From Sulfodiicoccus acidiphilus (GTDB taxonomy: Archaea; Thermoproteota; Thermoprotei_A; Sulfolobales; Sulfolobaceae): a stretch of 64,000 nt of DNA. Below, one piece after another: positions 1 through 64,000 of the stretch. The first letter of the stretch is position 1. Each line of letters starts with the position of its first letter. Below the pieces are notes generated by a model that was not told where the DNA came from, did no database searches, and saw only the letters and a list, made by a program, of their open reading frames with translations. Both the position numbers and the translations under genes were made by a program. The stretch spans positions 620,001-684,000 of the forward strand of contig NZ_AP018553.1 in NCBI RefSeq assembly GCF_003967175.1. Reading direction: 5' to 3'.

Positions 1-27
1 GCGAAGGGTAATGGAAGGAGGCGGGCC

Positions 28-615
28 GTGCTTCTCCTGACTTTGCCGCTCCTGATCGCGGTGGACGTTGAGGCTTTCTTCCTTTACCTTCACGTCGGAC
101 TGCTCTACTCCAACTACCCTCTGCTCTTCTTCCTAGCTGCCGCTGGTTCAGCTGCAGCGACGATCCTCTTCGGGAAACCTTGGGGAAGGAGGGCCGCCTT
201 GTCGTATGGACTAGGTATTGTCGCAGCGTCTACTGTAATGCCGCTTTACCTTCTCGTGACACAGAACAGGTTCATGGAGATCATCATGGACATGACAATA
301 CCCTCGGCTGTGGGAATAACCCTCAGCGACCCATATAGTTTAGGTCTGGTGATCATTTCCTTCGGTGTAGTTCTTTTCTCAGTGGTGGGTCTCCTGGTGA
401 AGGGAAGGTACATGGCATCGGCTGGGTTCTTCCTGTTCTTCAGCACAGTCTTCATGGGGATCACTGGGTACCACCTGATGCTCTACGTTATCGCACCTGG
501 GTTGGGACTGGCAATGGCTGGGTTGGACTCGTTGAACTTGACTGTAAAGGAAAGGACCCAGTCCAACGCTAAACCCTCAATTGCTGTCACGGAAAAGAGA
601 GAGGTGGGGAGTTGA
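28..615 (+). CDS. cbsB: Cytochrome b558/566 subunit B-like membrane protein (CbsB)
   Basis: Hydrophobic protein of 195 residues with five or six predicted membrane segments and a short charged tail. No enzymatic motif is visible. The call rests on position: it directly precedes a Rieske protein and a cytochrome b, the known order cbsA-cbsB-soxL-soxN of Sulfolobales, where CbsB is the hydrophobic partner of the heavily glycosylated cytochrome CbsA. The GTG start at 28 has an AAGGAGG-like site just upstream. The frame stays open to the window edge, so the gene could begin earlier, and 195 residues is short for CbsB. It overlaps the longer reading of soxL and abuts the preferred soxL start, indicating one operon. 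Confidence 0.6.
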   Translation: MLLLTLPLLIAVDVEAFFLYLHVGLLYSNYPLLFFLAAAGSAAATILFGKPWGRRAALSYGLGIVAASTVMPLYLLVTQNRFMEIIMDMTIPSAVGITLSDPYSLGLVIISFGVVLFSVVGLLVKGRYMASAGFFLFFSTVFMGITGYHLMLYVIAPGLGLAMAGLDSLNLTVKERTQSNAKPSIAVTEKREVGS

Positions 616-616
616 A

Positions 617-1513
617 GTGAGGAAGTACAACAGGTGGGATTTGTTCTTCGCGAGGGGACTTCAGAGGGTAATGAGGAACCCCAAGACCAAGTTCGACGAG
701 AGGGAATTCGTCACGAAGGGAAGCGACTACCTATTTAACTACGCGGAGAAGAACGTAGGTACTATAGACGAAGGTAGGAGGAACTTCATGAAGGCGTTAG
801 CGATAGGTGTAGGTGTAGCGGCAGTGGCCGGACTACTCCCTGGGTTGAGGGTGCTTCCAGCTCCGGGTGTCGGAATTACCAAGTTTCCTAAGGTTCTCCT
901 GGTCGACTCTTCTGGTTCGCCCTTGAAGGCTTCCACTTTGCCTATCAACGAACCCGTGATCACGATATACCTCTACCCGCTAGCTGACGAACCCAACTTC
1001 CTGCTAAACTTGGGGGACGCCTCCAACAAGCCAGTGCAGGTTCAGCCAACAGAGGTAGTTATTCCACAGACGGGAGAGAAGTACTCCTTCCCTGGTGGAG
1101 TGGGGCCGTCCAAGTCAATAGTCTCCTACAGCGCCATATGCCAGCACTTAGGTTGCGAGCCGCCAGAGATTCACTTCTATCCACCCAGCTACATGAAGTT
1201 GGGTATGCCCGCTCCGGCCGAGTTGACGGCGGAGGCACTCCTCGCGGCGAAGCAAGCTAACGCTCCGGGGGTGATACACTGTGACTGCCACGGCTCAACC
1301 TACGATCCCTACCACGGTGCGTCAGTTCTCACTGGACCTACGCAGAGGCCTCTCCCCTACGTGGAGCTGGAGTGGGACCCAACGACCGACTACCTCTACG
1401 CGGTGGAAGAGGGAGGCGTCCCAGTTTACGGCCACACCTCGGACCTCACTGGCGGAAACCCCCTCAGCGGAGACACTACAACAGTGAGCAAGACCATAAA
1501 TCCGTTCAGCTGA
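617..1513 (+). CDS. soxL: Rieske iron-sulfur protein (SoxL type)
   Basis: Rieske [2Fe-2S] subunit of a bc1-like quinol-oxidising complex, facing the pseudoperiplasm. The cluster motifs are CQHLGC near residues 175-180 and HCDCHG near 221-226, supplying two Cys and two His ligands plus the stabilising disulfide Cys pair. A twin-arginine stretch (GRRNFMKAL) precedes a hydrophobic anchor at about 58-78, so export of the folded protein by the Tat route is likely. The longer frame begins with TTG at 581 inside the previous gene; GTG 617, one base after the cbsB stop and with GAGGTGG upstream, is a better start (298 residues). The soxN start follows immediately, so the two are translationally linked. 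Confidence 0.9.
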   Translation: MRKYNRWDLFFARGLQRVMRNPKTKFDEREFVTKGSDYLFNYAEKNVGTIDEGRRNFMKALAIGVGVAAVAGLLPGLRVLPAPGVGITKFPKVLLVDSSGSPLKASTLPINEPVITIYLYPLADEPNFLLNLGDASNKPVQVQPTEVVIPQTGEKYSFPGGVGPSKSIVSYSAICQHLGCEPPEIHFYPPSYMKLGMPAPAELTAEALLAAKQANAPGVIHCDCHGSTYDPYHGASVLTGPTQRPLPYVELEWDPTTDYLYAVEEGGVPVYGHTSDLTGGNPLSGDTTTVSKTINPFS

Positions 1514-1514
1514 G

Positions 1515-3158
1515 GTGGTAGATACGTCCAACAGGTTCTCAAACTGGCTCAGGGATAGACTCGGACTCGACGAACTACCGTTCTTCAGAACGCCTGACTA
1601 CATGTACAAGGCTAACTATTGGCTGGGGGCCTTAGTAGCGTCGGCCTTCGTTTACGCAGTGGTCTCTGGATTAATTCTCCTCCTCTACTATAACCCAGCC
1701 GATCCCTACGATCAGACACAATACATCATAAACAGCGTCCCATACGGTTCTGTGGTGCTCTTCAGCCACCTCTACGCTGCATATGCTATGATACTCCTGG
1801 CATATGTACACATGTTCAGAAACTATTTCGTGGGAGCTTACAAGGCTCCCAGGGAACTGGTCTGGTTGGCTGGAGTACTCCTGCTGGTCTTGACCATGGG
1901 GGCCTCCTTCGTCGGTTACAGTCTTGTAGGGGACGTGCTGGGGGTAGACGCTGTAGGAGTAGGGGAAGGCATACTAGGAAGTTTCCCGGGTGGATCGGTG
2001 CTCAACGCACTCTTCTTCGGAAACGGTACGACACAAGACACGTTCACTAGGCTGCTTGCTTGGCACATAATCTTAGTTGCGCTAATAGGACTCCTCTTCG
2101 GATTGCACTTCTTCATGGCGGAGAGGTACGGCATAATGCCCACTAGGAGAGTGAAGCCAACTGCCCCAGCGGTATACACTAAGGAGGAGGAGTCTAAGTT
2201 CAACCCATGGTGGCCCAGGAACTTCGTGTATATGATGTCGCTCATGTTGATGACCTGGGGACTCATACTGATAGTGCCTAACGTCTTAGCTAACGTGAAT
2301 GGCCTCCCACTACTGCTCAATCCACACCCAGCTCCCTCCCCCAGCAGTCCACAAGCCGCCTCTGTCCCAGCTTATCCTCCCTGGTTCTTCCTCTTCTTCT
2401 ACAAAATAGCCGACTTCCTGATGCCCAATGGGGCACCGTACCCTCCCTTCGGGGCCCTCTTAGTGGCGGTTCTCATACCCATGGTGTACCTACTCTTGCT
2501 ACCGTTCTTGGACAGAGGCAAGGAGCTCCACCCCTTCGGTAGGAAGTTCTGGACGTGGGTGGGAGTGATGCTCATAACCTACTTGGTGGAAATGAGCGTG
2601 TGGGGTTACTTAGCGCCTGGAGTTCCAGAGCCCTTCACAGATCAGGTTAAAGTGCTCCTCCCCCCTGCCGTGATCGCTGCCATCGGGGTCTACGCAATGG
2701 GAAGAACGTGGAGTAGGAGGAAAGTTAGCCTAGAGTCGCCCGTCCTACCCAAGGGGACCGGCCCTTCCCCAGTGACTGCATTCGGACTTGTAGTGTTAGG
2801 TATGCTAGCAGTTGGGACCGTGGGGCTGGCCATCAACGATCCAACCGTTCCAGGTGGAGCTGCGGCAGTTGCGTTGGTCCTGGCCTTCGCGGCTTTCGCT
2901 AGGGGGTTCTGGCGTCGTTCCTCAGGAAACACGAACCAAGAAACCGTGAACCGGAAGGCCCGGATTACGTTGGCAGAGACGGTGATGGCGGTCCTGTTCG
3001 TTGTTGCCGTAGTACTTGCCTTCAACATGTGGACTGTCCCCTCCACTGGGCCGCAGTCCAGTCTGTTCGGTGTCGATCTAGGTGCGCTACTCCTCATGCT
3101 CGGAGAGGCCCTGTCCCTTTACCACTACGCCAACTACGCCGTCAAGGCCAGCATATAA
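1515..3158 (+). CDS. soxN: Cytochrome b subunit of bc1-like complex (SoxN)
   Basis: Cytochrome b of 547 residues with about a dozen membrane segments. The four haem ligands are His85/His99 and His184/His198, each pair 14 apart as in the family. The quinol-site motif appears as PPWF at 288-291, the variant expected in archaeal SoxC/SoxN rather than the PEWY of bc1 complexes. It starts with GTG two bases after the soxL stop, completing cbsB-soxL-soxN. Family knowledge: SoxL-SoxN with CbsAB is a proposed quinol-oxidising complex. The odsN gene often found downstream is absent; a tusA promoter follows instead. The extended C-terminus after residue 400 carries extra membrane helices. Confidence 0.9.
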   Translation: MVDTSNRFSNWLRDRLGLDELPFFRTPDYMYKANYWLGALVASAFVYAVVSGLILLLYYNPADPYDQTQYIINSVPYGSVVLFSHLYAAYAMILLAYVHMFRNYFVGAYKAPRELVWLAGVLLLVLTMGASFVGYSLVGDVLGVDAVGVGEGILGSFPGGSVLNALFFGNGTTQDTFTRLLAWHIILVALIGLLFGLHFFMAERYGIMPTRRVKPTAPAVYTKEEESKFNPWWPRNFVYMMSLMLMTWGLILIVPNVLANVNGLPLLLNPHPAPSPSSPQAASVPAYPPWFFLFFYKIADFLMPNGAPYPPFGALLVAVLIPMVYLLLLPFLDRGKELHPFGRKFWTWVGVMLITYLVEMSVWGYLAPGVPEPFTDQVKVLLPPAVIAAIGVYAMGRTWSRRKVSLESPVLPKGTGPSPVTAFGLVVLGMLAVGTVGLAINDPTVPGGAAAVALVLAFAAFARGFWRRSSGNTNQETVNRKARITLAETVMAVLFVVAVVLAFNMWTVPSTGPQSSLFGVDLGALLLMLGEALSLYHYANYAVKASI

Positions 3159-3204
3159 TTACTTTCAACCTGGCAATATTTTTCTACCTACTCTCGTACA
3201 CAAA

Positions 3205-3213
3205 GTATAAAAG
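3205..3213 (+). promoter_or_regulatory. TATA box of the tusA operon
   Basis: GTATAAAAG lies about 34 nt before the ATG at 3243, so the transcript would have a leader of only a few bases. It separates the cytochrome operon from the following sulfur genes. Confidence 0.6.
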
Positions 3214-3242
3214 AGAGAACTTCTCAATGGAATTTGAGAGCA

Positions 3243-3470
3243 ATGGAAAAAACAGTAGACGCTTCTGGGACGATATGTCCCTATCCCATAATGCTGTTGA
3301 GTAGGGCGGTTAGGGAAGCTCGACCAGGAGACGTCATAAAGGTAGTGGCGACGGATCCTGCGTTCGCGCGGGACGTGAAGTCCTGGACTAAGAGCACAGG
3401 AAACGAGTTACTAGCACTCGAAGAGGGCGAAGGAAAGGTCGTTGCGCTTGTGAGGAAGGTGGGAAGATGA
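3243..3470 (+). CDS. tusA: TusA/SirA-family sulfur carrier protein
   Basis: Small sulfur-relay protein of 75 residues. The family-defining CPxP motif is present as CPYP near residues 11-14; its cysteine carries persulfide or thiosulfonate sulfur in the cytoplasm. In Sulfolobales, TusA proteins work with DsrE and heterodisulfide-reductase-like complexes in sulfur oxidation. The ATG at 3243 is preferred over an in-frame TTG at 3234 because of the TATA spacing. The stop overlaps the ATG of the next gene by four bases (ATGA), arguing for coupled translation with the SelD-like protein. Confidence 0.9.
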   Translation: MEKTVDASGTICPYPIMLLSRAVREARPGDVIKVVATDPAFARDVKSWTKSTGNELLALEEGEGKVVALVRKVGR

Positions 3471-4888
3471 GCGAAGCAGTACTCAGGGAGAAGTTCAGGA
3501 GGAACGTCTCGGTTTACAAGTCGCTCGGGGTTAACCCGATGTCGTTGGCTACCGGTTGCTCGGTGAAGGTGGATTTGGTGTCGGTCCTCTATCCAGCGAT
3601 CTCCACCCTAAGAGGAAAACTAGAGAAGATGAAAATAGCGCCCAGGAGGGATGCCTACGTTTTCCCAGCTACGGAGGTGGAGGTATTGGAGAGGAGGATC
3701 TATGGTCTGGACCTAAGAGAGGAGGACGTGGAAGACCTAAGGCGACTCAGGCCAGCGCGTGCGGTCGTGCTCTCCCAGGTGAGTCAAGAGTTGGCAGGAT
3801 CGGCGGAAAAGTTCTCCCAGGTGGTGGAAAGGGTGTATTCGAAGGTGGCCGACGCCTCGCCTGGATTAGAAGTAGGAAAGGGGCACTCCATTGTGACTAC
3901 TGACGAGAAGGCTCAGTTCTTTATCTTCGATTTCGTCAAGCAGGAAGGTAGTGAACTCCAGTCGCTCACCGTTGCTAACAACGACACTATACAGGTGATC
4001 GACCCAACGGAGGAGCCTGGTGACTACCGGCAGTCGGCTATAGCAGTTGGGAACTCACTCAACGACCTCTACGCTCTAGGGGCGTGGAGGGAACTCAAGG
4101 TCTACCCAGTGATAGATGCCCCTACCGAGGAGCTCAGAGGTAAGATAGAGGTAAACTACGAGAGGTACGTGGAGGAGGTGGGAGGAGTTGTAGTTGGCAC
4201 CCCCCAACCCCACACCGGAACTCTACTGATGGGTGCCACGGTAGTGGCGAGAATGAGCAAGAAGCCACCCTTTTTCTTCGATCAAATCAAGGAGGGAATG
4301 GAGATTATGATAACAAGACCTATGGGTGACCTCGCCCCGATAAACGTCTACATGGTTTCCATGATGGACCAAGATCTGGTTAATGAGTTGAAGTCGTTCC
4401 ACATGACCGTGGAGGACGTAGCGAGGGTTAAGGAGCAGGTGTTGGAGACGCTGAAGGTCCCTAACTTACCGGCGGCCAAGGCCATAGAGGAATTCCTCCC
4501 CGCATTGGACGAAGAGTTCGATCCCTACAAACACATAGCAGCTACTACGGATGTGAGCGGGCCTGGAGTTTACGTGATAAGGGAGCTCGCCGAGCTTGCA
4601 CATGCGGAGATAGAGCTCTGGGACGTACCGCTCACCTCCCCCGAGCTTAGCGAGTTCGCCACTAGGAACTTCATAATACCCAACGGCACGTCAGGTACCA
4701 ACGGCAGTTTAGTGATAGTGGCCTCTTCAAGGGTGCTGGACGAACTCGAGGGGAGGTTGAAGGGTGCCTACCAGCCGGTTAGGATAGGAAAGGTGAAGGG
4801 GAGGGGAGAGCCGTTGGTAGTGGCTCCCAGGAAGCTGGCTAACTACGTGATGGCAGAGTCCTACTTGAAGGGGTTCGAACTGAAGTGA
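3467..4888 (+). CDS. SelD-related putative sulfur metabolism protein
   Basis: Protein of 473 residues related to selenophosphate synthetase (PurM/SelD ATP-binding fold). It keeps the catalytic Cys-x-x-Lys near the N-terminus (Cys31, Lys34) and a SelD-like nucleotide-binding stretch around VGNSLNDLYALG. About 110 residues not seen in SelD lie between the CxxK motif and the first ATP-binding strand. No other selenium genes are in the window, and Sulfolobales generally lack selenoprotein synthesis, so selenium is unlikely to be the substrate. Its four-base overlaps with tusA upstream and an acylphosphatase downstream suggest that it activates sulfur delivered by TusA, perhaps as thiophosphate. 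That function is my inference; the family assignment is firmer. Confidence 0.8.
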   Translation: MSEAVLREKFRRNVSVYKSLGVNPMSLATGCSVKVDLVSVLYPAISTLRGKLEKMKIAPRRDAYVFPATEVEVLERRIYGLDLREEDVEDLRRLRPARAVVLSQVSQELAGSAEKFSQVVERVYSKVADASPGLEVGKGHSIVTTDEKAQFFIFDFVKQEGSELQSLTVANNDTIQVIDPTEEPGDYRQSAIAVGNSLNDLYALGAWRELKVYPVIDAPTEELRGKIEVNYERYVEEVGGVVVGTPQPHTGTLLMGATVVARMSKKPPFFFDQIKEGMEIMITRPMGDLAPINVYMVSMMDQDLVNELKSFHMTVEDVARVKEQVLETLKVPNLPAAKAIEEFLPALDEEFDPYKHIAATTDVSGPGVYVIRELAELAHAEIELWDVPLTSPELSEFATRNFIIPNGTSGTNGSLVIVASSRVLDELEGRLKGAYQPVRIGKVKGRGEPLVVAPRKLANYVMAESYLKGFELK

Positions 4889-5157
4889 GAGCTAAACGCG
4901 TAGTGCTCAAGGGCGAAGTTCAGGGAATAGGTTTCAGGGCCTGGCTCGCAAGGAGGGCCAGGGCCTTGGGACTCCTAGGCTACGTGGAGAACGTGGGGAA
5001 GGACGTAGTGATAGTGGCTAGTGGAAACGTAGAGCCACTGATAGATGCCGCGAGGAGGTATGAATATGCGTCAGTGAGGGAGGTGGAGGTTGAGGACTTA
5101 GAGGTGAGATCATTACCCCCTTTTACTGTTAAATTCAGCGAGTACGAACTCAGTTGA
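4885..5157 (+). CDS. Acylphosphatase
   Basis: Acylphosphatase of 90 residues, the normal length. The phosphate-binding motif GEVQGIGFR near residues 10-18 contains the catalytic arginine, and the substrate-positioning asparagine falls in YVENVGKD (the usual G-x-V-x-N is slightly altered). The family hydrolyses carboxyl phosphates such as acetyl phosphate or 1,3-bisphosphoglycerate in the cytoplasm. The GTG start overlaps the SelD-like stop by four bases, making it the third member of a coupled trio. A role in clearing a mixed phosphate made by the upstream enzyme is possible but unproven. Confidence 0.85.
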   Translation: MRAKRVVLKGEVQGIGFRAWLARRARALGLLGYVENVGKDVVIVASGNVEPLIDAARRYEYASVREVEVEDLEVRSLPPFTVKFSEYELS

Positions 5158-5394
5158 TCGGTTATGGAATTTCTCCAGAAGTTCTCTTCGATCCAGTTCT
5201 CGGGTAGAACCACTGAGGATAGATCCCACTGGAGAGACCTTCGCTGTTCGGAGTGAAAACATACATAGGCAGTCGCTTAGGCCCGCCTAGACACTCGCCT
5301 GGCGGTTGGTGTTGGGACGTGCTGAATATGCTGTGGACTTTTTCAGGCGGAACTAAAAGCCAAATCGACTAAAATTTCGTTTTGAATCCCTTTG
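5158..5394. other. Non-coding stretch before the left inverted repeat
   Basis: I see no convincing gene. Around 5275-5345 a GC-rich stretch contains several short self-complementary words (GGCCCGCC, CGCCTGGCGG). It may be a mobile-element remnant, but no transposase motif can be read. Confidence 0.4.
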
Positions 5395-5686
5395 TCTTAA
5401 AACGTGAGTGGAGGTAGACCACCAGCGAGGACGAATGGCCCCCTTCCACTCCAACACCAGTTCCCAGACTACGTGTCGAGACAGTTAAACGCAGCGACCT
5501 TCACCTAGACGCCCGAAAGGGGAGGGTCAGCTAAGTCACGCCTCCGTCCCAACCGTTGGCCAGAGGCGGGTGAAAGGGATCGCGCACACGTCCAAATACG
5601 CTGGACGACGCTCGGTACCCGTGGGGCGCCCCACCCTCGTGGGGTCGCGAAGTAGGAAGCACCTCCGTAAGTGGTAGTGGTTCACA
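5395..5686 (-). repeat. Left copy of ~290 bp inverted repeat
   Basis: This stretch is the reverse complement of 7910-8202, with about one visible mismatch (near 5617). It is GC-rich, has no good ORF, and contains a perfect 14-bp palindrome (GTGGGGCGCCCCAC) inside a larger hairpin. Its outer end reaches into the tauE coding region and supplies that gene's stop codon. It is probably a miniature mobile element or a duplicated structured RNA. I see no clear target-site duplication or long terminal inverted repeats. Confidence 0.85.
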
Positions 5687-6533
5687 AAAGAGCTGAGATC
5701 GCGTAGAAGTTCTGGTACATTATGTAGAAGGCTACAGCAATGACGACTAAAGCGAAGAGCCTCTTTAGAGTCACGTTGGGTAGACCACTGGCGAGTCTTG
5801 TCCCGACGTAGCCTCCCACTAGACCTCCCATTAAGTAGAGGAAGGCAACTTCCAGACTAAGCTCACCGAAGAGAGCGTAAGTCGCAGCACTAGTGACTCC
5901 AAACGTTCCTACTGCCATCAACGAAGTCCCAATGGCCCTTATCATGGTCAGGCCAGCGCTGTACATCAGGGCGGGGACTATGAGGAAACCTCCTCCAATT
6001 CCGAAGACTCCTGACAGGACACCCACTGCGAATCCGGCGGGGATAACCCTAACTAGCCTAGATGTGGTGACCTTGGGGCCGGCTGTAACCCTCTCCTCTA
6101 ACTCCCTCACCCCAGCAGACTTGCTCTTCAACATAGTGAGGGCTATCCCTATCATCACGAAACTGAACATGAAGAGAAGGAGACCTCCCCCTACGAGGTG
6201 ACCGACGTACGCTCCCGTCACGGCCCCCGCAGCTCCAGGTAGAGAGAACGCGACACCGTTCCTGAGGCTCACATTACCTTTCCTGTAGTGCATGAAGGAG
6301 TTCAAGTAGGCGTTCAATCCCACTGACAAAGCAGTAGTACCTATCACGAGGTGATCTATGTAGGACTCCGCGGCGCTGTGAGGGGGAGCTTCGTAGGCTA
6401 GGCCCACGAAGTAGAGGAGAAGAGGTATAGCTAGTATCGACCCTCCTCCACCTATGAGGCCCAAACTAAAGCCTACGAGTACCCCTGATACTACGGCCAG
6501 TAACGCCTGAATCAAGCTCAACTCTACGTACAT
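5682..6533 (-). CDS. Sulfite exporter TauE/SafE-family membrane protein
   Basis: Permease of about 283 residues with two repeats of four hydrophobic helices, each opening with the glycine-rich motif of the family (GLIGGGGSILAIP near the N-terminus, GVFGIGGGFLIVP in the second half). The family moves sulfur oxyanions or organosulfonates across the membrane. An in-frame ATG 51 bases further upstream would add 17 residues, but ATG 6533 lies 27 nt from a TATA box and is preferred as a leaderless start. It is divergent from doxDA, so sulfite or thiosulfate export or uptake fits. The stop codon is contributed by the left inverted repeat, implying that the repeat landed at the 3' end of the gene. 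Confidence 0.85.
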   Translation of the reverse strand: MYVELSLIQALLAVVSGVLVGFSLGLIGGGGSILAIPLLLYFVGLAYEAPPHSAAESYIDHLVIGTTALSVGLNAYLNSFMHYRKGNVSLRNGVAFSLPGAAGAVTGAYVGHLVGGGLLLFMFSFVMIGIALTMLKSKSAGVRELEERVTAGPKVTTSRLVRVIPAGFAVGVLSGVFGIGGGFLIVPALMYSAGLTMIRAIGTSLMAVGTFGVTSAATYALFGELSLEVAFLYLMGGLVGGYVGTRLASGLPNVTLKRLFALVVIAVAFYIMYQNFYAISALL

Positions 6534-6554
6534 AAGCAGCTTTGAGTTCACTCG

Positions 6555-6565
6555 CTTTAAAAAAA
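6555..6565 (-). promoter_or_regulatory. TATA box of tauE
   Basis: On the minus strand this reads TTTTTTTAAAG, centred 27 nt upstream of the ATG at 6533. That is the spacing expected for a leaderless archaeal transcript, and it decides the start. Confidence 0.6.
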
Positions 6566-6714
6566 CTTTCTTTTCATAGTTCAAAACAAACTAGTTAGAG
6601 AACTTCCCTACTCCCTCTGTCATACAGTTTTACCTTTAGATGCCAGCTAAGAGCCTACGGGATATTCTTTGAGTTAGAGGTATAGAAAGTCCCTACAAGA
6701 TTTTTGAAAACAAA

Positions 6715-6722
6715 CATATATC
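6715..6722 (+). promoter_or_regulatory. TATA box of doxDA
   Basis: CATATATC about 33 nt before the doxD GTG. A GTGGTGA sequence just before the start may serve as ribosome-binding site on a very short leader. Confidence 0.5.
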
Positions 6723-6750
6723 TAACTCATGTATAAGTGTAGAGTGGTGA

Positions 6751-7302
6751 GTGAAAGTGAGTAAAGTGAAGTTGAACGAGAGTAACTCCACTCGCATGGA
6801 ATACCTGTGGCCGCTCAGGTTCGCGGTTGGATGGATGTTCCTAGATGGTGGACTTAGGAAGGCCGTGCTCAAGCCAGCTAAACTGAACCCTTTATCTGCC
6901 TCCTTCGTAGGGGGTAAACTCGTGAACTTCTTACCTCACTCGGGCCCATTCAAACCCTTCCTTCTTATGACGTTGGAGAACAGGCCGCTAGACGTGGCGT
7001 TCCTGACAATTTTTTCCTATTTAGAGATCGTAGTTGGGCTCTTCTTGGTGTTAGGAGTACTGACTAGGTTGGCAGCTTTCGGTGCTCTCTTGATGTCAGC
7101 CGGCTTCGCTCCTGCCTACTGGCTTGGTTCGACCTGTGAGGACGAATGGCAAATAGGTGCGTTGTTGGTGGCGGGTAGCCTCGTTTTAATGCTCACTGCC
7201 TCCGGCAGAACGTGGGGGGTTGACTCTCTCATATATAAGAAGTTCGGAGACAGGGCATTATCGAGGAGGATACCTGTCCTGAAGTGGATAAAGTTGTGGT
7301 GA
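6751..7302 (+). CDS. doxD: Thiosulfate:quinone oxidoreductase, DoxD subunit
   Basis: Membrane subunit of 183 residues with four hydrophobic segments and the DoxD pattern ([11 protein letters not shown] at the first helix; [12 protein letters not shown] before the last). With DoxA it forms the enzyme that oxidises thiosulfate to tetrathionate and passes electrons to caldariella quinone at the outer face of the membrane. The length is close to the ~174 residues of the Acidianus protein. GTG 6751 was chosen from TATA spacing; GTG 6757 is an alternative. doxA follows after six bases. The pair sits between the inverted repeats. Confidence 0.9.
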
Positions 7303-7308
7303 TGTGGA

Positions 7309-7800
7309 ATGGAGAGAACCGTGATAGTCGGCATAGTGTTCGCATTAATAGCGGTCGGATGGATATTAGGTACGGGTCAGTGGGCCTACGGAAACGTGGT
7401 GGGGCCGCTAGTTAACTACTCCAAACTTCCTAAAGTCGAGGTACCTTACGTCAGTGCCGCTCCAACCACCGACGGCACGATTCTAACCCTGAACTTAACT
7501 GACGTTGACGGGCCAGACGCTTATCCAGCGTCCGTCGTCATGATCGAGATAGGGAACTCCACATGGCACATTTTCCTTAACTCCTCACAGTTGGCCAACT
7601 ACACCGTCGAGGTGCATCAGGCGCCTTGGAACGAAAACAAGAAGGACAGCGTCAACTGGTACTCGGGGTTCGAGATCCCCCTAGGAAGCGAGGGACAGTT
7701 CGTCCTTCACCTTCCATTTAGACTCTCCCCGGGCAGTTACGAGTTGACGCTCTACACTCCAGCAGTGAAGCCTGTGACAGTGAAGTTCACCTCGTCCTAA
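7309..7800 (+). CDS. doxA: Thiosulfate:quinone oxidoreductase, DoxA subunit
   Basis: Protein of 163 residues with one N-terminal membrane anchor (about 5-25) and an extracytoplasmic beta-rich domain with several Asn-x-Ser/Thr sites, as expected for DoxA. It forms the second subunit of thiosulfate:quinone oxidoreductase with DoxD. The GAPW/SWY signatures of the family are only partly recognisable by eye ([17 protein letters not shown]). Gene order and spacing to doxD support the call strongly. It is the last gene before the right inverted repeat. Confidence 0.88.
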
Positions 7801-7909
7801 TACGCAGGTAAAAGCCGTTTCTTTTTTGGAACGATTATCAATTCATTTTGATTCGAATGAAAATCCAAAACGGGCTGGAGTTAGGTTCTCGTTATTCAAG
7901 ACAGTAGGG

Positions 7910-8202
7910 TGTGAACCACTACCACTTACGGAGGTGCTTCCTACTTCGCGACCCCACGAGGGTGGGGCGCCCCACGGGCACCGAGCGTCGTCCAGCGTAT
8001 TTGGACGTGTGCGCGATCCCTTTCACCCGCCTCTGGCCAACGGTTGGGACGGAGGCGTGACTTAGCTGACCCTCCCCTTTCGGGCGTCTAGGTGAAGGTC
8101 GCTGCGTTTAACTGTCTCGACACGTAGTCTGGGAACTGGTGTTGGAGTGGAAGGGGGCCATTCGTCCTCGCTGGTGGTCTACCTCCACTCACGTTTCAAG
8201 AG
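7910..8202 (+). repeat. Right copy of ~290 bp inverted repeat
   Basis: Near-identical reverse complement of 5395-5686. Together the copies bracket tauE and doxDA. The copy contains CCCCAC-GAGG-GTGGGG followed by GCCCCAC, which allows alternative hairpins. The rest of the gap between doxA and the PLP enzyme (7801-7909 and 8203-8327) shows nothing except a T-rich promoter stretch near 8296-8304. Confidence 0.85.
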
Positions 8203-8327
8203 AGATCCCTGCACCTTTCGTTTAGAACGATGACATAAGACGGTTGTGGGGAAGCGTCGAGGTCTTTATGGGTATTGATTAATATGGTAACTGTAACTTT
8301 TTTTGTTCCCACGGACCACTGAGTCCC

Positions 8328-9494
8328 ATGAGAGGTTTCAACACTAGGGCCGTCCATGCAGGTGAACTGGAGGACCCTAGGTTCGGTAACGTCGTCACTC
8401 CGATCTTCCAAACTTCAACTTTCGTTCAGCCGAACTCTAGCCAAGAGCCGTACCTTGATCACGCCACAGGTGGTCCTTTCCTCTACACTAGGTGGGGGAA
8501 CCCAACCCTGCAATCGTTGGAGGAAAAGTATGCGTCGTTGGAGGGGGCCCGGCACGGACTCTCCTTCTCGTCTGGAATGGCCGCCATCTCCGCTGCGGTA
8601 CTTTCTAAGGTAAGGGAGGGAGACAGGATCCTCTCTGTTGCCGAGCTTTACGGACAGACCTTCCACCTCTTCTCTCACGTCCTTCCTAGGTATGGGGTGA
8701 AAGTCGACTTCCTAGAGACTGACGAACTCAACAAGTTAGAGGTTAGGTTAAAGGAGTACAAGCTGATTTACCTAGAATCCATAACCAACCCGCTCCTCAA
8801 GGTGACTGACGTCAGGGGGATATCGAAGTTGGCCTCGGAGAATGACGTCCCTGTGGTAGTTGATGCTACGTTCGCCTCTCCGTTCAACCAGAGGCCTCTG
8901 GAACTGGGGGCCGAGGTGGTAGTTCACAGCGCTACCAAATACATCTCCGGACACAGCGACGTAATAGTAGGAGTGTCTGGAACGAATTCCGACCAAACCT
9001 TCAAGGATCTCGTTGGGTTCAGGAAGGACGTAGGAGGCTCTCCAGATCCTCACCAGGCCTATCTGACACTGAGGGGAATGAAGACGATAGGTCTCAGGGT
9101 GGAGAGGCAGAACTCGAACGCAGGGAAGGTAGCGACTCTACTGAGCCAGAGCACGAAGGTGAGGAAAGTGCACTACCCGGGGCTCCGAGACTCTCCTTAT
9201 AGGGAAGTCGCAGCTAAGAACCTCTCCGGTTTCGGGGGGATGGTGTCGTTCGAGCTGAGGGACGAGGACTGCACCAAACGTTTCCTCAAGACCCTCACCA
9301 TACCCCGGAGTGCTCCGAGCTTAGGGGGAGTGGAAAGTCTGATCACTAGGCCGGTGGAGACTAGCCACTCCTCCCTCACGAAAGAGGAGAGGGAGAAACA
9401 GGGAATTTCGGAGTCTCTGGTGAGGTTCTCTGCAGGCATAGAGGATCCTGAGGACCTGCTCGAAGACTTCCAAAGGGCCTTGAGCTCCTGTTAA
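8328..9494 (+). CDS. Cys/Met-metabolism PLP enzyme (cystathionine gamma-synthase/lyase family)
   Basis: Cytoplasmic trans-sulfuration enzyme of 388 residues, full family length. The PLP-binding lysine is Lys204 in HSATKYISGH, the phosphate-binding loop is SSGMAA at 81-86, and the active-site tyrosine lies in YTRWGNPT near 53-60. Family members make or break C-S bonds of cystathionine, homocysteine or methionine; sequence alone does not separate gamma-synthase, gamma-lyase and O-acetylhomoserine sulfhydrylase. ATG 8328 lies 27 nt after a T-rich TATA-like stretch, so the transcript is probably leaderless. It stands alone, transcribed away from the repeat. Confidence 0.9.
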   Translation: MRGFNTRAVHAGELEDPRFGNVVTPIFQTSTFVQPNSSQEPYLDHATGGPFLYTRWGNPTLQSLEEKYASLEGARHGLSFSSGMAAISAAVLSKVREGDRILSVAELYGQTFHLFSHVLPRYGVKVDFLETDELNKLEVRLKEYKLIYLESITNPLLKVTDVRGISKLASENDVPVVVDATFASPFNQRPLELGAEVVVHSATKYISGHSDVIVGVSGTNSDQTFKDLVGFRKDVGGSPDPHQAYLTLRGMKTIGLRVERQNSNAGKVATLLSQSTKVRKVHYPGLRDSPYREVAAKNLSGFGGMVSFELRDEDCTKRFLKTLTIPRSAPSLGGVESLITRPVETSHSSLTKEEREKQGISESLVRFSAGIEDPEDLLEDFQRALSSC

Positions 9495-9933
9495 CTGGCT
9501 TGCTTTTTCAGAACTGTTACAAAGATTGGGGTTGAGGTGGAGGAAAGCCTCGCCTTTCACGGGGGTGTAGCCCCCTCCGCCCCTCCGTCTAAATTTCCCT
9601 CATTGACGCTAACGACGCCCCTCCCCCCAGATCGATCGGGGTTTCGACGAAAATGAGGGAGGGCGACCACGGTCTCCGGAACTCCAGAATGTTAGAACTG
9701 GACGAGAATTAATTACAGAACAATAGCCAGCTATGTCTATACGTTTCGCTAACGACCAGTCAACCTATTGTGTCTCTCCGCCCCTCTTCACCATACTATA
9801 AACTTCTGTTTCTACTTGTAGACACGAATTTATTGAGGAATAACTCCGATCTTATTTTGCAAAGATTCGAAAAACAGCTTTTAATGATGTACTCCTCCGG
9901 GATAAATAAGGAAAAAATGCTGAAGATCGTACC
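9495..9933. other. Intergenic region with a partial mobile-element end
   Basis: No gene is evident; a 62-codon frame at 9770-9958 runs into the end of the neighbouring permease and shows no family features. Positions 9531-9665 resemble 29073-29215 (the GGAAAGCCTCGCCTTTCACG core, then CTAACGACG and a second GC-rich block). They are read here as a degraded, non-autonomous element end. Confidence 0.55.
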
Positions 9934-11447
9934 TCACTCTGGGGGTATCTCCCTGTAAGTTACGCTGAGGTCAATTCCCCTTCTCCCGTTGACAACACGG
10001 GCAGCCATGTAGACGATGCCTCCGAGTCCGAAGAGACAGGCCAAGTAAATGACTCCACCAACGTTAAGTCCTGAAGCTGAGACCACCCCGAAGTAGGGGT
10101 TCGTGAAGGATTCGTAGCCTAAGCCCAACAGAAGTGGAATTGAGGCAACGCCAGCATATGTCAGGAAGGAGCGCCTCGTCTTAAGTCCCCACACCACGCC
10201 AGTGATCGAGACTGCTATTAAGTAAACTACGGCCAAGGGCGTGTAACTATAGAGGGCCTGGGTTCCAACAGGGGATATTATTGGAACAGCGAGGAATACT
10301 AAAGTGACAACCAAGTCCAAGAAGTGTGCGAAGGCCGGCGATCCCGCCTTGTTCAACCTAGAGAAAAGCTCTGGGAAGAGTCTATCGAAAGAGAAGGCGA
10401 AGATGTACCTGGCGAAGACCACGACACCGAAGGCCATGACGAAGTAGTTCCAGGCTATAAGTCCTAGTCCTATGAACCACTGGAGCACTGGGTTCCCAGC
10501 GAGGGCTAAGGTGGCTGTCCAGAAGTTGTAGATGTCACTGCTATACAGGCCGTAGTTGAAACCGTAACCCCCGGCCAAGTCCATGAGTAGAAAGGGCAAT
10601 GCCGTCAGGACGAGGGTCAAGAGACTCCCAAGTACGAGGTTGTACTTCACTGCCCTCCTCGTCCTGATCTCAGATCCCACCGCTGGTCCCGCATAAAGCC
10701 ATATGAAAGCGAACGAGGCGAAGTAAGGTACCATGTAGAGAGTGGCCGATAGGCTAAATGTAGGACCTACGTAGGGTTGAGGTCTCAAATCCATGGCAGC
10801 CAGGAAGGGAGCGATCTTGGTGTGAAAGTCTCCTAAGTTGGCCGCTAATACAGCTATGGCGGCGAACGTGGCTGCTAGACTGAAAGCCCCTAGGTAGGAG
10901 GTTAACTTGAATCCCCATGAGGGCCTAAGGACGTTAATGGCTACTACCACGGAGAAGGCCGCAGCGGCCATTGCGTAAAGTAGGACATCTTGATAACCGG
11001 TAAGTGTGCCGTAGGGATTGACGAATACGTGATTGGCAGCCCATATCAAGGACGACGTCTTGTCGAGGGATCCCACAGTGAGGAGGAAGTAGTTCACCGC
11101 CGCCACTGAGAAGAAGGCTGAGAGAGCGAAGAAAGGAGGCATATTGAAAGCCAGTGCGACCCCCAGAATGGCCCCTAGGGGTCCGTTAAGGCCTCTTGAT
11201 ATCCACACGTAGTCGCCGCCTGTCCTAGGAACCGAGACTATGAGACCAGTGTAAACTAGGAGCAACGGTACAGTGAGGAGGAAGGTAAATAGTGCAGCTA
11301 ACCAAAGGACACTTCCCTTGATTTCGTAGGGGCTAACTCCTGTGAAGATGGCTAGCCCTGCCCCATGTTTGCCACGTTGAGCATCGTGGCGTCCAAGAGC
11401 GAAGCCCTCTTCACTAGTCCAGACGTCTCCCTCACGAAAGGCTTCAT
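9934..11447 (-). CDS. APC-family amino-acid permease, frameshifted as sequenced
   Basis: Twelve-helix amino-acid/polyamine carrier. The expected N-terminus ([16 protein letters not shown]..., then NVANMG) is encoded from ATG 11447 but runs into a stop. The remainder ([17 protein letters not shown] onward) continues in another frame. Restoring one G in the GGGG run at 11361-11364 joins them into one 504-residue protein. ATG 11447 lies about 25 nt from a TATA-like CTTAAGTATTTG, which supports this start over the long artificial extension upstream. Substrate is unknown; the neighbouring peptidase suggests amino-acid uptake. Either a sequencing error or a recent frameshift; I favour error. Confidence 0.8.
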
Positions 11448-11564
11448 ATAGGGCAATAAGCGAACAAATACTTAAGACTTTCGACCGAATGTGTGTTCTG
11501 CAAGAATAGTGTGAGAATAATATTAGCTTGAAAACCCTTACACACACTCTCGACTCTAAATGGG

Positions 11565-12758
11565 TCACTCCTTCGATGAGAAGGCAACGGCCAACAGAGC
11601 CAAGGAACTCACGCCGACCTTGAGTACGTCCTCGTCTATTTTGAATCTAGAACTGTGGTTCGGGTAGACGCAACCCTTCTGTTCGTTCCTAATACCTAGG
11701 AAGTAGTACATGCCGGGAGCCCTCTGGAGGAACCTCGAAACGTCCTCCCCTCCCATTATTGGCTCGATCTCCACAAGTGGGAAACCGGCCTCGCGGAGAA
11801 CCGCAATGGCCTTGGCCGTCACGGAGGGATCGTTAACTGTAACGGGATAAGCGTTGGGTTCAAAGAAGACCTCGCACTGCGCCCCGAGGGCTTCACATAC
11901 TCCCCTCACAAGGTTACCTAACTTGATCTTGACGGACGACCGCAGTTCCTCGTCTAGAGTCCTTATTGTACCTTGGATCACGGCCTCGTCGGGAATTATG
12001 TTGTCCTTAGTTCCAGAGTGCACGCTACAGATCGATAAGACCAGAGGCCTAGTCTGAGGCACCATCCTAGCTCTCAGACCGTAGATCGCGTTGATCAGTT
12101 GGCCCGTTACAAATATGGGGTCTACCGTGTCGTCTGGCTTGGACCCATGGCCTCCCCTTCCTCTCACCCTCACTCTGAAGGAGTCTGGGGCTGCCATTAT
12201 GGGTCCAGGGCGGTAACAGATAACTCCAGCTGGACAGTCGGCCATCACATGCAAACCGAAGACGTGGTCCACGTGGGGATCTTCCAGGGCACCGTCCTCT
12301 ATCATGGGAAGTGCACCTCCTCTACCTCCGTCCTCTTCCGCCGGCTGAAATAGGAACTTTACCGAGCCTCTGAGGAGGTCTCTGTTTGAGGCCAGGACCT
12401 CAGCAACTCCCAGCAGGATGGCTGTGTGGGCGTCGTGACCACAAGCATGCATCACGCCAGGCACCTCCGACCTAAACTGAACGTCGGCCTCTTCATTGAT
12501 AGGGAGGGCATCCATGTCAGCCCTCAAGCCCACGACCCTACCTTCCCCGCCCCTGAGGACTCCAACGACTCCAGTTCCACCTACACCTGTTCTCACCTCC
12601 ATCCCCAGGGATCTCAGCTTGGACGCCACCAATGCAGAAGTTTCTCTCTCCGCATAGGAGAGCTCAGGCCTCCTGTGTATCTGCCTCCTTATGGAAATCA
12701 CCTCCCTCTCCACCGCCATGGAGCTTTCCACTATCCTCTTCACAATTCCCGACTCCAC
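11565..12758 (-). CDS. M20 family metallo-carboxypeptidase/amidohydrolase (CpsA-like)
   Basis: Zinc-dependent amidohydrolase of 397 residues, the size of the Sulfolobus thermostable carboxypeptidase CpsA. The metal-binding motif HACGHDAHTA falls near residue 104, with another acidic ligand in PAEEDGGRGG and a downstream His in GLHVMAD. The family releases C-terminal amino acids or hydrolyses N-acyl amino acids in the cytoplasm. GTG 12758 lies 27 nt from the TATA-like TTAACCTATA, hence a leaderless start. It sits 118 bp upstream of the amino-acid permease on the same strand, consistent with peptide and amino-acid use. Confidence 0.88.
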   Translation of the reverse strand: MESGIVKRIVESSMAVEREVISIRRQIHRRPELSYAERETSALVASKLRSLGMEVRTGVGGTGVVGVLRGGEGRVVGLRADMDALPINEEADVQFRSEVPGVMHACGHDAHTAILLGVAEVLASNRDLLRGSVKFLFQPAEEDGGRGGALPMIEDGALEDPHVDHVFGLHVMADCPAGVICYRPGPIMAAPDSFRVRVRGRGGHGSKPDDTVDPIFVTGQLINAIYGLRARMVPQTRPLVLSICSVHSGTKDNIIPDEAVIQGTIRTLDEELRSSVKIKLGNLVRGVCEALGAQCEVFFEPNAYPVTVNDPSVTAKAIAVLREAGFPLVEIEPIMGGEDVSRFLQRAPGMYYFLGIRNEQKGCVYPNHSSRFKIDEDVLKVGVSSLALLAVAFSSKE

Positions 12759-12892
12759 GTGTAGAAGTGGAACACTAGGTTATAGGTTAAGAGAGCCTCT
12801 GCTCTCCTCTTAGGGCCCTAAACGGGCAGCCTAGAGTTTTCTACACTCAAGGACAGAGAAACTTAAGTTGTCCTCGGAGGAGTTTGTGTCTT

Positions 12893-13672
12893 GTGGCTGA
12901 CTTCGGCGATCTCGACTCGGTGGACCTATACTCTAGGTACAGGGCGTGGGCAAGACTGGCCGAGGAGATGGAGCTGGGAGTGGTTAAGCCGACAGCTTAC
13001 CTGAACCGAAAGGCGAGTCTTCTCGACATGGTGTCTAACGGGGTCGGCGTCAAACTACTGATAAGGTTCTGCGAACTCGGTTTCGTAGATTGGAGAGATG
13101 TGGAGAAAGTTAAGGAAGCTGCCCTCGAAGTTATCCCGAAACTTCCCCAACAGTGTAGACCTCATGTATCTGAGAAAGAGCTAGAGAAGAGAAGGGATCT
13201 CGCGTTTCAGTTCTACGAGTCTGGACTCATCTCGGCCGGTGTACTTCGTTCCCTCGTCGACATCTACGAGGAGGAGAACTTCGTTCGTGCCGTCAAGCTA
13301 GGCCTAGTCAACAATCCGAGAGACTACGCCCTCTCCAAGTTGAAGGTGGGTGAGTTCTGGAATGCGGTAGAGGACCTACTCAATTACGGAGTAGTGAACG
13401 AGGAAGACCTGAGGGAATTGAGGGAGAGTTACCTCGCCTGCCTAGATCGCGGTGGGTGCTGGGGTGCCAGTTACCTGACGGTAAGACTTGGTGTAGTCGA
13501 CGTGGATGAGTTAAAGGAGAGGAGGTCGTTCCTAAGAGACTTGAATTCGTTGAACCTAGAGGCGTTTTCCTTCCTCCTGGACGTGGGGGTGATTGGAGAA
13601 GTCGCAGACGAAGAAGGGCTCAGAGAGGAATTGAGGGAAGTCTTGAGGTCTAGGAGGACTGCTAACTCTTAG
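12893..13672 (+). CDS. Uncharacterised helical protein
   Basis: About 259 residues, almost entirely predicted alpha-helix and rich in Glu, Arg and Leu, with no signal peptide or membrane segment. I do not recognise a family. Short repeating units (FCELGFVDWRD, FYESGLISAGV, LLNYGVVNEED, LLDVGVIGEV) recur roughly every 35-60 residues and look like degenerate helical repeats of the form L-x-x-G-(V/L)-(V/I)-(D/N)-x-x-(D/E). Two starts are possible, TTG 12884 or GTG 12893; GTG lies 12 nt after GGAGG. The 3' end overlaps the convergent methyltransferase gene by 11 bases. Confidence 0.7.
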   Translation: MADFGDLDSVDLYSRYRAWARLAEEMELGVVKPTAYLNRKASLLDMVSNGVGVKLLIRFCELGFVDWRDVEKVKEAALEVIPKLPQQCRPHVSEKELEKRRDLAFQFYESGLISAGVLRSLVDIYEEENFVRAVKLGLVNNPRDYALSKLKVGEFWNAVEDLLNYGVVNEEDLRELRESYLACLDRGGCWGASYLTVRLGVVDVDELKERRSFLRDLNSLNLEAFSFLLDVGVIGEVADEEGLREELREVLRSRRTANS

Positions 13673-14270
13673 GAATTATGGCCATTCCTCCATCTGTTGG
13701 ACTGAGCTCCACCAGTTTGGCCCCAACCTCCTTGGCGAAATTCAAGGGAGCCTCAGTGAAACGGTAATTGTCAACGGCCACGATGCCACTCTTCATGTAG
13801 CGCCAAACCGTCCTGAGCTCGAACATGACATTAGAGTAGGTGTGCTCTCCGTCGTGGAGGAAGAACTCCACCTCTCCCAACTCCTTGAGTAGAGGTTCCA
13901 GTAGGTCCGAACTCCTTCCAAGGTGAAGCCTCCACTTGGTCTTCAATTCCTCTGGAACTAGGAACCCCACCTTCTCCTCTCCCTCCTCGCCGTACTTAGC
14001 TCCTATGTCTATAGAGTGGAGCTCCCCATTTTCTAGGGCCGAGAGGATAAGCGTCGTGGAGACCCCAGAGCCTACTCCAGTTTCAACTGCGACCCTTGGA
14101 GAAGCGGCCTTCACGGAGGCGTAAAGGAAGGGCCTCTTGTCCCTCGATAGTTGCCACAGGTTCCTCTTCCCCAACTGGCGATCGAGACGTTCACTGATCA
14201 TTTCTGCCTCCTCCCTCCACTTCCTCAATTGAACCTCGTTCACACCTAGGAGATCAGCGAGTTTCACCAT
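13662..14270 (-). CDS. Class I SAM-dependent methyltransferase
   Basis: Cytosolic protein of about 202 residues. The SAM-binding motif I reads VETGVGSGVSTT, and FLHDGEHTYSNV matches the acidic/His segment of the Methyltransf_24 (CmcI-like) group. The N-terminal 45 residues form an additional helical region. The substrate cannot be predicted. ATG 14270 is chosen over GTG 14276 because the TATA-like TTTAAAAAC is centred about 30 nt upstream and a short palindrome sits between. It is convergent with the preceding helical protein gene. Confidence 0.75.
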   Translation of the reverse strand: MVKLADLLGVNEVQLRKWREEAEMISERLDRQLGKRNLWQLSRDKRPFLYASVKAASPRVAVETGVGSGVSTTLILSALENGELHSIDIGAKYGEEGEEKVGFLVPEELKTKWRLHLGRSSDLLEPLLKELGEVEFFLHDGEHTYSNVMFELRTVWRYMKSGIVAVDNYRFTEAPLNFAKEVGAKLVELSPTDGGMAIIPKS

Positions 14271-14274
14271 ATCC

Positions 14275-14289
14275 ACAACACTGTGTTGT
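14275..14289. promoter_or_regulatory. Possible operator palindrome for the methyltransferase
   Basis: ACAACAC-T-GTGTTGT is a perfect 7-bp inverted repeat with a one-base spacer. It lies between the TATA-like element (about 14297-14305 on the minus strand) and the start codon, where an archaeal repressor would block initiation. Confidence 0.45.
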
Positions 14290-14519
14290 ATTTGTTGTTT
14301 TTAAAACTTAATAGAAGTGAAGGCCGTGGGGCTCATTAACTAATTTCACCTTCGTGTGAGAGAGGGCGTGATCTCCCCTAACTTCCTTTTCGTAGTCTCC
14401 AAGGTACCCGTGATGGTGGATGGTTTGATGGGAACTTGGGGTATAGGGCCTTAAATTGACTTGGAGCAGGTACAAAAGGTGTTTATACTGTCAGTGTTAA
14501 GGCAACCGGTGAGTCGCTT

Positions 14520-15592
14520 TTGAGGGCGATATTGGTGAGCCCCCCAAAGGAGGGGAGTGAGCTAGCTGATGTCGAAAAACCTCCCGAGCCAGGGAGGGGA
14601 GAGGTTCTAGTTAGAACCCTACTAACTGGTATATGTGGAACGGACAGGGGGATTGTGTCGGGTAGGCTAAAGTTCGCTCGCCCCCTTTGAAGAAAGATAG
14701 GCTGGTCCTAGGTCACGAGGCAATTGGAGTAGTTGAGGCGGTAGGGAGCGGAGTGGAGCTCAGGAAGGGAGATCTAGTAGTCCCCATAGTCAGAAGAGGG
14801 TGTGGCGTCTGCCTTAACTGCAAGGTAGGAAGGCAGGACTTCTGTGAAACCGGAAACTTCGTGGAGGCTGGAATAAGAGGCCAGGACGGCTTCATGAGGG
14901 ATTACTTCGTGGACCAAGAGGTGTACATGGTGAGGGTGCCTCCACAACTCAGGGAAGTGGGAGTACTTAGCGAGCCCCTCTCGAACGTGGTGAAGGGAGT
15001 AGAAGAGCTGTTTACCCTCCAGAGAAGGACCTTATGGACGTGCGAGGACTCTACTTTCCAGTGCAGAACCGCGTTCGTCATTGGTTCTGGACCAATCGGC
15101 CTCCTTTTCGCAATGACGTTGGTGACTGAGGGTTTTAACGTCGCTGTGTTGAACAGGAGGGACCCCAACGAGGTGGAGTCCAAGGTGACTGAGGCTATAG
15201 GCGTCAAGTTCGAGAAGTTAGGCGACGGTCTTCCTTCGCCCGACCTCATAGTTGACACGGCAGGATCTCCAGTGACCCTCCTTAAGCTCCTCTCCAAGAT
15301 AAAGAACAACGGAGCGGTGGTCCTCTTCGGAACTACGTCGGGCGAGAGGGAGGAAATCTCCGCCGACCTCATAACGGAACTCGTGGAAAGGAACATACTC
15401 GTGGTGGGTAGCGTGAACGCCTCCAAGGAACACTTCGCCAAGGCAGTCACTTACCTTTCCCTTTGGCACGACCGGTTCCCCGAGGCACTGAGGACAATGA
15501 TAACGTCTGAAGTTAAACCAGAGGAGGCAGGAGAGGCGTTGAGAAGCAAGACCAAGGGCGAAGTGAAGACGGTGCTAAGGTGGTCCCAGTGA
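14520..15592 (+). CDS. gdh: Glucose 1-dehydrogenase (Sulfolobus type), frameshifted as sequenced
   Basis: Zinc-dependent medium-chain sugar dehydrogenase, first enzyme of the non-phosphorylative Entner-Doudoroff pathway. The N-terminal part (from TTG 14520, with GICGTDRGIV carrying the catalytic-zinc Cys) and the rest (LVLGHEAIGVVE, structural-zinc cysteines in RRGCGVCLNCKVGRQDFC, nucleotide fold GSGPIG) lie in different frames. One extra C in the run at 14681-14685 joins them into 357 residues, against about 366 for the Sulfolobus enzyme. GGTGAG precedes the TTG and a GTTTATACTG TATA element lies near 14480. A sugar-binding ABC importer is encoded nearby. Probably intact in the cell. Confidence 0.85.
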
Positions 15593-15644
15593 GCTAAATG
15601 CTGCAATCTGCTCGAGTCTCAAAGCTTCTTAACCTCCCACGTGA

Positions 15645-18156
<2,512 letters not shown>

Positions 18157-18160
18157 GCGC

Positions 18161-19549
18161 TCACCCGAGCTGCTGCGTCCAAGCCTTCGCTGCATTCTGG
18201 AGAACGAGGGTGGCGTTTGTCTCCTGGCCTGTCAGGTAGTTATAGACCTGGCCGTTGAAAGAAGGTATAAGGTAGGAGTACGTAGGAGGTATGTTGGGGG
18301 GGTTGGCGTATGCCAGCTGAGCGTATTGGTAAATCAGCTGGAGGTCAGCCCTAGCCGTCTCAGGAAGGGAGGTGTTGGAGAGTAGTAGCGGGTATACAGA
18401 TTTGGACACTGGGTAATCGTGGAACTTATAGTAGAGCGTCTCTTGCATCTGTTTCGAGAGAAGGAACTGCAGGAACTCTATGGCCAAGGCCTTGTGATGA
18501 GAGAACCTGCTCACTCCTAGAAAGTCAGTCCCTGTCTCCATGTACCCACCTGGTAAAGGTGCTATACCAGTTGTAGAGGAGACATTAGTGGGGAAGTGTG
18601 CTATCTGTGTCGAGAAAACGAAGGCCCCTGGGGAGACCCCCTCCTCGTAGAGAGTTATTATGTTGTCGTAGTCCACTTGCAGTTGCGTCGGGGACGGCTC
18701 GTAACTAATTAACTCGGCGTAGGTCTGGAGGGCATCAACTCCCGCGGTACTGTTGAAACTAGGTATGGGATAGCTAAGCCCCTTAGGAACGTAACCTGTG
18801 AACATCACGTTGTATCCAGCTATTCCCTTGGGGTTTCCTCCGGTTAGATTGGAGTCCCTGGAATAGTACCAGTAGAACACCGCTGGGAATGCGTCTATTA
18901 TGCCGTGTGACTCATGGTCGTCTATGAGGAAACCGTACTTCGTGATGTGATGCGACGTCAAGAACTGATCTGCGTCGACTACGTCAGTCCAGTTCTGCCA
19001 AGTGAGAGGAGAGAAGTTAACGTGATACTCCTGCTCGAACTGGTTGGCGAGAGTTTGGTTGTCAAATATTGTCTCGTTGTAGATCATTAGGTAGACTGCG
19101 GTTGTGAGAGCTACACCGTAGTACTGCTGCTTCCCTGTAGTAGTGTTGTAAACCACCCCTCCGAAGAACTCCTGGGCGTTCAGTAGGTCAGAGAAGTTGA
19201 ACTGTGTGGAGTTAAGCGGTAGCAGGTAAGGGGTAAAGGACTGGGCCGAGGTTGAGGTGAAACCGACTAAGTCGTACTGTGAGGAATGTGCCTCTAACGT
19301 GGTGAGTTGAGTGCTCACGTAATCACTGAACGGTTCCCCCACGACCTCGACTTTGACTCCAGGGTGTTGAGCGTCGAACTGGTGGGCCGCGTATTGGAGG
19401 AAAGTGCAGAGGTTCCCACTGAAGTAGACGAACTTGAGCTCCACCTGTTTGGAAGACGTGTTCAAAAGATAGGCGAATGAGCCCACTGCCGCTACTATGA
19501 CGACAACTACTACTATCGTGGCTATCGTGATTCTGGAGATTGCCTTCAT
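18161..19549 (-). CDS. ABC transporter extracellular solute-binding protein (family 1)
   Basis: Protein of 462 residues with an N-terminal membrane anchor (about 8-30) followed by an extracytoplasmic sugar-binding-protein fold rich in Tyr, Ser, Thr and Asn-x-Ser/Thr sites, typical of glycosylated Sulfolobales binding proteins. The C-terminal NYLTGQETNATLVLQNAAKAW segment is the usual ending of the MalE-like family and recurs in the second binding protein at 27425-28885, so the two are paralogues. It is the first gene of a pair with the fused permease. Substrate probably sugar or oligosaccharide; not determined. Confidence 0.85.
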   Translation of the reverse strand: MKAISRITIATIVVVVVIVAAVGSFAYLLNTSSKQVELKFVYFSGNLCTFLQYAAHQFDAQHPGVKVEVVGEPFSDYVSTQLTTLEAHSSQYDLVGFTSTSAQSFTPYLLPLNSTQFNFSDLLNAQEFFGGVVYNTTTGKQQYYGVALTTAVYLMIYNETIFDNQTLANQFEQEYHVNFSPLTWQNWTDVVDADQFLTSHHITKYGFLIDDHESHGIIDAFPAVFYWYYSRDSNLTGGNPKGIAGYNVMFTGYVPKGLSYPIPSFNSTAGVDALQTYAELISYEPSPTQLQVDYDNIITLYEEGVSPGAFVFSTQIAHFPTNVSSTTGIAPLPGGYMETGTDFLGVSRFSHHKALAIEFLQFLLSKQMQETLYYKFHDYPVSKSVYPLLLSNTSLPETARADLQLIYQYAQLAYANPPNIPPTYSYLIPSFNGQVYNYLTGQETNATLVLQNAAKAWTQQLG

Positions 19550-19587
19550 ATCTGAAACAAAAGTTCAGGTAAGAGTAAAAAAGATAT

Positions 19588-21159
19588 TCAGTACTCCCCT
19601 TTTCTCCTAATGAGAGTTACGCCGCTCCTGTACCCCCAGAAGTAGAATGCTATACTGACGATTACGAACACTACGTTGTCTATGGGGAATGGAAGGTAAC
19701 CCTGCCCTCCGAAGTAGGAGCTACTGCTGTAGGATATGGCCAGTATCGCCAGCATGTATATGGGGAGCCAGAGACCGTACTTCAGTTCTTCCTTACTCAC
19801 GCCCTTGTATCTGGCATAGAACACTAGGAAGGGGAGGCCTAGAAACACGGTAGTGAGCAGAATAGAGGTGGCCTGCCACCCGGACCAGAATATCATCAGG
19901 CTAGACACTACGAACGCTATAGGTGCAAGTACCTTAGCGGCCGGTAACCTATAAGGCCTTGGCGTGTCTGGATTTGTCTGCCTTAATACAGCGAGGCTGA
20001 CAGCACCTGGAGCGTAGGCGAAGAGCAGTCCGTCTACGACTAGGCTGAAGATGGACGAGAACGAAGGAAATAGAGCCAAGAAGACTATAGAAACCACTAA
20101 GGAAAGAGTCGTAGCAGCTATGGGTATCCCCTTACTGCTCATCCTTGTGAGGAACCTGGGGAAAACGTTGTCGTACTTGGAGAGCGCGTAGGCCACCCTC
20201 GAAGCCCCTCCGAAGTATATGAGGCCGTCCTTAAAGGACGCTATGATGGCTAGGATAAGAGCAGATATGCCTATAGCCATCAGTCCAAGGGCGTCAGAGG
20301 CAGAGACGTATGGGTAGGGAAGAGAGTTCAACCCAGACCAGTCCCCTGGCTTAAGACCCAGATACGACCAATTCAAAGTGCCAGCGAAAACCAGACTCTC
20401 CAAGATGTAGACAACGAAGACTATTAGGAGAGTAGCCAGGATCGCTCGAGGAACAGTTCTACCTGGATCCTTGAGTTCCTCAGCGTAGTCTATGGGTTGC
20501 CTGAACCCTCCGTAACCATATATCGTAGCAGAAGTGGCCAAGAAAACGCCAGTCACTCCGAAAGGTACGAAGCCACCCCAGCTGGGTTGACTTAGGTAAC
20601 TGCCGTGGAAATGGATCCCCAAGGCGACTATGAGGAGAGCTAAGAGTCCTAGGGTAAGTATAGTCAAGCCGTTGTTCACCTCCGCCAAGCGCCTTATTCT
20701 CAATATATTGATGATGTATACTAGCAATATCCCGACCCCCGTTACACCTATACCTAACGGGGTGAGTGTTTGGTTGGCGTATAGTGAAGGGAAGAAATAA
20801 CTCAAATACTCCACGAGGGCAATAATAATAGAAGCAGACGCTAGGGTGTAACCTATGTAGGCTCCCCAGCCGTTAAGTACCCCGACTAAGGGTCCGTTGC
20901 TCTTGTAGGGGAAGTAACCCACACCTCCGGCCTTCGGCCACGTGGTACCCAACTCTACGTACACGAGGGCGACAGGGAATATCATTAGGAGGGCGATTAT
21001 CCACCCGAGTATTCCAGCAGGTCCTCCAGATGCGAGAACCGAGACTGGAGTGAACGCTACAGCTGGGCCCAAGATCGCTCCTGTAGCTAAGAACACCACT
21101 GACCAGAAGCCTATTTCTTTCCTGAACTCGGCTTTTCTCTCCTCAGCCAAATCAACCAC
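19588..21159 (-). CDS. APC-family amino-acid/polyamine permease
   Basis: Carrier of 523 residues with about twelve membrane helices. Helix 1 has the glycine-rich FLATGAILGPAVAF substrate-binding break, and IYGYGGFRQPIDYAEELKDPGR is the conserved loop of the family. Starts with GTG 21159. It is transcribed away from the aminotransferase gene and toward the binding-protein gene, separated from the latter by 38 bases. Substrate unknown; the adjacent aminotransferase makes an amino acid plausible. Confidence 0.85.
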   Translation of the reverse strand: MVDLAEERKAEFRKEIGFWSVVFLATGAILGPAVAFTPVSVLASGGPAGILGWIIALLMIFPVALVYVELGTTWPKAGGVGYFPYKSNGPLVGVLNGWGAYIGYTLASASIIIALVEYLSYFFPSLYANQTLTPLGIGVTGVGILLVYIINILRIRRLAEVNNGLTILTLGLLALLIVALGIHFHGSYLSQPSWGGFVPFGVTGVFLATSATIYGYGGFRQPIDYAEELKDPGRTVPRAILATLLIVFVVYILESLVFAGTLNWSYLGLKPGDWSGLNSLPYPYVSASDALGLMAIGISALILAIIASFKDGLIYFGGASRVAYALSKYDNVFPRFLTRMSSKGIPIAATTLSLVVSIVFLALFPSFSSIFSLVVDGLLFAYAPGAVSLAVLRQTNPDTPRPYRLPAAKVLAPIAFVVSSLMIFWSGWQATSILLTTVFLGLPFLVFYARYKGVSKEELKYGLWLPIYMLAILAISYSSSSYFGGQGYLPFPIDNVVFVIVSIAFYFWGYRSGVTLIRRKGEY

Positions 21160-21294
21160 CAGTCAATCTGTTTGGTGTGGAAAAAACACTCAACATTTCC
21201 CTTTTTTCTTTAAGTGTCATGAACACAATAATGCCATTATTTCACTATCTTATATATCTTCATGAGGGGCGATGGATCCGTAGCACAGTGGGAC

Positions 21295-21304
21295 TTTTAT
21301 ATTT
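21295..21304 (+). promoter_or_regulatory. TATA box of the aminotransferase gene
   Basis: TTTTATATTT centred about 24 nt before ATG 21323; no Shine-Dalgarno sequence precedes the ATG, so a leaderless mRNA is expected. Confidence 0.65.
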
Positions 21305-21322
21305 AGGTTTTTAACTTCGCTT

Positions 21323-22510
21323 ATGGACTTTCCGAAACTCCTGACGGACGTTCCCAAAAAGGTGGAGAACAAGGACTTAGACAACATCCTGGCCTACACT
21401 GTCAGGCAGGAAGTCATCAACTTAGCTGGTGGACTACCAGATCCCTCTGTGTTCCCTCACGAGCAACTGAGGGATATAGCGGAGAGGGTCCTCAAGGAGA
21501 ACTTCGACAAAGCACTCCAATACTCTCCCGCAACGGGAGTTCCAGAGTTCAAGAAGGAGATCGTGTCTTACCTTTCTAGGGGACTCGGGATCACCGGGAT
21601 CACTGAGGACCAAATCCTCGTCTCCTCTGGTTCGCAAGAGGCGCTCTTCGCACTAGCGATGACGACAGTAAGCCCTGGTGACTACGTCTTTACAGAGAAC
21701 CCTACTTACTACGTAGCGGTGAGTGTGTTTAGGGCCTTCGACTCGGTTCTCTCGGGAGCACCAATAGTGAAAGGTCAATTGAACGTGGACCTGTTAGAGG
21801 GGAAGGTCAAGGAGACCCCACCAGAGAGAAGGAAGTTAGTTTATGTCATGCCGAATGCCCAGAACCCCACAGGTGCGTCCATGTCAGAAGAAACGAAGAA
21901 ACACCTCCTAGAGGTGGCTGAGAGGTACGATCTGACGATCGTGGAAGACGATCCCTATAGTTTGATAAACTACGAAGGAAAGACTCCAAGGCCCCTGAAG
22001 GCGATGGACAAGGAAAACAGAGTGATCTACATGTCGACCATGAGCAAGGTTCTGGCCCCAGGTCTTAGGTTGGGTTGGATGGTGGCAGACCCTTACCTCG
22101 TCAAAGCAGTCACCAACGTGAAGCAGGTGATAGATCTCAACACTAACACCCTGTCCCAATACGTGGCTGCGTACGCCCTCAAGTCTAGAGTAATAGAGAA
22201 CAACTTGGAGAATGTGAGGCGTGTTTACACGTCGAAGAGGAACGCCATGGTGGACGAGTTGAGCGAGGTGTTCAAGGACAAGGTGGAATTCGTGAAGCCC
22301 GAAAGTGGTATGTTCGTCTTCGCCTTATTTAAGGGGGTGAACACTAGAACCGCTCTGGAAAAGGCCATAGCTAACTCGGTGCTTTACTTACCTGGAGATT
22401 CCCTATACGTCTCTGATCCTCAATACAATTCTGCCAGACTCAACTTCACTTACCCTAGTGAAGATAAAATAAGGGAGGGAGTGAGGAGGTTGAAAAAGAC
22501 CTTCTACTGA
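21323..22510 (+). CDS. Class I/II PLP-dependent aminotransferase
   Basis: Fold-type I aminotransferase of 395 residues. The PLP lysine is Lys242 in STMSKVLAPGLRLGW, the cofactor-stacking Tyr lies in ENPTYY, NAQNPTG contains the conserved Asn and Asp follows in VEDDPY. The sequence fits the 2-aminoadipate/aromatic/branched-chain (LysN-MocR) subgroup, which accepts several amino acids with 2-oxoglutarate. Its last seven bases overlap the convergent OsmC gene. Substrate range is uncertain. Confidence 0.88.
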   Translation: MDFPKLLTDVPKKVENKDLDNILAYTVRQEVINLAGGLPDPSVFPHEQLRDIAERVLKENFDKALQYSPATGVPEFKKEIVSYLSRGLGITGITEDQILVSSGSQEALFALAMTTVSPGDYVFTENPTYYVAVSVFRAFDSVLSGAPIVKGQLNVDLLEGKVKETPPERRKLVYVMPNAQNPTGASMSEETKKHLLEVAERYDLTIVEDDPYSLINYEGKTPRPLKAMDKENRVIYMSTMSKVLAPGLRLGWMVADPYLVKAVTNVKQVIDLNTNTLSQYVAAYALKSRVIENNLENVRRVYTSKRNAMVDELSEVFKDKVEFVKPESGMFVFALFKGVNTRTALEKAIANSVLYLPGDSLYVSDPQYNSARLNFTYPSEDKIREGVRRLKKTFY

Positions 22511-23004
22511 ACCTGTCTCGTCTCCACATCGATAGGGTTCCTTATGGCGTAGAGGGCCGGACAGCGGGTCGCGGCCTTCTTCACCTGTTCCCTCACGTCC
22601 TTGTCTGCCTCAACCTCTAAGACCAGCTTCCTTATTATAGGGGAATCGGACGGTGCGACTACTGGTCCGACGTCGTAATAGACGTGCCCCTTTATCCTGA
22701 GCCTTTCTAGCTTAACTCCGTCAAGGGCGCACTGAATTGCCAATGTGGAAGCGTAACAGGACATCACCCCGAAGAGTAGGTAGCTGAGGGGCGTAGTGTG
22801 GACTCCCTGCCCTCCAAGTAACTTGGGCTCGTCTGCCGTAACGAGGAACTTGGAGAGGTCGGACCTAAGTTCGGCCACGAACATGGGACTTCCATCTAAT
22901 CTAAACTCTCCCTCTATATGCTTCTCAACCCTGATTCCTCCTTCTTTCTCGGCCTTCCTTTTGGCCTCTAGGACTGCGTCCAAATCTATGTTGTTTACTC
23001 TCAT
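22504..23004 (-). CDS. OsmC-family peroxide/organic hydroperoxide reductase-like protein
   Basis: Cytoplasmic protein of 166 residues. The two redox cysteines of the family are visible at Cys83 (MSCYAST) and Cys148 (TRCPALYAI). Such proteins reduce hydroperoxides with a dithiol donor or act on sulfur compounds. It starts two bases after the cyclase-family gene, so the two form an operon. The N-terminal 30 residues are an extra helical segment before the domain. Confidence 0.85.
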   Translation of the reverse strand: MRVNNIDLDAVLEAKRKAEKEGGIRVEKHIEGEFRLDGSPMFVAELRSDLSKFLVTADEPKLLGGQGVHTTPLSYLLFGVMSCYASTLAIQCALDGVKLERLRIKGHVYYDVGPVVAPSDSPIIRKLVLEVEADKDVREQVKKAATRCPALYAIRNPIDVETRQVQ

Positions 23005-23006
23005 GA

Positions 23007-23657
23007 TTACTCCTCTATGGCCAGCACTCTAGCTGAACTACCACTGGCACCTTGAATCTTCAGGGGCAACGCAGCTACCGTGTACCTCTTACCTTGTTGC
23101 AGTTGATCGAGGCCGTAGAGGTCCTCGATTATGGCAGCTCCGGCCCCTAATAAGAGCTTGTGAACGTGAAAGTCCTTGTGTTCGTAGGGCTCTATACTCA
23201 AAGTGTCAATTCCCACTAGTCTGACCTTGTGGTCCAACAAGAATTGAGCTGCGTCGAGTGTGAGGCCTGGGAAATCGTAGAGGAACTCCCTGGTGAAAGC
23301 CCTCTTCTTGCTCCATCCGGTGTTGAAGAGGATGGTTGCCCCGTCGTACTCTGGCTTCCAGAGCGATTTTATGGCCTCGGCGGTGATTTCCTTACCCCTG
23401 AGCGGAGGGGAGAGACAGTAACCGTCGTTCACCAAAACCGAGAGCTCTAACCTATCAACAGTGGCCCCTCGTTCATCGAAGTGATAAGGAGCGTCCACGT
23501 GTGTGCCTGTGTGGGTAGAGAAAGAGAGAGTCTCTATGCTGTAACCGTCCCGGCTAGCTATCCCTGTTGGTACGATCTCTACAGTTGGATGGGTGGGCCA
23601 GACTGGCATGTGTGGAGCTAAAGTTACACTCAGGTCGAAAATCTTTCTCCTATTCAT
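23007..23657 (-). CDS. Cyclase-family metal-dependent hydrolase (kynurenine formamidase-like)
   Basis: Protein of 216 residues from ATG 23657 (222 from ATG 23675). The metal-binding motif HTGTHVDAPYHF is intact, and FDLSVTLAPHMPVWPTHP is the usual N-terminal strand. The family hydrolyses formamides, lactams or related bonds with a divalent metal. A TATA box TATTTTTATA at 23681-23690 is 28 nt from the inner ATG but only about 10 from the outer one, so the inner start is preferred. It is followed by OsmC in the same operon. Confidence 0.85.
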   Translation of the reverse strand: MNRRKIFDLSVTLAPHMPVWPTHPTVEIVPTGIASRDGYSIETLSFSTHTGTHVDAPYHFDERGATVDRLELSVLVNDGYCLSPPLRGKEITAEAIKSLWKPEYDGATILFNTGWSKKRAFTREFLYDFPGLTLDAAQFLLDHKVRLVGIDTLSIEPYEHKDFHVHKLLLGAGAAIIEDLYGLDQLQQGKRYTVAALPLKIQGASGSSARVLAIEE

Positions 23658-23680
23658 TTTAACCCAGTCCACCATCTTAC

Positions 23681-23690
23681 TATAAAAATA
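23681..23690 (-). promoter_or_regulatory. TATA box of the cyclase-osmC operon
   Basis: Minus-strand TATTTTTATA, 28 nt from ATG 23657; decides between two in-frame starts. Confidence 0.55.
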
Positions 23691-24054
23691 AAAAGGATTT
23701 TGAGCGTCAGCTCTAAGCTTTCAAGGACTTTTTCCTCAGATTTGAATGGAGTTGGGATCCTGACCTAGAGTAGGGCAAGGAGAACGTCTCTCAACCTAAC
23801 TCTGGCGAATAGTCGTAATTGAGTCAGATAGGGGTGAACCTGGCCGTCTTTCTGTTCACTACACCACAGAAAGGAGTTGAGGAGCTTTGATGGTACGTTA
23901 TCAGCGCTAGGGACATCTCTAGTCCAATGTTTCCTCGAGTACTTCCTGGGTTGAACGTGTGAGAAGTAGGTCCCAGGGTATTTAGTGAAGTCGTTTCACG
24001 AGGATTTGAGTATTTCAGGATCATCTAAGTTTTTCTAGACGTCCCTTCCTTCGA
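23691..24054. other. Intergenic stretch without a recognisable gene
   Basis: A 66-codon frame on the minus strand has no family features and lies in a region that shades into the mobile-element remnant at 24055. I see no promoter or RNA motif. Confidence 0.5.
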
Positions 24055-24370
24055 TGTGAACTACCCCGCCCTAACGGACGGGGCATCTCCCGGTGGGGAT
24101 TTCCTGCTTCTCGGAGGAACCTCGATCCCCCTTCACCCACAGCGGAGGTTCCATCGAACGGAACCGTCCTGTGATGCCCCGTGTGGAAGAGAGGTTACGG
24201 GGGGTTTCCTCTCCACGGGCGTGAGTTCCCCCAGTCCCGAGGGTGCGACCCAGCTCTCACAGCCGAGGTCTAAGGAAATTTAGACATGCAAACATAAAAC
24301 GTTTCTATAAGGGGGCCATCCGTCCCCTCCCTTACGGAAGGGGACTTTCGCCCCCTCAACCCCCGTTAAA
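24055..24370 (-). mobile_element. Non-autonomous IS200/IS605-like element (~315 bp)
   Basis: One end has the hairpin CCCCGCCC-taacgg-aCGGGG near 24064-24083. The other end is a module at 24308-24369 (GGGGGCCATCCGTCC, hairpin GTCCCCT/AGGGGAC, then CTTTCGCCCCCTCAACCCCC). Positions 24205-24262 share a long, almost identical stretch with 53876-53943 (TTTCCTCTCCACGGGCGTGA and onward). The 53 kb copy carries a tnpB remnant between these ends; this copy has lost the gene altogether, leaving only the ends. Orientation follows that tnpB. Confidence 0.7.
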
Positions 24371-24726
24371 CTTAGCTCTTTCCCGCCTACCTTTTTCCGT
24401 CTTCGATAGGAACGAGGAGAGTCCCCCGATACGTCCGTGGGTGAGGGATCATTAAGACGTCTACCTTGCCTTAAAGACGCTCCTGAGTTCTCTCGTGAAA
24501 TATGACCCGTTACTACGTTGACTTCTCGTGGATGAAGTCCCCCAGGATCGAGGGCCTGTAGGTGGGCTATGAAGCGTTAATAGACATAGTTTGATGCTAG
24601 GGAAGAGTCGTCCCAGAACTCACAACCGAACGATGATGTTATGAAGCGACCTGGATTTTTATTATTCTAAATCAGATTTATAAAATAAAATTACAGATAC
24701 TTCCTTTAAAAACTATTTAAATAGTA
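24371..24726. other. Intergenic stretch downstream of the ABC ATPase gene
   Basis: No gene is supported. The part next to the ATPase gene (24655-24720) is very A+T-rich, as expected for a transcription end. The remaining sequence is GC-rich and without recognisable motifs. Confidence 0.45.
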
Positions 24727-25719
24727 CTACTCTAACAGTTTGCCTGAAGGGGAATAGCGTAGAAACCTCCTGGGGCGCACCTTGACTTCCTGCCCCTCCA
24801 TAAGTTCTAGCTCCGGGGATGCCACCACCTTGACGGATAATTCCCCTGACCTAACGTGCACTATTGTACTCGATCCTTGGTACTCCAAGGAAGATATCGT
24901 TCCCTTCACACAACCCACACATTCACTGACCAGCTCAGCGTCCTCCGGCCTGAAGGCCACCCACTCGTCAGAGTTCCCTCCAAATACTGAGGAAGGGACG
25001 AGGTTGATCGTTCCCACGAAGCCAGCCACGAAAAGTGTCCTAGGCCTGCGGTAAATCTCGTGAGGTGTTCCCTTCTGTTCCACTAGGCCTCCGTTCATCA
25101 CAACCATCTCGTCTGCTAGGGCCATGGCTTCTGACTGATCGTGTGTCACGTGAAGGACTGTTATTCCAAGCTTACGCTGGAGAGACTTCAGGTAGGACCT
25201 CAACTCGATCCTAAGCTTCGCGTCCAAGTTAGATAGTGGCTCATCTAAGAGAAGTAGCTTAGGCTCCTTGACTATTGCTCTCGCTAGGGCGACCCTCTGT
25301 TGTTGTCCCCCAGAGAGTTGCCTCGGATGTTTGAATAGAAGCTCCCCTATTCCCAAAATCTGAGCCACCTCCTTTACCCTCTTTTCCACTTCCTCCTTCT
25401 TAAGGCCCTTCACCGTTAGTGGAACTGCTATGTTGTCGAAGACGTTGAGGTGAGGGTAAAGGGCGTAGTTCTGAAAGACCAGCCCGACGTTCCTTTTCCA
25501 AGGCGGGTCGTTCGTAATGTCCTCACCATCAAGCACGATTTTCCCGGCATCTACTTTCTCCAAGCCCGCAGTCACTCTGAGGAGCGTGGTCTTGCCTGCC
25601 CCTGAGGGGCCTAGTATGACGTTGTAGGTCGCCCTTTCGAATTCGAGCTGCTCGACGTTAAGTACTACTGCACTCCCGAACTTCTTCACTATTCCCTTGA
25701 AGCTGAGGAAACCGGTCAT
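24727..25719 (-). CDS. MalK-type sugar ABC transporter ATPase
   Basis: ATPase of 330 residues. Walker A GPSGAGKTT is at 37-45, the Q-loop at Gln83, the signature LSGGQ at 135-139, Walker B LLLLDE at 155-160, and the switch His in VTHDQSEA. A C-terminal OB-like domain (from about 235) with AFRPED is the MalK/GlcV regulatory domain. It overlaps the fused permease gene by four bases and is the last gene of the importer operon. Because the second importer at 16519-19549 has no ATPase, this protein may serve both, as MsmK-type shared ATPases do elsewhere (inference). Confidence 0.93.
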   Translation of the reverse strand: MTGFLSFKGIVKKFGSAVVLNVEQLEFERATYNVILGPSGAGKTTLLRVTAGLEKVDAGKIVLDGEDITNDPPWKRNVGLVFQNYALYPHLNVFDNIAVPLTVKGLKKEEVEKRVKEVAQILGIGELLFKHPRQLSGGQQQRVALARAIVKEPKLLLLDEPLSNLDAKLRIELRSYLKSLQRKLGITVLHVTHDQSEAMALADEMVVMNGGLVEQKGTPHEIYRRPRTLFVAGFVGTINLVPSSVFGGNSDEWVAFRPEDAELVSECVGCVKGTISSLEYQGSSTIVHVRSGELSVKVVASPELELMEGQEVKVRPRRFLRYSPSGKLLE

Positions 25720-27464
25720 CCTTTGAAACCACCTACCCTGTAGAGCTTATCGAGTCTGTTCCTCATGAAGTAGAGAAGGATTACCGCGGGGATAAGACTT
25801 ATCATACCAGACGCAGCCAATGCACCATAGTGAACCGACTCGTGACCTAGGGTCGCCCCTATGAATATGGAGAAGGTCTGGGCTCCATAGGGTGAGAGTA
25901 GGTTCATGTTAAACGGAGAGTAACTCAGAACCAATGGGAATATGAGGGCCCCCCAGGAGATCAGGAAAGAGTAGAGGACCGCGACTGCTATGACGTCGGA
26001 GCTGGAGGGGAGTATCATCCTGAAGAAAGCGGTGACCTTGTTCATTCCGTCCACTTGAGCGGCCTCATCGACGTGAGCCGGGAAATTCCTGTAGAAGTTG
26101 TAACACATCCAAATGACCACAGGAAGGACGAAAACGGGGTAGGACAATATGAGAGCCCACCAAGTGTTCACCAAGCCGAGGAAATTCATTATTTCATATA
26201 TTGGAAGCATGAAAATTATGGCTGGCAGAGAGTAGATGAAGAGAACGAAAGTGAGGAAAGCCCTACCTCCGAACCCATATCTCGACATTGCGTAAGCGGC
26301 GGGAGCTCCTATGAGGACGGTAATCATGAGGACACCGGCGGCAGTGATGAGGCTGGAAACGATGTAGGGAAGTCCCTGAGTCAACGCATTGAGGTAGTGA
26401 ACCAAGGTCGGCTGGGAAGTTAAGATCACTGGAGGTATAGAGAACACCTGAGAGTAAGGTTTTATCGACTCCAAAACTAACCACGCCACTGGGAAAAGGA
26501 GGAATAGGAGGTACACGGCCGTCACAGTACCTACGGCCCACCTGGGCGACGAACTGTTGGGGAACTTTACCCCTACCCACTGCCACCTCGACCTTCCCCC
26601 AGATTTTCCTCCACCCAACATGGAGCGAACGAAGAGGTAGGCCAGAGCGGTAGACATACCGCTCATTATGAGTATCAAGACAGCCGCGTATCCTATTATT
26701 CCACCGAAGAACTGCTGGTAGGAGTAGTAGGCGAGGTCTACAGCCGTCATCGGTGGCATCTGCCCCTCGGTCACGAATATGGGATCGAACGTGAAGGTCG
26801 CGAAGATGAGCATGAGAACTAGGGCTGTGAGGATGTTGGGTGCGACGTAAGGTAGATCCACCTGCATGAACTTCCTAATTCCCACCAGGCCGTCCATATT
26901 CGCTGCCTCCTCTATTTCCCGAGGAATGGACTTCAGTCCGGCGTATATCACCAAGGTGGCCAAGGGGAGGCTCTCCCAGACGTCCATTATCACGATCATC
27001 CATATGCTCGTGAACCAATTGAACCTGGCGAAATAGTAGACAGGCCCGTAGAACGGATTCAAGACGAGTTCCCACGAAACGGCTGCCGTCACGAAAGGTA
27101 TGAACGAAGGTAACATGAAGAGGACCAGGAGTAATTTCGAGTCGACCCGCTTCAGTATCGAAGCGAGAGGGAGCGCCAAGGCTACGTCTATGAGAGGTAC
27201 TGTAACCATGTAGATTACGGTGTTAACCAACACTTTTCCTATGAAGGGATCCGTGGTTAAATCGAGGTAGTTGGACAAGCCTGCCCACACGAGGGCTCCT
27301 GTGGTAGTCTCCTTTTGGAAGGTGAGGACTACGTTCCCTACTATGGGGTAAACTGTGAAGACTAGAAAATATACTAGGGCGGGGAGCGCCAAGGCCGCGC
27401 TCCACTTGTCCGCTCTTAGTTTCGTTACAGCACCACCTGCTGCTGTTCTATGTATGTCATCCAC
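25716..27464 (-). CDS. Sugar ABC transporter permease, both halves fused
   Basis: About 583 residues with two MalF/MalG-type domains in one chain, separated by a charged linker (GGGKSGGRSRWQWVGVKF). EAA-type loops are visible in each half (IEEAANMDGLVGIRKFMQVDLP; VDEAAQVDGMNKVTAFFRMILP). The long frame extends into the binding-protein gene and is not real there. In-frame starts are GTG 27464 (overlapping the upstream gene by 40 bases) or TTG 27392; no ATG exists near the expected N-terminus. The domain arrangement matches the fused permease at 16519-18156. Confidence 0.85.
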   Translation of the reverse strand: MDDIHRTAAGGAVTKLRADKWSAALALPALVYFLVFTVYPIVGNVVLTFQKETTTGALVWAGLSNYLDLTTDPFIGKVLVNTVIYMVTVPLIDVALALPLASILKRVDSKLLLVLFMLPSFIPFVTAAVSWELVLNPFYGPVYYFARFNWFTSIWMIVIMDVWESLPLATLVIYAGLKSIPREIEEAANMDGLVGIRKFMQVDLPYVAPNILTALVLMLIFATFTFDPIFVTEGQMPPMTAVDLAYYSYQQFFGGIIGYAAVLILIMSGMSTALAYLFVRSMLGGGKSGGRSRWQWVGVKFPNSSSPRWAVGTVTAVYLLFLLFPVAWLVLESIKPYSQVFSIPPVILTSQPTLVHYLNALTQGLPYIVSSLITAAGVLMITVLIGAPAAYAMSRYGFGGRAFLTFVLFIYSLPAIIFMLPIYEIMNFLGLVNTWWALILSYPVFVLPVVIWMCYNFYRNFPAHVDEAAQVDGMNKVTAFFRMILPSSSDVIAVAVLYSFLISWGALIFPLVLSYSPFNMNLLSPYGAQTFSIFIGATLGHESVHYGALAASGMISLIPAVILLYFMRNRLDKLYRVGGFKG

Positions 27465-28885
27465 TCCTTGGCTGCTGTATTCAAGGCAACAGTGGCATTT
27501 GGTTGAGAGCCAGTTAAGTAATCGTAGACCTGGGTGTTGAACTCGGGAATTAGGGTCTCGGAGAAGGTTGATATCCTTGGCACAACCGCGGCGAGCCGAG
27601 GAGGTATGACAGCGGTCTTCAGGAAGGGCACGAAGGGTCCTAACCAAGATAGGTTGGAGTTCTGGCTAGCCTCAGCTATCCCGGTGTAGGTACCTGGAAT
27701 GTAACCTAGCTGTTGGATCCCCTTCTGGTACTCCTCATTTGAAAGCGCGAAAGCAACGAACTCGGCCGCCACCTTGGGGTCGGGACCGTACGGATTTATC
27801 CCGAGGAAGGTTGGAGCTAGTCCTGTAGTCTGTCCAGGTAGGAGAGCTATTCCGAGGTTCCCTGCTATCTTTGAGACAGAGGAGTTCTCGTATATTGGGA
27901 TGAAGCTGGTCCAAGCTATGAACATTGCGTATTGTCCAGTTAGGGGGAAGTGTTCCTGCTGATCGTAACCTATTGGCTGGACGGTGGGAGACGGCTCGAA
28001 CTGGATTAGCTTCTTCCATATTTGAAGGGCCTGCACTCCAGCAGTGCTGTTGAAGGTTGTGGTCCAAGTCCCGTTTAGGTAGGCAAAGTAGGAGTAGAAG
28101 CCTGGGGGGGCCGGAGTGTAACCTGGGGTGTGATCCTGTTGCTCGTAGTAAGCTATTAGGGGAGCGGCCATGTCTATTATGGCGTGGTGAGAACTATCTG
28201 GTATGAGAAGGGCGTACTGGGCCGCGTGGGTCTGGTTAATGAACGAGGCCAAGTCGTAGAGCTGGGTCCACGACGTGAGGTTCTCCGGACTGAAGGGGAA
28301 CCCGTATTCGGCCTCGAATTCCTTGGCCAGAGTCGCGTTCTCGAATATGCTTTTCTGGTAACCCAAAACGTACCCGAACACGCTATGTATCGGAACTCCA
28401 ACAACCGAAATCACTGAACCGTTTGCTGCGTAGTAGTAGCCTCCGGCTTCCATCTCTGACAGGATTAGGTTGGATCCGTTAATTATCGGATTTGAACCGT
28501 TCATGAATTGCTCCAAGTTCATTAGGTAGGGAGCTAGGTCAGGCGCCTGAGACGGGTAATACATTATTATGGCGGGTTGAGGTGCCTTACCTTTTAGCGC
28601 AGTTAAAGCTGTAGTCACCATGTCACTGAACCCTACGGGTTCCAAGTTGATGTTGACGTTGGGGTGGAGAGCGTGAAAGTCCTTGGCCACAATTGATAGA
28701 TACTGCTGAGTTTCACTTCCGCTGTCCACCATCACGGTCAGTGTGATGGGTTTAGCCACGGCCGCTGTGCGAGAGGCGTAATAGGCGTAACCTCCTCCCG
28801 CGGCCAAGACTACTATAACCACCACTAAAATCGCCACGGTTAGCTTTCCTATCCCCTTCCTCTTGGGGATCGAACTCTTTCTCAC
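27425..28885 (-). CDS. ABC transporter extracellular solute-binding protein (family 1)
   Basis: About 486 residues: a lysine/arginine-rich N-terminus, one membrane anchor (about 14-35), then an extracytoplasmic sugar-binding fold with many Asn-glycosylation sites. The C-terminal YDYLTGSQPNATVALNTAAKEW resembles that of the binding protein at 18161-19549. GTG 28885 is preferred over an upstream ATG because a TATA box is centred 27 nt from it and the extra 31 residues have no export features. It heads the operon binding protein - fused permease - ATPase. Confidence 0.87.
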   Translation of the reverse strand: MRKSSIPKRKGIGKLTVAILVVVIVVLAAGGGYAYYASRTAAVAKPITLTVMVDSGSETQQYLSIVAKDFHALHPNVNINLEPVGFSDMVTTALTALKGKAPQPAIIMYYPSQAPDLAPYLMNLEQFMNGSNPIINGSNLILSEMEAGGYYYAANGSVISVVGVPIHSVFGYVLGYQKSIFENATLAKEFEAEYGFPFSPENLTSWTQLYDLASFINQTHAAQYALLIPDSSHHAIIDMAAPLIAYYEQQDHTPGYTPAPPGFYSYFAYLNGTWTTTFNSTAGVQALQIWKKLIQFEPSPTVQPIGYDQQEHFPLTGQYAMFIAWTSFIPIYENSSVSKIAGNLGIALLPGQTTGLAPTFLGINPYGPDPKVAAEFVAFALSNEEYQKGIQQLGYIPGTYTGIAEASQNSNLSWLGPFVPFLKTAVIPPRLAAVVPRISTFSETLIPEFNTQVYDYLTGSQPNATVALNTAAKEWMTYIEQQQVVL

Positions 28886-28906
28886 ACGTGAATCGTGAAC
28901 TTTAGG

Positions 28907-28918
28907 GGTATAAATATT
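28907..28918 (-). promoter_or_regulatory. TATA box of the sugar-importer operon
   Basis: Minus-strand AATATTTATACC centred about 27 nt before GTG 28885. It overrides the longer ORF start. Confidence 0.65.
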
Positions 28919-29069
28919 ATCATAAGGTTTAACTCCTCTGGGTGATTCGGCTTCCATTGAGCTTGTCCTACAGTTCAACTATTTCTAGTTTCCCTCATTA
29001 GCCAGCGTAACCTCATTAGCCTATATAGATTCCCGCTTTTCCACGCGCTTTCGCGTTTTACAAAAATTG

Positions 29070-29408
<339 letters not shown>

Positions 29409-29730
29409 GGACTACCTCCATTAGTATAGACTTTGCGAGTAACTTCTTCTATTTTCTTACCCGGGCCATCGGAGACATTAGTCACTTTATAGTGGTTATT
29501 GATACAATCAAATCCAACAAGGCTGGTCCAAGGAACAGATGGAAACGATTGAGATCTCCACAAGAGTCTTCTACTTACGAAATTGATCTATTCCACATTC
29601 CATATATTTTTCTCTTCGATGTGTGGTCCCGATTATATCGAGAAGTTCCTCACCAAACTTCCCCTTTCTACATCTCCTCTCACCTAGAGAAGGCCTACGT
29701 TTTTCACGTGCTAATCGAGGAGTATGGTTA

Positions 29731-29738
29731 CTTTTTAC
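29731..29738 (+). promoter_or_regulatory. TATA-like element of the AlkP-family gene
   Basis: CTTTTTAC about 26 nt before GTG 29761. It supports that start over upstream in-frame codons lying in the intergenic region. Confidence 0.45.
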
Positions 29739-29760
29739 TCGGCTCTGTACCCTGTACAAC

Positions 29761-30864
29761 GTGCTTTACCCTGACTACTTTAGAGACCACAACCTCTATT
29801 CCTTGGCTTCTGGAATAGCTAACTTCCTAAATGTGAAGAGGGGGAGAGGCAGACCGGTAGAATTAGGAGGAAGGAGGTTAGTCCTTCTTTTATTTGATGG
29901 ATTAGGGTGGTCCACTCTTCAGAAATCGGGATTCGTTCCTCCGTCAGGTTCGACCCTTGAGAAGTTCACTACGGTCTTTCCCTCAACCACCTCCACCGTC
30001 CTCACTACCCTCTTCACAGCCCAGACTCCAGGAGAGCACGGTGTACTAGGCTATACCTCGTTCTCGAGAAAGATAGGTTCCACTGTAATTCCGATAAAGT
30101 ACACGTTCTCTGGGTTAGGAGAGAGGGATTCCCTCAAGGAGATAGGACCTTTCGAAGGATTATTTCCAGGTGTGAAGCCCTACATCTGGGAAACGCAAGC
30201 TAAGGTCGCTTCAGTCTTACCTAAGGGAATGGAGTCTTCCTCCTTCATAAACACGGTACTCAGGGGGGCGACGATTAGAACGTCCTCCAATTTCTGGGAC
30301 TCGTTCGAGAGCCTCGATTCGCTACTGTCGGCCCAAGATAGGTACGACTTCATTTACGTATACCTATCGGAGGTGGACTTCCTCTCTCACAAGTACGGTC
30401 CCACATCTTGGGCAGCCCTGAGCTCATCTAGGGAACTTCTCGAGGCAACAGCTAGGATGGCCGAGAGGCACAGAGATTATTCCTTCGTCGTGACGGCCGA
30501 TCATGGCCACGTGGACTCTAAACGGGTCTTCCTGAACCGCGACCAAAACCTCCTAGATATGCTAGATTTACCTCCTTATGGAGACTCAAGGGCCATCTTC
30601 ATGAAGTCCAGAAGAGAAGTAGGGGTGTACGTCAAGGAGAAGTACCCACAGCTGACACTCTTCGGGCCTGACTCCTTCGACTCGCTGTTTGGCGGAGTCT
30701 GGGAGAGGAAGGACATGCCAGACCTAGTTGCTGTTCCCAAGGACGAGTCGGCGTTCATTTTCTCACCTAAACTTAGAGATCCAGAGTACGAGGCCCTCAG
30801 GGGGCACCACGGTGGACTGCTGCCCGACGAACTAGAGATCCCAGTCTTGAAGCTCAACCTATGA
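29761..30864 (+). CDS. Alkaline-phosphatase-superfamily phosphodiesterase/pyrophosphatase
   Basis: About 367 residues. Metal-site motifs of the type I phosphodiesterase/nucleotide pyrophosphatase family are present in order: LLLFDGLGW near the N-terminus, the nucleophile region FPSTTSTVLTTLFT, SEVDFLSHKYGP, and VTADHGHVD. These proteins hydrolyse phosphate mono- or diesters with two zinc ions. No signal peptide is seen, so it is probably cytoplasmic. Thirty-six bases separate it from a decayed polysaccharide deacetylase on the same strand. Confidence 0.85.
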   Translation: MLYPDYFRDHNLYSLASGIANFLNVKRGRGRPVELGGRRLVLLLFDGLGWSTLQKSGFVPPSGSTLEKFTTVFPSTTSTVLTTLFTAQTPGEHGVLGYTSFSRKIGSTVIPIKYTFSGLGERDSLKEIGPFEGLFPGVKPYIWETQAKVASVLPKGMESSSFINTVLRGATIRTSSNFWDSFESLDSLLSAQDRYDFIYVYLSEVDFLSHKYGPTSWAALSSSRELLEATARMAERHRDYSFVVTADHGHVDSKRVFLNRDQNLLDMLDLPPYGDSRAIFMKSRREVGVYVKEKYPQLTLFGPDSFDSLFGGVWERKDMPDLVAVPKDESAFIFSPKLRDPEYEALRGHHGGLLPDELEIPVLKLNL

Positions 30865-30900
30865 GGAAAACCAGAATGATGGGCCTGGACATCGATAGTT

Positions 30901-31785
30901 GTGACAAAGAAGGAGATATTCGTAGCTTACGACGTCGACGTCGTGGCGGGATGGCTAGTATCCTATGGAGGGCAGGACTCCCCTCACGACATCTCCAGGA
31001 GAGCGTTAGCTGGAGAGGTGGGAATACCGAGGTTGCTTAAGCTCTTCAGGAAGTACAAGCTTAAGACGACTTGGTTCATTCCACGCCACTCCATAGAGAG
31101 CTTTAGGGAGCAAGTGGAGGAGGTCGTGAAGGACGAAAAGGAGCTAGGAACACACGGTTATTCCCATGAGAACCCAGTGAGGCTCAGCCCAGAACAGGAA
31201 GAGGAAATTCTAGTCAAGTCCTACAAATTAATTAAGGAAGATCAGGGGATACCACCAGTGGGAGACACCGCCCCCTGGTGGAAGATGTCTCAGAACACAG
31301 TACCTCTCCTCTTGAAGTACGGTTGTAGGTACGATAGGAGCATGGCTGATAACGACTTCCAACCATTTTACGCTGGGGTAGGGAGGCCTTCGCGAAGGTA
31401 GATTACTCCAAGTCGGCCAGAGAGTGAATGAAAACGACAAACCTTGGATATCCAGTTGACTTGGTCCAGTCTATTGCCAACTGGTACCTAGACGACCCTC
31501 CTCCCATGATGTTCGTCGAGGCCTCCCCTAACGGTTAGTGGTTTACCAACGCTAGAGACATAGAACAAATGTGACGGGATCAGTTCGATTGGATGTGCAG
31601 GGAGATGGACTACACCGTCTTTCCACTAGCTATACACCCAGACGTTAGTGGAAAGGGAGATGTGTTACTAACGCATAAGAGACTAATAGAATACTTCCTT
31701 AAGATATCAAGGGGTTGAATTCAGGCCCTACGCCGAGCTGGCCGAAGAGTTCAGGAGGAGATTTCCCTTCCCTAAGTCCTCCTGA
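30901..31785 (+). pseudogene. Polysaccharide deacetylase, pseudogene
   Basis: The first 166 codons encode a good NodB-type N-terminal region ([30 protein letters not shown] with the metal His pair). The frame then shifts near 31379-31384. The remainder is recognisable in other frames (ANWYLDDPPPMMFVEASPN, AIHPDVSG, HKRLIEYF) but is interrupted by at least three nonsense codons, near 31428, 31537 and 31572, and a further shift near 31718. Two of the stops replace expected tryptophans. Unlike the single-base breaks elsewhere in the window, this is true decay. The 3' end overlaps the convergent cupin gene. Confidence 0.85.
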
Positions 31786-32125
31786 GGTACGTATCTTTCC
31801 CCTCAAGCCAGTCCCTGCGTATTGGACTGAATATGTCCACCTCCTCTGTGTCCTCTAGGGCGGTCGCAGCGTGGGGAACGTTAGACGGTATGGGTAGCAC
31901 CTGGCCCTCACCTACAACCACCTTCCTTCCTTCTATCTGAAACTCCAAGGCTCCCTTGAACACCCAGGTTATCTGTTCACTCTCGTGGTGGTGCTCGGGA
32001 ACGAAGGTCCCCTTCCTCAGGAAGAGTTTGGCCACCATTACGTTGTTGAGATAGACTAGCCTCCTTGAGATGTTCGGTGAGACCCACTCTTCTGTCACTT
32101 GATCCCACTTGATTTTATCTATCAT
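31772..32125 (-). CDS. Cupin-domain protein
   Basis: Small beta-barrel protein of 117 residues. The two cupin motifs are present: VPEHHHESEQITWVFKGALEF (His triplet plus Glu metal ligands) and LPIPSNVPHAA with the last His. A bound metal is likely, but the ligand or reaction is unknown. ATG 32125 lies 27 nt from the TATA-like CATTTATAATC at 32147-32157, so the transcript is leaderless. Confidence 0.85.
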   Translation of the reverse strand: MIDKIKWDQVTEEWVSPNISRRLVYLNNVMVAKLFLRKGTFVPEHHHESEQITWVFKGALEFQIEGRKVVVGEGQVLPIPSNVPHAATALEDTEEVDIFSPIRRDWLEGKDTYLRRT

Positions 32126-32221
32126 AGTGAAGGTTACACCTCAATAGATTATAAATGTGCAGGTCTTACGCTTTATTAGAAGACTTCACAGATCGACAAC
32201 CTGAGCTTCAGAGTGAATGGT

Positions 32222-32956
32222 TCACACTTCTCTCCATCTGGAGAACCTCACTGCTAGGACGGGGTAAACTACTGCTTCTAGAAACAATATCAAGGTAGGT
32301 AGGACGTAGCTTCCTCCCCATAGTCCAAACTGGGATTGGAGTGCCAATGATGCGGGGGTCGAGGGGATTACCATGAGAGCGTCTACCATAGACGACGAGA
32401 GGACAGAAGCGGGATAATAGAGAGGAGGAATTATAGTGAAAGCAACTGAGAGGAACCCCGCAAGTCCCCACGCATACCTCACATGTTTAAGAGCTGAGGC
32501 TATGAGGAAGGAAAGGGACGAGGAGGACATCATTATTAGAGCTACTACGAGCAACGTCCACAGGGAATTGAAAGGAGTGAACATGCGATACACCTCTCCC
32601 AAAGCTATGTAGGTTAGAATGCCTGGTGCCGAGAACAACAGGTTACCTAGAGTCAAACCTAAGAGGTAATCTAAGGGCTTCGCTTCGGTGGCGACCACAA
32701 GATCTTGGAGCTTTATCTCTAACCTGAGGAAGGCGAAGTCCCCTATAGAGGTCAACGAGTTTCCGACCACAGTGCCTAGGAGCCCTCCTAGTACCGCATA
32801 CTGAACTAAAGTACCACGGGAGATCACGTAGATGAGGAAGAGCAAAGACAACGGGCTGACCATATAGGAGAGGACGTAGATTGGTCCTCTTTTCAAAGCA
32901 GAGAGGCCGTAGAACCAGGCCAAGGCCGCGATAAACCTAGTTCTCCTGTAGCCCAT
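32222..32956 (-). CDS. ABC-2 type transporter permease
   Basis: Membrane protein of 244 residues with six hydrophobic segments, typical of ABC-2 exporter permeases. It overlaps the end of the ATPase gene by 20 bases, so the two are co-transcribed and form an exporter. What is exported (drug, lipid, polysaccharide or peptide) cannot be read from sequence. Confidence 0.8.
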   Translation of the reverse strand: MGYRRTRFIAALAWFYGLSALKRGPIYVLSYMVSPLSLLFLIYVISRGTLVQYAVLGGLLGTVVGNSLTSIGDFAFLRLEIKLQDLVVATEAKPLDYLLGLTLGNLLFSAPGILTYIALGEVYRMFTPFNSLWTLLVVALIMMSSSSLSFLIASALKHVRYAWGLAGFLSVAFTIIPPLYYPASVLSSSMVDALMVIPSTPASLALQSQFGLWGGSYVLPTLILFLEAVVYPVLAVRFSRWREV

Positions 32957-33760
32957 ACAACACGAAGAGGTCGTCCAAACTTATAGGTTTGATTACGTAA
33001 CCATCACCCACCAGATCCCTCGCCCTCTCTTTGTCGAGATACGCTATCTTACTTCTCCCCACCTTGAATCCCTCCTCGTACCCCTCTACCCTCACCTTTC
33101 CCTCCAGAGGTTTCAAGAGGGAGCTAGCGGTCCCGGATACAATAACCCTCCCCTGGTGCATGAGAACTATCTCCTTCGACAATTCACCAGCCTCCTCCAT
33201 GTAATGAGTGGTAAGTACGACCTGCGCTTTCAGGTTCTTGACTATTGACCACACCTCCATCCTTGACAAGGGATCTAGTCCGGTGGTTGGCTCGTCCAAG
33301 AACACGACTTCCGCCTCAGAAGCCAAGGCCATGGCCACGAAAACCTTTCTCTTCATTCCTCCCGATAGCTCATCGCAGGGTTTGTCCTTGAATTCCCAGA
33401 GGCCTACTTCCTTAAGACTTCGCCTAGCAGACTCCCCGCCTCCTTAAAGGTCATCCCGCGGGCCGTTAGGTACATTACTACGTGTTCGAACGGACTGGCC
33501 ATCCCTGCGGGTTTGGCCTCTTGCGGGATGCTACATACGATGTCTCTCACCTTCCGCGCCTCCTTAACTACGTCGTACCCATTGACCTTAGCGTGTCCAG
33601 AAGTGGGTGCCAGTTGGGTAGATAGTATCCTCATTAGGGTCGTCTTTCCGGCGCCGTTTCTACCTACTATAGTGAGAACATCGACATTTGAAGAGAAAGT
33701 TATCCCCTTTATAGCCTCTAAGTGTCCGTATCTCTTCCTAAGGTCCTGTACCTCTATCAT
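32937..33760 (-). CDS. ABC exporter ATPase, frameshifted as sequenced
   Basis: Daunorubicin-resistance-type ATPase. The N-terminal half (Walker [11 protein letters not shown]-loop region [10 protein letters not shown]) ends at a stop near 33404. The second half (LSGGMKRKV, Walker [21 protein letters not shown]) continues in another frame. Adding one base, most simply a G at the CC pair 33410-33411, gives a continuous GEVLREVGLWEF...LSGGM and a 274-residue protein, slightly short for the family. The gene precedes its permease. Either a sequence error or a recent inactivation. Confidence 0.8.
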
Positions 33761-33817
33761 TGTTTATTGTGAAGACTTCACCTGGAAATAAGAGTTGGTG
33801 CAGATAGGACCCAGTGA

Positions 33818-34085
33818 ACTGCCCCGCCCTCGAGTACATGGCGGCTTATCGACGAGTCCCACTCCCTCGAGCGAACTCGAACCACGTTGATAGCGGAGGT
33901 CGCAAGGGGCCTTGTCAACCGTGTGGAAGGGAGGTTACGAGTTTCGTCCTTCACCGAGTTCCCCGCGGTCACTAGGTATCCACCTTTACGGCAGAGGTGC
34001 GATCGCTCTCGTTTCACGAGTGAAACGTTTCTACGAGTGGACCTTCCCTGGAGAGGGGACTTTAACCCCCTCAAACGTCAATAAA
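33818..34085 (-). mobile_element. Degraded non-autonomous IS200/IS605-like element
   Basis: Same layout as the element at 24055-24370 but more diverged: CCCCGCCC at 33821, GTGTGGAAGGGAGGTTACG near 33920 matching 24181-24199, a GTTTCACGAGTGAAAC hairpin, and the end module GGAGAGGGGACTTTAACCCCCTC at 34050-34072. No ORF is supported. Confidence 0.55.
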
Positions 34086-34164
34086 GTAAGTTCGCGACAT
34101 TTTATCTCTAAGTAGAAAACGAAGCATTAAAGGAAGTAGGCGAGGTAGGAAGGGATACGTTGGA

Positions 34165-34581
34165 TCAGTGGTCAGTGCTCTGTTTTCCGTGCCCAACGTA
34201 GACTATAGATACTGTTAGTTGTGCCTGTAGGTGTGAAGTCGGGGTCAGCTCCCTTCCGGTCGCGTAAACCGTGACAACGAAGTTTCCCCTTTCCAACCTG
34301 ACGAAGGCCTCAGGATGGTTCGAGCTGAGGATCACTGCCCTTCCATCCTCCCCCTTATTAAACACCACGAGGACGTGCACATCCGACAATGTGGAGGAAT
34401 TCCAACTCAACTTAACCTCATATATTCCCTCCCTCGATGCGGTGTAAACGAAGTGGTAAGAGAAAGATACGAAAGCCCCTCTTTGACTTGGATGTATAGG
34501 AGCGGACCTAATTACACCAAACCCAAGCACTGCGCTGGCCGCAACAGATAGTAGGAAAAAAATTAGAAGGAGCTTGTTCAA
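34165..34581 (-). CDS. Secreted or membrane-anchored protein of unknown function
   Basis: 138 residues with an N-terminal hydrophobic segment (LLLIFFLLSVAASAVLGFGV), probably a signal peptide or anchor, then a beta-rich extracytoplasmic domain. I recognise no family. TTG 34581 is preceded by GGGGGGTG. It lies 14 bases after the His/Asp-rich secreted protein gene and is probably co-transcribed; both have similar Ser/Thr/Asn-rich beta-strand character, which suggests related or interacting surface proteins. Confidence 0.65.
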   Translation of the reverse strand: MNKLLLIFFLLSVAASAVLGFGVIRSAPIHPSQRGAFVSFSYHFVYTASREGIYEVKLSWNSSTLSDVHVLVVFNKGEDGRAVILSSNHPEAFVRLERGNFVVTVYATGRELTPTSHLQAQLTVSIVYVGHGKQSTDH

Positions 34582-34595
34582 TTACACCCCCCAGC

Positions 34596-35159
34596 CTAGC
34601 TTCGGTTCCCGTCACTTTGATTGTCGGCGCCTTGGTTGTTGTGACCGTTCCCGTGATCTCCGTGGTGATCTCCGTGGTCGCCTCCACCCACTGGGTGGAT
34701 TATAAGCAATGGTAGATTAGTTACGTTGGACGGGCCTATAGGTTGTTGCGCCACTTGGTAGTACACGGTTATGTTCACTGTGTATGTACCGTTAGATAAG
34801 TATATCTGGTCGCTATGCACTCCAGTCGGGGAAAGGATCAAGACATTCCCAGACACTTTAACTACGACAGTGAAGTTAGAGAAAAGGTTGCTGAGTAACT
34901 CGTCGTGTAGGAGATCTATGGAATAGTTGCCTGACTGCCTAAGAGTTACGGTCGCATTAGTGGTGTAGTTTCCCTTCTCACCAGCACTCAGATTTCCAAG
35001 ATTCAAGTAGGCTGGAATTATGGTGGCTCTTTGCTCGGTGGCCGCGGGGATGTGGAAAGAAACGTAGGCTAATGGGCCGTAACCCATCACCCCGGCCCCA
35101 GCGGCACCTGCCCCCGCCCCTGCTAGGAGCAAGGCTATTGCCAACAGAGTTGTTTTCAT
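34596..35159 (-). CDS. Secreted protein with His/Asp/Gly-rich tail
   Basis: 187 residues. A signal peptide (about 1-24, LLAIALLLAGAGAGAAGAG) precedes a beta-rich domain with about eight Asn-x-Ser/Thr sites. The C-terminal ~30 residues are dominated by Gly, Asp, His and Asn (GGGDHGDHHGDHGNGH and onward), a composition typical of metal-binding segments. The unknown protein that follows is probably in the same operon. A CCTTATAAGG sequence at 35194-35203 could serve as TATA box. Function unknown; metal capture or sensing at the cell surface is a guess. Confidence 0.7.
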   Translation of the reverse strand: MKTTLLAIALLLAGAGAGAAGAGVMGYGPLAYVSFHIPAATEQRATIIPAYLNLGNLSAGEKGNYTTNATVTLRQSGNYSIDLLHDELLSNLFSNFTVVVKVSGNVLILSPTGVHSDQIYLSNGTYTVNITVYYQVAQQPIGPSNVTNLPLLIIHPVGGGDHGDHHGDHGNGHNNQGADNQSDGNRS

Positions 35160-35362
35160 TTTCGCTCTGTTTGAGCGCTATTCGTTTTCCACCTTATAAG
35201 GTTACGGAACGGAACGGCAAAAACTTCCCGTTCCACTGAGTGATATTTGAAAAATATATCGTTTCATCGGCTACACTTGCTTTTCCCTAGAACATTAAGA
35301 TAAATTGCAGTTACAGAGTTATTACCAAGTTTTATAGGTATAAAAAATTATATAATAAAGTA

Positions 35363-36460
35363 TTATTTAGTTATTTCAGATCTGAATAGAAAGATGAACA
35401 TGATAAGCGAAGAAGTATATATTAAACCAAGGAGTTCGAAAGAGAGATAGAAGTTGCCTTCTGAGAACAGGTATCCCGAGACAGATGGCCCAGCCGTCCT
35501 TATGTAGGAGTTCACCGCACTGAGGAAGCTATCGGCCCTCGCTATTTCCTCCTTCCTCACCGAATTGGTGAGCATGTTAAGTATGATGGGGTTGGAGAGG
35601 TTCGACAGGACGTTCCTAGTCAAGTAAAGTACCACGGCAATCGGAACGATGGGAGAAAACGGCAGGAGAACCGTGGCTAGTGTCTGAAAGCCAAACATAA
35701 TAGCGACAGCCCTCGCTCCACCGAACTTTTTCCTGATGAATGGTGCTAACTGCAGGGTGCCCGCAACCACCAGCGAAGATATAATGGAAATCAATGATAT
35801 AGTCTCGCGGTCTAGACTGAACCTGAGGTGCCACCAGAGCGAAAAGAGGGGAAGGACTAACCCAGCTCCAAAACCTATTACCCACTGGAAGGTGAACTTG
35901 GAGACCTTCCTGAGGGAAGGTACGTTAAATTCCAGCCTACCGGTGCCGGAATAGTTCTCTTTTACGTAGACGTAAAGGAGCAGAGAAGAGAGTAGCACGA
36001 AGACCTCAATTAGGAAAACTGTGGAGTAGGGGAGCAACCCAGAGATCAAGTAACCTATCACACCAAGGGAGATGGCCACGCTAGAGGCCAGACTGAAGGC
36101 GCTGGTGCTGTCATCGGCCTTCTCCGCCAACAAGGCGGTTATATTTCCGCCTGTAGTGAACGTAAAGAATACGGCGAAAAGGTAGTAAACTCGAAAGTAG
36201 TAAAAGGTGAGGAGAGAAGCTACATATATCGAGTTAAGGACTATTGTTGCCTTTCTTCTTCCCCAGGCATCTCCTATGACTGAGAAGATGTAAACTAGCG
36301 TAGAGTTAACAAAGTAGCCTAGGGAGTACAACTCGCCGATTAGGAGTGGGGAAAGTCCTTTAGAGTAGAAAAACAGTGGCACTGCAACGTTATTGGCGCT
36401 TATGCATATGGATGGGAGTCCAAAAGCTAGCGCGAGGAGAAGTACCTCTCGCCTTGGCAC
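35363..36460 (-). CDS. Major facilitator superfamily transporter
   Basis: 365 residues with 10-12 hydrophobic helices. The loop GDAWGRRKATIV between helices 2 and 3 is the MFS signature (G-x-x-x-D-x-x-G-R-R type). No substrate motif. GTG 36460 lies 25 nt from a TATA box TTTTATATAG (36481-36490), hence leaderless. The A+T-rich region 35205-35362 downstream contains no gene. Confidence 0.8.
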   Translation of the reverse strand: MPRREVLLLALAFGLPSICISANNVAVPLFFYSKGLSPLLIGELYSLGYFVNSTLVYIFSVIGDAWGRRKATIVLNSIYVASLLTFYYFRVYYLFAVFFTFTTGGNITALLAEKADDSTSAFSLASSVAISLGVIGYLISGLLPYSTVFLIEVFVLLSSLLLYVYVKENYSGTGRLEFNVPSLRKVSKFTFQWVIGFGAGLVLPLFSLWWHLRFSLDRETISLISIISSLVVAGTLQLAPFIRKKFGGARAVAIMFGFQTLATVLLPFSPIVPIAVVLYLTRNVLSNLSNPIILNMLTNSVRKEEIARADSFLSAVNSYIRTAGPSVSGYLFSEGNFYLSFELLGLIYTSSLIMFIFLFRSEITK

Positions 36461-36497
36461 TAGATTTAAGGGAAAAGAATCTATATAAAACTTGAGT

Positions 36498-36890
36498 TTA
36501 GGCCGCGCCCACTATCGCGTCTATTTCTTTGAGGATGTTGTTTTCCACTTCAGCGTTCCAGATCATCTCTGGTACGTCCACCACGAGAAAGAGCTCCGAG
36601 AGTAACACTGCCTCCACTAAGGTAACTCCTATGTGCTGGAGCCACTTTCCTACACCCATGGTGACCTTGAAGCCGTCGGACGTCCTAGAGAAGAGGATTG
36701 AAAGGGCTCTATCTGCAGCTATTATGTCCCTGAGGATACCCCCTTTCCTTGCCTGGAGTAGAACACCGTTGTCGGTACTTGCGACCTGCGTTTTCCATCC
36801 TTGCGCGCTCAGCCTCTCGGAAAGGGAGTTGGCCAACTGTTGTAAGTCGGCGCTCACGTGATACACTTTCTCTTTCTTAAACAAACCCAT
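36498..36890 (-). CDS. Conserved small protein of unknown function
   Basis: 130 residues, mixed alpha/beta: basic N-terminus (MGLFKKEKVYHV), an amphipathic beta pair, and a hydrophobic stretch around 85-105 (GVTLVEAVLLSELFLVVDVP) that may be a buried or membrane-associated segment. It resembles small proteins common in Sulfolobales genomes, but I cannot assign a family. It ends 8 bases before the TATA box of the following MFS gene. Confidence 0.6.
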   Translation of the reverse strand: MGLFKKEKVYHVSADLQQLANSLSERLSAQGWKTQVASTDNGVLLQARKGGILRDIIAADRALSILFSRTSDGFKVTMGVGKWLQHIGVTLVEAVLLSELFLVVDVPEMIWNAEVENNILKEIDAIVGAA

Positions 36891-37332
36891 TAAGTCGTCT
36901 ACAACCTGGCCATTTTAAGAATTTTCATAACAATGGAATTTCCCTGTGAGTCGAGCTATTCTAAACGACGACTAAAACGGTAGCGGGTTACGACGTGTCT
37001 AAGTGAGGTTGTCCATACAGCGTTCAGGTGACGGAGAAACCTAGAGGCGTAGCGAACCGTCCCCTCTACTACAAACTCCCCTCCTGGCTGGACTGTACCT
37101 TGAACGTCTAGAGGAAGGGCCATAGACTTCCCATCGAACGTGAAGAAACCCCTCTCCTTCGTATTGGATCACAAAAGAGAAGCAACGGTGAGGGAACCCC
37201 TGAAACTGTGGGGAACCTCAAATAGGGGATCGGAAAGGAGTCTACTCTTCTCCATCAAAGAAGTCCGTCCCCCTCGTTGAGAGGAGGGACGGAAAAGATT
37301 AAAAGAGTAAACTTGCAGTAGACTGTTTTAAG
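36891..37332. other. Intergenic region with a strong hairpin
   Basis: No gene is supported. At 37264-37293, TCCGTCCCCCTC and GAGGAGGGACGGA form a 12-bp stem with one bulge and a 5-nt loop, followed by AAAAGATTAAAAG, which may be the promoter of the small gene at 37333. The earlier part (37020-37250) is GC-rich and could be an old element remnant. Confidence 0.5.
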
Positions 37333-37527
37333 GTGGCAGCAGTGCACCACAATACAGTGTTCAAGGGAACCGCCTACACGATAGTCGAAGGAGAAGGGGC
37401 GGAAGTCCTCCTGTTGGAGGGAAGACCTATAGCCGCGACCTGCGCAGAGCATGGATCGCACCAGATAGGCGACCTCAGTTGTCCAAGAGTGTGGAGATTA
37501 CTGGAAGATCTGACCTACGACCTATGA
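37333..37527 (+). CDS. Small protein of unknown function
   Basis: 64 residues from GTG 37333 (61 from GTG 37342): a compact sequence with beta-strand character (VFKGTAYTIVEGEGAEVLLLEG) and two cysteines plus several His (AATCAEHGSHQIGDLSCPRVW), which could bind a metal. An A-rich TATA-like stretch lies about 30 nt upstream. Its last 13 bases overlap the convergent RidA gene. Codon composition resembles its neighbours, but it may still be spurious. Confidence 0.45.
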   Translation: MAAVHHNTVFKGTAYTIVEGEGAEVLLLEGRPIAATCAEHGSHQIGDLSCPRVWRLLEDLTYDL

Positions 37528-37892
37528 GCTATAGCGGCTACCTCTATTTTGGCCCCTCTGGGGAGGGCTGAAACTTGCACCGTAACTCTAGCTGGAGGTT
37601 GTTTAAAGTATTTTCCGTAAACCTCATTGTAATCATTGAAATCCTTCAAATCTACTAGGTACACGAAAGTCATTACTACGTCCTCTAGAGCCAGCCCAGC
37701 CTCATCCAAGACTGCCTTCAGGTTCTCCATCACTCTCTCTGTCTGCTCCCTTATTCCTCCCCTCACCAACTCGTTAGTGGAGGGATCCACTGGTATCTGA
37801 CCAGAGATAAAGAGTGTCTCCCCGACATCCACGGCTTGAGAGTATGGACCTATAGGTGTTGGGGCCTGAGTAGTTCTCACGACCTTCTTCAT
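37515..37892 (-). CDS. ridA: RidA/YjgF-family enamine/imine deaminase
   Basis: 125 residues, exactly the family size. PIGPYSQAV, FISGQIPVDP, the catalytic-site Arg in PPARVTVQVSALPRGAKIEVAAIA are all present. RidA hydrolyses reactive enamines/imines such as 2-aminoacrylate released by PLP enzymes in the cytoplasm. ATG 37892 is 29 nt from the TATA-like CAGTTAAAATAT stretch around 37917-37926. Confidence 0.93.
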   Translation of the reverse strand: MKKVVRTTQAPTPIGPYSQAVDVGETLFISGQIPVDPSTNELVRGGIREQTERVMENLKAVLDEAGLALEDVVMTFVYLVDLKDFNDYNEVYGKYFKQPPARVTVQVSALPRGAKIEVAAIAHRS

Positions 37893-38493
37893 TGATTGAA
37901 CACACTCTCAAACCAGTTAAAATATGTTCTACTACGGTATAAAATGGCCCTTCATTTCAGATTCAATGGTTCCTTGTACATTTTCTGTGACTACAGCGGA
38001 GAGGTTACCTATCCCACCCACTCGAGGAAGCTTCAGCTCGAACATTTTTCTGGGAAAGCCCAAAACTGAGAGGGGGAGCCCTATAACTCACTCCCACTAG
38101 TCAAGTGTTTACCCAGGACGTGACTCATCCACTTTTACTTTCGATTCCTCCGCGAAAACCCCTTGAGTGATCACAAACCTTAAACTCATTGGGCCGGTCG
38201 AAGAGGCCGCCGCCCTCCCATCAGACATCCGTCACCCCCGAGACCTCTTGGGCGGTGCCCGTCGTCGGTTGGGAGGGCGTCGCGGGAAATTTCTGGGTAA
38301 TATAGCACAAACTCAATTAGCATCGAAACGATGCTTAGAAGCAATTAAAAGTAACGAATGCCACACGAACGCGTTAAAGTCTAACACTAGGTGAACCCAT
38401 TTAAGAAAGAGCTTTCTAGAAGGGTACATAAATTTAGGAGTCTTCCTCACATTCGTAGTACCAATAACGCAGGGCCTTCCTAAGGTTTCAGAC
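37893..38493. other. 600-bp intergenic region with a candidate structured RNA
   Basis: No protein gene is supported. At 38211-38220 CGCCCTCCCA pairs perfectly with TGGGAGGGCG at 38270-38279, enclosing 49 nt that contain further GC-rich complementarity. The core (38190-38290) is much more GC-rich than its flanks, a known sign of structured RNA in thermophiles with A+T-richer surroundings. It could also be a mobile-element end. Confidence 0.4.
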
Positions 38494-39321
38494 TCACTCC
38501 TTTTCTCCAGTGGTTCTAAGATGCATCTGGTAATGTAGAGCGAGCAACATGTCCCGCTCAGTTATTATTCCTTGAAGCTCCCCAGAACTCACGACCAAGA
38601 GCGAACCTATCTTTTTCTGAACGAGGATCGACGCAGCATCCCTCAAGTCGATGTCTGGATCAACTGTGATCACCCTCCGGTTCATTACGTCTCGAACACG
38701 TGCTGTTAATATATTCTTGGGGGAATTATTAATCACAGACTCTGCTAGGGACCTAAGCACGTCCGCTGCCGTCAGCATTCCTATTACCTTCCCATTACTT
38801 AGAACCGGAAGTCTCCTGAAACCCCTCCTTACCATCCTTCCTGCTGCGTCCATCAGCGGTTCATCATCGCTGACCACGTTGACTCTCCTTGACATGAACT
38901 TCCAGACCGGACCGGTACTAGGGAGTTCCTTGTAAGCCAGCAAGAGCTCCCTCTCAGTTACTAATCCACGTGGCCTCCTCTCCTTGTCTGCCACAGGAAG
39001 GGAACCGAAGTTACGAGCCACCATTATGGTCAAGGCATCCATTAGTTCGTCGTCAGGACTCACAGTGATGGGATCCCTGTTCATTACATTAGAGATCTTA
39101 GTTGACGCCAGCGATGACACCTCAGCCTCTCGACACCCACTGTAACATTGAGTTATGAAGAAGGATATTAGGTCTCGCGTTGATACGACCCCCCTCACCA
39201 CTTCGTCTGCTACTATGACTCGCCCTATTCCCCTGTCCCTGACCTTACGTAGGGCCTGACCCACGAGCTCCTCAGGCCTCGACAGCGGAGGATCTGGAAT
39301 CATGAGTGTAGCGATCTTCAT
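38494..39321 (-). CDS. Protein with four CBS domains
   Basis: About 275 residues made of two Bateman modules: CBS repeats around residues 8-60, 78-130, 140-195 and 210-265, each ending in a G-(I/V/L)-(V/L/I)-(T/S)-x-(R/A)-(D/E) motif such as GVVSTRDL, GLVTERELL, GMLTAADVL and GIITERDML. CBS pairs bind adenine nucleotides and often gate partner enzymes or transporters. The long upstream extension is a shadow of the divergent gene. ATG 39321 has a TATA-like CATTTTAATAC 25-30 nt upstream and is the likely leaderless start. Confidence 0.88.
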   Translation of the reverse strand: MKIATLMIPDPPLSRPEELVGQALRKVRDRGIGRVIVADEVVRGVVSTRDLISFFITQCYSGCREAEVSSLASTKISNVMNRDPITVSPDDELMDALTIMVARNFGSLPVADKERRPRGLVTERELLLAYKELPSTGPVWKFMSRRVNVVSDDEPLMDAAGRMVRRGFRRLPVLSNGKVIGMLTAADVLRSLAESVINNSPKNILTARVRDVMNRRVITVDPDIDLRDAASILVQKKIGSLLVVSSGELQGIITERDMLLALHYQMHLRTTGEKE

Positions 39322-39397
39322 GAAAGAAACTCGCCTAACTAGTATTAAAATGGAGCTTTCGGACAAAGCTTTAACTCCGATCATCGAACCCGTTCCC

Positions 39398-39868
39398 ATG
39401 AGGTGGAAGGTAATAGTCCCCGTGGCTACTACAATACTAGCAGTCGTGATAGTGCTTTCGCTTTTTATCGTCGCTAGGGGACCGGATCGGTTTGACGGAT
39501 TCCAGAGGGTCACCTACCAATACTCCACAGGTCCTTTCATCATGGACGGACTCCACGTTGTAAAGTGTGTCAGTGTTGTATACAAGAACGGCAACTCTAC
39601 CCTCAGCGGATACATGTTAGTCTTCGGAAACCAGACCGCTGCAGGAGAATTCGCACGTCAGTACGTCTCACTCATAAACGATACCAATGTCAAGGAGATA
39701 ATGGTGGGAGGGGAAAACGTTACCCTATTTAGCTTCAATGAAGGAAAGGGTTACACTCTGATCGCAGAACAGAGAGGTACATTCATAGCAGTCTCATCCT
39801 ACGACGTGAGCCTACCTACGCTGAAGTCCTTCTACTTCTTCTTTCTGAGCACCTACGATCCTCAATGA
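39398..39868 (+). CDS. Membrane-anchored extracytoplasmic protein of unknown function
   Basis: About 156 residues from ATG 39398: an N-terminal membrane anchor (about 5-27) followed by a domain of about 130 residues with Asn-x-Ser/Thr sites. ATG 39350 or further upstream would place 16-32 extra residues before the anchor; the AAAGCTTTAACT stretch about 27 nt before 39398 favours the short form. No family recognised. Divergent from the CBS gene; its 3' end overlaps the convergent MFS gene by 7 bases. Confidence 0.6.
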   Translation: MRWKVIVPVATTILAVVIVLSLFIVARGPDRFDGFQRVTYQYSTGPFIMDGLHVVKCVSVVYKNGNSTLSGYMLVFGNQTAAGEFARQYVSLINDTNVKEIMVGGENVTLFSFNEGKGYTLIAEQRGTFIAVSSYDVSLPTLKSFYFFFLSTYDPQ

Positions 39869-41025
39869 TGCCTGGCCACTGCCTCTGCTCTCGAAGGGGG
39901 AGGAGCCGAGCTCCTAGCGTCGTCCAGAAAGAGATAGAGGGTGGAAGCAGCCAATCTCCCTAGAGCTGCACTTAAGAGTAACAACCTCAAGGAGAAGGTC
40001 TGCCCCAGGGGCGCCAGGAGGGTGGCCATGAGCCCTCCCAAGATCCCTCCAGCCAAGGCACCTACACCTGAGAACGCGTTGTAAAAGGCTATACCCCTTC
40101 TCTTATCCTCTACCTTGTCGAACAGATATGAGTAATATGCTGTGGAGGATATGGAACCAGTGAAGCCGGACACGATCTGCGCTCCGTATATGTCGTAAAC
40201 CGAGGTGCCAAGCGCGTAAGCTAGGGGGAAAGTAACGAGGCCGAGTCTCCCGAGGAACATCATGAACTTCCTGTACCTGTCGACTAAAGCCCCTATTCTC
40301 CTCTGGAGGATGAGCGTAGAACAACCAGCTATAACAGAGGTGAGGCCAACCTGCAAAGCGTTCATGTGATACACATACACCTGTGCTAAGGGGAAGAGAG
40401 GCCATGCAAAGGCCCAAGTTGCGTTAAACGCGGCGGTGATACCAAGGAACTTCCATACTTTAGGGAGGGAGGGTTTGGAGGGCCTGGCTTCGGCTACTTC
40501 CTCCCATCTCAGGGTTAGCAGACCATTAGTTAGGTATATGGAGCCCGATGCTAGGAATACTGGCGCGAAGTTAGAGTAATTTGAGCCAACTAGCAAGCCC
40601 GTGACCAAGGTGGCGATCAACCCCCCGATGGAGGAGTAGAAACCGTACTCGGCCAAACGCTTTCCTCTGGCTCCAATGCTGAACCTCTCAAGGACTATGA
40701 GCCAGCCGAATGTGGACATCCCAGATAGGCAGGAAATGGCGATGTAGATCCCAACGTATGCCGCCGGGTAATTGATTCCTATAGCTACCATGAGGTACCA
40801 CAATATCCCGACTGAGACGTCGGCTAGGAGGATCAGTTTCTTGGGGGAGGTCTTTATGGAGGACAGTGCAAGTTGTGAGATAGAAGAGAAGAAGGTGTTA
40901 GCGGTGGCTATTATTCCGAGATCTATTCCGTCTACACCCAATAAAGCAGCTAGGAAGTTAACGAAGGGTTGAGTCAGACTTGACGCCAAGGTCTGTAACA
41001 CGGCATACGTCCTTAGTTTAGCCAC
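39862..41025 (-). CDS. Major facilitator superfamily transporter
   Basis: 387 residues with 11-12 hydrophobic helices and a basic loop ERFSIGARGKRLAEYGF in the first half, VDRYRKFMMFLGR in the second. This is the common Sulfolobales MFS type without a clear substrate. GTG 41025 follows a TGATTTAAGC element about 30 nt upstream. It is divergent from tldD. Confidence 0.78.
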   Translation of the reverse strand: MAKLRTYAVLQTLASSLTQPFVNFLAALLGVDGIDLGIIATANTFFSSISQLALSSIKTSPKKLILLADVSVGILWYLMVAIGINYPAAYVGIYIAISCLSGMSTFGWLIVLERFSIGARGKRLAEYGFYSSIGGLIATLVTGLLVGSNYSNFAPVFLASGSIYLTNGLLTLRWEEVAEARPSKPSLPKVWKFLGITAAFNATWAFAWPLFPLAQVYVYHMNALQVGLTSVIAGCSTLILQRRIGALVDRYRKFMMFLGRLGLVTFPLAYALGTSVYDIYGAQIVSGFTGSISSTAYYSYLFDKVEDKRRGIAFYNAFSGVGALAGGILGGLMATLLAPLGQTFSLRLLLLSAALGRLAASTLYLFLDDARSSAPPPSRAEAVARHH

Positions 41026-41192
41026 GAAGCGACATTCATCACCCTGCCGCTTAAATCAGTGAGGGGACGGTTCCTTGGGGGAAGTTAAAACAGGGTGTGC
41101 AGGAGACGACTAGGGTTAGGATCGTGGAAGATCACCCTCTGTATTCGGGCCAACAACGCACAGCTTTTTAGCTTAATAACTCACTTACCGTC

Positions 41193-42587
41193 ATGTCCAC
41201 TCTCGAGGCTGCTCTACTGAAGGCAGAGAAGTGGGGTGCTCAATACGCCGAGGTGAGGTTCCACAAGAACTTCAGTTCTCAGCTAATTATGCTCAACGGC
41301 AACATAATAAGCAACGAACAGGACTCCTCATCTGGCTACTCTCTAAGGACGTATAGAGAGGGACACCTAGACTTCTATTCCGACGACACTAGCCCTCCAG
41401 AGCCGACTTCTACACCGATAGGTAGGGGTTGGGAAGTAGGTGTGGACTTGCATGGCGAAGTGGGAAATGTCGAGTTCTCCTACGAGGGGAGGCAAAGCTT
41501 CAGAGAAGTGGACCTCGCGGAGAAGCTAGAGCTGTTGAAGGGGATCTTCGATCAGGCGAGGGCACTAAAGTTGAACAGCAAGTTGGAGAGATTGACGTTG
41601 AACTACTGGGAGGGAGTGGAGGAGAAAGAGGTGGTGAACTCTATTGGGCTGAGGCTTCGCTCTAGGGTGGGCAGAGTTGGACTATGGTACTCTTTCACGC
41701 TTAAGGAGGGAGACAAATACATTACGGCCTCCGTAGAGGAATTCGGAAACTCTGGGGGATTCGAGAAGGTGAAAGAATGGAGGGCCATGGAAGCCATAGC
41801 TGAAAGGATCAGATCGGTAGACGATTTAGTAAGTAGAGGGAAGGCTCCCAGCCCAGGAAAGAAAGACGTCATAGTGAGCGGCATGATAGCTGGAATAATA
41901 GCCCACGAGTCTGGAGGTCATCCCTTCGAGGCAGATAGAGTTCTGGGAAGGGAGGCGGCACAGGCGGGGAGAAGTTACCTAAACAAGGATTGGATAGGAA
42001 GGCGTATGGGAACACGGGTCCTGAACCTAGTGGACGATCCTACATTGGAAGGTAGCATGGGGTTTTATATCGTGGACGACGAAGGGGTGAGAGCCAGGAG
42101 GAAGTTCCTGATAAAGGATGGAGTAGTCAACGAGCTCCTCCATAACAGGTTCACTGCTTCGCGTTGGGAAACCAGAAGCAACGGCTCTTCTAGGGCGATG
42201 GACTACGAGTCTGAACCTATAATAAGGATGTCAAACACGTTCTTCCTACCAGGTAATGCTAAGTTCGAGGAACTCCTCGAGGACGTGGAGGACGGTGTAT
42301 TCTTGAAGTCGTACATGGAGTGGAACATTGACGATACGAGGTGGGGACAGAGGTACGTAGGACTTGAGGCCTACGAGGTGAGAAGGGGTGAGTTAGGAGA
42401 CCCACTTAAGTTCCCGGTGCTCGAGTCCACCACAGGTGAGATATACTCGTCAGTAGACATGGTTGACGATACCCTGACTTTCTATCCAGGAACGTGTGGG
42501 AAGGGAGAACCAAGCCAGGGGGTTCCAGTGTGGCTTGGAGGGCCAGACATGAGAATGAGGGGCGTGAGAGTGAAGGTGTTGGAGTGA
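41193..42587 (+). CDS. tldD: TldD-family metalloprotease subunit
   Basis: 464 residues. The zinc-site motif HESGGH (HExxxH) is at 238-243, and the conserved C-terminal cysteine lies in FYPGTCGKGEPSQ. TldD forms a heterodimeric protease with TldE that degrades unfolded peptides inside a closed cavity; in archaea it acts as a general peptidase. The stop overlaps the tldE ATG by one base (TGATG), so the two are translationally coupled. Confidence 0.93.
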   Translation: MSTLEAALLKAEKWGAQYAEVRFHKNFSSQLIMLNGNIISNEQDSSSGYSLRTYREGHLDFYSDDTSPPEPTSTPIGRGWEVGVDLHGEVGNVEFSYEGRQSFREVDLAEKLELLKGIFDQARALKLNSKLERLTLNYWEGVEEKEVVNSIGLRLRSRVGRVGLWYSFTLKEGDKYITASVEEFGNSGGFEKVKEWRAMEAIAERIRSVDDLVSRGKAPSPGKKDVIVSGMIAGIIAHESGGHPFEADRVLGREAAQAGRSYLNKDWIGRRMGTRVLNLVDDPTLEGSMGFYIVDDEGVRARRKFLIKDGVVNELLHNRFTASRWETRSNGSSRAMDYESEPIIRMSNTFFLPGNAKFEELLEDVEDGVFLKSYMEWNIDDTRWGQRYVGLEAYEVRRGELGDPLKFPVLESTTGEIYSSVDMVDDTLTFYPGTCGKGEPSQGVPVWLGGPDMRMRGVRVKVLE

Positions 42588-43840
42588 TGGAGGAACAGTT
42601 TAAGAGCGTAGACAGTTACGCCGTTCTCACCTTCGAGTATAAAAGGACAATGGTGAAGTTCGCCTCCAACGCTATCACGGTGACCCAGCGATGGAAGTCC
42701 AAGGCTTACAGCGTCGTGCTAACTTCCGGTGACAGGACAGCGATAGCCGGAGGAAGAGGGAGCGTAAGCGACGCACTGGAGGAGGCGAGGAGGAAGTTAC
42801 AATACTCCCAGACTCCTTTCCCAGTTGTCTTTCCTAAGGACGAAAGGAAAGTCGTCAAGAGGATCACAAATGGCGAAGTGGAGGGGGCCGTGAAGGATCC
42901 CTCCAAAGTAGTGGAACACGTACTCAACTCCTTCGAAGTGGACACGTACGGTACCATAGACATAGCCCTAATGAGTAGGAAGCTTAAGACGTCTGGAGGA
43001 TTCGAGGGGGAGGAAGAGAACGCGAATGTGACGGCATACTTTAGAGCCTTTAAGGGGGAGAACAGCGGGAGTTGGGCTTGGTCTGGGAATTCGATAGATT
43101 ACGTTAAGCTAAGGGATACCGTGCGCAGGGCCACGCGATACGCCGAGCTGAGCGGTGAAGTGAAGATAGAAGACGGACGGTACAACGTGGTGCTGTCTCC
43201 CTTAGTCTTCTCGAACCTGATAGGGATCGTGGCCTGGATGTCGTCTGCTATGTCCTTAGAAGTGGGAAGCTCCATTTTTCTAGGGAAAAGACCGGGCGAT
43301 GCAGTGGCCTCAGAGAGACTATCCCTAGTTGACTCTCCCAGATCAACCTATTTCGGGACGTGGGAATTCGACGACGAAGGAGTAGATACTTACAATAAAC
43401 CCATAATAGAACGGGGAAAGCTCGAGACCTTCCTGTACAATAGGGCCTTAGCAGAGAAGGCCAAGAGGAAGAGTACTGGGAACGCTGGATGGGTGTTCCC
43501 AAGGCCGTGGAGTCTGGAGGTGGGAGAGGGTGATGTAGGAGAAGAATCCCTCTATTCTGGAGCCTCTCTGCTCTTCAACAACAATTGGTACACTAGAATG
43601 CAGAACTACGTTGAGGGTACGTTCTCGACCGTCGGAAGGGATGCCATAATCGTGTTAAAGGATGGAAGGGAAGTAGGGATAGCTAGGAGATTGAGAATAG
43701 CTGACAGTCTTAGGAACTTGTTATTGAACGTGGAATCTCTCTCGAAGACGAGGTATCCCATAAGGTGGTGGGAGGTAGAGACGCCGACTGTAAGTCCCTT
43801 TGCCCTAGTGAGAGGACTACGAATATCCAGGGCCTCTTAG
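42587..43840 (+). CDS. tldE: TldE/PmbA-family metalloprotease subunit
   Basis: About 417 residues from ATG 42587; the longer open frame upstream lies inside tldD and is not coding. It lacks the HExxxH motif, as expected for TldE, the non-zinc partner of TldD. PmbA-family features include VVLSPLVFSNLIGI and the RLSLVDSP...GTWEFDDEGV segment. Its 3' end overlaps the convergent oxidoreductase gene by four bases. Confidence 0.9.
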   Translation: MEEQFKSVDSYAVLTFEYKRTMVKFASNAITVTQRWKSKAYSVVLTSGDRTAIAGGRGSVSDALEEARRKLQYSQTPFPVVFPKDERKVVKRITNGEVEGAVKDPSKVVEHVLNSFEVDTYGTIDIALMSRKLKTSGGFEGEEENANVTAYFRAFKGENSGSWAWSGNSIDYVKLRDTVRRATRYAELSGEVKIEDGRYNVVLSPLVFSNLIGIVAWMSSAMSLEVGSSIFLGKRPGDAVASERLSLVDSPRSTYFGTWEFDDEGVDTYNKPIIERGKLETFLYNRALAEKAKRKSTGNAGWVFPRPWSLEVGEGDVGEESLYSGASLLFNNNWYTRMQNYVEGTFSTVGRDAIIVLKDGREVGIARRLRIADSLRNLLLNVESLSKTRYPIRWWEVETPTVSPFALVRGLRISRAS

Positions 43841-44721
43841 AGGAACGAGAGGATGCCCATCCTACCCTTCCTCCATAGGTAGTACTTCTCAATGAACCTC
43901 TTCATCAGTCTCCTAATCGGGGACTTCTTGACACTTACGTAGGTTCCTCCCCAGGGGACGTCGCTCCTAATGTGAAGTCCGAACTTTCCGAAGTCAAGTA
44001 TGTTGATAAATATAGGCTTCAGGACCTTCGCCCTTCCACTGGCGTTGAGGCCAGCGACTGTCCCCATTCTCATTGCTAGCTCCCCCAACTTAGGGCCTTC
44101 CAAGAGGTCACCTGCTACGTAGACCCCTGGTTCCACCTCTAGAGACGGGCCGGGCGAGAGGAAACGACCGATCAGCTCGTGGGGTTCAGGGGCCGTTAAC
44201 TGGAACTCGCAGGACTCACCAACCCTGACTCCTACTTCACTAAGGGAATCGTCTACTACCTTTGAGACCTCCTCTCCTAACCACGAAAGTGGACTTCCAC
44301 AGTACTTGACCTCGAGACCCCTCTGTCTGAGGTACAATAGGGCCTGAATAGCAATGTATTCATCGTAATTGTACTCAACTCCTAACGACGGCCTGTTAGA
44401 GGACCTCAATTCACGCAGCAACTGATCTAGTCTAGGCCTGCGACAGCCTAGTGCAATAACCATCTTGTCTGCTTGGACTTTTCTTCCTCCCACAATAATC
44501 CACTTCCCCTTGAGGTCCAAGTCATTGATGCGCTCAATCACTGCTCCCTTCGGAAGCTTCGAAATGTAAGGGGTGACCCTTAATAAGTTCCGCAGGTAGG
44601 CTGTGTAGAACTTGAATGTGGAAGAGTCGGTAATCAAGGTGGCCTTTCCCCTGAGCGCGTAATACGCGTTGACTCCAGCGTATCCGGCTCCAAGTACGAG
44701 CACATTCAATTTAATCACCAA
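43837..44721 (-). CDS. Short FAD-dependent pyridine-nucleotide oxidoreductase-like protein
   Basis: 294 residues. The N-terminal dinucleotide-binding motif GAGYAGVNAYYAL and the distal FAD motif EPGVYVAGDLLEGPKLGELAMRMG are present, placing it with NDH-2/sulfide:quinone reductase-like flavoproteins. At 294 residues it is about 100 shorter than NDH-2: the middle segment that would be the NAD(P)H domain has no intact GxGxxG. The C-terminus (VKKSPIRRLMKRFIEKYYLWRKG) is basic and amphipathic, suggesting membrane association. Electron acceptor unknown. Confidence 0.7.
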   Translation of the reverse strand: MVIKLNVLVLGAGYAGVNAYYALRGKATLITDSSTFKFYTAYLRNLLRVTPYISKLPKGAVIERINDLDLKGKWIIVGGRKVQADKMVIALGCRRPRLDQLLRELRSSNRPSLGVEYNYDEYIAIQALLYLRQRGLEVKYCGSPLSWLGEEVSKVVDDSLSEVGVRVGESCEFQLTAPEPHELIGRFLSPGPSLEVEPGVYVAGDLLEGPKLGELAMRMGTVAGLNASGRAKVLKPIFINILDFGKFGLHIRSDVPWGGTYVSVKKSPIRRLMKRFIEKYYLWRKGRMGILSFL

Positions 44722-45133
44722 GGTTTAGAGTGTCTTAGAGAAGACAGAGAAGAGTTTTAACTGTAGAACAGAAGGAAATCAAACAGGATTTCAGGAGGAC
44801 AAAGCCAGATGTAATGAAATTTAAAGGAGAGCGTCGCCTGCGAAGACTCGCATCCTTTGTAGATAATTTATACGTTTTGAAAATCTTTTCGTGCCATTAT
44901 TGCTCTATCCCGAAGGAAGTTCAGGACTGGGCTAGGAACAGCGGGAGCTCCTCCCCCCGGAAACCTGAGGAGTTAAATGGAATCCCTAATTATTCAAATG
45001 AGATAGTTAGTCCTTCGAATCTCACTACTCCCTAAGTGAGACCTAAAACTCGAAACGATTGCGGGAGCCGCGAACAACTTTGAATTTAACTCTCAATAGC
45101 GAAGGGAAGTCAGAGGTCAATAGAGGTCTCGAC
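44722..45133. other. Intergenic region without a supported gene
   Basis: A 73-codon frame at 44814-45035 shows no family features. A-rich stretches near 44745-44790 may hold promoter elements for the divergent genes. Confidence 0.4.
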
Positions 45134-45772
45134 ATGGAGGCTTTTGTTCCCATCTATCGAAGGAGTTGCGTGGAGTTAGCTTATTCGGAGGAAAGGGAGG
45201 TTATACCTTGGTCTGAAGTTAGGAACATAACTCTTCGTAAGGTGAGGGAGGACGAGATCAGGTTCGTTGTTGAGGATGTGGAACTCGCCTACGTCCCTAT
45301 TCCCCTCCTTCCTCAACTTGGAGAGGTACTTGTCCTATCCAACGGAGCTGTATTCTCGGAGGGGATGGAGATAAGGTCGTGGAGAAGCGGAAATAAGCTG
45401 TTCGTACCTAGTTCTCACTCAGTCCACTTTTACTTGGCCAGGCTGTTCACAAACAGGCGATGGATTCCAGTCCAGGATAGAGGATCAGCAGATGCAGAAG
45501 TAGTAGAGGAGCCTGGAAATCTATGGGAAAAGTGGAAAGGTAGTTGCGGTGATGTCCCTATTCCATTGAAGGTGGTGGTTTCAACTAAGCTGGATCAGAA
45601 GACGTTGTTAGGAATCAAGGTAGAGTTGAGAAGGTCCGCCGCCCTCGCGGAAAATCATGGGAGAATAAAATCAGTGACGAAGGAGATGGGCCTCAAAGGC
45701 CGGAGCGCCTTAGAGTGTTTCATAAAGCTATGTGAACCTTTTTGTGGAAGAGCCAAGTTACTTCTCCTATAG
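45134..45772 (+). CDS. Uncharacterised protein
   Basis: About 212 residues from ATG 45134, preceded by AGAGGTC eight bases upstream; an in-frame TTG at 45059 would add 25 residues. Predicted mixed alpha/beta with no membrane segment. Basic C-terminal third with two CxxxC-like cysteines (CFIKLCEPFCGRAK). I do not recognise a family. It is isolated between intergenic stretches. Confidence 0.55.
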   Translation: MEAFVPIYRRSCVELAYSEEREVIPWSEVRNITLRKVREDEIRFVVEDVELAYVPIPLLPQLGEVLVLSNGAVFSEGMEIRSWRSGNKLFVPSSHSVHFYLARLFTNRRWIPVQDRGSADAEVVEEPGNLWEKWKGSCGDVPIPLKVVVSTKLDQKTLLGIKVELRRSAALAENHGRIKSVTKEMGLKGRSALECFIKLCEPFCGRAKLLLL

Positions 45773-45892
45773 CTAAGTGAGGCAGATAAGGAGCCACAAT
45801 GTGTCCTTCGCTAAACTTCCGCGTCCTCAATACATTGTTTACAACATGCTTACCCATGGCGTAACTTGTTCTCACTCTATATTATCCGAAGT

Positions 45893-46190
45893 TGAAGGGG
45901 AAGACCGTAGTGAGGATCCCCTCATTTAAATTCAACCTCAAGAACTCCCCGTGACACTCTCGATAGCGTGAGTCCCCTAAACGTCCAGGAGAAGGTCCGC
46001 GAGGCGCTCCTCCGGCTCGCCTAGCAATATGTAGGTACCGAACTAGATCGGGGTTCGGATGAGTATGGGCGCCTGTGGGCAGGGGACTCATCATACATTC
46101 ACTTTTCCTGGGGGTGTATAGCAAGTCTTCGACGAAGGGAATCCCCACCGCGAGGATGTTCCTTTCGCGGGGGTGAGTTCACCATTCTTT
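45893..46190 (+). mobile_element. Degraded non-autonomous IS200/IS605-like element
   Basis: 45895-45935 (GGGGAAGACCGTAGTGAGGATCCCCTCATTTAAA) resembles 63950-63994 and the inverse of the common end module. The far end has CCGCGAGG...TTCGCGGGGGTGAG at 46148-46179, the other hairpin type. The interior has no ORF. The remaining gap (45773-46231) shows nothing else. Confidence 0.5.
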
Positions 46191-46231
46191 GCCCCACTAC
46201 AGCGAGTTTCCTGATAAGTTAGGTAGACAAA

Positions 46232-47335
46232 TCAGGGGCTCTTCCCTTTCTTGAAGAGAACTTCTATGACCTTCACAAGGAAAGGGAGTGAAACGGAACC
46301 GAGCATAGCTCCGATCTCTAGGGACAACTGAATAGGAGTCGAAGAGACGAGAACTGAGTAAAGTCCATATGTTACTAAACCTGCTGTGAGAAGTGAAAGG
46401 AGGGAATGAAGAGGCCTTCTGAAGTAAAAAGGCATCGCGAAAAACGTCAGCCCTAGAGTGAAGTAGAGTAGTGCCACTGATGGAGCTACTGTCAAGTCAT
46501 AGTAGGAGACTGGATATGGGAGGCCAGCCATCAAGGTGATCAAGAAGACGACGCACAAAAGTAGGAACAGCTTCCTTGATCTGAAGCCTACCCATATTAA
46601 TCTTTTTATAGCCGTAAATTCTGCAATAACCAAGGCCGCAGCAGAGATGGAACTAAACTTCACGAAGTAGGAAGGAACAGAGAAGAAGGACGATATAACG
46701 AACATGATGGAGGACAGCCCGAAGACGTAAAGAACGTACCTAGGACGCCCAGGCTGGGAGTAAGGAATGAGAGTGACACATATGACCACTAGGGCTGACG
46801 TGAGGGGAGACAAGAAGTCAATGGGTGGGAAGGCAAGATAAGGAGAAAGCTTCCAGCCTATGGGCAGAGAGAGTAGGACCTGCGAAACCGCCATGATCAA
46901 GAGGCCGTAGTATTCCAAGTTTGTTAAAATCAGTACCAAGATAGAAAAACCCAAGGTAGATGTGACAAGGTAGAACTCCACTCCCCTCAATCCTAAAAGC
47001 CAATAGCCGATGTAATCTACTGTGTAGGAGAGGTAAAGGAAGTAGCTACCCAACCAGCTTACAAGCTGTACCATGCCCAATTTGGTTGAAACTCGATTGA
47101 CGTAACTGTAAAGTCCCTGCGAAGGCCACTCGCTTCGCAACATAAGGAAAAGGGTAAGGAAAAGGGGAGAAGTGAGGGCCACTGTCTCTATGGAGGTTAG
47201 TAGACCTTCGTGGAGCGCCACTATTCCCATGGGGGCAACGGAATTGACAGCGAAACCTAGAGTTAACACATTCCTCTTGTTCACTAACAAAGATCGCGTG
47301 TGCGAGGAGAAAAGCGTTGAGTGAGTCTCTGGCAT
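46232..47335 (-). CDS. APC-type permease-like membrane protein
   Basis: 367 residues with ten or so membrane helices. The start (VLTLGFAVNSVAPMGIVAL) has the helix-1 glycine/proline break of amino-acid permeases, but the protein is about 100 residues shorter than usual and the loops are very short. It is either a compact family member or a divergent one. Substrate unknown. It is divergent from the ups pilus operon and not obviously linked to it. Confidence 0.65.
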   Translation of the reverse strand: MPETHSTLFSSHTRSLLVNKRNVLTLGFAVNSVAPMGIVALHEGLLTSIETVALTSPLFLTLFLMLRSEWPSQGLYSYVNRVSTKLGMVQLVSWLGSYFLYLSYTVDYIGYWLLGLRGVEFYLVTSTLGFSILVLILTNLEYYGLLIMAVSQVLLSLPIGWKLSPYLAFPPIDFLSPLTSALVVICVTLIPYSQPGRPRYVLYVFGLSSIMFVISSFFSVPSYFVKFSSISAAALVIAEFTAIKRLIWVGFRSRKLFLLLCVVFLITLMAGLPYPVSYYDLTVAPSVALLYFTLGLTFFAMPFYFRRPLHSLLSLLTAGLVTYGLYSVLVSSTPIQLSLEIGAMLGSVSLPFLVKVIEVLFKKGKSP

Positions 47336-47344
47336 CTGTCGACT

Positions 47345-47380
47345 TGCTCCCTCGCCCTAAGGGGCGAGGATTTTCGTCTT
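47345..47380. repeat. Isolated element-type hairpin
   Basis: CCCTCGCCC-taa-GGGGCGAGG followed by ATTTTCGTC, similar to the hairpin in the common end module of the nearby non-autonomous elements. Probably a solitary remnant. Confidence 0.4.
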
Positions 47381-47480
47381 TTGTAAAACGCTGCTGGCAT
47401 TACCTTCAGCCTCTCATTATGATTTTCGGCCAACAGACACCCGTTCTTAAACTGATCTGTAGTGTGAGGTCCCCTAAGTT

Positions 47481-47490
47481 CCTATATTAC
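47481..47490 (+). promoter_or_regulatory. TATA box of the ups pilus operon
   Basis: CCTATATTAC centred 27 nt before ATG 47512. It shows that the open frame upstream of that ATG is not translated. Confidence 0.65.
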
Positions 47491-47511
47491 GGTAAGACGG
47501 ATATCAGAAGA

Positions 47512-49424
47512 ATGGATCATTGGTTAACATGGAAAGACGGTGCCCTCCTGATAGAAACACCTGCTTTGAAACAACCCAAACTGAGTCTATGGCCTTTTGA
47601 TTTGCAAGAAGGAGGCGAGTGGATATATCAAAAGGGAGAAAACCTGGTAAGAGAAGTCGATGGAAGGCAGGAGGTACTGAGAAAGGCTGCGGGTGTTAGA
47701 TTCGTGAGAGTAGGGGAGGACATCGAACAAGTCCGCCTCATCGGCCATCTCGAGTTCCTCGGAGAAGAGTATGACGAGGTCCAAGAATATTTAGGAACTA
47801 TCGTTCTTCTCAATGGAAAGAAAGTTACTGTTCTGAGTGGGGGGAAGACCTGGTCAACCGACAGAGGAAAGGTTACCGTGAGGGGGAAATATGTGTCTGT
47901 GGCTAAGAATGGACTAACGGACGTGTGGAACGGAGAAGAGGTTTTTACAGTTAACGGAGAAGGTTACGTGGTGGGTCAAGTCTCCAGTAGAGTCGTCTTC
48001 AGGGAGAAAAACGGTATCGTAAGAGAGGCCGGGGGAGGAATTATTGGTTTCTGTGGTGGAGACACTTACCTTCTAGGGGAGACTAGAGGAAGGACTGTAA
48101 TATGGTGCGGCGGATCAGTGCGACTCCTTATGAGGGATGGGTGGAGAGAACTGGGGAAGTCAGCGAGCCCACTCTCGTGCTCCGCGGGAGAAAATTTTGC
48201 CGTGATAGTGGGAGAGGAAACCACCATAACGAACATTTTCGACTTCTCAAAGGTATCTGGCCTGAGGAGAGTCTACAGATCCGCCGTTGATGAAAAGAGA
48301 GCCTTCCTTACGTCTGAGGACGGTACGTTGGGTATCCTAGACGTTTCGGAGGAAGGTGGAGAGGTGGTTAACGTTCTCTCCCAGGTAACGGAAGGGAGAG
48401 GGGCAAAACTGGCAATTAGTGGACCAGGGGAGGTCAAAATAGGGAACGAACTAGTGGAGGTCGCTAGGGAAGATGGAGAGGAAATGGTGATCGAGGTGGA
48501 ACCACGGTGGTTGGAGCCTGTAGTTGGAAAGGTGACAGTGGAGAACATGTTTTGGAGTTCAATTAACGAGGTGTGGATCGAGGCTCCACCTCCTCAAGTG
48601 GAAGTGGAGGGTGTTGAGGCCAAGGTCGCACCCTTGGGAAAGTATAAGTACGGAGAGGGGAACTCCGTGGTTTTCTTGAAAGTGCATTACTCCATTCCTG
48701 GCGCTATTGGATGCTCTTTGATTGTAGAAGCCATGGGTAAATCCCAAGCCTTTATTGCGAAGGGAAAGGGAGAGTGCTCCGCTAGGCTAGTGGGTACGCT
48801 CAGTCAGCCCTCTCCCTTCGAGGTTAGAGTTTCGCTCAGAAGGTTCGAGAAAGTGTTAACTACCCTATCCAAGACAGTCACTCCCACAATTATCAACAAG
48901 CCAGACAGTCAACCCGTGAGGAGTAAGAGTAGATGGGGGAATGTGGAGGAGGAGAGAACTGTGTGGACAGACGGTGAGTTCGTCTGGAGTGCAATCTCTA
49001 GAAACCAAGTAGATTACAGGGGAGTCCTCTTCCGTAGGGTGGGAGAATACTCCGAAATTATCGGGGGAGGGTGGAGAAAGGAATTAGGAAGGTGTTGTGG
49101 AGGGGAAGGGAATTCATGATAGTCGGAGTAGAGGATCCTTTAGAGGAAGCCAAGGTGGAGATTGAAGGTAGTTGGGTAGTAGTTAAGACAACAAACTACT
49201 CTCCAATTGAGGTGATTCATGGCCTTAGGTCAGCTAGAGGAATAAAAGAGGTGAGGGTGCCTCTTGATCCTCCTTACACCGAAATTAGGGTAAGGGCCTA
49301 CGAAAGCGGCCTAACCTGGGAGAGGACGTTTAAGACTGACATCGTTCTTCATTTATCGATAGCAGTAAAGGACGCTCTATCGATGTTTAGGGAATTGGAA
49401 AGTTACGGCGTGGTCTCGGTGTGA
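47512..49424 (+). CDS. upsX: UpsX-like protein of the UV-inducible pilus operon, frameshifted as sequenced
   Basis: First gene of the pilus operon. The main frame codes for 535 residues rich in short beta strands and runs to 49119. A second frame (49071-49424) continues with well-behaved protein sequence (REFMIVGVEDPLEEAKVEIE onward) that belongs to the same protein if one G is restored in the GGGGG run at 49063-49067, giving about 637 residues. The alternative is a separate 102-residue gene from ATG 49116, whose ATGA overlaps the first stop. UpsX has no known biochemical function; the name rests on its position before upsE. No signal peptide is visible. Confidence 0.65.
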
Positions 49425-49443
49425 GATTTCCCAAGAAGTTGAC

Positions 49444-50850
49444 GTGCAGGAAAATTTGCTAGAGGAATATAACGTGGCCGGAGCCACGGTGCGAATAATT
49501 GAGGGAGAGGATGGTGGCAGATACGAGGTGATAGAGCCAGAACCAACGCAAGACGAGAGAAGGACAGAGGAAGAGATAATGAAGGAAATTTACTTGTCCT
49601 CAGAGGAAGACGTAGAGGAGGCCATGATGAAGGCCGTGGCCAAAAGAGCCAACAGCCCGGAGTCAGCCGAGAGGATTCTCTACGACCTAAAGAGAAGGAC
49701 CCTCTATGGTAGGATCACTGTTCCAATGCTTGATCCAGATGTCGAAGAAATCGAGTGTTCCGGCCCAAGCAGGCCAGTCACGGTAATCCACAGGAGGTAC
49801 TCGCAGATGAGGAGATTGACAACCAACCTGGTGTTCCCAGATGATATAGAGGTATTGAAATTAATAGAGAGGGCAGCGGGGAGAGTTGACAGAAGCGTCT
49901 CCATAGCCAAACCATACATCGAGATCTCCCTTCCTGAGGGACATCGTCTGAGTGCTACGATTTCATCCGAGATCTCGATTCCTGGAACGACGTTCGATGT
50001 GAGAAAATTTCCACAAGAGCCAGTCAGCGCCTCAAGGTTGATCAAAGAAGGCACCATTACTCCGCTCCAAGCTGCGTATCTGTGGTACCTCATGGAATTC
50101 AGGCCATTCATCATTGTGCTCGGAGCGACTGGAAGTGGTAAAACGACTCTGCTGAACGGTCTGCTGAACTTGCTCGATCCAAGAATGAAAATAGTAACTA
50201 TCGAGGAAACCCCAGAGCTCAATTTACGAACTAAGAACTGGGTCAGGCTCATAGCAAGGATGGGCTCGACGGAGTACAAGGTCGACCTATCGGATCTGGC
50301 TAGGCTCTCTCTCCGTTACAGGCCAGACTATATGGTGATAGGTGAAGTCAGGGGTAGGGAAATAGAGGCTCTAGTTCACGCCTCAGCGTCTGGTCACGGT
50401 TCCCTGACTACCTTCCACGGAGCTAGGCCCACTGACGCCGTCACCAGAATTCTTGATTTGTTAGATAGAGAAGTGGCAACACTCTTCCTTCAGAACATTT
50501 GGGTCATGCCAGTTATGGCCCCATCTTCTTCAGGAGAAAGGAGATTATCTAAAGTGTATGAAGCCGTCAGAAGAAAAGGAAAGGTGAGGTTCGTCGAGGT
50601 CCTTAGGCACCCCCTAATTGGGGGAATAGAGGATCCCTCAGTTTTAGTGGAGAAGTCGCCTCGTCTCAGGTCATTAGTCAAAGATTTTGACCTCAGAGAA
50701 GCGGAGGTGACAGAGGAACTGAAGACAAGATCCTCCATTCTTTCATCGATGGTGTCTCAGAACCTCCTAGACCAGGACTCATTGTCAACGGGGCTTCTGA
50801 GGGAATTGGGGAGGAGGAAGGGTGAAGCTAAAGTCCACGGAACTATTTAA
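49444..50850 (+). CDS. upsE: Type IV pilus assembly ATPase (UpsE)
   Basis: 468-residue secretion ATPase of the GspE/VirB11 superfamily. Walker A GATGSGKT is at 227-234, the Asp-box region ETPELNL follows, Walker B is in YMVIGEVRGRE, and the His box lies in ASGHGSLTTFHG. It powers polymerisation of the ups pilus from the cytoplasm. In Sulfolobus the ups pili are induced by UV and drive species-specific aggregation and DNA exchange (established for the family). It starts with GTG 49444, and its end overlaps upsF by 29 bases. Confidence 0.92.
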   Translation: MQENLLEEYNVAGATVRIIEGEDGGRYEVIEPEPTQDERRTEEEIMKEIYLSSEEDVEEAMMKAVAKRANSPESAERILYDLKRRTLYGRITVPMLDPDVEEIECSGPSRPVTVIHRRYSQMRRLTTNLVFPDDIEVLKLIERAAGRVDRSVSIAKPYIEISLPEGHRLSATISSEISIPGTTFDVRKFPQEPVSASRLIKEGTITPLQAAYLWYLMEFRPFIIVLGATGSGKTTLLNGLLNLLDPRMKIVTIEETPELNLRTKNWVRLIARMGSTEYKVDLSDLARLSLRYRPDYMVIGEVRGREIEALVHASASGHGSLTTFHGARPTDAVTRILDLLDREVATLFLQNIWVMPVMAPSSSGERRLSKVYEAVRRKGKVRFVEVLRHPLIGGIEDPSVLVEKSPRLRSLVKDFDLREAEVTEELKTRSSILSSMVSQNLLDQDSLSTGLLRELGRRKGEAKVHGTI

Positions 50851-52291
50851 GGGAAAGGTGAGCTTTTATCTAGAGCTTCTTGGAGAAGACGCGGAGAAAT
50901 TAAGGAAGGTAGAGAACATTCTCCTTTTTGCGACCCTCCCTCTAGCCCTCACAATATCCCTGGCCAGTGTTTGGAATCCCTACTTTTTGGTATGCCTCGC
51001 CATCCCAGTTCTCCTTTACTTCTACATCCCTATTTACCTCTGGGCCAAGACAGTCGAACTCAAGTCGAGACTAGCAGTTGAGGTACCCTACTTCGCGATC
51101 CTCGCTTACGTGAACGTCTCTGTGGGAAAGGGAATCGTGAGGTCCCTTTCAGAGGCAAGTGAATTCCCAGGCTTAAGAGACGTCGCTAGGGAGTATAGAA
51201 GCGTGGTCAGATACGCGAAGGCCATGAGGGTGGGCCTACAAGAGGCAGTAGCCAGGAGAGCGGAATTGCATTCGGGCGACGCTCTAGGTAAGTTCTTTAA
51301 CACTTACTTAACTTCAGTTAGGGCCGGAGACGAAGTTAACGGATTAAGAAGGGCGGTTAGGGAGGCGTTAGACGAATTAGGTTCAGGATTCCAGGAATAC
51401 GTGGAGAGGGCCTCTGAACTCGTTGAGGTCTCCTTTTCAGTCCTACTCCTCCTTCCAGCACTACTGGTAGCTTTCTCTGTTCTTTCTGCGTCGAACGGAA
51501 TGACGCCCTACATTCCTCTACTAACACTGCCACCTATTATTTTGGCTATAGAGGCTTCCCAACCCAAGGTGACTACCTTAGAACTAGGAAAAAGGGAGTT
51601 AATCACGCTAGTTTCCTTGATACCTTTTGCTTTCCCCATTCCTTTATACCTCAGACTTTACATAAGTGAAGTGTCGCTGGCCCTCACTTGTTTGCCTCGG
51701 TACTTGGAGCTGCTAAGGGGAGAGAAGCTGAACGACAGTATGCCAAGTATCCTAAGGGAACTTTCGGAACTTCACAGGGTAGGTTATGGCGTTAGATATG
51801 CGTTATCTAGAGCGTCTAGCATAAGCAGGGGAGTTAGTGGCACCTTATTTAGGAAGATTAATGTGGCCACCAAGTTGAACGGAGAACTCCCCGCTTTAAA
51901 CTCCACTTCTAATGCCTTCAACTTCGCCTGGGGACTCATAAGAACGCTAGATAAGACAGGCGGAAGAGAGGTGGATTGGTTGGCTGAGCTCTCCAACCTA
52001 GTCTGGAACATGAACTCCTCTCTCAAGAAACTGAGATCGAGGCTCAGACCTTTTGAGGCCCTATCTCTGTTGTCTCCCTTCTTGATCTCCTTCACGTTGG
52101 GCACGATGGGAAGTATAGTTGGACAAAGTGCTGATCTGAAGGCCGCAATTATGGCCTATACCTTCGCTACTACGGTAATTTTCTCTAAACTATCTAAATT
52201 CACCTTAGTGGACGTTCCAACTCTACTCGTCTCATCCTCCTTAGCTTTGGTTGCTATCCAATACTTTCTCCCCACTCTGACGCATCTTTAG
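50822..52291 (+). CDS. upsF: Type IV pilus membrane platform protein (UpsF)
   Basis: 489-residue integral membrane protein with two GspF/TadC-like halves, each with a cytoplasmic helical region followed by membrane helices, plus extra C-terminal helices. It is the platform with which the UpsE ATPase works. GTG 50822 is preceded by GGAGGAGGAAGG and overlaps the upsE end. The short gap (15 bases) to upsA completes the operon. Confidence 0.9.
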   Translation: MKLKSTELFKGKVSFYLELLGEDAEKLRKVENILLFATLPLALTISLASVWNPYFLVCLAIPVLLYFYIPIYLWAKTVELKSRLAVEVPYFAILAYVNVSVGKGIVRSLSEASEFPGLRDVAREYRSVVRYAKAMRVGLQEAVARRAELHSGDALGKFFNTYLTSVRAGDEVNGLRRAVREALDELGSGFQEYVERASELVEVSFSVLLLLPALLVAFSVLSASNGMTPYIPLLTLPPIILAIEASQPKVTTLELGKRELITLVSLIPFAFPIPLYLRLYISEVSLALTCLPRYLELLRGEKLNDSMPSILRELSELHRVGYGVRYALSRASSISRGVSGTLFRKINVATKLNGELPALNSTSNAFNFAWGLIRTLDKTGGREVDWLAELSNLVWNMNSSLKKLRSRLRPFEALSLLSPFLISFTLGTMGSIVGQSADLKAAIMAYTFATTVIFSKLSKFTLVDVPTLLVSSSLALVAIQYFLPTLTHL

Positions 52292-52306
52292 ACAAAGATT
52301 ACGTCG

Positions 52307-52731
52307 ATGAAAAGGAAGGCCGTGTCTTCAATCTTGGGGACCGTCCTAGTGTTGGCTGTTACGCTCGCACTGGGGGGTCTACTTTACTCCTACTCTCAGG
52401 GTTTGTTTGGGAGTTTAACTCAGCAAGCACAGCTTCAGGTGTCCTCTCAACTGGTGGTAAGTCCTAGTGGAGATGCTGCCCTTCAGTTCTCCCTTCAGAA
52501 CTACGGAAATGTGGAAATCAACGTAACTCACGTCTCACTACTATCTCCCACGGGCACTATAACATACTCTAACCACACAACCATTGTGATAGAGCCCGGT
52601 CAGACGGTACAAGAGGTTCAAGTTGGAATACAGGGAGTTGTTGCTGGGCAATACTACACGTTGTTGATCGAAGGTGTCACGTCTGGGGGAAGACTTATCA
52701 GACATCCCAAGAAATCCTGGCCCAGAGCTAA
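52307..52731 (+). CDS. upsA: Pilin UpsA with class III signal peptide
   Basis: The N-terminus MKRKA-VSSILGTVLVLAVTLALGG is a class III signal peptide; PibD should cut after Ala5, and the hydrophobic helix forms the pilus core. As sequenced, the frame runs on into the next pilin, giving one 245-codon ORF (52307-53044). Restoring one G in the GGGGG run at 52685-52689 instead ends UpsA with SGGKTYQTSQEILAQS and a TAA at 52729-52731 (141 residues), the usual pilin size. Which reading is right is not settled by the sequence. Confidence 0.75.
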
Positions 52732-53115
52732 GAGAGGGCTATCCAGCATCCTTTCCTCACTGATAGTAACTGCCGTAACGTTATCGCTTGCAGGGGCGTT
52801 ATTGGGTGCGTTCTGGGGGAGGGTTTATAATTCGGAATCCGTTCTTCAGCAGAGTGACCATCTTTACGATGAGCAACTCCAGACTAGGCTGGAGATAGTA
52901 GGATTTGGGAACACAACGTCGAGCTACTACCTATTCAACTACGGAGCATCTAACGTGACTGTGACTCAAGTCGCGATAGGAAATCGGATAGTAAGAGGAA
53001 ACTGGGAGATCCCCCAGGAACTATGGTGGAGCTTAGTAAACTAGTCGGAGACCGTAAAGTGGATGGTAGGTTGATAGTAATAGCTAACGACCTAATATTT
53101 ACTTCACAGACATAG
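52697..53115 (+). CDS. upsB: Pilin UpsB with class III signal peptide (start not identifiable)
   Basis: RAKRG-LSSILSSLIVTAVTLSLAG is a second preprepilin signal, with PibD cleavage expected after Gly. No ATG, GTG or TTG lies in frame between the UpsA end and this signal, so the start given is only an outer bound. The ORF stops at 53044, but adding one C in the CCCCC run at 53011-53015 yields IPPGTMVELSKLVGDRKV, then a strand-rich end (VIANDLIFTSQT) and TAG at 53113-53115. That C-terminus is more pilin-like. UpsA and UpsB are the two co-assembled pilins of the system. Confidence 0.7.
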
Positions 53116-53274
53116 ATATTTTAATTATATTCTTTAAGAAATTTTAAGAATATCGCTGAGATTTCCTGTCTGGCTTATCCTCCTATCTACGTTAATAGCT
53201 CGTGGTGTCTTACTCCCCTGAGAGCGAACTATTTGTGACCGAATGTGAATGTAGGAGGATACAAAAACGTAAAC

Positions 53275-54040
53275 TACCCCGCCCTCACGGGCGGGGCTTC
53301 GGGGTTTCTGGTACCCTTCGCGGTGCACCTTCATCCCCCCGACCCGTACCTCTCGTTGAGGCACGGGCTACGTTGATCGACGCGTTTAAATCGCGGTTAT
53401 ACGTCATGCCACATTTAGGACATCTGTATTCTCTTCCGTCCACGTGGGTAACATGCCCACATCTGTGACATGGGTGTATTTCTAGGGTTAATGTATACCA
53501 CTTTTATACCGTTGATCTTCGCTTTGTACTTTATCATTATTCTGTAGTTTTCTAAATGGCAAAGAATGGAACCTCCTATCGAGTTTCTTGCTCTCCTTGA
53601 AGTTCTCCCTAATTCCTGTGAGTTTCTCCACGACTATCACTGGGGAAGGAAATTGTTTGGCGTATTCTACGATCTTCTTGGAGACAACGTGAAGCTCGTG
53701 ATTAACAGTCTCGCTCTCCTTCCCTCTTAGCCTCTTCATCACGTCTAGTCTTCTCTTTTCCTGGAGCTTCTTCCTGATGCCGAAGTACTTATGTCTAATT
53801 TCCTTAATCATCGACCCTTCGAAGAAAGTACCTTTGGTGGGTTTTCCGTTGAACAGTACGGAAGGGGGATCACGGAGGGTTTCCTCTCCACGGGCGTGAG
53901 TTCCCCCAGTCCAGAGGGTGCGACCCAGCTCTCACGGCCGATGTCTAGAAGACGTTGGAGTCTCATTACGAAAACGTTTCCATAAGGAGGCTATCCGTCC
54001 CCACCTTAAGGGTCTTTCGCCCCCTTAACCCCCATTATGA
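53275..54040 (-). mobile_element. IS200/IS605-like element with decayed tnpB
   Basis: One end bears the hairpin CCCCGCCC-tcac-GGGCGGGG at 53277-53296, next to the tnpB stop. The other end carries the common module (53981-54040, AAGGAGGCTATCCGTCC ... CTTTCGCCCCCTTAACCCCC). Between them lie a tnpB remnant and the block at 53876-53943 shared with 24205-24262. This is the only copy in the window retaining coding sequence, and it links the small elements to the IS605/OrfB group. No tnpA is present. Confidence 0.75.
53285..53860 (-). pseudogene. tnpB: tnpB (RNA-guided nuclease-type transposon protein), decayed fragment
   Basis: Only the C-terminal half remains. It has a helical segment (IRHKYFGIRKKLQEKRRLDV), the RuvC-II region VIVVEKLTGIRENF with the catalytic Glu, a frameshift near 53490-53500, the zinc-finger CHRCGHVTHVDGREYRCPKCG, and the RuvC-III Asp in YNRDLNASINVAR. 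The N-terminal domain and first RuvC motif are missing, so it cannot be active. Confidence 0.85.
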
Positions 54041-54251
54041 CAAACCTAAACTACGAAGAAGCTATTTGTTTCAGGCGAGGAAGCTCCATCCTCTACGTTG
54101 AACATCACTAAAATGAGATCACACTAACTAATGACCTGACTAATGAGTGTCCTATGGAAATCTAAACATCAGACTTAAGGAGAGAACTGTATATCTAAAT
54201 AACGAATACCAGGAAACGGATCGGTTCTGGAAGGAATTGGGGTTAGGCCAA
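54041..54251. other. Gap between element and DMT gene
   Basis: No gene; GTATATCTAAATAACG near 54188-54203 could be part of the promoter of the following gene. The stretch 53116-53274 before the element is A+T-rich and also empty. Confidence 0.4.
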
Positions 54252-55058
54252 ATGAAAAGGGACTTGATCCTCCTTACTCTAGGAGGTGCTTCCTTTGGGA
54301 CAGCCGCCATATTTGTTGCTATCTCATCTATGACCCCCGCTACTATAGCAGTTTTAAGGTTTCTTTTGGCCGGTGCGATTCTAGCGACTCTGAGAGGAAC
54401 TCTGAAGTACTTTAAGAGGACTTTTCCATATGCCCTCCTACTCGGCATTCACATGTTCCTCTTCATTCAGAGCGTGAAGTCCACTGCTATTATAGACGCC
54501 ACTGTCCTAGTTTCTACCTCTCCCATATTCGCCATTCCTATAGCGAAGGGACTAGGTGTGAATGTGTCAAAAACGGACCTCTGGGCTGCCCTGTTGGCGG
54601 TTCTTGGAGTAATAGTCATGAATTACCCTCTTGTATTGGGAGAGGTCCTAGGTAATGTGGAAGCGCTAGGTGCAGCCTTAGCCACTGCCTTCTATACGAT
54701 CCTTCTAAATAAAAGGACGTGGGACGCCGATCCGATATCAATGACCTCAAGTATATATCTCGAGGCGGCTCTCATTATGTCACCTCTTATCTTAATTCAG
54801 GGAATTGGTGTTCTAAATGCCAGGTCTTGGCTAGCTATAGCTGGTTTAGTGGCCTTACCTACGCTAGTGGGACATAGTACTGTGATTTACCTGTCAAAGC
54901 GCGTCAGGCCTCAAGTGATAGATACGTTCACTCTCCTAGAACCAGTGGTAGCCACGATCTTGGCATTCATCATTTTCGGACAAATGCCTACAAACGATCA
55001 AGTGGTAGGAGCCACAATCGTGATATTCTCATTGGTTCTCCTTTTCTTGAGGTCCTAG
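54252..55058 (+). CDS. EamA/DMT-family transporter
   Basis: 268 residues from ATG 54252 with ten membrane helices in two EamA repeats; the second repeat includes VALPTLVGHSTVIYLSKRVRPQV and the typical ending LLEPVVATILAFIIFGQ. The longer frame to 54147 adds 35 polar residues before the first helix and is less likely. The family carries amino acids, sugars or nucleotide-linked metabolites; the substrate is unknown. Confidence 0.8.
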   Translation: MKRDLILLTLGGASFGTAAIFVAISSMTPATIAVLRFLLAGAILATLRGTLKYFKRTFPYALLLGIHMFLFIQSVKSTAIIDATVLVSTSPIFAIPIAKGLGVNVSKTDLWAALLAVLGVIVMNYPLVLGEVLGNVEALGAALATAFYTILLNKRTWDADPISMTSSIYLEAALIMSPLILIQGIGVLNARSWLAIAGLVALPTLVGHSTVIYLSKRVRPQVIDTFTLLEPVVATILAFIIFGQMPTNDQVVGATIVIFSLVLLFLRS

Positions 55059-55149
55059 TTCCACATAATATAGTTTGTATAAGTAGGTAATCTTCCTATA
55101 AAAGAAGATTTTCGTCACAATCTGAATCACTTCTCCATGTAATAATACT

Positions 55150-56637
55150 TCAGCCTAAGACTCTCCTATAAGGTCTTACAGAAGCCGATGTAAGCGGGTC
55201 GCGGATCGCTTCTGGTATATGTGAGACTAGGTCCGAGGCGGTAAGGTGGTCTCCTAGCTTAGCGTGGGCCAGACTTCCAGCAACACCGTTTATGAAAGCT
55301 CCAACATAGGCGGCCTTGAAAGGCTCTATTTTCCTCGCCATCAACGCTGCGACTATACCAGTGAGGACATCTCCCGTACCTCCCACAGCCATTCCCGGAT
55401 TTCCGCTCTTGTTCAACTTGAACCTTTCTCCATCGGTTATCACGTCAAAGTATCCTTTCAACAACAAGACGCACTCTCTCTCCTTAGCTGCCTCGGAGGC
55501 CTTAACTATCCTCTCCCTCCCCTCACCGCTCTCTTTTCCGAAGAAAATCTTAAACTCTCCAGCATGAGGAGTCACAACCACCTTCTTATACATCGACCTT
55601 CCCCTCAAGACCTTGAGGGCGTCGGCATCTATCACGGCTGGTTTCTCCCTCTTTCTTAGTTCCTCGAGGATCAGTTCACAGGCTTCCCTCACGTTCTCAG
55701 AGACCCCTAGGCCGGGGCCAAGCACGATCGCGTCGACTCTCTCTATCCACGGTGTTAGCTCTCCCACGTTGGAAGGAGAAAGTTCCTTTCCAGTTAGTTT
55801 TATAGAAATTAGGTCTGGAGAGTATGTAGATATTGTCTTTGCAGTCTCCTCTGGAGAAGCGGTATATACTAGGTCAGCTCCTGTTCTCAGGGCCCCGAGA
55901 CTGGCCAATGTAGGTGCTCCACTAAAGGTCTGGTTTCCACCTATTACCAAGACCCTACCGAAGTCACCTTTCTTGGACTTCATTGATCGCGGCTTAATCG
56001 TTTCAAGCACGTCACCGGGACCAACGTAAATTGAAGCCTCTGGAGGTATTCCGATGTTGACCTTCACGACGTCGAAATTCCCCGTTACTCCACCCTTTAC
56101 ATCGTGAAGTGCTATGACTAAGTTGGGGACTACGTAATCACCGAACGTCATGCCACTGTCAGGATCCATGCCAGACGGTAAGTCTATGGACACTTTGTAA
56201 GCCCTAGTTTCGTTAAACAGCCTTATGGCTGTCTTCAAAGGCTCCTTGGGAGCAGCCTTGAGCCCAGTTCCCAACAAGGCGTCTACCGCAACCGCATACT
56301 CCCTAGGCTCGTAGTCCCATACATTCTCTATATCAATGGAGAAATCCATGTCCTCGATGATCCTCAAGTTTTCAGCCGCGTCTGGATGCTTCACTTCCCC
56401 AGTTAGTACTACTTTGACCTTAGCTCCCTCCCCGGCAAGGAACCTCGCCGTTACTAGTCCGTCGCCCCCCTTTCCTCCATGTCCCACGAATATCACGACT
56501 TCTTTGTGTCTCACATCGATCCTGTTTGAGATCTCCGCTGCTACAGCCCTTCCGGCATTCTCCATTAAGAGTCGAGTTGGAACGCCGAGAAACTGCGAGT
56601 TTACTTCTAAGACTCTCATTTCGGATGTCGATATCAC
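55150..56637 (-). CDS. nnr: Bifunctional NAD(P)H-hydrate epimerase / ADP-dependent dehydratase (Nnr)
   Basis: 495 residues, full length. The YjeF N-terminal epimerase domain spans about 1-205 (VGHGGKGGDGLVTARFL, VDALLGTGL). The carbohydrate-kinase-like dehydratase domain spans about 215-480 (VLVIGGNQTFSGAPTL, VLGPGLG, VTPHAGEF, and GNPGMAVGGTGDVLTG with the catalytic Asp). It repairs hydrated NADH/NADPH in the cytoplasm. GTG 56637 lies 26 nt from a GTATAAAAAG TATA box (read on the plus strand) at 56659-56668. Confidence 0.93.
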   Translation of the reverse strand: MISTSEMRVLEVNSQFLGVPTRLLMENAGRAVAAEISNRIDVRHKEVVIFVGHGGKGGDGLVTARFLAGEGAKVKVVLTGEVKHPDAAENLRIIEDMDFSIDIENVWDYEPREYAVAVDALLGTGLKAAPKEPLKTAIRLFNETRAYKVSIDLPSGMDPDSGMTFGDYVVPNLVIALHDVKGGVTGNFDVVKVNIGIPPEASIYVGPGDVLETIKPRSMKSKKGDFGRVLVIGGNQTFSGAPTLASLGALRTGADLVYTASPEETAKTISTYSPDLISIKLTGKELSPSNVGELTPWIERVDAIVLGPGLGVSENVREACELILEELRKREKPAVIDADALKVLRGRSMYKKVVVTPHAGEFKIFFGKESGEGRERIVKASEAAKERECVLLLKGYFDVITDGERFKLNKSGNPGMAVGGTGDVLTGIVAALMARKIEPFKAAYVGAFINGVAGSLAHAKLGDHLTASDLVSHIPEAIRDPLTSASVRPYRRVLG

Positions 56638-56774
56638 GCTTTATTGCTCTCCGACCGCGTATAAAAAGAAGATTCGATTAGATGAACATTGCCGATGAAC
56701 TTCACTAACACCTAGCCGTAGACTCCCTCTACGTTCCTCGCAAAAGGACGAACTTCATCACTTCTAAGTTGGGA

Positions 56775-57446
56775 ATGGTGTCGTCGAAAGTTAGAAGTCT
56801 TGCTAGGATTCCTAGGTCCTCTAGGCGAGTTCGGATTAAGCATATATACGAACCTATTGACGTGCTTATTGTGAGGCTTACTGTAGCGGTGATTTTAGGC
56901 GCGGTCTTTTCCATGACGTTGGCGTTGTTGGTGGGTGTGGTGGTAACTGACTTTCCCTTGAATCATCCGAAAATTGTCGTTATGCTAAAAGATGAGGAAT
57001 TAAGTATAGGTAACCTTTCCTCAGGGGAGAAGTTCTACTTCATTTCTACGTCTCAAGCCACGAATATCTCTTATCAGTCTAGTCCGTTCCCAACTTCCAC
57101 CATCGCAGCCTTTAACGAGGCTCCTACTACCGTCACTCCCATCCGGGACATCTCTTCACAGAACTACACCTCCTCTACCTCAGGCCAGGCCTTCTACGTC
57201 TCGCCCCAATTCATCGTGGCCAACTCCTCTACATTCACAGTAACGGTGAAGCTAAACGGTAATTCTAACGTCACTATCTTCGTTGTACCTGGTGCCTTTA
57301 CAGCCAACTACCGTTTAGTGAACGAAGGGACAATAAATGAGTTAATAGTGACCTATCATCTAAGAGGAAACTTAGGCAAAGGCTTCCTAATTCTTCCGAT
57401 TGAAGTTAACGGAAAGTTAACCTACGTAGATGTTTTGCTTGGTTGA
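56775..57446 (+). CDS. Membrane-anchored extracytoplasmic protein of unknown function
   Basis: About 223 residues. A basic N-terminus precedes one membrane helix (about 32-57, with an A-V-I-L-G-A-V-F-S-M run) and an extracytoplasmic beta-rich domain with about eight Asn-x-Ser/Thr sites. No family recognised. Starts at TTG 56769, ATG 56775 or GTG 56778 are equally possible. It is similar in style to the anchored protein at 39398 but shows no obvious sequence match to it. Confidence 0.6.
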   Translation: MVSSKVRSLARIPRSSRRVRIKHIYEPIDVLIVRLTVAVILGAVFSMTLALLVGVVVTDFPLNHPKIVVMLKDEELSIGNLSSGEKFYFISTSQATNISYQSSPFPTSTIAAFNEAPTTVTPIRDISSQNYTSSTSGQAFYVSPQFIVANSSTFTVTVKLNGNSNVTIFVVPGAFTANYRLVNEGTINELIVTYHLRGNLGKGFLILPIEVNGKLTYVDVLLG

Positions 57447-57797
57447 TCTGTTCGCCACCCTGGTGGTCCCCTCTATAGGGTTCGTAGTTCCGACCGTTGG
57501 TTTGGGCCTACTTCCGCCGTTTGGCTTCTGTGGGTTAGGGCCACCACTCCGCTAGGTGGTACCTCGAGGGTTCCTTTAAGCTGTGTCGGTGGAAGTCTGA
57601 TCTCTACGAGAGGAACGAAGTCGAAGTCACTCCCTTGGTCCCGTCGGGCTAGAATGTCGTTGACCTTTCAGAAAATAGGTTCACCGAAGGAGAGTTGGAA
57701 TCATAAGCTGCAGCCCTAGGGAGATTGAGTTTTCAAGGTTCTGTATAGGGGCCTCGGACGGGGATACTTTCAACACCTCTCAGAATATCGATGCTCC
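57447..57797. other. 350-bp GC-rich non-coding stretch
   Basis: No gene is visible. CCACCACTCCGCTAGGTGG near 57541-57560 can form a small hairpin. The composition resembles the element remnants, but the common end module is absent. Confidence 0.4.
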
Positions 57798-58664
57798 TCA
57801 TAGGCCCATGGACTTCATGACGGTATACACTCGCCCCTCACTCTCTGGAGTGGAGTGTAGAGGAGACCTGCACTTCCCTCCACTGACTCCTCTGTATCTC
57901 ATTGCGGCCTTAAGGAGCGCTGGATAATCGCCCTCCATTATTGCCTCCACTAGAGTCGTAAGTTTCTCCTGTATTTTGAGAGCTTCTCTGAGATTTCCAT
58001 CTCTTGTCAGTCTCACAGCTTGTACCACTAGTTCTGGGGCTACGTTACCACTGCCAGCTACAGTGCCATCAGCTCCTCTTGCTATCGCATCCACTATCAA
58101 CCTATCCTCACCCATGAGGCTGTTAAAGCTTGAATTGGCCTCCTTGGCGTAGGCTGTTAATCTAAGGAAGGCCACTAAGTCGGACGTGGTGTACTTCATC
58201 CCGCTCACCACCCCCTCTTCGACCAGTTTGTGGAGAGCTGTAGGAGGAAATTCGTACCCCACCAGGGAAGGAATGTTGTAGACATAGACCGGCAATCCCA
58301 CCTTAGCTATAGACTCATAGAACTTCACTATTCCCAACTCGTCCGTCCTATGATAGAGAGGAGGTATAGTTATTAGCTCACTCGCTCCAACGTCTGCGTA
58401 CTGTTTCGCCAGCTTCGCGGCGTTGTACGAGGAGTTCTCATTTATTCCTGCAATTACCTTACCTTTTCCATGTTCAACTACAGTTCTCACAACTAGGACC
58501 TTCTCCTCCTCACTTAACATATTGAACTCTCCAGTTGTCCCTAGGGCCATTATCCACTCTATTCCCTCCCTTAAGAGATATCGTGTTACCTCACCCAAGG
58601 CATCTAGGTCCAACTCTTCTTTTTCGTTGAACGGAGTGACTATTGGAACTACTATTCCCTTCAT
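57798..58664 (-). CDS. Dihydrodipicolinate synthase/N-acetylneuraminate lyase-family aldolase
   Basis: 288-residue TIM-barrel class I aldolase. The Schiff-base lysine is Lys157 in SGMKYTTSD, the catalytic Tyr129 is in VYVYNIPS, and GTTGEF at 42-47 binds the pyruvate carboxylate. The family condenses pyruvate with an aldehyde or cleaves the product. It is not close by eye to the Sulfolobus KDG aldolase KdgA, so the substrate could be dihydrodipicolinate-like, a sugar acid or something else. The C-terminal ~20 residues (CRSPLHSTPESEGRVY) are atypical. Confidence 0.85.
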   Translation of the reverse strand: MKGIVVPIVTPFNEKEELDLDALGEVTRYLLREGIEWIMALGTTGEFNMLSEEEKVLVVRTVVEHGKGKVIAGINENSSYNAAKLAKQYADVGASELITIPPLYHRTDELGIVKFYESIAKVGLPVYVYNIPSLVGYEFPPTALHKLVEEGVVSGMKYTTSDLVAFLRLTAYAKEANSSFNSLMGEDRLIVDAIARGADGTVAGSGNVAPELVVQAVRLTRDGNLREALKIQEKLTTLVEAIMEGDYPALLKAAMRYRGVSGGKCRSPLHSTPESEGRVYTVMKSMGL

Positions 58665-58849
58665 TTACGTTAGGGACTCCCCAGTCATGTAAAAACCTTT
58701 TGGTTGATATGGAGAAGACGGTTAACTACTATTCACAGTTAAAGTGAAACCTGGCGAGGAATCTTTCTCCTTCTTCGGATGATGTCGATATGCCTCTCAT
58801 CGCAGCTATTCCTAGACGGAACTATTCAGCGAACCGATGTATCCCAGCC

Positions 58850-59150
58850 CAGGAAGGATTCCCTCCAAGGGGGCTCGTAGTCCCACCACCAGTTCCGGTT
58901 TACATCTCTCGTTTGGTGGACAGTAGGGGCGGCATCAAAGCTCCCCATCCAAAGGGAGACTTCCATTCCCGAGCTCTAGTCTCTCAAGAGGGAAGATGCC
59001 AATTCCCCCAGTCCCATTGAGCCCTCGATCGGGCTGAAAGAGGGAAGTCGTTAGTATCTCTGAGAAAATTTTAGAAAAACAATGTTTAAATGAAAGACCG
59101 TCTGGTCCCACCAAAGGCTTTGCCCCCCTTCAACCCCCATTAAGATAAGT
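58850..59150 (-). mobile_element. Non-autonomous IS200/IS605-like element (~300 bp)
   Basis: 58868-58920 is the reverse complement of 29314-29361 with few changes, and GAGCCCTCGATCGGGCTGA near 59020-59038 matches the inverse of 29190-29205. The end module at 59090-59147 (AAAGACCGTC...GGCTTTGCCCCCCTTCAACCCCC) closes the element. No ORF. The rest of the gap 58665-59263 contains nothing else I can name. Confidence 0.6.
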
Positions 59151-59263
59151 AATGCTCCCCGTATCGCCAGCAAAGGCTTTTGACTAACCTCCGACGAGTC
59201 GAACAGTTTCACAACCCGTCCTCCCACCCCCACTAAAGGACGAGGTTTGTCGTTAATAGTTTA

Positions 59264-60853
59264 TCACTTATCATCGATTAGAAAGTATCTATTCTTTGAG
59301 TTATCATCGTAAACTATCACACTGGATTCCTCAGTAATGGTAGCGGCCTTCTCTGCAGAGGGTTGTCCACCTTTTACGTAGAACATTGTTGTCCGTGCTA
59401 GCCCAACGGGGAAGGACCAGACGATCTCCTTCAAGAAGTGAGGAACTCTCTTCAGGAAGTAGCTCTCGGCGTTCTTCAATAGAGCTAACTTCCTAGGGTG
59501 AACTCTGGTCTTGAGAAGCTTGCTTCTAACCCACTTTCTGATGTAGAACGAGTAATTTCCATAGAACTGCATGAGTTGAATGAGGGTCGGATGAACTCTG
59601 GTCCTCATGACTGGGGTGAGCAAGTCGAACTGCGACCAGTCCAGCGTGAAGAGCTTGCCGTTCTTAATAGCGTCGACGAAGACTCTTGTACCTGGAAGGG
59701 GTGTGTATATAGAGAATTGAACTCCGTCAGCGCCTACGTCGGATAGCTTATATGCAAATTTAACAGTTCTCCACATGTCTTTCAGGCCCTCGTACGGAGC
59801 TCCCAATATTAGCCCCACTAGCACAACTACTCCGTTTTCGTCTAGAACCTTAACTGCCTTCTCAGCCCACGAGGTGTTTAGTCCCTTGTGCATCTTCTTT
59901 AGAGTTTCCTCGCTCCCGGACTCTACTCCCAAGAACGCCACTTTGAGTCCAGCGTTCGCGGCCTTCTCAATTAAGGTTGGATTCCTCGCAGTGATATCTG
60001 CCCTCATTTGGGCTATCCACTTCACTTCGACTCCCTCGTTTATCATACAATCGAACAACTTCTCCCTCTGTTTTATGTTGGGGAAGACAACGAAGATGTC
60101 GTCAACGAAGAAGATCCATCTATATCCGAGGGACTCAACCAGCTTAACCTCCTGCATTATTCTAGACACACTCTTGTTCCTCCACTTGTTCCCCCATGTG
60201 GGTGTGACAGAACAGAAGTCGCAAGCGTAGGGACATCCCCTAGATGTCTCAATACATGCTACACTTTCCCCCTTACCGAATATATCGAAGGTATACTTTT
60301 CCCTGTTAACCAAGTGAAACGCCGGAACGGGGATCGTATCCAAATTTGTTATAAGAGGCCTTGGTTTAGTTTTCCTGATCTCCCCTCCCTTGTAGTAGGC
60401 TATCCCCTTCACGTCCTCAAGCTTCATCTTGCCGTTAAGGCAATGCACTAGGTCCACCATAGTACCGTCTCCCTCCCCAAGCACGACTACATCGAAGCCT
60501 CCCTTCAACGTCTCGGTGGGGGTAAACGTAGCGTGATGTCCCCCAGCCACGAGTACAGTATCTTTGAGCTGCTCCTTAATCCTCCTGGCGAGCGAAAGGG
60601 AGACCTCTTGGGCAGCGGTTGCATGGATCGTTATCCCCACAACGTCTGGGTCCCACTTCGTTGCCTCATCTACTACCGACTCTACTGTCATCATTCCGTC
60701 GGCCTCCATGTCTACTACTCTAGCTTCTGTACCTTCCACACTCAATACATCTCCCGCCAACTGGAGAAGACCCAACGGTGTAGGGAGGAAGCCAAAGCTC
60801 TTCTTGTAGGCAGTCTTGGTGGGATTTATCGGCCTAATGAAGAAGGCTTTCAT
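59264..60853 (-). CDS. Cobalamin-binding radical SAM enzyme
   Basis: 529 residues. An N-terminal B12-binding domain (about 1-140) is followed by a radical SAM barrel with the cluster motif CPYACDFC near 210-217 (CxxxCxxC), then a C-terminal helical region (about 400-529). This architecture is shared by lipid and hopanoid methylases and by the Sulfolobus GDGT ring synthases GrsA/GrsB, which install cyclopentane rings in membrane lipids. Size and lineage make a Grs protein the leading candidate, but I cannot separate it from other B12-radical SAM enzymes by eye. It is divergent from the mutase B12 subunit gene. Confidence 0.8.
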   Translation of the reverse strand: MKAFFIRPINPTKTAYKKSFGFLPTPLGLLQLAGDVLSVEGTEARVVDMEADGMMTVESVVDEATKWDPDVVGITIHATAAQEVSLSLARRIKEQLKDTVLVAGGHHATFTPTETLKGGFDVVVLGEGDGTMVDLVHCLNGKMKLEDVKGIAYYKGGEIRKTKPRPLITNLDTIPVPAFHLVNREKYTFDIFGKGESVACIETSRGCPYACDFCSVTPTWGNKWRNKSVSRIMQEVKLVESLGYRWIFFVDDIFVVFPNIKQREKLFDCMINEGVEVKWIAQMRADITARNPTLIEKAANAGLKVAFLGVESGSEETLKKMHKGLNTSWAEKAVKVLDENGVVVLVGLILGAPYEGLKDMWRTVKFAYKLSDVGADGVQFSIYTPLPGTRVFVDAIKNGKLFTLDWSQFDLLTPVMRTRVHPTLIQLMQFYGNYSFYIRKWVRSKLLKTRVHPRKLALLKNAESYFLKRVPHFLKEIVWSFPVGLARTTMFYVKGGQPSAEKAATITEESSVIVYDDNSKNRYFLIDDK

Positions 60854-60978
60854 GACATGGACTATTGAGTAACCAAGTAAAGCTTGTTCACAAAACGGAT
60901 TTATGCTGTTATTTTTTCCTGAGAGAGGAAATTTAAACCTCGGAAAAGGGTTTAACCTCGTCCATTTAACTGCATCGC

Positions 60979-61394
60979 ATGGAGGGTAGGATAAAGGTCG
61001 TGGTGGGGAAGTTGGGACTGGACGGACACGACAGGGGAGCCAAGGTTATCGCTAGAGCGCTGAGCGAGGCCGGAATGGAAGTAGTGTACACTGGACTAAG
61101 ACAAACTCCAGAGCAACTCGTGAGGACCGTCGTTCAGGAGGACGCTGACGTTCTTGGAGTCAGCGTACTCAGTGGCGCCCACATGGAGCTCATGTCGAAA
61201 CTGATGGAATTGCTCAATCAAAGAGGAATTAAGGACATCACCGTGGTGTTGGGAGGTATTATACCCAAGTCTGACATAGAGAAGCTACGCTTGTTGGGAG
61301 TAGACGGCGTCTTCCCCCAGGTACTATGATTGATGAGGTAGTGAAGTTCATAAAGGGCAAGGTCGCCGAGAAACGAGGGAAAAGGATTGAATGA
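60979..61394 (+). CDS. Methylmalonyl-CoA mutase cobalamin-binding subunit, frameshifted as sequenced
   Basis: Small B12 subunit with the base-off motif [10 protein letters not shown] (DxHxxG; His supplies the cobalt ligand), followed by SVLSGAHM and LGGIIP. The frame ends at 61329 after VFPQVL, but one added C in the CCCCC run at 61314-61318 continues it to [20 protein letters not shown] and a TGA at 61392-61394. That gives 138 residues, the normal length for this subunit. A GGGTTTAACC TATA-like element is 27 nt before ATG 60979. The large mutase subunit is not in the window. Confidence 0.88.
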
Positions 61395-62300
61395 GTTACT
61401 GCGGCTAGCGGAGCAGGGGATGAACTAGCAATATCTAAGGTGCTCAGCGGAGTAGAGTACTTGAGGGAGGAGTCCTACAGTTATTTGGACATGCTCATAA
61501 AGAGAGCAGGAAAGGCACACGTAATAGGTGTGACGGGTCCGCAGGGTGTTGGAAAGAGTACGCTCATAGGACAGGTAGCGAAGGCTCTCTCTTCTTCTGG
61601 GCGAAGAGTGGGAGTAATAACTGTAGATCCCACGAGCCCCTTCTCGTCGGGCTCGTTCATGGGGAACCGAGTTAGAATGAATGGGTTGGACAAGGTCTTC
61701 ATTAGGAGCCTGGCGACAAGGGGGTTCGCAGGAGGAGTCGGAGTGCACGCTGCCCTCCTAATAGAGGCAATGGATGGACTGGGATTCGACGAAATAATTT
61801 TAGAGACTGTGGGGGCTGGACAGGTGGACACGGACGTGATGCACATGGCACAGACGGTAGTAGTAGTCCTAGCCCCCGGGGTCGGAGATGACGTGCAAGC
61901 CCTCAAGTCTGGGCTGATGGAAATCGGACACATCTACGCCGTCAATAAGAGGGATCTTCCGGAGTCGGAGAGGCTAGTACAACACGTTAATTTCGCCCTA
62001 TCCTTGAGGGGTGGAGAGTGGAAACCTAGGTTAGTGCTCACGGCGGCCCAAGTAGGGGAAGGGATAGAGGAATTGCTATTGGCCTTGAGGGAGCATCTAG
62101 CTTGGCTAGGGAGTATAGGAATCGACGAGTCCCTGAGGAGGAGACGGCGAAAGCTCCTAGAACTTCTCTTAATAAAGAGAGCTGTAGAGGCGGTGGAACA
62201 AGCGTTAAGGATCTCAGAGGAAAGGGTGGAGGAATTCGCTCGAGGTACGGCAGGTCTGAGGGAGATCGTCAGTGAAATAGCCAGGGAGGTGAAGATCTAA
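61387..62300 (+). CDS. meaB: MeaB/ArgK-family GTPase chaperone of methylmalonyl-CoA mutase, frameshifted as sequenced
   Basis: G3E-family GTPase. Walker A GPQGVGKST lies near residue 50, the switch regions VDPTSPFSSGSFMGNRVRMN and ETVGAGQVD follow, and NKRD gives guanine specificity. It loads and protects the B12 cofactor of the mutase. The visible ORF begins at GTG 61440, but family N-terminal sequence ([11 protein letters not shown], then DELAISKVL) is present from TTG 61387 if one G is restored in the GGGG run at 61416-61419. The gene overlaps the mutase subunit stop by eight bases, so the two are co-translated. Confidence 0.9.
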
Positions 62301-62341
62301 CGGCCGAGGAGGCTCGAAGGGCTTTCAAGAGTGGAAGGCCC

Positions 62342-62584
62342 ATGCTTGCTCTTTCCCTGGTTAAGGGCTGGGTGAAGAGTTACGTAGAGGAAGTGGCGAG
62401 AGACAAGAGAGTAGAATTGGAACAAATCATGGGAGACCTCGATCCCGATTGTCTTAGTTTGCTTAAGGCTGTGTTGAATTCTCCCGCACTAACGGAGGAT
62501 TTGGCCGTGTTCGTCCCCAAACCGAGCGAGGAGGAGTTCGAGTCGCTGGTGGCAAAGGTTCAGGTTTGTTTAGGAAGGCTGTAA
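62342..62584 (+). CDS. Small protein downstream of meaB
   Basis: 80 residues, helical and acidic, with no family recognised. The same frame is open upstream through LTAEEARRAFKSGRP without a usual start codon, so the true N-terminus could be longer. It is probably co-transcribed with the mutase genes. Its end overlaps the convergent transporter gene by 25 bases. Confidence 0.5.
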   Translation: MLALSLVKGWVKSYVEEVARDKRVELEQIMGDLDPDCLSLLKAVLNSPALTEDLAVFVPKPSEEEFESLVAKVQVCLGRL

Positions 62585-63491
62585 GATTTTCTATTTCTCT
62601 TAATTGAAGTCATATCCATGTACGATTTCACTAGACTCCCCACGCCTATTACACCGACCACTGAAACAACTAAGACGAATCCGACGTTAACTGCATCGAG
62701 ATTAGGAATTGGGTTACCTGTAGATATTGATAATTGATCCAAGAGAGGAAAAGCGACTATTAGAAGCCCTATAAACATGAAGGCTATTCCGCCGTAGTAG
62801 AGAGTTCTCCCTGCCGTACTTCTTCCTATTATAGAGATTTCTTCTTGGGTTAACTTTTTAATCCTTGCTAAATTAGCGAACGCGGCACCGAAGAGGATCT
62901 GCATCGACATAGTCCCCAACCCGAACATTGCCCCAGGTAAGGGGCATAAACAACACTGGGGACTTGGGGTGCCAATACGAAGGTCACTATAGTAGCGTAG
63001 GCTCCGAAGCCGAAGCCGGCAATAAGTCCGTGCAGCACAGTCATCTTCAGGGGGACCTCCCTATTATGTGCCATGTCTTCACTCACCCTCGACGCGCTGG
63101 ACGTGTGATGTGGATTGCCCCCAAGCAGTTTGTCCACAGGTAGGTGTATGTACCTTCCTTTTAACACGTACGAGCCAGCGACTGCCATTACCACTCCCAC
63201 CACGATGTAGACGGGACCGTCAAGATTGTACCTCTGGTAGAAGGCCGCTAATCCGACGAAACCAAGTGTGGTTAACAAGGCCCTCTGTGCAGTGAAACCC
63301 GTCGAAAAGAGAAACCCGGCCTTCATTCCCCTCCTCGTACTGTAACTGCCTACGGCGTAACTGAAAGTTATAGGCCACGTGTGCTCATCTGGCGTGGCAC
63401 CATGCATCATGCCTAGCAAAAACGAGAGGAACATGATAGCAGGCAAGGTCAATCCTTCCGGGGGATTCAACAACAGGTTTAACAGGGACAT
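62560..63491 (-). CDS. Nickel/cobalt-type (NiCoT/NicO-like) membrane transporter, frameshifted as sequenced
   Basis: About 310 residues with eight or so helices. The first helix ends in MMHGATPDEHTWPITF, a histidine/aspartate motif of the kind used by nickel/cobalt permeases, and a His-rich loop (GGNPHHTSSAS) lies in mid-protein. The two visible frames (62868-63491 and 62560-62928) join through YAPYLGAMFGLGTM if one G is restored in the GGGG run at 62931-62934. A TauE-like transporter is the alternative. A perfect palindrome overlaps the promoter. Cobalt import for the adjacent cobalamin enzymes is an attractive inference. Confidence 0.7.
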
Positions 63492-63496
63492 TTCAA

Positions 63497-63521
63497 TCGT
63501 ATTAGGGTACCCCTAATACGA
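63497..63521. promoter_or_regulatory. Operator palindrome at the metal-transporter promoter
   Basis: TCGTATTAGGG-TAC-CCCTAATACGA is a perfect 11-bp inverted repeat, ending six bases before the ATG at 63491. A TATA-like AACTTTTTAT (minus strand, 63521-63530) abuts it. A regulator bound here would cover the transcription start, the standard layout for archaeal metal-dependent repressors. Confidence 0.75.
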
Positions 63522-63559
63522 TAAAAAGTTTTCTCTAGCCACCTCTATGTACCGACCTC

Positions 63560-63925
63560 CTTCCCGCCCTGAAGGGTGAGTGTTCCCCGAGGTCTCAGGT
63601 ATTACACCCCTTTTACTGGTCCTACTCTGTTGTGGTCTAACAGGAACTTTCAATTCCTTCTACGATGCTTCCAACTTCCTGAGTTTCTTCTCATGGAAAC
63701 CGTTGGGTAGGAATCTGACCACGTTGGTTCTCTTGTTCCCGAACTCCCCCTGGTAGACACCTTCCCCTGATGTTGCGGGAGAGATTAGCTCCCGCTTCTT
63801 ACTCTCTAAGGATTGACCAGAAGAGGAGATCGAGCACATCTGTTGTACGTGGTATTTTACTATAAGGGGGCGATCCGTCCTCACGGAAGGGGACTTTCGC
63901 CCCTTAACCCCCCAATTATCTTAAA
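63560..63925 (-). mobile_element. Non-autonomous IS200/IS605-like element (~365 bp)
   Basis: CCCGCCCTGAAGGGTGAG near 63563 is one end. The common module is at 63860-63918 (TATAAGGGGGCGATCCGTCC, CTCACGGAAGG, CTTTCGCCCCTTAACCCCCC), nearly the same as 24306-24369. The interior carries no supported ORF; a 74-codon minus-strand frame has no recognisable TnpB motif. Confidence 0.6.
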
Positions 63926-63944
63926 GTCCGTTTATCGCAAAGGA

Positions 63945-64000
63945 GATTGAGGGGCGGAAGACCACAGTGAGGGGGATAGCCTCCCTCATTTAAATGTTGG
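63945..64000 (+). mobile_element. End of a further element, cut by the window edge
   Basis: GAGGGGCGGAAGACC...GAGGGGGATAGCCTCCCTCATTTAAA resembles 45893-45935 and the inverse of the common end module. It lies in opposite orientation to the element just before it. Confidence 0.45.

Follow-up and report, generated by a model that had tools for sequence, protein, structure and literature searches.

What does a protein resembling selenophosphate synthetase (SelD) do in Sulfodiicoccus acidiphilus, where its gene is enclosed between those of a TusA-like sulfur carrier and an acylphosphatase? The three genes lie in a window, meaning here the whole 64,000-nucleotide stretch of contig NZ_AP018553.1 that was analysed (Table 1). 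The gene order, the coordinates and both 4-bp overlaps claimed in the preliminary description were all confirmed by the sequence: ATGA at 3467-3470 joins the tusA-like and SelD-related genes, and GTGA at 4885-4888 joins the latter to the acylphosphatase gene. Because a TATAAAA element precedes tusA, the trio appears to have a promoter of its own after soxC, separate from the soxL2-soxC unit. The base composition of the trio is ordinary for the host genome. The link to respiratory cytochromes proposed earlier proved to be one of position only, as in no other surveyed locus is the SelD-related gene accompanied by the two cytochrome gene clusters. Downstream of the trio, positions 5682-9494 of the window hold further sulfur-related genes: a TauE-type exporter on the minus strand, 524 bp 3' of the trio, doxD and doxA, which code for thiosulfate:quinone oxidoreductase, and a cystathionine gamma-lyase-like gene.

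Table 1. Coordinates of the trio and related features. The first four rows are positions in the window; the others carry the identifier of their locus or genome.
Feature	Location	Strand	Characteristics
TATA-box-like element	3206..3212	+	TATAAAA; putative trio promoter, from direct sequence reading
tusA-like sulfur carrier gene	3243..3470	+	75 aa; CPYP (Cys12); PF01206
SelD-related gene	3467..4888	+	473 aa; NF038049 (SelD_rel_HyperS); Cys31-x-x-Lys34, NND(171-173), N196/D200 and D362 invariant
Acylphosphatase gene	4885..5157	+	90 aa; GTG start; PF00708; Arg (GFR) and Asn (GYVEN) kept
Second, canonical acylphosphatase gene of the same genome	G000:C1:1034052-1034300		
CX5R phosphatase genes	L061:3238-3729; L067:7937-8416; L058:4440-4919		small, dual-specificity type
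Acylphosphatase-TusA pair	L115:5093-5604		genome G128
Degenerate SelD-related genes	L086:314-1756; L087:9265-10629; L088:9115-10539; L089:9005-10306; L090:9740-11056		family f51

The middle gene is a member of a family known since 2014 and biochemically uncharacterized. Its product matched the NCBIfam model NF038049, 'SelD-related putative sulfur metabolism protein', with 655.2 bits (cut-off 250) over residues 8-471. No family was matched in a Pfam search, and the matches to true SelD models were weak (4.8e-10 and 1.7e-7), missing the equivalog cut-offs (38.8 bits versus 291 and 30.8 versus 125). A PDB search with the single sequence gave zero matches; SelD was reached only by a profile of 26 family members, which matched structures of human selenophosphate synthetase 1 (SEPHS1) at 3.5e-7. 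A structure prediction made from two sequences (pLDDT 36) was too poor for use. The Cys-x-x-Lys pair noted earlier was borne out, since neither Cys31 nor Lys34 varies in the family alignment; Asn171-Asn172-Asp173, Asn196, Asp200 and Asp362 are likewise invariant. A pattern scan found the CxxK, NNDT and DVTG motifs in 52/52 active members and N-x-x-x-D in 51 of them. Matching motifs were found in two archaeal true SelD proteins, one of them cut at the N-terminus (CSCK beside CSVK, NVTSD beside NSLND, DITGFG beside DVSGPG). The protein thus shares with selenide, water dikinase the PurM-like ATP-binding superfamily, the Cys-x-x-Lys pair, the Asn/Asp residues for metal and ATP, and a DxTGxG-type motif. 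Unlike SelD, it has an insertion after CxxK of about 92 residues relative to archaeal true SelD, somewhat shorter than the 110 or so first estimated; 139 residues separate the CxxK lysine from the aspartate of NND/LD, versus 47 in archaeal true SelD. Also, because the family-specific KGHSI and GTNG motifs are present and the GGHT of SelD is gone, the sequence suggests a different or modified acceptor site.

The family was described by Li and colleagues (2014; PMC4210487) in Sulfolobales and Thermoproteales and reported by them as absent from Desulfurococcales. SirA/TusA-like and Prx-like neighbours and an acylphosphatase fusion in Thermoproteales were reported, and thiophosphate synthesis was hypothesized, with an acyl-thiophosphate variant to account for the acylphosphatase (PMC4210487). 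The preliminary description had proposed an unrecognized pathway, which does not hold: that study already contains the family, its association with TusA(SirA), the fusion to acylphosphatase and the thiophosphate idea, and an NCBIfam model exists. It had also placed the family in SelD-related sulfur metabolism with an undescribed reaction, and this stands, as the neighbours are of sulfur type and no experiments on the family turned up in the papers searched for work after 2014. The window's protein shares with the 2014 family its NF038049 membership, catalytic residues, TusA/SirA neighbour and acylphosphatase association; the acylphosphatase is fused in Thermoproteales, whereas in the window it is a separate, overlapping gene. 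What the present survey adds is a wider distribution, covering many further families in the order and phylum of GTDB, a two-carrier pattern with a CPYP-specific carrier, a link to a YedE/YeeE-type transporter, the finding that a molybdenum role is unsupported, and degenerate relatives beside sat-cysH.

Of the 147 genomes from the window's GTDB order, 38 have a match to NF038049 above its cut-off; 20 of these belong to the window's family, for which 22 genomes were included. A phylum sample that overlaps the order sample gave such a match in 53 genomes out of 379. A search of the genome contigs with the single SelD-related protein found only one relative. The gene is also present in Sulfolobus acidocaldarius, a control match in the survey and an organism for which genetic tools exist. 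Among the sampled genomes of the window's family, only G066 and G096 (genus g6) lack it; ATP sulfurylase is missing from both as well, although they have PF04143 and many TusA genes.

Altogether, 57 loci were examined, of which 52 have intact active sites and five are degenerate; 19 of the 52 belong to other Sulfolobaceae, which leaves 33. Across many Thermoproteota families, an acylphosphatase is adjacent or fused at 29 of these 33 loci, being the next gene in 19, fused in 10 (families f22 and f31) and neither in four. A TusA-family carrier lies immediately 5' on the same strand at 23 of the 33; it overlaps by 4 bp or sits within 6 bp in 18, and 11 share the window's 4-bp overlap. Chance is excluded by this recurrence and by the 11 identical overlaps. 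The trio is a real gene cassette, conserved widely in archaea, and a functional link among its three genes is supported. The upstream carriers have CPYP in 22 of 23 cases, the remaining one having a doubtful called start. At 13 loci a second TusA is found downstream, with CPxP and in no case CPYP; the upstream and downstream carriers are therefore of different types. The window's own carrier has the PF01206 domain (E 4.5e-21) and, as claimed from the start, CPYP, which satisfies the CPxP pattern. Its best NCBIfam model is TusA (54 bits, cut-off 78), ahead of YedF (22 bits, cut-off 79), both cut-offs being missed. For the upstream carriers as a set, the top-scoring model is YedF, with displayed scores under the cut-off.

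The linkage expected in other Sulfolobales was found only in part: families elsewhere in the GTDB order and in the phylum show it strongly, whereas in the 19 other Sulfolobaceae no acylphosphatase lies near the SelD-related gene. Since Sulfolobaceae retain the SelD-related gene without an adjoining acylphosphatase, the trio arrangement is not obligatory. Several of their loci carry tusA-like, SQR-like, DsrE and DUF1641 genes just 5' of the SelD-related gene. In a tree of 57 proteins, the window's protein and L003 share a group with trio loci from the families f5 and f6 (100/99), and the 19 Sulfolobaceae form a separate group (100/99). Forcing the window's protein and L003 into the Sulfolobaceae was rejected (AU p 0.015, somewhat optimistic because the group was named after inspection of the tree). 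Because the window's copy groups with loci from outside the Sulfolobaceae, the trio was probably acquired laterally and later adapted to the base composition of its host. L003 (JAFMDM010000113.1) is the nearest relative of the trio, at 74% identity; its record is labelled 'Euryarchaeota archaeon', which may be a binning error.

A further component emerged from the neighbourhoods. A Sulf_transp membrane protein (PF04143, YedE/YeeE-type) is encoded one or two genes from the SelD-related gene at 11 loci. Anywhere in the genome, PF04143 was found in 13 of 16 carriers of the SelD-related gene versus one of 28 non-carriers matched from the same families (Fisher p 1.4e-7, in a test that treats genomes of one genus as independent). 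Genome rows are non-independent samples and within-genus contrasts are the safest statistics; the contrast persists within genera g10 and g27. The sole non-carrier with PF04143 (G080) has a broken fragment, on a contig that also holds a TusA. In a wider, less controlled set the contrast was weaker (17/26 carriers versus 6/22 non-carriers). Several f6 genomes have the transporter far from the trio, so the co-occurrence goes beyond mere linkage, and the YedE/YeeE-type transporter is a likely missing partner of the trio. No PF04143 match was found in the window's own genome, where the TauE-type protein downstream of the trio may or may not act as a stand-in. The arrangement recalls the thiosulfate uptake system TsuA/TsuB (YeeE/YeeD), which likewise combines a Sulf_transp protein with conserved cysteine motifs and a TusA-like partner. 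Unlike that system, the transporter here is linked to a SelD-type ATPase, and the TsuA/TsuB models score under YedE/FdhT. The best model, matched by 9/9 members with the best E-values, is 'selenium metabolism membrane protein YedE/FdhT', with shown scores below the cut-off.

These matches raise the question of whether the element handled is selenium. YedE is reportedly almost confined to selenium users and lies next to SelD (PMC5322559), so that a divergent selenophosphate synthetase, together with YedE-type uptake and a carrier of YedF type, could supply selenium for an end use outside selenocysteine and selenouridine. The SelD catalytic residues retained in the family are consistent with this, as are the best models of the transporter and of the upstream carrier set, albeit at displayed scores below the cut-offs. 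The bacterial YedE-YedF-SelD neighbourhood (PMC5322559) brings together the same three component types. In the archaea, by contrast, the scores do not reach the curated cut-offs, the neighbourhood includes an acylphosphatase as well, the selenocysteine/selenouridine pathway is absent, and the window's copy has no adjoining transporter. Moreover, neither selenouridine synthase (above its cut-off) nor SepSecS was found in any of 69 carrier genomes, in a search that covered these two markers; SepSecS was present in two true-SelD control genomes. The third known selenium use has molybdenum hydroxylases as its substrate, and these enzymes are missing altogether from 13 carriers in the order. Genomes with the SelD-related gene, unlike those of true SelD, thus show none of the known selenium end uses searched. 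The neighbouring genes are sulfur-type ones (SQR-like, DsrE, TusA, rhodanese, CysH/Sat), and the window's carrier scores as TusA rather than YedF, in a genome without a YedE/YeeE match. A selenium module is accordingly unlikely, though a serious rival. That the trio is an unrecognized selenium-use or dual sulfur/selenium activation system, with its own acylphosphatase, in thermophilic archaea without selenocysteine or selenouridine, is rather doubtful.

The identification of the third gene as an acylphosphatase was sound: its product matches PF00708 at E 4.4e-14 (53 bits, cut-off 22.5) with the catalytic Arg and Asn intact. Since the genome has a canonical acylphosphatase elsewhere (Table 1), the trio's second copy is probably dedicated. 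The catalytic residues are kept in the linked and fused acylphosphatases, three of which (L065, L091 and L099) were flagged by pattern and found intact by eye. In a tree of 51 acylphosphatases, the fused ones form one group, and the separate linked ones may or may not share one origin. In three families a second phosphatase, of CX5R type, is found within the trio unit, 3' of the acylphosphatase.

The usual substrates of acylphosphatases are acyl phosphates, and the PurM/PurL/HypE superfamily includes ATP-dependent activations of carboxylates and amides. The SelD-related enzyme might therefore activate a carboxylate or amide on a sulfur-carrying substrate, with the acylphosphatase cleaving the acyl phosphate; the closest parallel would be HypF/HypE. 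Fusion of catalytically intact acylphosphatases to the enzyme in two families would fit. The catalytic Cys, however, is a trait of SelD that the 2014 study did not find in PurM, PurL, ThiL or HypE (PMC4210487), and sulfur carriers are often paired with the SelD-related gene, which makes such activation improbable.

Another candidate role is to provide the molybdenum cofactor of xanthine-dehydrogenase-type enzymes with its sulfido ligand, a sulfur counterpart to the trait of selenium-dependent molybdenum hydroxylases. About 10 Sulfolobaceae loci have a CoxL-type molybdenum hydroxylase gene beside the SelD-related gene, and in six of them (L034, L036, L038, L039, L041 and L044) the latter immediately precedes, on the same strand, genes of CoxM/CoxS/CoxL type. 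Outside the Sulfolobaceae, however, molybdenum hydroxylases do not track the SelD-related gene, being rarer in carriers (5/18 versus 49/107 non-carriers, p 0.20), and the 13 carrier genomes without any of them have already been mentioned. DMSO-reductase-type enzymes did not discriminate (15/16 carriers versus 26/28 non-carriers) and were dropped as a linked trait. Molybdenum-cofactor sulfuration is unsupported across the 147 genomes and very improbable.

The explanation preferred here, to which we give a probability of roughly one-half, is that the trio would be an ATP-dependent sulfur activation cassette fed by a TusA/YedF-like carrier. Sulfur is favoured as the element because the neighbours include SQR-like, DsrE and rhodanese genes, and CysH/Sat beside the degenerate relatives, and because none of the known selenium end uses searched was found. 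The CPYP-type carrier, accompanied in many relatives by a YedE/YeeE-type transporter, would hand sulfane sulfur to the SelD-related enzyme, which would hold Mg-ATP by its SelD-type residues. Cys31 and Lys34 could then move a phosphoryl group onto the sulfur, and the product would be thiophosphate or a thiophosphoryl species bound to the enzyme or the carrier. The trio's dedicated acylphosphatase may cleave a labile mixed phosphate, either an off-product or the spent donor. A final acceptor is presumed, and no conserved acceptor enzyme for thiophosphate was found in the survey. We know of no established role for thiophosphate as a biological sulfur donor comparable to that of selenophosphate for selenium; a SelD-type enzyme served by a sulfur carrier would be a natural place for one. 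The linkage map (CPYP carrier, acylphosphatase, transporter and second CPxP carrier) is a guide to which proteins to combine, with sulfur and selenium to be compared.

Some relatives depart from the common arrangement. In family f6 (L053, L054, L056, L057 and L062), the SelD-related gene adjoins a gene for a 385-393 aa cysteine-synthase-like PLP enzyme, mostly head-to-head. At L115, a trio-type acylphosphatase-TusA pair occurs in a genome with the SelD-related gene absent beside it and elsewhere, and is perhaps a remnant of the trio. Sulfate activation was rejected as a linked trait, since ATP sulfurylase showed no association with the SelD-related gene (8/16 carriers versus 15/28 non-carriers), despite the sat-cysH genes that flank the degenerate relatives. 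These relatives, from five large genomes of family f51, have CSNE or FSNE in place of CxxK and have lost NNDT, NSLND and DVTG. All five genes are head-to-head with cysH and sat (ATP sulfurylase), and their products are possibly a pseudoenzyme of assimilatory sulfate reduction.
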